27,385 nt of DNA from a virus: positions 1 to 27,385 of IMG/VR virus record IMGVR_UViG_3300009438_000019. One strand, written 5' to 3'. The position numbers were made by a program, and so were the translations under genes. The notes beneath the pieces are model-generated. The model had not been told where the DNA came from and did not search any database. It saw nothing but the letters and a program-made list of their open reading frames with translations. Numbering within the stretch: the first letter of the stretch is position 1; each line of letters begins with the position of its first letter. Positions 1-27,385 of the stretch are shown here, piece after piece.

Positions 1-3000
1 CTCAACATCAAAAAATCTAAGGCCTGTGAAACTCTCAACATCCGCAACATTCAATTTTATCTTTGAGCAAACTCCACCGGTGCTAGGTACACTAGATATA
101 AGGCTACCATTGCTCTCATAGTTGTCAGATGGTATAGGTTTTATTCTATAATCCATCTGAAATCTATTAACATTCGCCCATGTTGTTTCACGTGAAGTAC
201 CATCACTAGCTATACGTCCTGCTAATAATGCATTTCTATCAGTATAAGATATTCCTTGAAAATACCATTCAGATCCGAGGAAATCAATAGCTTTTAACGG
301 TTGGGGGTCATTTGGATCACCATAATCAAACCCTTGCAACACTTCATCAGTTGCACCACCTGCTATTGGTTTTTTATCAGTGAATCCAATTTCAAAATTG
401 CAACCACCTGTACTGTATTCTGGACTATGTCTTTGTGTGGGGTTTAAGAATCTTACTTCATTGTTTCTTCCACTAATTGGTGTAGCAGCTGCACCAATAT
501 GCCGCTTCCTACCAATAATTGCTGGGTGTTGATATACATAGCTGTATTCTCTAAGACCGTTTTCTTCAGATCCATCAAAATATTCACTATCAATAAACCT
601 TGAGTCAGCAATAACAGGAAATGCAATTGCATCGACCGATTGAGCGTAGGTTGTTACGGCTTGACGCCTGTAGTCTATTTCATTTCCAACTGCAATAAGA
701 CTATTTGTACCAGGTGCAGCCCCAGTCATGCCTATCATTCCAATATTTACTTCATACTCTCTGAAAGTATTTTTAGTTTTTAATCTAACGATTGGTGTTT
801 TAAAGTCTTCAATTGATGGAAGCTGATCACCTAGAACATCACTTAGCGCATATCCAAATTTTGCCACGCCTGCTTCAGATGCTGCGCTAACCGCAGTTTT
901 AAATTCTTGATATGTTTCTTTAAATGCAATCCATCGACTTAATACTGATCTATGTATAATGTGAGCATCATCGTCTTCTAATCCAAAGTAATTATCCCGA
1001 TCCTGCTCGACGCTTAGATCCCAAACCTCTGCGCCGTTGATATATTCGACGTTTGGATTATATCTAGCTGACAAACGATCTGGATCACCACCACTATCTA
1101 CCGCAAGCTCGGCGATCTTAGCCTGCACGTCCATTTTTGACAATGCTAGATATCTTATGTCGTCGTGAATTTCAATATGAAAATCTATACGCGGTGATTC
1201 CGTTAACTCTGAGTCCTCAACGGTCTCACCAACAGTGTTTGCAATTAAGCCATTATCGTATGTAAAGGCAAAACCTGGACACGCTTCACACTCAATAAAA
1301 TCAAGCTGAGAAAAATCGCTTACTGAAGTGTTTAACTGTGATGGATATACTAATTTACGATTCTCTTTTTTTATACCAAGTGAATTTTCAATATTCTTTT
1401 TAGGCTTTAAACCTATTAATGGAATTATATCATTACCTTTAACTGGCTTTTCTTCAGCTGTATAACTATATTGTCTTTTAGTACCTTCATCTCCGCCATC
1501 AATATAAACAGATGAACCATATTTAAAAACAAACTGAGGTGCTAACGATGTAGATTTATTAGCAAGGTCAATACGGTAAACCATTTTAAAGAATGGATCT
1601 TCTAAACACGGCTGATCTAATGTATTTTCAATTAGTAACGTATGCATTAGAACCCATCTTGCTTCATTATTATCAACTGGGACATATGCATAAAACTTTG
1701 CGCCCACAGCACCATACCATGAAAATTCTACTTTCCACATGGTAACCTTTTCTACGTCTAGAATATAACCAATATCCGTAGGTTTAAGATTCTGCAATGT
1801 GTCATTATTAAATAAAGATTGTGGTATAACGGTTTCGTAGATATCAGGCAAACTTTCTCCTGTAAATGGATCTAAGGACACACCACCATCTTGACCAATT
1901 GCTGGAATTAACGTTTGCTTACCAAGAATACCATTTAATTCTAAAGATTTATCTGATAATGGAATTGTAGATCTACGTACAATTTGAAAAGAGGCTCCTC
2001 GTATTCTGAACAAGTAACTATCTGTTTTATTCTGAATACCCCATTCAATTTTTCCTGTAGTGTCTTCTTTATCGATCACTGCGCGAGCACCGAAAGTAAA
2101 ACCAGATACACGGCCAGGCTGATAACGAAATGCTTCTTTTGACTGTAAAATAATCGAATCTTGCGTACTTTGTCCAAAATCATAACCTGGTGCACTTACT
2201 TTTATCCAACCCTGCTGATTTAACTGTTTTAGGCTAAACAAACCAATCGGAGATGCTAAGCTCTTGCTTCCTGATGCATTATTATAAAATGAAACTGTTT
2301 CACTTGTACCATTATCTTTCCAGCCAGTAGCGTTCATCACGTCGTAATCAGCCGCCTCAATCGCACCACTTGTTAATACACTAAACAGCGTAGAAGAAGA
2401 AATCTTAAATTTATTTAATTTAATTTTTACCCAAGTATCTGTCCATATGTCAATTAATCTAAAAGCTTCACTTTGAAAGGCTGCAGCGGCTTCTGGTGTT
2501 TCATACTCTGGATAATGTAATGTGTATATTTCAGTTGTTTCTGACGCATCGTATGTATTAAATGAATTTTTCTTTAATGTAACTTTTGATGGATCTAAAA
2601 ATCTATTTTTTATATCGGCACCATAAATGCCTGGGTCTTTTTCATACGCTAAATATAGAAAGTTGCCTAACCGTACAAAGTTTAGGAATAAACTATATTG
2701 TGCATTCTGACCTCGGTTAGTTAAAGGTGTCCAAGGGAAAGAATACGGAACTGGAAACGCAGTAATTTCTAAAGCTTGCTCAGTTGTATTTTCTGTTACG
2801 CGAGTATTATAACGATTAATACCACTTTCTGTAGCTCTATTTTCCCATGGTATATATCGTGAATACCCACTGCTGACATTTTTAAATATTTCCCAATTAT
2901 CACTTTCAAATCCCAAAGTTGACACGTCAGAGAATAAACTCAATTGAGTTTCGGCTCTTGGCACACCTAAAAGAGAAGCACTCACAGAAGAACTCTCTGG

Positions 3001-3573
3001 AAATTGTTCTTCAACCTTAACTGTAGATCCCGCAGCTAATACAACTCCTGTTGCATTTGCTGATGTAATAGTATCAAGGAATGTTATATTTGTATCAGTA
3101 AATAAATCATTACCTGCAGCATCTGTTAATTTGGCAAGGGTGATTGAATCAAAAAGACTACTTTCTACTTTAACCTCTTGAGGTGTATTTCTATCAAAAC
3201 CAATTAAAGATTTATTACCAACTGTATTAATGAATCTTTCAAAGACAAATTCAATCTTCGTACCAGATGCTATATCTTTTAATAATGGTTTACTTAGATA
3301 AAGCTTAACTTTTCCATTTACAATTGTAATTGCAGTAGCAGTAATAAAATTATTTAAATTTATATCTTCTGAATTATAATCGCGCTTTACTTGCGTTCCA
3401 ATTTCAAAAACACTATTGTCTACACCATATACGTAATCACCTTCTTTTAATATTGACAATAGATTTAAATCTTCACCTGTGATTAAATCTTCTTGAAATT
3501 TATTTAATGTTAATGTACTATCGCCGGCACTATGTGTGCCGACGAGTGTGGTATTAAAATGATATTGTGCCAT
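1..3573 (-). CDS. Large tail fibre/structural protein, paralogue of the next gene, 3' end missing
   Basis: An open frame of 1191 codons runs without a stop from an ATG at 3573 to the left edge, so the C-terminus is missing. Residues about 190-225 carry SLLGVPRAETQLSLFSDVST, residues 482-495 carry FRYQPGRVSGFTFG, residues 616-640 carry EFSWYGAVGA followed by YVPVDNNEARWV, and residues about 681-696 carry KYGSSVYIDGGD. All four blocks recur in the same order in the gene at 3638-7066, so the two are paralogues. The N-terminal 185 residues are unrelated between the two, which suggests different attachment modules. I know these blocks from large structural proteins of marine T4-like phages, usually called tail fibre or structural protein. 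Role in host contact is inferred. It is the most downstream gene visible, preceded by a GATAAATA promoter candidate; no Shine-Dalgarno is seen. Confidence 0.8.
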   Translation of the reverse strand, partial: MAQYHFNTTLVGTHSAGDSTLTLNKFQEDLITGEDLNLLSILKEGDYVYGVDNSVFEIGTQVKRDYNSEDINLNNFITATAITIVNGKVKLYLSKPLLKDIASGTKIEFVFERFINTVGNKSLIGFDRNTPQEVKVESSLFDSITLAKLTDAAGNDLFTDTNITFLDTITSANATGVVLAAGSTVKVEEQFPESSSVSASLLGVPRAETQLSLFSDVSTLGFESDNWEIFKNVSSGYSRYIPWENRATESGINRYNTRVTENTTEQALEITAFPVPYSFPWTPLTNRGQNAQYSLFLNFVRLGNFLYLAYEKDPGIYGADIKNRFLDPSKVTLKKNSFNTYDASETTEIYTLHYPEYETPEAAAAFQSEAFRLIDIWTDTWVKIKLNKFKISSSTLFSVLTSGAIEAADYDVMNATGWKDNGTSETVSFYNNASGSKSLASPIGLFSLKQLNQQGWIKVSAPGYDFGQSTQDSIILQSKEAFRYQPGRVSGFTFGARAVIDKEDTTGKIEWGIQNKTDSYLFRIRGASFQIVRRSTIPLSDKSLELNGILGKQTLIPAIGQDGGVSLDPFTGESLPDIYETVIPQSLFNNDTLQNLKPTDIGYILDVEKVTMWKVEFSWYGAVGAKFYAYVPVDNNEARWVLMHTLLIENTLDQPCLEDPFFKMVYRIDLANKSTSLAPQFVFKYGSSVYIDGGDEGTKRQYSYTAEEKPVKGNDIIPLIGLKPKKNIENSLGIKKENRKLVYPSQLNTSVSDFSQLDFIECEACPGFAFTYDNGLIANTVGETVEDSELTESPRIDFHIEIHDDIRYLALSKMDVQAKIAELAVDSGGDPDRLSARYNPNVEYINGAEVWDLSVEQDRDNYFGLEDDDAHIIHRSVLSRWIAFKETYQEFKTAVSAASEAGVAKFGYALSDVLGDQLPSIEDFKTPIVRLKTKNTFREYEVNIGMIGMTGAAPGTNSLIAVGNEIDYRRQAVTTYAQSVDAIAFPVIADSRFIDSEYFDGSEENGLREYSYVYQHPAIIGRKRHIGAAATPISGRNNEVRFLNPTQRHSPEYSTGGCNFEIGFTDKKPIAGGATDEVLQGFDYGDPNDPQPLKAIDFLGSEWYFQGISYTDRNALLAGRIASDGTSRETTWANVNRFQMDYRIKPIPSDNYESNGSLISSVPSTGGVCSKIKLNVADVESFTGLRFFDVE
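1652..1735. repeat. Diverged direct repeat between the two fibre genes, copy 1
   Basis: This stretch encodes EFSWYGAVGA and the NNEARWV block of the left-edge fibre. It matches 5064-5147 in the next gene at roughly 80% by eye, including uninterrupted runs such as CCCACAGCACCATACCATGA. The identity is higher here than across the rest of the two genes. Confidence 0.7.
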
Positions 3574-3580
3574 AATGTAC

Positions 3581-3588
3581 TATTTATC
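3581..3588 (-). promoter_or_regulatory. Possible T4-type late promoter, GATAAATA
   Basis: On the minus strand GATAAATA ends seven bases before the ATG of the left-edge fibre gene. It differs from the T4 late octamer TATAAATA only in the first base, a position reported as variable in T4-like cyanophages (NATAAATA). The octamer also contains the TAA that ends the degenerate copy of the upstream fibre's tail, so the match could partly come from the stop codon context. Confidence 0.4.
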
Positions 3589-3637
3589 GTTCTTTCCATG
3601 TGGTACCTGCGTTAACTTTTTATTTAACACTGACAGC
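3584..3637 (-). pseudogene. Degenerate tandem copy of the last 18 codons of the upstream fibre gene
   Basis: Directly after the stop codon of the 1142-residue fibre, in the same frame, the minus strand reads AVSVK, stop, KVNAGTTWKER, stop. The last 18 codons of the fibre (3638-3691) read DVSAAAQVNASITWEEQ, stop. Both units are exactly 54 bases and end in TAA, and by hand count 38 of 54 bases match. Most differences are synonymous or conservative except for the internal stop at 3620-3622. This indicates a tandem duplication of the gene's 3' end, or the stub of a former fibre paralogue left behind when another was recombined in. It fills nearly the whole 64-base gap before the next gene. Confidence 0.7.
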
Positions 3638-6600
3638 TTATTGCTCTTCCCAAGTGATGCTTGCATTAACTTGTGCTGCAGCACTAACATCCGATGATCG
3701 AATTGAGAGATATAAATTGTCTGGCAAATCAGTTAGTGGGAATGAGATATAATCTTTATTATAGTCAAAATATGAACTTAGATCAAAATATTCACTACCA
3801 TTTTGTAAGAAGAACGTAGCAATCTGTGTTCCAGTGCCAGCGATAGGTCTTCCCTTAGTATTTACAATTTCAATCGAACTCAATCTTTCAATTTCACTAT
3901 TTGGAATATTCACCGGCGCTGTTGCAACGCTACCATCTTCATTATATTGCTTTGCATATAAGAAAGTTCTATTAGTCGTATCAAATGTCAATTCTTCTGT
4001 ATATGTATCTAAAGAACGGAATTCATATTCAACAAGGCCACTTCCAGAGTTAATTGGATCAACTCTTTCAACAAAGCCAAATAATGATCTTTGAGCACCA
4101 GGATTATTTACATCTAATACTCTAAACCATCCATAAACTTTATCACCGATAGCGAAATCAGTACTAAAGGTTTGATCAAGGTTTACAAATGGCTCGGTCC
4201 CCGCAGTTGTATAAGATAATCGTGTCGGTAAACCTGCAGGTGCCAATGGAATAGCAGGCCCACTTTTAATAACGAGCTCTTCACCTGTCGCTGGATAATT
4301 ACTACCATCAATGAAGATATCATCAGTTTGATAAATCGCATTCTTGACCAGTTCAAGTTTAACATTATCTGATTGCGCGCCTGTGGATGTCATACCAACA
4401 GAAAGCTTTGTAGGATACACTTGAACACGATTTCTTACTTTGTATCCTTGTGAACTCTCAATTTCAGTCTTTGAAGTCAAACCATAAATTACTGGAGATG
4501 ACTTTGATATGATTTTAATATCAGCTACAGCTAAACTGCCATGATCATTAAAGTCTGTATTTAAATACAGCGTTGATGTATTACCAGCAATATCTCTTTC
4601 AATAAATTCAACTCTTAAATTTACATCTGCAGGATTACTTGTAACTACCTTTGCACCCATCAAGATATCATCTGGTATTTCAACACTAGTCGTCCCCGAA
4701 AGTTCAATTGTATTAGCTGTAAGAGTGTTTTCAATAGTTAATGTATTTAATATACCAGTCTCCGTGGAGCCGGTGTCAGCATACGATGATGACGACATTT
4801 CCGTGCTGTCTTCTGGTGCGTAATTAAACAGTCTTACTGTACCACGGTCACCTCCATCAATATAATAAGATGAACCGTACTTAATCACGAACTCAGAGTG
4901 TGACTTACCCCCTGCGTAACTTATTCTATCTCCTAAAGGTCTACTGGTTCCACCAAGTGTTTTTTCAGTGCCTCCACCATAAACAGTGTATGTGATTGGA
5001 AGTGTAGCATTACCAAGAGACGCAACCTTTAATTGATTTGATGCGCGAATATGATGGATTCGTACCCATCTTGCTTCATCATTACCAACTGGAACATAAG
5101 CTAAGAACAGAGCACCCACAGCACCATACCATGAGAATTCAATCTTATTCATTATGACCTTTGAGAAATCGATATCCCATGCAGACGCGTCTAATTTTTT
5201 ACCGGCAACTCCCTGACCAGGATATTGAATAGTGCTTTCGCCATCTCCGCTTGGTAGTCTTACAACATCAGAATAAACATAAGATTTATTTGTAGAGCCG
5301 TCTAAGAAGTCAAAGTTGAATCTTGAGCGAGGAATTCTATATTCGTAAACACCATAATATTTTGGATCAACATTATGACGAATCCAATGGCGCCACGATC
5401 TTGTTTGTTGATTTGCATTAAACTCTGTGGTTCGCGTCACTGTATCACCTATCCTTGCAAGGCTGATACATAGCTCACCATTATTGACGGCATCGATATC
5501 AGCAACAAAGCCGTTGAATTCATTTACGTCTGAACTACCAAATACTGAAGTATCAATTGCGCCTACATGATCGGCGGCATCGCCGTAAGCGACGAGATTA
5601 ATATCATGCTCACGTCTATATGGAAACATAATATCTGCATCCGCTTCGTCAGCATATTCTGGGAATATAAATGGTACAGGCGTAATGATAAACTGTTTCT
5701 CTGGATCGATAGTTACGCCACTTTCCAGTACTATGTCAACATCACCACCGGTGCCAATTGCTTTAACAACTTTAATAGTATTACCGACAACTTCAGTGAT
5801 TCGAAGTAATGAAGTATGTGCTTCATCCGGTGCCTCTGGTGCTGGATCGGCCTCAAATAATGCATTGCCAAGGTCTGTTGTATTGTATCTTACAATCTGA
5901 TCTTTTTCAAGACCGTCAACGTTGTTTAATGTAATTGTAAGAACACCATTTGATAAAGCCGGAGTGATTTGAATCTTGTGCTTAGTTTCCTTCTTTAACA
6001 AAGATGGATCATACATTGCTGCATGTGTCATTAGAAGACCATCTCTTACAATCGCTAAATCACCAGCATAGTGCGCAATAAGCGTTCGTGGGGCGGCGGT
6101 TAACTCGCTTTCTAACAAATCAAACGCGGCGTCCTGTGATATAAACACATCAGTAGTGTTTGCCCCGACAACTAGAGAGGTTACAATTGTGTTTGGCGCA
6201 ATGAGATAGTTACTATTATCATCGGCTGCAGTAATATCACTTAATGACATACCAATTTGAGGTGCACCAGCGCCATTGATTGCGTTGATTGTAATTTTAT
6301 TACCTTCAACGGTGTTCAAACTTAATTCAAAGGAAGCGCCGTCTGATTTACCCACAACACCGTAATCTTCTTTTTGATGAGTAGTCTCTGTACCATATGT
6401 GGTACCTCTATATTTAATTAGAGCATGTGTTCTTCTTACAACACAGAATTGATCTCCTTTACCAGTATCTCTAGTTTCCCAATAGTAACCATCAAACTTA
6501 TCGTAAATACCATATTTTCTAATTGCTGCATTACGATTATCCACCACTGGTGCACCAGGTGTTTTTGAAGTTTTAACACCGAATGTTGCAGCAGAAACAC

Positions 6601-7066
6601 GACCAGGTTGATATCTAAAGAATCTTTTAGATGTTAAGACAGCTGTTTTATTTGGAGCTGCTTCTAATAACGCACCAGCTTCTTCTGGCACGTGAGACAG
6701 ACCATATCCAAAGTTTTTAGCGAGGTCACCGGCGCCACCAGCACCAAAGCCGTTTAACTCATATGGGCTACTTGCAACATCTAAGTCTGTTTTTTCAGCT
6801 GGTAAAAATGTCCATTCACTAGGATCAACATCATATGTGTTAACGTCAGCAAAAATCCCCAAGGCAACTTCAGAGCGTGGAATACCAAGAAGAGATAATG
6901 CAACCTCAGATTGAATCTTGTTTTGTTCTTCAACAGGTATTGCTGCCTGGTCAGACGCTAAGACGACGGGCAACGACTTGGCTGCTGAAGCTTGACCTCT
7001 AGGTATCGGAGCGGTACGCCCGATTGTTACGATATTATTCGCTCTATTAATTGTTTTTGTTGCCAT
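3638..7066 (-). CDS. Large tail fibre/structural protein (1142 aa)
   Basis: The N-terminus contains SLPVVLASDQAAIPV (residues 31-45), a short stretch seen near the start of many phage tail proteins. SLLGIPRSEVALGIFADVNT (about 58-77), FRYQPGRVSAATFG (about 150-163), EFSWYGAVGA (about 640-650) and KYGSSYYIDGGD (about 729-740) are shared with the left-edge gene. Roughly 350 more residues separate the second and third blocks here than in the paralogue, so a large domain has been gained or lost. The ATG overlaps the preceding stop by one base (TAATG), which implies translational coupling with the beta-helix gene. A weak AAGGA lies about 12 bases upstream. Function as a fibre or peripheral baseplate protein is inferred from family and position; an enzymatic domain is not evident. 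Confidence 0.8.
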   Translation of the reverse strand: MATKTINRANNIVTIGRTAPIPRGQASAAKSLPVVLASDQAAIPVEEQNKIQSEVALSLLGIPRSEVALGIFADVNTYDVDPSEWTFLPAEKTDLDVASSPYELNGFGAGGAGDLAKNFGYGLSHVPEEAGALLEAAPNKTAVLTSKRFFRYQPGRVSAATFGVKTSKTPGAPVVDNRNAAIRKYGIYDKFDGYYWETRDTGKGDQFCVVRRTHALIKYRGTTYGTETTHQKEDYGVVGKSDGASFELSLNTVEGNKITINAINGAGAPQIGMSLSDITAADDNSNYLIAPNTIVTSLVVGANTTDVFISQDAAFDLLESELTAAPRTLIAHYAGDLAIVRDGLLMTHAAMYDPSLLKKETKHKIQITPALSNGVLTITLNNVDGLEKDQIVRYNTTDLGNALFEADPAPEAPDEAHTSLLRITEVVGNTIKVVKAIGTGGDVDIVLESGVTIDPEKQFIITPVPFIFPEYADEADADIMFPYRREHDINLVAYGDAADHVGAIDTSVFGSSDVNEFNGFVADIDAVNNGELCISLARIGDTVTRTTEFNANQQTRSWRHWIRHNVDPKYYGVYEYRIPRSRFNFDFLDGSTNKSYVYSDVVRLPSGDGESTIQYPGQGVAGKKLDASAWDIDFSKVIMNKIEFSWYGAVGALFLAYVPVGNDEARWVRIHHIRASNQLKVASLGNATLPITYTVYGGGTEKTLGGTSRPLGDRISYAGGKSHSEFVIKYGSSYYIDGGDRGTVRLFNYAPEDSTEMSSSSYADTGSTETGILNTLTIENTLTANTIELSGTTSVEIPDDILMGAKVVTSNPADVNLRVEFIERDIAGNTSTLYLNTDFNDHGSLAVADIKIISKSSPVIYGLTSKTEIESSQGYKVRNRVQVYPTKLSVGMTSTGAQSDNVKLELVKNAIYQTDDIFIDGSNYPATGEELVIKSGPAIPLAPAGLPTRLSYTTAGTEPFVNLDQTFSTDFAIGDKVYGWFRVLDVNNPGAQRSLFGFVERVDPINSGSGLVEYEFRSLDTYTEELTFDTTNRTFLYAKQYNEDGSVATAPVNIPNSEIERLSSIEIVNTKGRPIAGTGTQIATFFLQNGSEYFDLSSYFDYNKDYISFPLTDLPDNLYLSIRSSDVSAAAQVNASITWEEQ
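5064..5147. repeat. Diverged direct repeat between the two fibre genes, copy 2
   Basis: Second copy of the EFSWYGAVGA ... NDEARWV coding block, in the 1142-residue fibre, in the same orientation as copy 1 at 1652-1735. Together they show common ancestry of the two genes and could support recombination between them. Confidence 0.7.
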
Positions 7067-10000
7067 TAGATATTAACTATTCCTTTTGAAATTATGAATT
7101 CGTTTTCTACACCGATTCGTGTATTTTGTGAGTTTCCACTTGTCATGACTTTTTCGCTAAACACGTCGCCGACGCTAAACGTCTGTTCTGTATTTATACT
7201 TATTGTTATTGTCCGAGTTGCTCTATTTACATTTGTTACTTCATGAACTAAATCAGGATTTAGACTGGTTGTTATAAAAATTTTGTCGGCCACGCTACTA
7301 TCAATCCCCTCATCGTCTTCAAACGCGGTGTCGGTCGAGGCATGTGGACATTTTAATATAATTTTATCACCGATTGACACTGAATTAATATTTATATCAT
7401 TGGTAACGTTACCAAATGTATCAGTTGATGGAATAACTAGGCTTAATGTTCCTGCAGCGTCGGCGACCGTTAATGATATTTCGTTAAATGTAACAACGGC
7501 TTCTGTTGTTCGAATGTATTTATACTCTTTTGCTATTAGCTCATATATAAGACCAACTAACGTCTCACCTGCCAGCGCATTGCCAGTACCATATAAGTTT
7601 GAATAATTTGATCTATGTGTTTGATATGCTTGTTTTACCTTTGCATGATCCGCAACATTGCGGATATCAGTAATGCCGGCTGCGGTAACTCCAAATTGGA
7701 AATTACCAGTTGCTAAGTCTTCCTCAGCTGAGGTTACATTAATTTTATTACCTAATGATGAGTAACTAAAAGCTTGATATTGTGTTTTATCAATAAAATA
7801 CTCTTTAACACCATCTTTTACCACAGTCTCAAAATTATCCCTAATTGTAACTTCTGTGCCATAAACGGGCTCGTCATCTATTTCTTCTGGGAGGGATGAT
7901 AAATATAAATTTTCGCCATCTCGTAAGAAATTAATCGATTCAGACACATAGTTTCCACTGCCTGTTAAGTCAATATTAATAGAATCATACTCGCTATCAA
8001 ATGTATCAACCGCACCAATAAATTCATTTGAGCTACCTAAAATTAAGTTTGGAGATAATATAGTGTTTGTTGATCCATAAACTAATACACCAGCACCACT
8101 ATTTCTTATAACATTTCCTAATAAAACACCAACACTCAAACCTGCAAGATCGGATTCAACATTAAAGTTTTCAAATGTTGAACTAGTGATTTTTAAGTTT
8201 GAAGAATCTCTAGCGTGCAAAGGACATGCTAGATTATCTTGATCTCCTGTTAAAAATACAGCTCCATTTTGAATCTGTGAATTTGCAATAGTAAAATACT
8301 TAGTATTTTGGCCAAGCACCGCACCAGACACGACGTTCTGTATTTTTACATTATCAAATGTTAAGTCGGTTGAATTTGCTACTCGTACTAATACATTTGA
8401 CTGTGTGAGTTGAAACTTAACTTGATTAATAAAGTTACCATCTAATGTTATATTTGATAATGTACATTTAGATGAATCATCTAGAATTATCATATTATGA
8501 CTATACGAAGAAGGAGTGCTACTAAATATATCACCGGCCGGCTGGCTTTGCCGACTTATGGCATTTGATGTGGAAGTGTGCCACGGATGTGCTTTTAATA
8601 CTGTATTTTGCTTTGAACTCCCTTGTATTTTTATACCATTAGGTATTTTAATTAAATTAGTATAATATGTTCCATCTGGAATTGTAACAGTTGTCTCACC
8701 TTTATTCTTTTTAGTGTTTAATAGATATTCAATACCACCTATTAACTCTCCACTAGCATTTAGTACAGTAGAATTATCATGATAAAATTCTAATTCTTTC
8801 TTAGTGGTGTGTGCGTTCGTGGTGCTAAGAGTTTCAACAAATGTTACAGTATTATCTGCACTAACGGAGTCAACAGTAAGTCTTGAAATGCCTTTTTTAT
8901 AAATCTCTTGGGCAGAAGCATTCTGTAAATCAGCCCATGTAATAGGCAAGTAGCTTAATCCTGTATCAGGATCATACTCCCCTAATTCGTTTTTATTAGC
9001 CCACTCATTAGTTATGAAATTACCATAATCTGTGAAGTTAAATTGTGTCTGCCCTGCCATTTCATCTTCACCAAGAACGGCTATTAACTTAAAGTCTGAA
9101 TCATTAAAACTATTTGTGGCTCTATAAATTAGAACATTATTATTAGTGTTGGACCTGTTAGCGCTACTAATTCTATTATATGTTGTTTCACTAAACTGGT
9201 CCAACGAAACATTTTTACCTGGTATACTTCCAGTTCCAATTTGAAATGTATTAGTAGTAAACGTGTCAGCTTCTGTTAATTTACCTGTATCGCGACTAAA
9301 TTCAGCAATTCTATATTTATATGTTGTGTTGGGGGTTCCCTGTGTAGCAAGGAACGTTGCAACAACCGCCCCGACATCATTTTCAGCAAGAGGGGGAGGG
9401 GTAGGCTGTGAATCCGTGTCTGCTTTTGCAATACCAAAAACTGATACATTTTGTCTACTTTTAAGTAATTTATTTGTTTTTAATGATTTTAAAATTACTG
9501 GTGCATCGTCGGCCGTTGTAAGTCTTTCATTTTTACCGTAATCTTTTTCAGCATCATCTAGCTCTTCAACTATAATATAATTTTTATCGCTATTAACCTT
9601 CAGAATTTTAATTTGTTTATTTTCTTCAAAGAGGTTATCACCAATTGGTGTTTGTGTAACAAGAGTTTCGTCTTCTTGTAAACCACTTGTGCTATTTAAA
9701 TATAATACTGATGTGCCTTTAAAGGTTCCATCATCATTTGCTAATAAAATAAGAGGTTCTTCAAATGCAGTAATCGAGTAAACATCAAATAATGAACTAT
9801 CATTAATACCGCCTGAAACAACAATTGTAGAAGCTTCAATATCACCATCGCCTAAAGTAATTGCTAAACCAGTGGCCGTAGACAAATCAAGGCTTTTCGC
9901 TGAGAGAGTACCATCGATAGTTAAGTCACCATCAGTGTTAGATCCACTTTTAATTTGTAAGTCACCTACTACATCTTGTGATCCATCAGCCGCTAACTTA

Positions 10001-10368
10001 TTTTTCTCTAATTCTAAAAAGTTAGAATCAAGTTCAGCGTTTGTAAGAGGAAGCCCCTTTGCTTTAACAGTTGTGATATAAAGTTCACTGCCAGCAATCA
10101 GGCCTGTAATGCCAGTAATGCTATTGCCACTTACAGTAATAGTGTCATTAACGACGCTAATAATTTTATTATGCGTTGATAAATCATCAGCATTAAGCAA
10201 CCGCATTCCTGACTTTACTTTCTTTAATAAAGGTATTGACGCATTATCAACAGTGATTGCCGTATTTGCGCCACTGACTAAAGTCGGGGCTGCCGCTAAC
10301 GTAACTACTATGTAACGGTAATCTGCTAATTCAGCAGGTTTATTTCTAATTGTTAGGTCAATACTCAT
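7066..10368 (-). CDS. Beta-helix tail fibre or tailspike-like structural protein (1100 aa)
   Basis: The first 130 residues end in KGLPLTNAELDSNFLELEKN, close to the 'PLT-N-E-D-NF-L-N' motif common at the base of phage fibre proteins. Residues about 330-470 are a beta-rich segment with TYKYRIAEFSRDTGKLTE and NVLIYRATN. Residues about 545-820 look like a right-handed parallel beta-helix of the pectate-lyase type: VTIPDGTYYTNLIKIPNGIK is followed by repeated rungs such as CTLSNITLDGN, LTFDNVKIQNV, FTIANSQIQNG and LKITSSTFENF. The remaining 280 residues form a separate C-terminal part. Such beta-helices may bind or cleave surface glycans; I cannot identify catalytic residues, so enzymatic action is only a possibility. 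The start lies one base after the stop of the 194-residue gene. Confidence 0.75.
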   Translation of the reverse strand: MSIDLTIRNKPAELADYRYIVVTLAAAPTLVSGANTAITVDNASIPLLKKVKSGMRLLNADDLSTHNKIISVVNDTITVSGNSITGITGLIAGSELYITTVKAKGLPLTNAELDSNFLELEKNKLAADGSQDVVGDLQIKSGSNTDGDLTIDGTLSAKSLDLSTATGLAITLGDGDIEASTIVVSGGINDSSLFDVYSITAFEEPLILLANDDGTFKGTSVLYLNSTSGLQEDETLVTQTPIGDNLFEENKQIKILKVNSDKNYIIVEELDDAEKDYGKNERLTTADDAPVILKSLKTNKLLKSRQNVSVFGIAKADTDSQPTPPPLAENDVGAVVATFLATQGTPNTTYKYRIAEFSRDTGKLTEADTFTTNTFQIGTGSIPGKNVSLDQFSETTYNRISSANRSNTNNNVLIYRATNSFNDSDFKLIAVLGEDEMAGQTQFNFTDYGNFITNEWANKNELGEYDPDTGLSYLPITWADLQNASAQEIYKKGISRLTVDSVSADNTVTFVETLSTTNAHTTKKELEFYHDNSTVLNASGELIGGIEYLLNTKKNKGETTVTIPDGTYYTNLIKIPNGIKIQGSSKQNTVLKAHPWHTSTSNAISRQSQPAGDIFSSTPSSYSHNMIILDDSSKCTLSNITLDGNFINQVKFQLTQSNVLVRVANSTDLTFDNVKIQNVVSGAVLGQNTKYFTIANSQIQNGAVFLTGDQDNLACPLHARDSSNLKITSSTFENFNVESDLAGLSVGVLLGNVIRNSGAGVLVYGSTNTILSPNLILGSSNEFIGAVDTFDSEYDSINIDLTGSGNYVSESINFLRDGENLYLSSLPEEIDDEPVYGTEVTIRDNFETVVKDGVKEYFIDKTQYQAFSYSSLGNKINVTSAEEDLATGNFQFGVTAAGITDIRNVADHAKVKQAYQTHRSNYSNLYGTGNALAGETLVGLIYELIAKEYKYIRTTEAVVTFNEISLTVADAAGTLSLVIPSTDTFGNVTNDININSVSIGDKIILKCPHASTDTAFEDDEGIDSSVADKIFITTSLNPDLVHEVTNVNRATRTITISINTEQTFSVGDVFSEKVMTSGNSQNTRIGVENEFIISKGIVNI
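7191..7198 (-). promoter_or_regulatory. Possible internal late promoter octamer before the 1142-residue fibre gene
   Basis: An exact TATAAATA on the minus strand lies inside the end of the beta-helix gene, about 125 bases before the next ATG. It is encoded by part of Ser-Ile-Asn-Thr rather than the Tyr-Lys-Tyr codons that produce chance matches elsewhere. Position is plausible, but AT-rich coding DNA yields several such octamers by chance. Confidence 0.25.
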
Positions 10369-10369
10369 T

Positions 10370-10954
10370 TTAATTAATTGTAATTCTCCATGTTATTGTT
10401 ATAACATCATCTTTTTGTTTTGTGAATGTGTTTCCTTCGTCAAATGTTGTTCGACATATTAATTTTCTTGTAGCGCTACTAGGTGATGCATTAATATTAG
10501 TTGCAATTAATGCAATTTCTCCAATAGGTACAGCAGCACCAATGTCAAGCTCTGGCCAACTGTCACTTGCTGGACTATTAAGTTCATCATCATTATTGTC
10601 TTTTACTAGTGTTTCATTTAAATTATCAAAAAAGTTAGTAAGATAGATGATACTATTGTTAGGTATATTTACATCCTCATTATCTACAATAGCAGATGAA
10701 TCGTAGTTAATATCTTTATAGATCGGATCAGACAGCGTATCAATATTATCACTCACAGTTTGATCTGCAAAATTTTTACCTATAGCAATTTCTGAAATTT
10801 TATCATCAGTATTATCTTCAAAAATTCTTTTGACAAAGAATTCTTTACCGGCGTTTGTAACAACGTTATTTACTTTGATTTGGCGGGAACTGCCGTCTTT
10901 TGACTTTACATCAATAAAAACTTCGCCCTTTACTTTAATGCTTTCTTTATTCAT
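10370..10954 (-). CDS. Small structural-type protein of unknown role (194 aa)
   Basis: I do not recognise a named family. The N-terminal half has the pattern IKVNNVVTNAGKEFFVKRIF, followed by ISEIAIGKNF and a DTLSDPIY segment. This 'TNAG-(K/R)-x-F ... I-x-x-IAIG ... D-T-L' arrangement occurs in small phage tail or fibre-associated proteins, which fits its place between the DUF4815-like protein and the beta-helix fibre. The C-terminal half ends in a beta-strand-like DVITITWRITIN. There is no signal peptide or membrane segment. Its start overlaps the end of the 64-residue gene by eight bases, indicating coupled translation, and a CATAAATA promoter candidate precedes it. Possible roles are a fibre adaptor or baseplate decoration; neither is demonstrated. 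Confidence 0.7.
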   Translation of the reverse strand: MNKESIKVKGEVFIDVKSKDGSSRQIKVNNVVTNAGKEFFVKRIFEDNTDDKISEIAIGKNFADQTVSDNIDTLSDPIYKDINYDSSAIVDNEDVNIPNNSIIYLTNFFDNLNETLVKDNNDDELNSPASDSWPELDIGAAVPIGEIALIATNINASPSSATRKLICRTTFDEGNTFTKQKDDVITITWRITIN

Positions 10955-11141
10955 TTATTAAGTTATTTATGATATTTTTTAGTGCAGCAACCTCATTCAT
11001 TAAATATTCTACCTTTTCTTCTAGTTTTTTCTTTTGTTTTCTTTTGTTTATAAAGGCGTGATATGCATCAATGTTTGTATTAATGATAGCTTTTGATTTT
11101 TCATCCCGCGAAAAATCTGGATTTTCCTCTGTCTTTATCAT
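10947..11141 (-). CDS. Small charged coiled-coil protein (64 aa)
   Basis: The start overlaps the stop of the 1981-residue gene by the four-base ATGA arrangement, and its own stop overlaps the next gene by eight bases, so it is embedded in a coupled operon and very likely expressed. Residues 1-30 contain DFSRDEKSKAIINTNIDAYH. Residues 31-64 are Lys/Glu-rich with hydrophobic residues at heptad-like spacing (LEEKVEYLMNEVAALKNIIN), a predicted helical coiled coil. Small proteins with this 'DFSRDEKSKAIINTN' start followed by a coiled coil are familiar to me from marine T4-like phages as hypothetical proteins. It might act as an assembly factor or trimerising clasp for the neighbouring fibres; this is inference. 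Confidence 0.75.
   Translation of the reverse strand: MIKTEENPDFSRDEKSKAIINTNIDAYHAFINKRKQKKKLEEKVEYLMNEVAALKNIINNLINE
10964..10971 (-). promoter_or_regulatory. Possible late promoter, CATAAATA
   Basis: The minus strand reads CATAAATA nine bases before the ATG of the 194-residue gene. It lies inside the 64-residue gene. It matches the relaxed NATAAATA late promoter form but not the exact T4 octamer. Confidence 0.3.
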
Positions 11142-14100
11142 ACATCAGTTGCTGCAATCGCAATTAAGTTCCTTACCTTACAGTATTTAGCATTATCTAG
11201 ACCAACAAAGACTATTTTTACGCGTGCAGATTGGAATTCTTTATTACCAGCGTCTGGTGAATCATCGTTTGGATTATTTCTAATTTCAAATTCCATACGT
11301 GGATAATCACTTTCATCCTTTGCAATTGGTATTATACTAGTAGGCTGTTCGTCCGCTTTTATAATAGTCGCTTCAATATACTTTCGCCTTGTAATATATG
11401 TACCGGTTGAGACTTCATATTTTTCGGTTTCGTTATCAAAATTAGCAAATACACGAATATCTGTTTCAGCTAAATCTGTTGGTTTATGTACACTAGCAAA
11501 TACTTTTAATATGTTTCCTGGTGTTAATAAACTAATATTTTTTGTAATATATCCGTTATTAGCTTTAACAAGTAAACCATCATTATCATTTGAAAATGTA
11601 TTCCTAGAATTAACATTGCTTAATCCCAATAGTGATATTCTTTCTAAATCAATTATAGGTGAAATGTTAACATCTTCAGTAGAAAGTGTAGCCGTTAATT
11701 GAACATTATTAATATTTTGATTCTTTATCGATTCTTTTAATTCGTAGTTTTCTCTACTTTCTATTGCATTAAATGATTTTACTACACCACTTTGATTGAT
11801 AAAATTAATGTTATAATTTATACTAGTGTTTGGTAATAATAGATTTTCATCAAATAAATTGAATGCAGTAAAATCAAAATCACCAATGTCTTGTGTTTCA
11901 ATAGAGTCATCTGACCTAGCGAATGTTGTATTAAATGTGAATGTTTTTTCTTCAGTTGGAAAAACACATTTATTAATCTGAAATACTAAATCGCGAGTTT
12001 GATCTGGTGTCCATGTTCTTGTATTTTGACTTTTTAATAATACGCCTACGTCTGGATTATCTGTAATTGTAGTACCAGAGATTAAATCAGTCCTACCTAA
12101 TACAGAAGTCCATACTCTGTAATCAGTTGAATTTGATGAAACAACCAATGCATACTCAGTGTTTGATTTTAAATAAACTGGATGTTCAAACTGAAAATTA
12201 GTAGTATTAGAACTACTTATGATACTAGAAGCTATTTCTGGCTCACGCCCAGAAACTTTCACTTGAGAATTTGCTTTTTTAACTCTTGATCCCGGTATAA
12301 TCTCTTGCGTAGGTATACCTAGTTCTGTTGGTACAATATAAACCTCTACATCCATATTTGCAGAAGGCTTTTCAGCGAAAAACAAATCTATATCAGATAT
12401 AAAAACACCATTGGTATATGTTTCTTCAATCTTAAAGGTTTGCGCAATTGGATCACGTCTCCATCTCCACCACTGTCGGCGTCTACGTACGATACGTTGT
12501 CTTGTTGTCGTGAACTGTCTATTTTGTCTAACAGCTTCTACTTCTAATTCAGGTGTTCGTGTACTTTGAATCAATCTAGATTTTGAAGAAACTAAACCTC
12601 TAGCGTGATACTCTGACTCCGCTATTGAATCGGCTTCATCATCATTATTGTTAGGTGATGATGTTAACTTAAACTGTCTAACACCTGTTCTAAACCTAAG
12701 GCTTGAATTATTTGGAATTCTAAAGAAACCTGTAATATCTCCTGCTTCAAGCGTAGTAACTAAAGGCTCAGCGAATGCATTGATTCTATTACTTCTAATA
12801 GGTAAATCATTTTCGCGTCTACTATCTGGTTTACCACGACCACGGAATGATCTAGATGTGCTTCTGCCAAATCTAACAAATTCTGGCGACATCGCGCAAT
12901 AATCTGTAACATCTTCGTCGTCAAAGAACGCATAAAGCCTAGTATTTGGTTTCATACCAGTAGCTTTAAACGAAACAAACCTAGAACGAATAAACGGAAC
13001 AATATTAATATCAACAACTCTATCACCAAGATCTTCAGTGATTACGTCTTCGCCAATTGTTGTAACAGTTCCAGTACGTGATTGATTTGTTGTTGTTTGT
13101 GTTAGTGTTGAAGTGCCACCATTCCAAGTTGCAAGCAGGCCAGCGCCCCATCTTCCCCAACGTCTGTTTTGAAGAGTTGTACGTCCAAAATTAACAGTAG
13201 TACTTCTTGTACTTTGCCAATTTGTTTGCCAGGAATTCCATTCAGTGCCTAACACACCTTCAAATACATCTGTGTTATTAGCAAGAAACTCAATCGCGTC
13301 CATTGCGCCATTATTATTAATGGTAACGGCAGGACGCCTTTCTGTGTCGATCCATTCATCAGAAGATGGTGACAACGTTAAAGTACCAACATATGTTGAG
13401 ACTTCAAATGGTTGTAGGTTGAGCGTTTCTGTAACAAGTTTATTCTCTACTAATGTTTCTGTTGCGCCTTCCCACAATGATACTTGTTCTTCAGAAAGAT
13501 CTCCTGTTTGTACATCAACATCATTTTTTTCAATTATTTCTTTTCTTGTTGATTCAGTTGGATTTAGTACAACATCTGGATTAGCACCAACGAACATATC
13601 AACCGTTTCTCTAATATTTTGCACAGACGTGACGTTATCGACAGTAAAGCCTTCGCCATTCTCTGGCTTTAAACCAGTGTCTGAGTTTTCAATAAACACC
13701 GCGTTGGTAGTGTGGTAGGTGATTTCATACCAAGTACTAGATGCTACTTCTTCAAAGAAATTAACGGTGTTATTAACATAAGAAAATCCTTTTGAAACAT
13801 ACTTAGGCCGGCCGTCGTATGGTTGATTCTTATTATACATTTCATATCTAAAGAAGTCTTCACCTTCAAATTTTGCAGGAGCGATCCGACGAAACGCGGT
13901 GCCTCCGCCGCTTCTATGCTGAACATATAACCATCCTGCAAAATCTTTGTCTAACAATTCACGTCTTGCATCGTTATTTCTTCCAGCTGAATAACCTGCA
14001 TTATATAATGTGTATATTCCTGTGATTTCGCTATCAAACTCATCATCAAACTCTTTGGCATAAATGTCTGAACTTCTTGCAAGTCCGTTTTTAGGCACAT

Positions 14101-17083
14101 AATTATTTTTTGCATCATATTTATATGTAATGCTGGGATTTAAATAGTCATCAACTGAAACGCCGACGTTCGTCCTTAAAATTGGATTAATTTCAACATT
14201 ATAAGACTTATATAATTTAAAATTCTTTTGCTTGTAGTATGGTCTTAATACACTTTCTTTTTTATCAACAGCAACAAGATAATCAGTCAAACTAGTATCA
14301 CCAACACCATGTCCAGAAAAGTTATCTACAAGAAATCCATTTTTAAACATTTCATCGTTTAGTTCATTTCTTACTGTAAGTGATTCTGCTTCTTTTTCTA
14401 ATAGTGATAAAGCCGTAAGGTATTCTATTCTGTCAACACGCTTATCAATATTGCCAATTTGGCTCATAGTAAAACGCTTGTGATCAAACATTTTTTTATT
14501 AATGTCTGCAATGTTACATGTAAAGTATGGTAAAAAATATTCGTATAATTCTAAAGAATTATTTGGTGCTTCTGGCGGTGTCGGCTCAAGTGCAGACGTG
14601 CCTTTTATAATTCTTAGATCGCCTTCACTATCAATGATTAATTTATCAATTCTATTAAGATAATAATCCAATGATACAGTCGACACTGAATTTGGTCTTA
14701 GAATAGTTGCACGATCAGCAACACCAGCAGCATTTTTCTTAACACGAAAATCTACATAGTCAGAAACTTTTCTATCATTATAAAATGGGATATCACAGAA
14801 GCTAATATCGTCGTCACTATATGAATCGCGTGAAAAATATTCACCTTCGGCGCTATGTTCAAAATGCGTATATTCTAGCGTATACTCTTGCAGGCCCTCG
14901 TTTTCGTCACCGTCGATAAACTTATTTAATATGAGTGCACCGGTATTGCCACTCGCACTAAGTTTTAAAATAGGTGTTTCATAATAGTCATTAGTTAAGC
15001 CATCGCTCTCAACACTAATAATATTATTGCTATCACCAAAATATGCCACAGCGACCTCACTCTCTTGCTCGGCAGCGGTACTATTCACTACGTCACCCTT
15101 AAAAATCTTTATATTTTTATCAAACATCAGATCTTGATGTATATCTTCATCTAGAGCAGTTGTATAAGTAACAGCGCCACCGTCGGCCTCAGGGAACGTA
15201 AATTTATGTCTTTTTCTCGTAAGTGTTTTGCTGCGGCGCTTTGATCCGTCAGTATCTTCTACTGTAATAGGCGCTAAAATCCTATAGTCAGTAGCCAAAC
15301 CAGCAAAGTCCTGCGCGCCGTTGACTGCTTCAAAACTTACTCTAGTAGAATTCGCGCCCTCGCTAATTGTGTAATCACTAGTTGGAACAACCACATCGTT
15401 CTTTATAATAACATATTCATCTGATTCCACATCCACAATTTCTTCAAATGATTCAACACCACTGACACTAATAGTCAATATGCCACCACCTAGAGTTGGT
15501 TGCATTTCTTGAATCTTTTGATATTTTAACTTTGAAACAGACTTAACCCCTTCATACGGTAGTTCAAAAATCTGAGTAGAATCTGTTGTGTATGTAACAA
15601 CATCAGCAGCTTCGTACCCTCCATTTTGAGCAAATACACTAGTGTGATTAACACCATCAAATAAGTAACCCCTTATTTTATCAGTGCCTGGAATACTTAC
15701 AAGTGCTTTTAATTTATTAGCGCGATTTGCCGTGCTGGCAAGTAAAATATTTGATGGGCTGTCGTTATAATTAATTTCAACATAATTACCATATCGAATT
15801 GAAAAGTCTACATCAGTGCCTGTTGCGGTGTCTGCGACAGGGTCACGTGGTAAATCACCCATTAACACAACTTTAGATGGATACGTATATCTATATCCAT
15901 TTACATATGCGATTGCTGTATCAATTTCTAAAGCATACTTATTTTTCGCTATATCAACAGAGTTAATTTCAAAAGGCCCGGTGTTTGTAATATACTCTTC
16001 TGTATATAACCCATCATTGCCTTCACCATCATTTAAGAAGTATTTAAAATTAATTTTAAATGGATTTAGAATATAATTGCCGTCACTCTCGTATGTTCTT
16101 GCAGCTAAAGTATTATCTAAATTACTTTTACTATTATTAGCTACTACTTCTACACCATTATCTCTAACGGTTAATATACGTTTTATTTCTCCTATAGTAT
16201 TTGAATCAGGCTTTGATACCTTACCTTGTTCTAAATTTAAATCATATAAAACGTCGTCTTGTGTTACAAACGTAGGATCTAATACGATTTGATATCTATT
16301 TGCACCAGGAGCTGCAAAGTTTAATGAGCCATTAGCGTTATCATTTAGAGTTATATCATCAGCTGCACTAATAACGCTTTCTACAATTTTAAATACTAAA
16401 TCTCCTCTTACTATTTTATCTTTAGTGTCTTTTTTATAAAAACGATTAGTAGTTGGTAAATGTACAAAACTACCATTAATAAAATAAATGTTTTCAGCTA
16501 TTGCGAATGAAAACCCGTAACCAGTTTCTGTAATAGTTCCAAACGGATCATTTGCGATAAAATCAACATCCAAAGCATTTTTGTATTTACCATCTTTCCA
16601 AAATAAACTATCAGATGCTACAAATTTATGAGATTGCTCATATTGAATGTGCATTCTAACTTTACGAACACCTGCTGCGTTAGTGAAATTTTCAACACCA
16701 AGGATTTTAGCTGAGCCACCGTTTTCACCTCGCGACTCAATTGCTTTTTGAAGCTTTAATGTGCTAACTAGAGTATCAATGGTTAAATTCTCATCTCCGT
16801 CAACTGGTGTAAATTCAAACTCAATATAGTCAACGCTATCAGTGAATGTCGGCTCAGCATTAGTCGCTAGAGCTTGACCATCTTTAAAAAACCCTAACCC
16901 AAATTGATTAATTTGGTTTTGAAGAATCGATTGTAGTTGATTCAGTTCTCGTGTTTGTACAGCAAATCCAGGTTGAAACAAAATACGTAAGTAATTTTTG
17001 TCGTTAGGTGTTTCATTATTGTTGTCTTTCAGTTGAAAGTCATCAAAGTAAGGTGCGTTATTATATGTTGTAATATTTGCCAT
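11138..17083 (-). CDS. Giant DUF4815-like baseplate/fibre structural protein (1981 aa)
   Basis: Residues about 26-70 read NYLRILFQPGFAVQTRELNQ, then LQSILQNQINQFGLGFFKDG, the hallmark start of phage DUF4815-type structural proteins. About residues 1280-1400 hold WNSWQTNWQS, a Gly/Thr-rich segment, and GDRVVDINIVPFIRSRFVSF with YAFFDDEDVT. About 1532-1543 is an Arg/Trp patch (RRRRQWWRWRR) directly before DPIAQTF. The next 140 residues include GVFISDIDLFF, FEHPVYLKSNTEYALVV and GVLLKSQNTRTWT, a beta-rich module known in large marine T4-like phage proteins. It follows gp8 after one base and probably occupies the gp9/gp10 peripheral baseplate position, linking wedges to fibres. That role is inferred from order. 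It is the longest gene here and has no visible Shine-Dalgarno; an internal TATAAATA lies 66 bases upstream. Confidence 0.85.
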   Translation of the reverse strand: MANITTYNNAPYFDDFQLKDNNNETPNDKNYLRILFQPGFAVQTRELNQLQSILQNQINQFGLGFFKDGQALATNAEPTFTDSVDYIEFEFTPVDGDENLTIDTLVSTLKLQKAIESRGENGGSAKILGVENFTNAAGVRKVRMHIQYEQSHKFVASDSLFWKDGKYKNALDVDFIANDPFGTITETGYGFSFAIAENIYFINGSFVHLPTTNRFYKKDTKDKIVRGDLVFKIVESVISAADDITLNDNANGSLNFAAPGANRYQIVLDPTFVTQDDVLYDLNLEQGKVSKPDSNTIGEIKRILTVRDNGVEVVANNSKSNLDNTLAARTYESDGNYILNPFKINFKYFLNDGEGNDGLYTEEYITNTGPFEINSVDIAKNKYALEIDTAIAYVNGYRYTYPSKVVLMGDLPRDPVADTATGTDVDFSIRYGNYVEINYNDSPSNILLASTANRANKLKALVSIPGTDKIRGYLFDGVNHTSVFAQNGGYEAADVVTYTTDSTQIFELPYEGVKSVSKLKYQKIQEMQPTLGGGILTISVSGVESFEEIVDVESDEYVIIKNDVVVPTSDYTISEGANSTRVSFEAVNGAQDFAGLATDYRILAPITVEDTDGSKRRSKTLTRKRHKFTFPEADGGAVTYTTALDEDIHQDLMFDKNIKIFKGDVVNSTAAEQESEVAVAYFGDSNNIISVESDGLTNDYYETPILKLSASGNTGALILNKFIDGDENEGLQEYTLEYTHFEHSAEGEYFSRDSYSDDDISFCDIPFYNDRKVSDYVDFRVKKNAAGVADRATILRPNSVSTVSLDYYLNRIDKLIIDSEGDLRIIKGTSALEPTPPEAPNNSLELYEYFLPYFTCNIADINKKMFDHKRFTMSQIGNIDKRVDRIEYLTALSLLEKEAESLTVRNELNDEMFKNGFLVDNFSGHGVGDTSLTDYLVAVDKKESVLRPYYKQKNFKLYKSYNVEINPILRTNVGVSVDDYLNPSITYKYDAKNNYVPKNGLARSSDIYAKEFDDEFDSEITGIYTLYNAGYSAGRNNDARRELLDKDFAGWLYVQHRSGGGTAFRRIAPAKFEGEDFFRYEMYNKNQPYDGRPKYVSKGFSYVNNTVNFFEEVASSTWYEITYHTTNAVFIENSDTGLKPENGEGFTVDNVTSVQNIRETVDMFVGANPDVVLNPTESTRKEIIEKNDVDVQTGDLSEEQVSLWEGATETLVENKLVTETLNLQPFEVSTYVGTLTLSPSSDEWIDTERRPAVTINNNGAMDAIEFLANNTDVFEGVLGTEWNSWQTNWQSTRSTTVNFGRTTLQNRRWGRWGAGLLATWNGGTSTLTQTTTNQSRTGTVTTIGEDVITEDLGDRVVDINIVPFIRSRFVSFKATGMKPNTRLYAFFDDEDVTDYCAMSPEFVRFGRSTSRSFRGRGKPDSRRENDLPIRSNRINAFAEPLVTTLEAGDITGFFRIPNNSSLRFRTGVRQFKLTSSPNNNDDEADSIAESEYHARGLVSSKSRLIQSTRTPELEVEAVRQNRQFTTTRQRIVRRRRQWWRWRRDPIAQTFKIEETYTNGVFISDIDLFFAEKPSANMDVEVYIVPTELGIPTQEIIPGSRVKKANSQVKVSGREPEIASSIISSSNTTNFQFEHPVYLKSNTEYALVVSSNSTDYRVWTSVLGRTDLISGTTITDNPDVGVLLKSQNTRTWTPDQTRDLVFQINKCVFPTEEKTFTFNTTFARSDDSIETQDIGDFDFTAFNLFDENLLLPNTSINYNINFINQSGVVKSFNAIESRENYELKESIKNQNINNVQLTATLSTEDVNISPIIDLERISLLGLSNVNSRNTFSNDNDGLLVKANNGYITKNISLLTPGNILKVFASVHKPTDLAETDIRVFANFDNETEKYEVSTGTYITRRKYIEATIIKADEQPTSIIPIAKDESDYPRMEFEIRNNPNDDSPDAGNKEFQSARVKIVFVGLDNAKYCKVRNLIAIAATDV

Positions 17084-17084
17084 A

Positions 17085-18806
17085 TTAGAATTCGATTATG
17101 AAATTCAGTGTTTCTATTTGATTAAGCTCGCGTTGGATTGGGTCACTGTTATTTATAAATAAAATGTCGCCAGAAAATGCATCAACCTCTGGATTTACCA
17201 ATGAATTGGCTTTAATTGTAAATGTTTTGCCTTTGATTAATACGGTTTCACCTGCTTGTAATCGAGCAGTACTTGATTGTTCAGCACTTAATATATATCT
17301 GATAACTCTTTCGTTCGGAGCAGTATCTTTAAAATCAATTAATATTGCTCTAGTACCAGAAACTTGCCCTTCGATAATATCGTCTGCTTCAACCGTCGAG
17401 TTGTCATCAATTACTAGTGTACAACTATACTTTGCATCAGCGGTTGTATCAGTTAATACATCACTTGAATTATTAAATTTAAGTGGATTTTGAATAATTC
17501 CAACTTGTCTAAAATCATTTCCTGTTGTAAAATCACCTGACTGCGCAGAAATTCTAACGTTAATAAAGAGAGATGACGCGTTCAATTCTTTTTGTAAATT
17601 TCCTGCATGACCTTCTGGTGGCGAAATAATTACATTTAAATTGTCATCAGCTGCCGTGACAGCTGAACCTATAGCTCGATTAATAACCGAGATTAGTGAT
17701 GCTGATTTAAATCCATTGCCTGCTTTAATAATGTCAAATGTTGTTAGTTGACCATCATTAATTTTTCCGTATATAATTGAACTAGATTGTACTAACTGAA
17801 CTTTTGCGCCAGCGATATATCCACCACCAGGATCAATAACTTCAACAGATTCGACAGTGCGAGTCACTTGGTTAATTGTTGCTAATCCGTATGCTGAAGT
17901 AATGTTAAGGTCTTCAAACTCACTTACTTGTAATTCACTTGTTTTTAATCTAAACTTAACTGGTACTTTTTGATAGTGGGCCGGATCTGTATCTAGAAAA
18001 TAATCAGCACCTCCAGATGTGAGTTCAAGATTATCAATCTGCAGTGCACCAGTTGCCGGTATGTTAGTTATTCTCATCTCGGCAAACGCCGTTGTAGAGG
18101 TATCGCCATCTCCATCTACAAAGAACGGCACTTCTGAGAGATTAGGATAAATTCCTTTTGATGCATCAGAATCCTTAAAATCAATTCTGTCAACCTGACC
18201 TCCATCTTTAGACTTTATAACATCATCTTCTCCAGCTGGCAATGGTAAATGAGTTTCTGTATCAAATTTTATTAGCGTTGACGCACCATAACTAATTAAT
18301 AATTTCCATTTATAACCATCATCTGTGTTAAATATACCAGTATCTTGACTGTCTGGCTTATTAATTGATGCTGCACCGTTATTATTATCGATACATTTAT
18401 ATACTTTGCCATTATCGGCTATAACATAAAAGGGCTCATTTTCAGATATAGAAGAAAGATCTATTCTATTTGAATATTGACTATAAACTGTTCCAGAAGT
18501 CCACACGTGTTTTTTAAATGCGACTCTAGTTTCACTTTTTCTTATTTTGCGTAAAGCGGTAATACTTTTTCGTGTATTAAGATTATCTAAAATAGCATTT
18601 GTCGGCAAAGGAAAATCCGCAGGGCTATCTGGGTCAAATGGTGTCGGCCGGCCATAGAACGCATATAACGCTATTAAATCGCGATCAATAGAGCTTTTAA
18701 AATTATTTAAAAATCCAAAGCGCGCCTCTTGCGTAAGAAATGATTTATTATCGTCAGATCCATCAAAAGACGTTGAACTGCTGCCTGGTGTAATTGTTAT
18801 TCCCAT
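17085..18806 (-). CDS. gp8: Baseplate wedge protein gp8
   Basis: The block at residues 101-170 is diagnostic: VWTSGTVYSQYSN, then FYVIADNGKVYKCIDNN, KPDSQDTGIF and DGYKWKLL. This 'FYV...VYKC-DN...DGY-WK' signature is typical of gp8 in T4-like phages, where gp8 dimers join gp10, gp7 and gp6 in each baseplate wedge. YAFYGRP at 48-54 is also characteristic. At 573 residues it is longer than T4 gp8 (334), with the extra length in the C-terminal half, which contains repeated GGGY/AGNGF-type beta segments. It lies between the gp7-position gene and the DUF4815-like gene, matching T4 gene order. A TATAAATA octamer ends four bases before the ATG, so it probably starts its own late transcript. Confidence 0.85.
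   Translation of the reverse strand: MGITITPGSSSTSFDGSDDNKSFLTQEARFGFLNNFKSSIDRDLIALYAFYGRPTPFDPDSPADFPLPTNAILDNLNTRKSITALRKIRKSETRVAFKKHVWTSGTVYSQYSNRIDLSSISENEPFYVIADNGKVYKCIDNNNGAASINKPDSQDTGIFNTDDGYKWKLLISYGASTLIKFDTETHLPLPAGEDDVIKSKDGGQVDRIDFKDSDASKGIYPNLSEVPFFVDGDGDTSTTAFAEMRITNIPATGALQIDNLELTSGGADYFLDTDPAHYQKVPVKFRLKTSELQVSEFEDLNITSAYGLATINQVTRTVESVEVIDPGGGYIAGAKVQLVQSSSIIYGKINDGQLTTFDIIKAGNGFKSASLISVINRAIGSAVTAADDNLNVIISPPEGHAGNLQKELNASSLFINVRISAQSGDFTTGNDFRQVGIIQNPLKFNNSSDVLTDTTADAKYSCTLVIDDNSTVEADDIIEGQVSGTRAILIDFKDTAPNERVIRYILSAEQSSTARLQAGETVLIKGKTFTIKANSLVNPEVDAFSGDILFINNSDPIQRELNQIETLNFIIEF
17150..17157 (-). promoter_or_regulatory. Possible internal late promoter before the giant DUF4815-like gene
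   Basis: An exact TATAAATA on the minus strand lies near the 3' end of gp8, 66 bases before the ATG at 17083. It is part of a palindrome TATTTATAAATA, so the plus strand carries the octamer too (17154-17161). Because only one base separates gp8 from the next gene, an internal promoter is the only place one could sit. Chance occurrence remains possible. Confidence 0.3.
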
Positions 18807-18810
18807 CTTG

Positions 18811-18818
18811 TATTTATA
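18811..18818 (-). promoter_or_regulatory. T4-type late promoter of gp8, TATAAATA
   Basis: The minus strand reads TATAAATA, then CAAG, then the gp8 ATG. The octamer contains the TAA stop codon of the upstream gp7-position gene (18814-18816). It is an exact match to the T4 late consensus recognised by the phage sigma-like factor gp55. If transcription starts the usual few bases downstream, the gp8 mRNA would have almost no leader. Confidence 0.65.
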
Positions 18819-20895
18819 TTTGTTGAATTGTTATTGAATCGTCCACAAAATCTTCATAGAAGTATACATTATCTGGAGTTGTTGGTGTGGGGCCTTCTAC
18901 ATAATCAATGTCTAACACACAAATCTTATTTGTAGCGTATACTAACTCAGGATCTATATCAAGCTCAGTTGGTAATAAATAAGCGCCTCCGTAGTCAACT
19001 TTTAATTCAGTTGAGAAATCAGAAGAAATAATTGTTTTCTTAATATTATTGAAAACCTTTTCCCCAGCTGGATGTAATAAATCTTTATAAAACGATAGAT
19101 ATTCACTAAACCCTACGTCAACTTGTAGTTCATAAGAAAACTTTTGATAGAAATCAGAATCTTGTAATACTGTACTTGATGATAATCGGCCGGATTCATT
19201 AATATATTTGCCAGAAGTATCAATAAGAGAATTAAACTTTAGAGTAAGTTCTGCGCCGTCACCGTTTTCTGACTTAATTTTTAAATTTGCTCGATTAATA
19301 CCAATACTTGAGTCAATAATAGATTCTGTTGTACTGACTGCAGCGTCATTAGCACCTTCTACTTCAATGAAATCTTCGTAGAAGTAATTTTCAAATGTGG
19401 GTGATGTTTGGTGCGCAAGGTATCCAGTATAGTCTTCAAATGTAAAGTCATAGGTTGAATACAATGATATTCCATCAGGTTGTGTGTATAATGAGTTGTA
19501 AGGATAGAGTGGCTCATGAAAATCAGCGGAGGTGGAAACTGTTGGAGCTGGCGAGACGCCCTGTCTTACTATCCATGAATCGGGTGTAGGTAGTGCATCA
19601 CCATAACCATATCCATCATAAAGAATCACAGCAGATTGATTATTTGCTTTATCAAATGAAATTTTCCAGATATATTGTTGGCCACTAGGAAGATAACCAG
19701 AAAAGTCAGCCCATAGATAAGTTGGTGCACCACCATTGGTACCTGGCTTTGTATATGATGGTCCACCTGAACTCGTGGTACCTGTTTTAACATACGTTCC
19801 ATTCACATCTTCTGTCCCAGCGCCATAGACTACTATTTCGTCAGAAACTGGGTGTAATATATAATGTGGCGGTTGTTTATTAACAGCAAATACAGTTGCG
19901 GTATGACCTGTTTTAATAAACTCTTCTGCAAAAAATATATCATCATTAATGATATTATCTATTACTACTATTTCGCCATTTTTTCTTTCTACTAATTTGA
20001 AATCACTTAGAAAGATATCTAACTCTTCATTATTAATTGTAGTTCCAGCGCCATAATCTAAAATATTAATTCCTGTTATTTCACCATTAATATTAACTGA
20101 ACTTACAACAGCCTGGAAAGATATATCACTATAACCTTCTAAAAATATTTGATCTCCTACTTGATAATTTGCACCACCCCGAACAATATTTAACTCAGAT
20201 AACGTTTTGTATACTTGTCCGTATGTTTTATCATTTGAATCCTTTACTTCATATCCATATTCAAATGTTCCTATAACTGAATTCGCTAATAATTCAATAG
20301 AATAAATTGTCTCACCTTCATATACTCTAAAAGATATGCTTGAGCAGAAGCCTGACGCAATTACTCGACCATTAGTATCAACTTGCTTTATTGTTTTACC
20401 TTCGAGCAAAAAAGGATCTTCATTACCATCCTTTGATATAATTCTAATAAATGAATTTTTCTTAAAATCACCGTTTGATGGTATTAACACTTGTGACCAA
20501 GGTTCAAACACGGTAACACTTTTATTAAAGAAAAGCCTAAAGAAAACGTCAACCATTTTCTTATTACCGCGCAGATTATAATAATCAACCAGTCTTTTAA
20601 TTAAAAATTTCCGCGTAACAACATTTGATTCAGGTACACCTTTAGTTACTTGAAACGCAAGTTCTCCAATAAATTCTTGTTCAGTAACTCTATCTAAGTC
20701 TCTATTAGTAGTAATATTTGAAATAAGTGAAGACGAAACATCAATGTAATTTGAATTTTCTGGTAATGATTTAAAAAATTCTTTATCATTTTCTCCAATG
20801 TAATATTCCTTTAAGAATTTTACAAGTTCAATACTACCTGGCTTTAGTTGTTCAGGTAAAAGAGAGTTGATTCGACTCTGTTCAAAGTTATTCAT
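18814..20895 (-). CDS. gp7-position baseplate wedge protein with an inserted beta domain (693 aa)
   Basis: Residues 95-141 (RKFLIKRLVDYYNLRGNKK, then FFRLFFNKSVTVFEPWSQVL and a SNGD turn) and residues 577-611 (LQDSDFYQKFSYELQV ... LLHPAGEKVF) match the conserved ends of a structural protein that marine T4-like phages carry between gp6 and gp8. In T4 that place holds gp7 (1032 aa), the wedge scaffold, so a gp7-like role is inferred from order, not sequence. Residues about 352-456 form a separate module with IVVYGAGTEDVNGTYVKTG, YLWADFSGY, WKISF and WIVRQGVSPAPTV, discussed as an insertion below. The motif YFYEDF appears twice, at 504-509 and 678-683. The ATG overlaps the gp6 stop by one base. 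Confidence 0.75.
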   Translation of the reverse strand: MNNFEQSRINSLLPEQLKPGSIELVKFLKEYYIGENDKEFFKSLPENSNYIDVSSSLISNITTNRDLDRVTEQEFIGELAFQVTKGVPESNVVTRKFLIKRLVDYYNLRGNKKMVDVFFRLFFNKSVTVFEPWSQVLIPSNGDFKKNSFIRIISKDGNEDPFLLEGKTIKQVDTNGRVIASGFCSSISFRVYEGETIYSIELLANSVIGTFEYGYEVKDSNDKTYGQVYKTLSELNIVRGGANYQVGDQIFLEGYSDISFQAVVSSVNINGEITGINILDYGAGTTINNEELDIFLSDFKLVERKNGEIVVIDNIINDDIFFAEEFIKTGHTATVFAVNKQPPHYILHPVSDEIVVYGAGTEDVNGTYVKTGTTSSGGPSYTKPGTNGGAPTYLWADFSGYLPSGQQYIWKISFDKANNQSAVILYDGYGYGDALPTPDSWIVRQGVSPAPTVSTSADFHEPLYPYNSLYTQPDGISLYSTYDFTFEDYTGYLAHQTSPTFENYFYEDFIEVEGANDAAVSTTESIIDSSIGINRANLKIKSENGDGAELTLKFNSLIDTSGKYINESGRLSSSTVLQDSDFYQKFSYELQVDVGFSEYLSFYKDLLHPAGEKVFNNIKKTIISSDFSTELKVDYGGAYLLPTELDIDPELVYATNKICVLDIDYVEGPTPTTPDNVYFYEDFVDDSITIQQI
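19528..19842 (-). other. Inserted 'VNGTY' beta module in the gp7-position protein
   Basis: Residues about 352-456 contain GAGTEDVNGTYVKTG, then GPSYTKPG, YLWADFSGY, YIWKIS, VILYDGYGYG and WIVRQGVSPAPTV. The order 'V-GAG-VNGTY ... Y-W ... W-I ... W-x-x-x-G-x-SPAPTV' is a compact beta module that I recall from diverse phage tail proteins and some cellular proteins. Its local composition, rich in Gly, Pro and Trp, contrasts with the Ile/Asn/Lys-rich flanks. Boundaries are approximate. A glycan-binding role is a guess. Confidence 0.5.
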
Positions 20896-22718
20896 TAATC
20901 AATAATAGATGCTTGTATTGCTTCGTTCTTGTCAGTAATATTAATTGTTGTTTTATCTAAATCAATTGCAATTAATTGTTCTCTCTTACTTAAAATGTCA
21001 TATGAATCTGGGCGAACTCTAACTTCAATAGTTACAGTTGAATCAGTCGGTAACGCGTTAATAATTAGGTTACCTGTTTCTGGAACTAATGTTCCAGCGT
21101 TGTAATCAGAAATTATTTTTTCTCCTGTACTAGATAATCTAAACAATCTTAGTTTTCTAGTTGTAGCACTACCATTAATAGGAATGTCATCAATTTGATA
21201 ATTAACATTATTAATTCTCCATGAAGTTGTGTTAATAAATGACTCAGGTTGATCTATTTCACCAAACAGTTTAAATCCAAAATCTATGTTAGTTGCAAGA
21301 GTTGTGTTAGATTGAATACTAAACTTTTTATAACAATATACTTGTGCTAATGAATTTAAAATTGAAGAATTTGTTTCGTCAACTTGTTTTAAAAATTTAG
21401 AATAGCGAAAAACATTTTCAAACTCTTGGAATGATGCATCAAACACTGAAATATTATTTCTAATTTGTTTTTCTAAATCGGGTTTAAGTAAAGAAGTTTT
21501 ATTTGTGTCAAATGTTACAAATAATTTTAAATATAAAAATGTCAAATCAGCGTCTATGATTTCTGTATCAATTGCTAACATTTTCTTATCGTCCAAATAA
21601 GATTTAATAGTCTCTTTTTGCAAAGGGGTTAATATCTCTTCTCCACTTTTTGGCTTAATTGCAATAAAAACTTTGCCATATTGTGGAGGTGTCTTTTCTT
21701 GGCCGCCAAATACAGAGATATCTTGAATTAAATTACTAAATCTTTCATTAATAATTGCTTTATAGTCATTACTAGTTACTGCTCGATTTTTTGCGGTAAA
21801 TGATAAAGGCGCATTGAATTTAATATTTTCAATACTATCTCTTTCTACACCGCCAGCTGATTTTGATGTTGTGCCAATTTTAGTAGTTGCAATTGGAAAA
21901 CTTGGATCACCCCAAGACGCAAGTGAGAAAGTATGAATACCATTAGCCTCTGGTCCTTTTGTTGAAAGATATTCGCATATTATAACAGATCCTGCAGTAG
22001 GTTTTTTTCCAAATACGTCATTACCAAATTCAATTTGATATCTGCCATCATAGTTTTCAAAAATATAATATATTTCTGATGTGTCTGTTATCGCATCTCC
22101 GACACTAAATAATTTATATGTAGTTGCGTTATCATCACTTATTGTTGCGTTTTCTTTTACTCTTATAACTAGTGTTGTTTTATCAATATTCTGATCTGTT
22201 ATAGTAAACCGCTGATTGGCTAAGTTATTATACACAAATCTATCTGTTTTTTCTACGCCCTCAATTATTTCAATGTTTTCAAACTTAAATTTTCCATCTA
22301 CTGGCTCTTGCGTTGGCGTTTCACTTTTTGTTTTAAACGTAAATGTAACACTATCCACCTTTCCTATAAATGAACTACCTTTTGGAACTGATAGACTTTC
22401 AATTTCTCCGGCATCAAACTCTAAACTAATTTCTGCGGTTGATGCGATTCTACTCTGTGGTGTATAACCAATAAGTTTAGCATGAGAAACTACATTTGAA
22501 CGAATTTGTGCTGTATCAAGAAATGACTCATTTACTGCCATATGTGCATTTACAGCATTATAATGAGTGTTATATACAAGTATATCGAGTATTTGATTTA
22601 AGCCTGATCCTTCAAAATCTAAATCTTTAAAAGGAGAATCTTGTCTCTTAAAGAATGACTTTATATTATCTTTGATTCTATCAAAATCAAGCTCAGTAGT
22701 TTGTAATTGTTTAGCCAT
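20895..22718 (-). CDS. gp6: Baseplate wedge protein gp6
   Basis: Residues 30-90 hold the gp6 signature: DLDFEGSGLNQILDILVYNT, then YNAVNAHMAVNESFLDTAQI, RSNVVSHAKLIGYTPQSR. Around residues 289-325 the segment GGVERDSIENIKFNAP and NRAVTSNDYKAII is the conserved core of the Baseplate_J/gp6 family. Length 607 is close to T4 gp6 (660 aa). In T4, gp6 dimers form the inner ring that ties the six wedges together and holds gp25 and gp53 near the hub. It lies between gp25 and the gp7-position gene, and both junctions are one-base TAATG overlaps, so the three genes are translationally coupled. Nothing essential appears missing. Confidence 0.93.
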   Translation of the reverse strand: MAKQLQTTELDFDRIKDNIKSFFKRQDSPFKDLDFEGSGLNQILDILVYNTHYNAVNAHMAVNESFLDTAQIRSNVVSHAKLIGYTPQSRIASTAEISLEFDAGEIESLSVPKGSSFIGKVDSVTFTFKTKSETPTQEPVDGKFKFENIEIIEGVEKTDRFVYNNLANQRFTITDQNIDKTTLVIRVKENATISDDNATTYKLFSVGDAITDTSEIYYIFENYDGRYQIEFGNDVFGKKPTAGSVIICEYLSTKGPEANGIHTFSLASWGDPSFPIATTKIGTTSKSAGGVERDSIENIKFNAPLSFTAKNRAVTSNDYKAIINERFSNLIQDISVFGGQEKTPPQYGKVFIAIKPKSGEEILTPLQKETIKSYLDDKKMLAIDTEIIDADLTFLYLKLFVTFDTNKTSLLKPDLEKQIRNNISVFDASFQEFENVFRYSKFLKQVDETNSSILNSLAQVYCYKKFSIQSNTTLATNIDFGFKLFGEIDQPESFINTTSWRINNVNYQIDDIPINGSATTRKLRLFRLSSTGEKIISDYNAGTLVPETGNLIINALPTDSTVTIEVRVRPDSYDILSKREQLIAIDLDKTTINITDKNEAIQASIID

Positions 22719-23152
22719 TATCGTAATCTTTCAAGTGCAAATGAGATTTCTTCTCTAATATTTGAAAACTGTACATTAAATGCTATTATAACATTAAACA
22801 TATTTCTGTCTATATCAGCAACCACATTCACTTGTGTATTTGATATTCTACTTTCGTTTCTTTGCAGTGTTTTTATTATTTCTTCTTTTAAGGAAAATGC
22901 TGTTAATGGGGTAACAGGTTCAAATAAATATCGCGTTACATTTCCACCAATGCCCATTTGAAATGGTCTTTCCCCTTGATTTGTTAATATAATATTTCTA
23001 ACGGACTGTTTAATAGCATCTAAATCTTTTAATGGAACAATATCATTCTTAACTGGATGTTTTTTAAACGATAAGGGTATATCAGTATAGACATTTTTTG
23101 TAGCGATGTTAGACGCTTTTGTTTCATTATAATCTGATAGCCCTATTCCCAT
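22718..23152 (-). CDS. gp25: Baseplate wedge protein gp25
   Basis: This 144-residue protein matches the GPW/gp25 family in length (T4 gp25 is 132 aa) and motifs: YTDIPLSFKKHP near the N-terminus, DLDAIKQSVRNIILTNQGER at 43-62, PFQMGIGGNVTRYLFEPVTP at 63-82, and a C-terminal half that alternates strands and a helix (VVADIDRNMFNVIIAFNVQF). gp25 is the conserved wedge component that contacts the sheath and gp6/gp53 and is shared with R-type pyocins and type VI secretion (TssE). The usual Glu-Pro-Arg core appears as FEPVT, with Val in place of Arg. It is preceded by an exact TATAAATA and overlaps gp6 by one base. Confidence 0.93.
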   Translation of the reverse strand: MGIGLSDYNETKASNIATKNVYTDIPLSFKKHPVKNDIVPLKDLDAIKQSVRNIILTNQGERPFQMGIGGNVTRYLFEPVTPLTAFSLKEEIIKTLQRNESRISNTQVNVVADIDRNMFNVIIAFNVQFSNIREEISFALERLR

Positions 23153-23158
23153 ACGTTC

Positions 23159-23166
23159 TATTTATA
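23159..23166 (-). promoter_or_regulatory. T4-type late promoter of gp25, TATAAATA
   Basis: The whole gp5-gp25 gap is 14 bases. On the minus strand it starts with TATAAATA immediately after the gp5 TAG stop, followed by GAACGT and the gp25 ATG. The exact late consensus in such a short gap is unlikely to be chance. No Shine-Dalgarno fits in the remaining six bases. Confidence 0.7.
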
Positions 23167-24165
23167 CTAATTAAGGAAGATATTTGGAGCAGTAGTTGTT
23201 TGATTGCCGCCATATTTCTCTGTACATGTTCCAGTTTTAGTTTCTTGATAAAGATATTTGGTAATCACTTCTTTTTGATGTTCACCGATCTCAATATCTT
23301 CGTAACCTCCAACTCTTTTTATTATATTACCATTAACTTGAATATTCCAATCACCTTTAATGTATGTGGAGCAGTTGGCATCAACTGTGAGATTACAATT
23401 ACCAATCACATTTACATTCTGGTTCTTAACAACAACTTGAAAATCATTTCCAACAATAACACTTGTCTCATCTCCAGTTGGAGTGATCTCTCTATACGTA
23501 CCAGTTCTATGAATGGTTGAGATTCTTTCTTGACCTGGTGTCACATCGAATTCAACAATGTGTGAATCTTCTAAAGTATCTGTCGCTTTCTCATAAGCAA
23601 TGACATGATTCTTAGGATATTGTGGTTTAATAACTGAATCAATATCTGGGAATACCCAATTGTTTTCATGAGCAGCATTTGCTGTAGGAACAACATCATG
23701 TGTCTCTCTTAACTCTTTCTTCTTCGTATAAGAGAATGCTTTCTTATAGGCTTCATCAATACTCTTAGCAGCTAGTGGAGTCTCAGCAATATCAAGTTTT
23801 GTGTTCACTGGATATCTTTCATCTGGATCAGTAAACCCTACGTTATAATCTACTGCTGAAGATATCGATGGTATACTGCCAAGAATAATGGGATCTTGTG
23901 CATTAGGTCCATCACGAAAGAACCCTACAACCCAAGAGCCATGAAGCAGGCCTGTTGCCGATTGACCAAGTTCAGTCATTGAAGCTGACGTAACTGGAAG
24001 CATTGGTGTCGCCCAAGGTAATTCTTCTGTCGGAATCTCTATCTTATCACTATTGTGATAACCATAACATCTTACGCGTACTCTGCCCATTTCTTTTGGA
24101 TCATGAATGTCTTCAATGACACCTGTAAACCAAGCAAATGTTTGTCCTATAAAATTTTCAATCAT
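23167..24165 (-). CDS. gp5: gp5-like baseplate hub/spike protein without lysozyme domain
   Basis: The first 100 residues form the gp5 OB-fold: FAWFTGVIEDIHDPKEMGRV at about 10-29, VRCYGYH, LPWATPMLPV, then GSWVVGFFRDGPNAQDPIIL. The C-terminal third is a VgrG/gp5C-like beta-prism start with FQVVVKNQNVNVIGNCNLTV, DANCSTYIKGDWNIQVNG. Unlike T4 gp5 (575 aa), there is no lysozyme domain between them, and the spike repeats are few, so at 332 residues the protein is much shorter. Lysozyme-less gp5 is known in marine T4-like phages. The ATG overlaps the gp27-like stop by four bases (ATGA), consistent with the paired gp27-gp5 hub complex. It contains several Cys near the tip, which may bind metal; that is inference. 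Confidence 0.85.
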   Translation of the reverse strand: MIENFIGQTFAWFTGVIEDIHDPKEMGRVRVRCYGYHNSDKIEIPTEELPWATPMLPVTSASMTELGQSATGLLHGSWVVGFFRDGPNAQDPIILGSIPSISSAVDYNVGFTDPDERYPVNTKLDIAETPLAAKSIDEAYKKAFSYTKKKELRETHDVVPTANAAHENNWVFPDIDSVIKPQYPKNHVIAYEKATDTLEDSHIVEFDVTPGQERISTIHRTGTYREITPTGDETSVIVGNDFQVVVKNQNVNVIGNCNLTVDANCSTYIKGDWNIQVNGNIIKRVGGYEDIEIGEHQKEVITKYLYQETKTGTCTEKYGGNQTTTAPNIFLN

Positions 24166-25487
24166 ATATTAATATTTAAAGATTCTTTTTTGACGCGGAC
24201 ATTCGTATAATATTCGCCGTCTTCTAATCGATGCACCGCTGATATAATTATATATCTGCCACTTAAACTTTGATCATATATATCACTTGAATCATCATTA
24301 TAAAGAGTAGTTGCTCGTGCTTGTGGATCTATCACCTTTGGAAATTTAAGTTCTATAACACTACCTGCATTTAAATAACTATCTCCAAAAAGTTCTATAT
24401 TGTGTGTAGTAAATTCTAGATTTTCATTAAACGCGTTTAAGATATGCCCACTGTCTTTTCTCAAATTATTATGATTATGTGTATCACCCTCATATGAAAA
24501 CTCATTAGTTGAAATATACTCACAGTGCGCTTGATACGTAGTCGAATAATCTATATCTGATGTTTTAGATAATGATGTTTTATTATTAAGTGTATTTGAA
24601 ACATCAAAGTTATTATAAGTAAAATCTATCTTTGTATATGTTTTATTGCCGTAATCTAGATAATTATTTTCAGAGGCATATGCACCCCGCAGTGAATTAA
24701 ATGTCTTTCCAAATTTTAATTCTGATTGTGTATTAATCATTCTTGTTGAGCGCTCAATATAATCATCCCTTGACATTGGCTTACTAGTGTATTCTTTGCC
24801 ATCAAAGTATGTGCCATATAGTTCAGCTGTAACTAAATCTGATAGTGCTGCAATTACAACTTCTCCATTTAATTTCTGAAATACGAAGAATGGTGAACTA
24901 ACATCATTATATGTATTTTTTCTAAAATATTCTACAGCTTGTAAAGGATGCTGCCATTTAAGAATTCCGCGGGACCGTGAGATAGATGTACTTAATTCTG
25001 TTATTTTAGCGACGCTTAAATCGCTTTGTAATATTTTTTTAATCTCATCGGAAGTATTGTTATTATATGCCCGTGATATTTTAAAAGTTTTATCATACAC
25101 TGAAAAAGAGGAAGCTGCAGCTATACTGAATGATTGAACATTCTCGCTATTTTCTCTTTTGTATCGTGGAAATTCTGTAACTAATAAATCAAGTATTATT
25201 TCTTCATCATTATTAAGTTCATGTTGACTACGTGATATTACAATTTCAATTTTCTCTTGACCGATCAATTGAAGATCTTCAATTAAATTATTACTATCAA
25301 TTATTCCTAAATTTACAATAATGCTAGTGCTATAAATGCTTTCAGTAATAGAAAAGTTATCTATAATAGGTCGTAACTCATAAATCAATCCTAAATGATT
25401 TGTAAGTTTTACTGACTTTAGATTTATACTTGACGGTATAAATGCTGTTTCTCCCGCGGGTGCGAAGTTTTTTGGGATATTATTCAT
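24162..25487 (-). CDS. gp27-like baseplate hub protein
   Basis: The N-terminal 110 residues read as a hub domain: LKSVKLTNHLGLIYELRPII, FSITESIYSTSIIVNLGIID, SNNLIEDLQLIGQEKIEIVI, then FPRYKRENSE. The pattern of a beta-strand pair, 'ITESIYS', 'D-NLIE-L-L-GQE-I' is seen in gp27-like/VgrG N-terminal hub proteins of T4-like phages. Length 441 compares with 391 for T4 gp27. The immediate coupling to a gp5-like gene supports this, since gp27 and gp5 form a heterohexamer at the tail tip. Pairwise similarity to T4 gp27 itself is not obvious by eye, so the call rests on motif style and gene order. It starts eight bases inside the end of gp53. Confidence 0.75.
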   Translation of the reverse strand: MNNIPKNFAPAGETAFIPSSINLKSVKLTNHLGLIYELRPIIDNFSITESIYSTSIIVNLGIIDSNNLIEDLQLIGQEKIEIVISRSQHELNNDEEIILDLLVTEFPRYKRENSENVQSFSIAAASSFSVYDKTFKISRAYNNNTSDEIKKILQSDLSVAKITELSTSISRSRGILKWQHPLQAVEYFRKNTYNDVSSPFFVFQKLNGEVVIAALSDLVTAELYGTYFDGKEYTSKPMSRDDYIERSTRMINTQSELKFGKTFNSLRGAYASENNYLDYGNKTYTKIDFTYNNFDVSNTLNNKTSLSKTSDIDYSTTYQAHCEYISTNEFSYEGDTHNHNNLRKDSGHILNAFNENLEFTTHNIELFGDSYLNAGSVIELKFPKVIDPQARATTLYNDDSSDIYDQSLSGRYIIISAVHRLEDGEYYTNVRVKKESLNINI

Positions 25488-26220
25488 TGATTAATTCTTT
25501 ATATGTATCAATAAATGTACTAAGTAAGCCTGGTCTAATAATCTTAATAAGAGAGCGCTGCTCATCTTCATCTTCTAAATGTCTTTTATAAGAAACAAAA
25601 TCTGTTGTAAGCATAATGTCTCCAGTAGCAGAATCAAAAATATTATAAGTCATTGGTGCATTTGCTGCGCTCGCCCATCCATCGATCGCCGTCAATACTA
25701 ATGGAGAACCTTCATGACCTGTAATTTTAAAGGCCTCATTTTCAACATTGTCTAAAATGGAATACGAGCCTTTAAGCCAAATTTGCTGTCGGGTTTCATC
25801 AATTTTATAAATTTCAATTCCTTCGTTATTGCCAATTGTAATAGTTTGACTTAAAGGTGTTGGAAGGCTACAAATAATTTGAAGTGTTGCGGCATCGACA
25901 GCTAATACAGAATACGGATCATAATTATCTTCAATGAATTCATTTAGTATAATTTGTCCTTTAGGCCATGCAGTATAACCTTCTTTTAAAAAATCGTTTA
26001 CTATAAAAAATGTCCAATAAAAACTTGAGTTATCATACAAACGAAATGCCATTTGATCAGGTCTTTCACCATCTTCTATTCTTTCAAACTTATAATTTAA
26101 AAAGCCGTCAATTACGTTTTCATTTACATCTACATGACGGTATATATTAATAATATCTGATAAGACATTATCATTTTTTAAATCGTATTGTATTTTTGGA
26201 AATTGTGAAAAAAATCTCAT
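25480..26220 (-). CDS. gp53: Baseplate wedge protein gp53
   Basis: Residues 1-90 contain the gp53 signature: MRFFSQFPKIQYDL, a segment with YKFERIEDGERPDQMAFRLY at about 44-63, then YWTFFIVNDFL and AWPKGQIILNEFI. This LysM-like region is conserved in T4-like gp53, which clamps gp6 and gp25 at the inner baseplate. At 246 residues it is a little longer than T4 gp53 (196), with the extra part after residue 105 forming a beta-rich domain (LQIICSLP, IEIYKIDETRQQIWLKGSYS). The gene follows gp48 after a 15-base gap lacking an exact late octamer, and its end overlaps the hub gene. The start at 26220 is supported by the conserved MRFF beginning. Confidence 0.88.
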   Translation of the reverse strand: MRFFSQFPKIQYDLKNDNVLSDIINIYRHVDVNENVIDGFLNYKFERIEDGERPDQMAFRLYDNSSFYWTFFIVNDFLKEGYTAWPKGQIILNEFIEDNYDPYSVLAVDAATLQIICSLPTPLSQTITIGNNEGIEIYKIDETRQQIWLKGSYSILDNVENEAFKITGHEGSPLVLTAIDGWASAANAPMTYNIFDSATGDIMLTTDFVSYKRHLEDEDEQRSLIKIIRPGLLSTFIDTYKELINE

Positions 26221-26235
26221 ATCTATAAAGTTTAA

Positions 26236-27120
26236 TTAAAATGAACCGAAGCCTCTTACACCACCTGAATTTGTGTTATTCGTTGAACTGGAAACCTTTT
26301 GTGGAGGTATTTGTTTATTATTATCACTAGACTCGTTGAAAGTTCCTTCTTGATCTAATTCGTTTTCCATATTATCAATATCATTTCTGGTCAGTGCACG
26401 TGTTTCTTGATATGTAAGTGATAAGTCAATTACAACTGGAGCACCACCCTTAAAAAATGCATTTGAATTTGGGTTATAGTTTGTTGTAACTGTTGTTAAA
26501 TAACAATCATATATCTTTGGCATAAATCTATTTTCTTGAAAAGCACCATTTATATTCTTTAAAAATTTAACTTGCCAAATTGGTGGATATGTGAGGATAA
26601 TACTTGCAGGGTTTTCTTTGTCGCTATTACCAGTCGAAGCGTATGATAATCCCTTAAAGCGTCGAATAATTTGTTTAACTGTCTCTGCTTCAGCTTCAGA
26701 CTCTGGTATAAATTTATATGTAAATGAAAAAGAACGAACCGCATTTCCACTAAATGTTGTATTTGTGTTTGGGTTAGTAATAGTGCCTGCAGCTTTCTCA
26801 ACTTGTTCACCTGTCATACCTCCAAGTCCACCAGCCTTTTTTTTAATTTTTAATCCTGCAGCTTTAAAGGCTTGTCTAATACCTCCACCGAAAAGACCGC
26901 CGGTATTTGCACCCATTATGCCAAAATCAATTGTGTTGTATGTCGCTTGATCATTAACGCTTAAACCAGTTGGTGAAGGCAGATAAATAGAATAGCCAAG
27001 ATCTTTTTCTTTTTTAAGCTCCGCACGAAACACTGCAATTGAATTCTTTGCAGCGACTTTGTCTGATCCCAATGTCGACGGAAACATTAAATCTGCTCTG
27101 TAATCTTCTGTTTTACTCAT
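26236..27120 (-). CDS. gp48: Baseplate tail-tube cap protein gp48
   Basis: The N-terminus (YRADLMFPSTLGSD, then SIYLPSPTGLSVND) and the central block NPNTNTTFSGNAVRSFSFTY, KFIPESEAEAETVKQIIRRF (about residues 115-155) match the gp48 family of T4-like phages. The C-terminal block around VVIDLSLTYQETRALTRNDI is also characteristic, with a Gly-rich end VRGFGSF. In T4, gp48 sits on the completed hub and, with gp54, starts tube and sheath assembly. Length 294 is near T4 gp48 (364). A hydrophobic Gly-rich stretch at about 68-100 (MGANTGGLFGGGIRQAF and onward) resembles the insert of marine homologues. No gp54 gene is visible here. An exact TATAAATA ends five bases before the start codon. Confidence 0.85.
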   Translation of the reverse strand: MSKTEDYRADLMFPSTLGSDKVAAKNSIAVFRAELKKEKDLGYSIYLPSPTGLSVNDQATYNTIDFGIMGANTGGLFGGGIRQAFKAAGLKIKKKAGGLGGMTGEQVEKAAGTITNPNTNTTFSGNAVRSFSFTYKFIPESEAEAETVKQIIRRFKGLSYASTGNSDKENPASIILTYPPIWQVKFLKNINGAFQENRFMPKIYDCYLTTVTTNYNPNSNAFFKGGAPVVIDLSLTYQETRALTRNDIDNMENELDQEGTFNESSDNNKQIPPQKVSSSTNNTNSGGVRGFGSF

Positions 27121-27125
27121 ATATA

Positions 27126-27133
27126 TATTTATA
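27126..27133 (-). promoter_or_regulatory. T4-type late promoter of gp48, TATAAATA
   Basis: In the 13-base space between the divergent gp48 and gp4 start codons, the minus strand reads TATAAATA, then five A/T bases, then the gp48 ATG. It is an exact match to the late consensus and abuts the gp4 start codon. It probably drives the baseplate operon from gp48 leftwards. Confidence 0.65.
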
Positions 27134-27385
27134 ATGACTTATAGAGGAAAATATAAAGTAAAGAATATAAATAAGTATGAAGGTGATTCTTCTAATTGTA
27201 CATTTCGTTCACTTTGGGAACGTCAGGTCTTTAGATGGTTGGACGATCATCCAAAGGTATTGAAATGGGGCTCGGAAACAGTTGTTATACCATATAGATG
27301 TAAGACTGATGGTAAACCTCATAGATACTTCACTGATCTAAAAATAAAAATGGATAATGGTAAAACATATATCATTGAGATCAAA
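27134..27385 (+). CDS. gp4: Head completion protein gp4 (PD-(D/E)XK nuclease-like), 3' end missing
   Basis: The 84 visible codons start MTYRGKYKVKNINKYEGDSS and continue with FRSLWERQVFRWLDDHPKVL, KWGSETVVIPYR, HRYFTDLKIK and IIEIK. This is the conserved N-terminal half of T4 gp4 (150 aa), a head completion protein that processes packaged DNA ends with gp2 before tail joining. The arrangement Asp68, Glu82, Lys84 (D ... E-I-K) fits the PD-(D/E)XK nuclease core, with Trp28-Glu29 as the usual upstream helix motif. The start is certain because the frame upstream reaches a stop at 27101 without another ATG. It is the only plus-strand gene and points away from the baseplate operon. No Shine-Dalgarno or clear promoter is visible before it. 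Confidence 0.9.
   Translation, partial: MTYRGKYKVKNINKYEGDSSNCTFRSLWERQVFRWLDDHPKVLKWGSETVVIPYRCKTDGKPHRYFTDLKIKMDNGKTYIIEIK

Follow-up and report, generated by a model that had tools for sequence, protein, structure and literature searches.

A tandem copy of a virion gene's tail, probably of local origin, in a marine T4-like phage lineage

Two gene tails at one junction

The window, that is, the whole stretch of DNA analysed here, is a virus record of 27,385 bases whose minus strand bears a T4-like baseplate cluster: gp25, a gp5-like OB, gp6, a baseplate wedge protein, gp8 and several large structural proteins. We are concerned with the junction between two large adjoining genes on that strand, whose features are collected in Table 1.

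Table 1. Features of the junction, and start codons of the window that follow a promoter-like box
Feature	Position	Strand	Description
Upstream gene	3638..7066	minus	1142 aa; T4-like virion structural protein (PHROG 1645); ends QVNASITWEEQ-stop
First unit	3638..3691	minus	last 17 sense codons and stop of the upstream gene; functional copy, ending TWEEQ-stop
Second unit (stub)	3584..3637	minus	54 nt, AVSVK-stop-KVNAGTTWKER-stop; 38/54 identical to first unit; non-coding
Nonsense codon TAA	3620..3622	minus	codon 6 of the stub, seen in the sequence
Box GATAAATA	3581..3588	minus	late-promoter-like (NATAAATA type); overlaps the stub's stop, 7 nt before the next ATG; putative function
Intergenic gap, entire	3574..3637	minus	64 nt
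Downstream gene	1..3573	minus	related to PHROG 1645; starts at 3573, 64 nt past the stop of the upstream gene; cut by the window end (1562 aa in relative L002)
Starts with a TATAAATA box	27120, 25487, 24165, 23152, 18806, 10954, 3573		at most one mismatch

The nearest isolated relatives of the 1142-residue protein are found in S-TIM5-type cyanophages, where about 44% of residues are identical along 57% of its length. An earlier note on this DNA had called its gene a fibre gene. A virion structural protein it is, PHROG 1645 ("virion structural protein") being the only family found and no Pfam family matching, but "fibre" was the reader's own label, and no similarity to fibre or adhesin families was found. 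The comparison with PDB sequences gave no convincing match, one to DNA polymerase alpha (E 0.005) being taken as chance, and the AlphaFold model, with a mean pLDDT of 46, is too weak for a fold search. Throughout the family the gene is conserved at its N-terminus, in its core and at its C-terminus, and is thus unlike a swapped receptor-binding tip. The core EFSWYGAVGA...KYGSS.YIDGGD.GT and the PHROG 1645 assignment are common to the proteins of 1-3573 and 3638-7066: the two adjoining large virion proteins look like ancient paralogues.

The last 18 codons of the upstream gene, stop included, are followed head to tail by a second unit of the same length. The earlier note had proposed a comparison with shuffled sequences, and this bears out the repeat: with the register fixed, 20,000 dinucleotide-preserving shuffles average 16.2 matches, reach 30/54 at best and never attain 38. 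The runner-up among the window's 54-mers, both strands included, also reaches 30/54 against the gene's tail, and in a local-alignment version of the test none of 5,000 shuffles is as good as the observed unit match. The first 33 bases, which leave out the family-conserved TWEEQ-stop codons, match at 22 positions, with a binomial P of 1.5e-5 if chance identity is taken to be 30%. Measured in blocks of nine bases, the match at period 54 is 4-7/9 inside the unit, 0-2/9 in the six preceding blocks and 3/9 just after: the similarity is sharply bounded, and exactly one unit long. Inspection by eye of the flanks revealed no microhomology suggestive of slippage.

It could be objected that the tails of this family are conserved at the DNA level and often contain the next gene's ribosome-binding site. 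The stub would then be a conserved regulatory signal resembling a coding tail, if not a plain chance likeness. We give this almost no credence: we judge it refuted by the shuffle test, in which none of the 20,000 trials is as good; the variable, non-regulatory half of the unit is similar as well (the 22/33 above); and the repeat is absent from all other relatives.

A second contig, IMGVR_UViG_3300009440_000019, has an identical stub. It is 99.7% identical to the window over 13,066 bases, and none of the 35 differences lies in the gap. Since the stub is unchanged in this sister contig, an assembly error is unlikely, and the repeat is a real, inherited feature, specific to this lineage. The coordinates, frame, lengths, internal stop and count of 38 matches in 54 given in the earlier note are all exact, and its description of a tandem duplication of the gene's tail, with a stub that is not expressed, stands.

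Relatives and the origin of the second unit

Two protein searches yielded loci with 79 distinct gene ends, 78 of them from outside the lineage studied here. All 79 terminate in TW-E-E-Q-stop, the residues at codons 13-17 of the unit being invariant in the 78 others. In 58 of the 79 the next gene follows after 3 nucleotides, and in the other measurable ones after 0-18 nucleotides, against 64 nucleotides here. This comparison with the gaps of relatives had also been suggested in the earlier note, and it makes the duplication specific to this lineage: the gaps of relatives are of other lengths, and none of them holds a second tail.

Wider searches lead to the same place. The tail pattern VNA(S/G)(I/T)TW(E/K)E and the looser VNA..TW(E/K)E, sought in 2.9 million viral contigs (viral_contigs), occur in the sister contig only, with two matches per pattern that correspond to its two copies; a pattern of two tails 28-58 nucleotides apart again matches that contig only. 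Among 77 distinct intergenic gaps of 25-400 nucleotides from all fetched loci, a copy of the preceding gene's tail is present here only, and a broader profile search gained further relatives with a second tail in none. A DNA search with the 501-bp region among isolated phages gave no match, and the downstream protein, used as a query, matched the sister contig alone. Beyond that contig, the nearest relative is only about 56% identical in protein, and a genome near to this lineage that lacks the stub is not known.

In most relatives (L009-L161, and S-TIM5 at L162:12150-12172), exactly 3 nucleotides separate the invariant end TGG-GAR-GAR-CAR-stop from the next ATG. Where the two Glu codons are GAG-GAG, this end can also be read as the next gene's Shine-Dalgarno site, and the end of the protein and the ribosome-binding site appear to overlap. 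In L007, a 15-nucleotide gap (L007:10153-10167) starts with TGACATGGAAAC, identical at 10 of 12 positions to that gene's own TGACATGGGAAG tail: this is possibly a second, shorter tail remnant, too short to judge.

The large collection of gene ends allows us to ask which of them the stub resembles most. It matches its neighbour at 38/54 positions, and the 78 other distinct tails at no more than 34/54. The variable first half contributes 18/27 against the neighbour and at most 14/27 against other tails; in the conserved half, the stub matches the neighbour at 20/27, and the neighbour matches its relatives at 20.2/27 on average. The margin (38 versus 34 of only 54 bases) is modest, because so few bases can be compared and because closer relatives are absent from the collections. 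The second copy is nevertheless adjacent to the first, limited to one unit length, and nearer to it than to any homologous sequence elsewhere. Relative L003, for its part, is the best or nearly the best match all along the upstream protein, the final 120 residues included, and over the first 400 residues of the downstream protein: no mosaic break, that is, no change of closest relative, was found near the junction, at a resolution limited by identities of about 50%.

These results bear directly on the proposal of the earlier note, namely that the stub is the scar of a fibre replacement and marks a fibre-exchange site. A related allele would have entered by recombination a little ahead of the old 3' end, so that the old tail stayed behind as a stub. 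The stub does lie at the ancestral junction with the downstream gene, with a 10-nucleotide spacing and a box as in relatives, and replacement predicts this equally well. Its last codons also include ACA-TGG and GAA, as in several relatives (L003, L007 and L009), in place of the ACT and GAG of the functional copy; however, these synonymous choices are the two common alternatives of the family and prove nothing. The closest match to the stub anywhere is its neighbour, no gene end of another phage being closer, which is the outcome that the earlier note, in proposing this alignment, had assigned to local duplication; the closest relative does not change across the junction; the gene is conserved in its core and at both ends; and a second tail occurs in no other member of the family. 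We thus regard replacement as unlikely, and these comparisons do not support fibre exchange at this junction. An exchange with an unsampled, very close relative is possible.

Another explanation would make the stub the remnant of a deleted third paralogous gene, once located between the two, of which only the 3' end is left. The upstream and downstream genes are related, both belonging with PHROG 1645, and this implies that a gene duplication took place here in the deep past. However, an extra gene ending in TWEEQ is absent here from every relative examined, the upstream gene's tail is nearer to the stub than that of any relative, and the end of the downstream gene differs strongly (QVSINTAEI). 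Such a remnant seems to us very improbable.

On the present comparisons the event was most probably local, not imported. The last 18 codons of the upstream virion gene would have been duplicated in tandem in a single event, before the two sampled genomes diverged.

The decay of the stub and the box at its end

The 16 differences between the units are spread evenly over codon positions (5, 6 and 5), and the stub changes codons 14 and 16, which are Glu and Gln in 78/78 relatives, to Lys and Arg. Together with the nonsense codon, this points to relaxed coding constraint. Readthrough, or an alternative C-terminus, was rejected on account of the two stops and of the substitutions at codons that are invariant elsewhere. 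RNA folding of the gap is nothing unusual (z -0.38), and the gap contains no recognizable terminator and no sigma-70 promoter beyond chance. Under local duplication, the first unit would keep the protein's C-terminus, and the second, lying beyond the point where translation terminates, would be free to decay.

What the second unit has not lost is its place beside the downstream gene. The distance from the stub's stop to the next ATG is 10 nucleotides, the same as for the real stop in L005 and L006, and 7 nucleotides in L003. At the corresponding real gene end, overlapping the stop or just past it, L003 has the box AATAAATA and L005 has GATAAATA; L006 has no box there. The stop of the functional unit is now followed by GCTGTC, without a box. 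The stub's GATAAATA differs from the TATAAATA of T4 in its first base, and fits NATAAATA, the late promoter motif of cyanophage S-PM2 (PMC2984593). This fit, and the boxes of L003 and L005 at the corresponding place, suggest that GATAAATA is probably the late promoter of the downstream gene, retained by the stub.

The second unit would thus have stayed beside the downstream gene and kept the box, overlapping its old stop just before the next ATG, and the stub would survive as promoter-proximal sequence of that gene. That retention of the box is the reason for the persistence of the stub is a conjecture to which we give slightly less than an even chance. We are more doubtful of a stronger version, in which the 3' end of the gene once both coded for the invariant WEEQ-stop and bore the late-promoter box of the next gene, the duplication split the two jobs, and the copies decayed in complementary ways. 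The outline itself, a local tandem duplication whose first copy still codes and whose second has decayed and persists as promoter-proximal sequence of the downstream gene, is in our view likely. We dropped the idea of the stub as keeper of a Shine-Dalgarno site for the next gene, since motifs of this kind are nearly absent in the clade.

Boxes next to start codons, and comparison with known systems

The box at the stub's end is not isolated. A TATAAATA-like box with at most one mismatch ends 4-9 nucleotides before the ATG at 7 of the 14 gene starts of the window, against 1.1% of 536 other ATGs. In the closest clade (L002, L003, L005-L008 and L059, with 36 starts), ATAAATA ends 4-10 nucleotides before the ATG in 10 cases, where about 0.01 would be expected per distance. 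Shine-Dalgarno-like motifs precede 1 of these 36 starts, whereas the remaining relatives have them at 41% of 268 starts; the boxes found in those relatives lie at least 13 nucleotides upstream. In T4, the late promoter box is at -13 to -6 (PMC1524935). Boxes this close to the start codon, combined with the T4 geometry, predict that late mRNAs are almost leaderless in this clade. This would be compatible with a host in which Shine-Dalgarno sites are not used, as in Bacteroidetes (PMC6847099).

The stub is real, but it is probably a mostly ordinary local duplication in one marine T4-like phage lineage, not a visible trace of fibre swapping, and in this respect no more than a small curiosity. It carries somewhat more weight as an illustration of how genes can come apart in a densely packed phage genome, where the end of one overlaps signals of its successor: the copy that lies next to the successor can shed its coding sense while the signal is kept. 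The case also calls for caution, since stubs need comparison with many relatives before they serve as markers of fibre exchange. The late promoters close to start codons, for their part, clearly predict that late mRNAs of a T4-like phage have nearly no leader.

Three known systems can be set beside this junction. The gp120-gp119 junction of S-TIM5 involves the same gene family, and gp120 has the same end, ...TWEEQ-stop (TGGGAGGAACAGTGA), but there the next gene begins 3 nucleotides past the stop and a second tail is lacking. With T4-type late promoters, the junction shares a NATAAATA/TATAAATA box upstream of a structural gene, of the S-PM2 type (PMC2984593) in the stub and of the T4 type, TATAAATA, at other genes of the window; it differs in that the stub's box ends 7 nucleotides before the ATG, so that a T4-like start would leave a leader of about 2 nucleotides, whereas the boxes found in Melnitz, S-SM2 and S-TIM5 lie 13-29 nucleotides upstream. 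Finally, the repeat resembles short in-gene tandem duplications, by slippage or unequal exchange, that are followed by pseudogenisation: the copies are head to tail, one unit in length, one conserved and one decayed. The difference is that the copied stretch here holds a stop codon and a promoter-like box, so that translation is confined to the upstream copy, while the downstream copy alone borders on the next gene.
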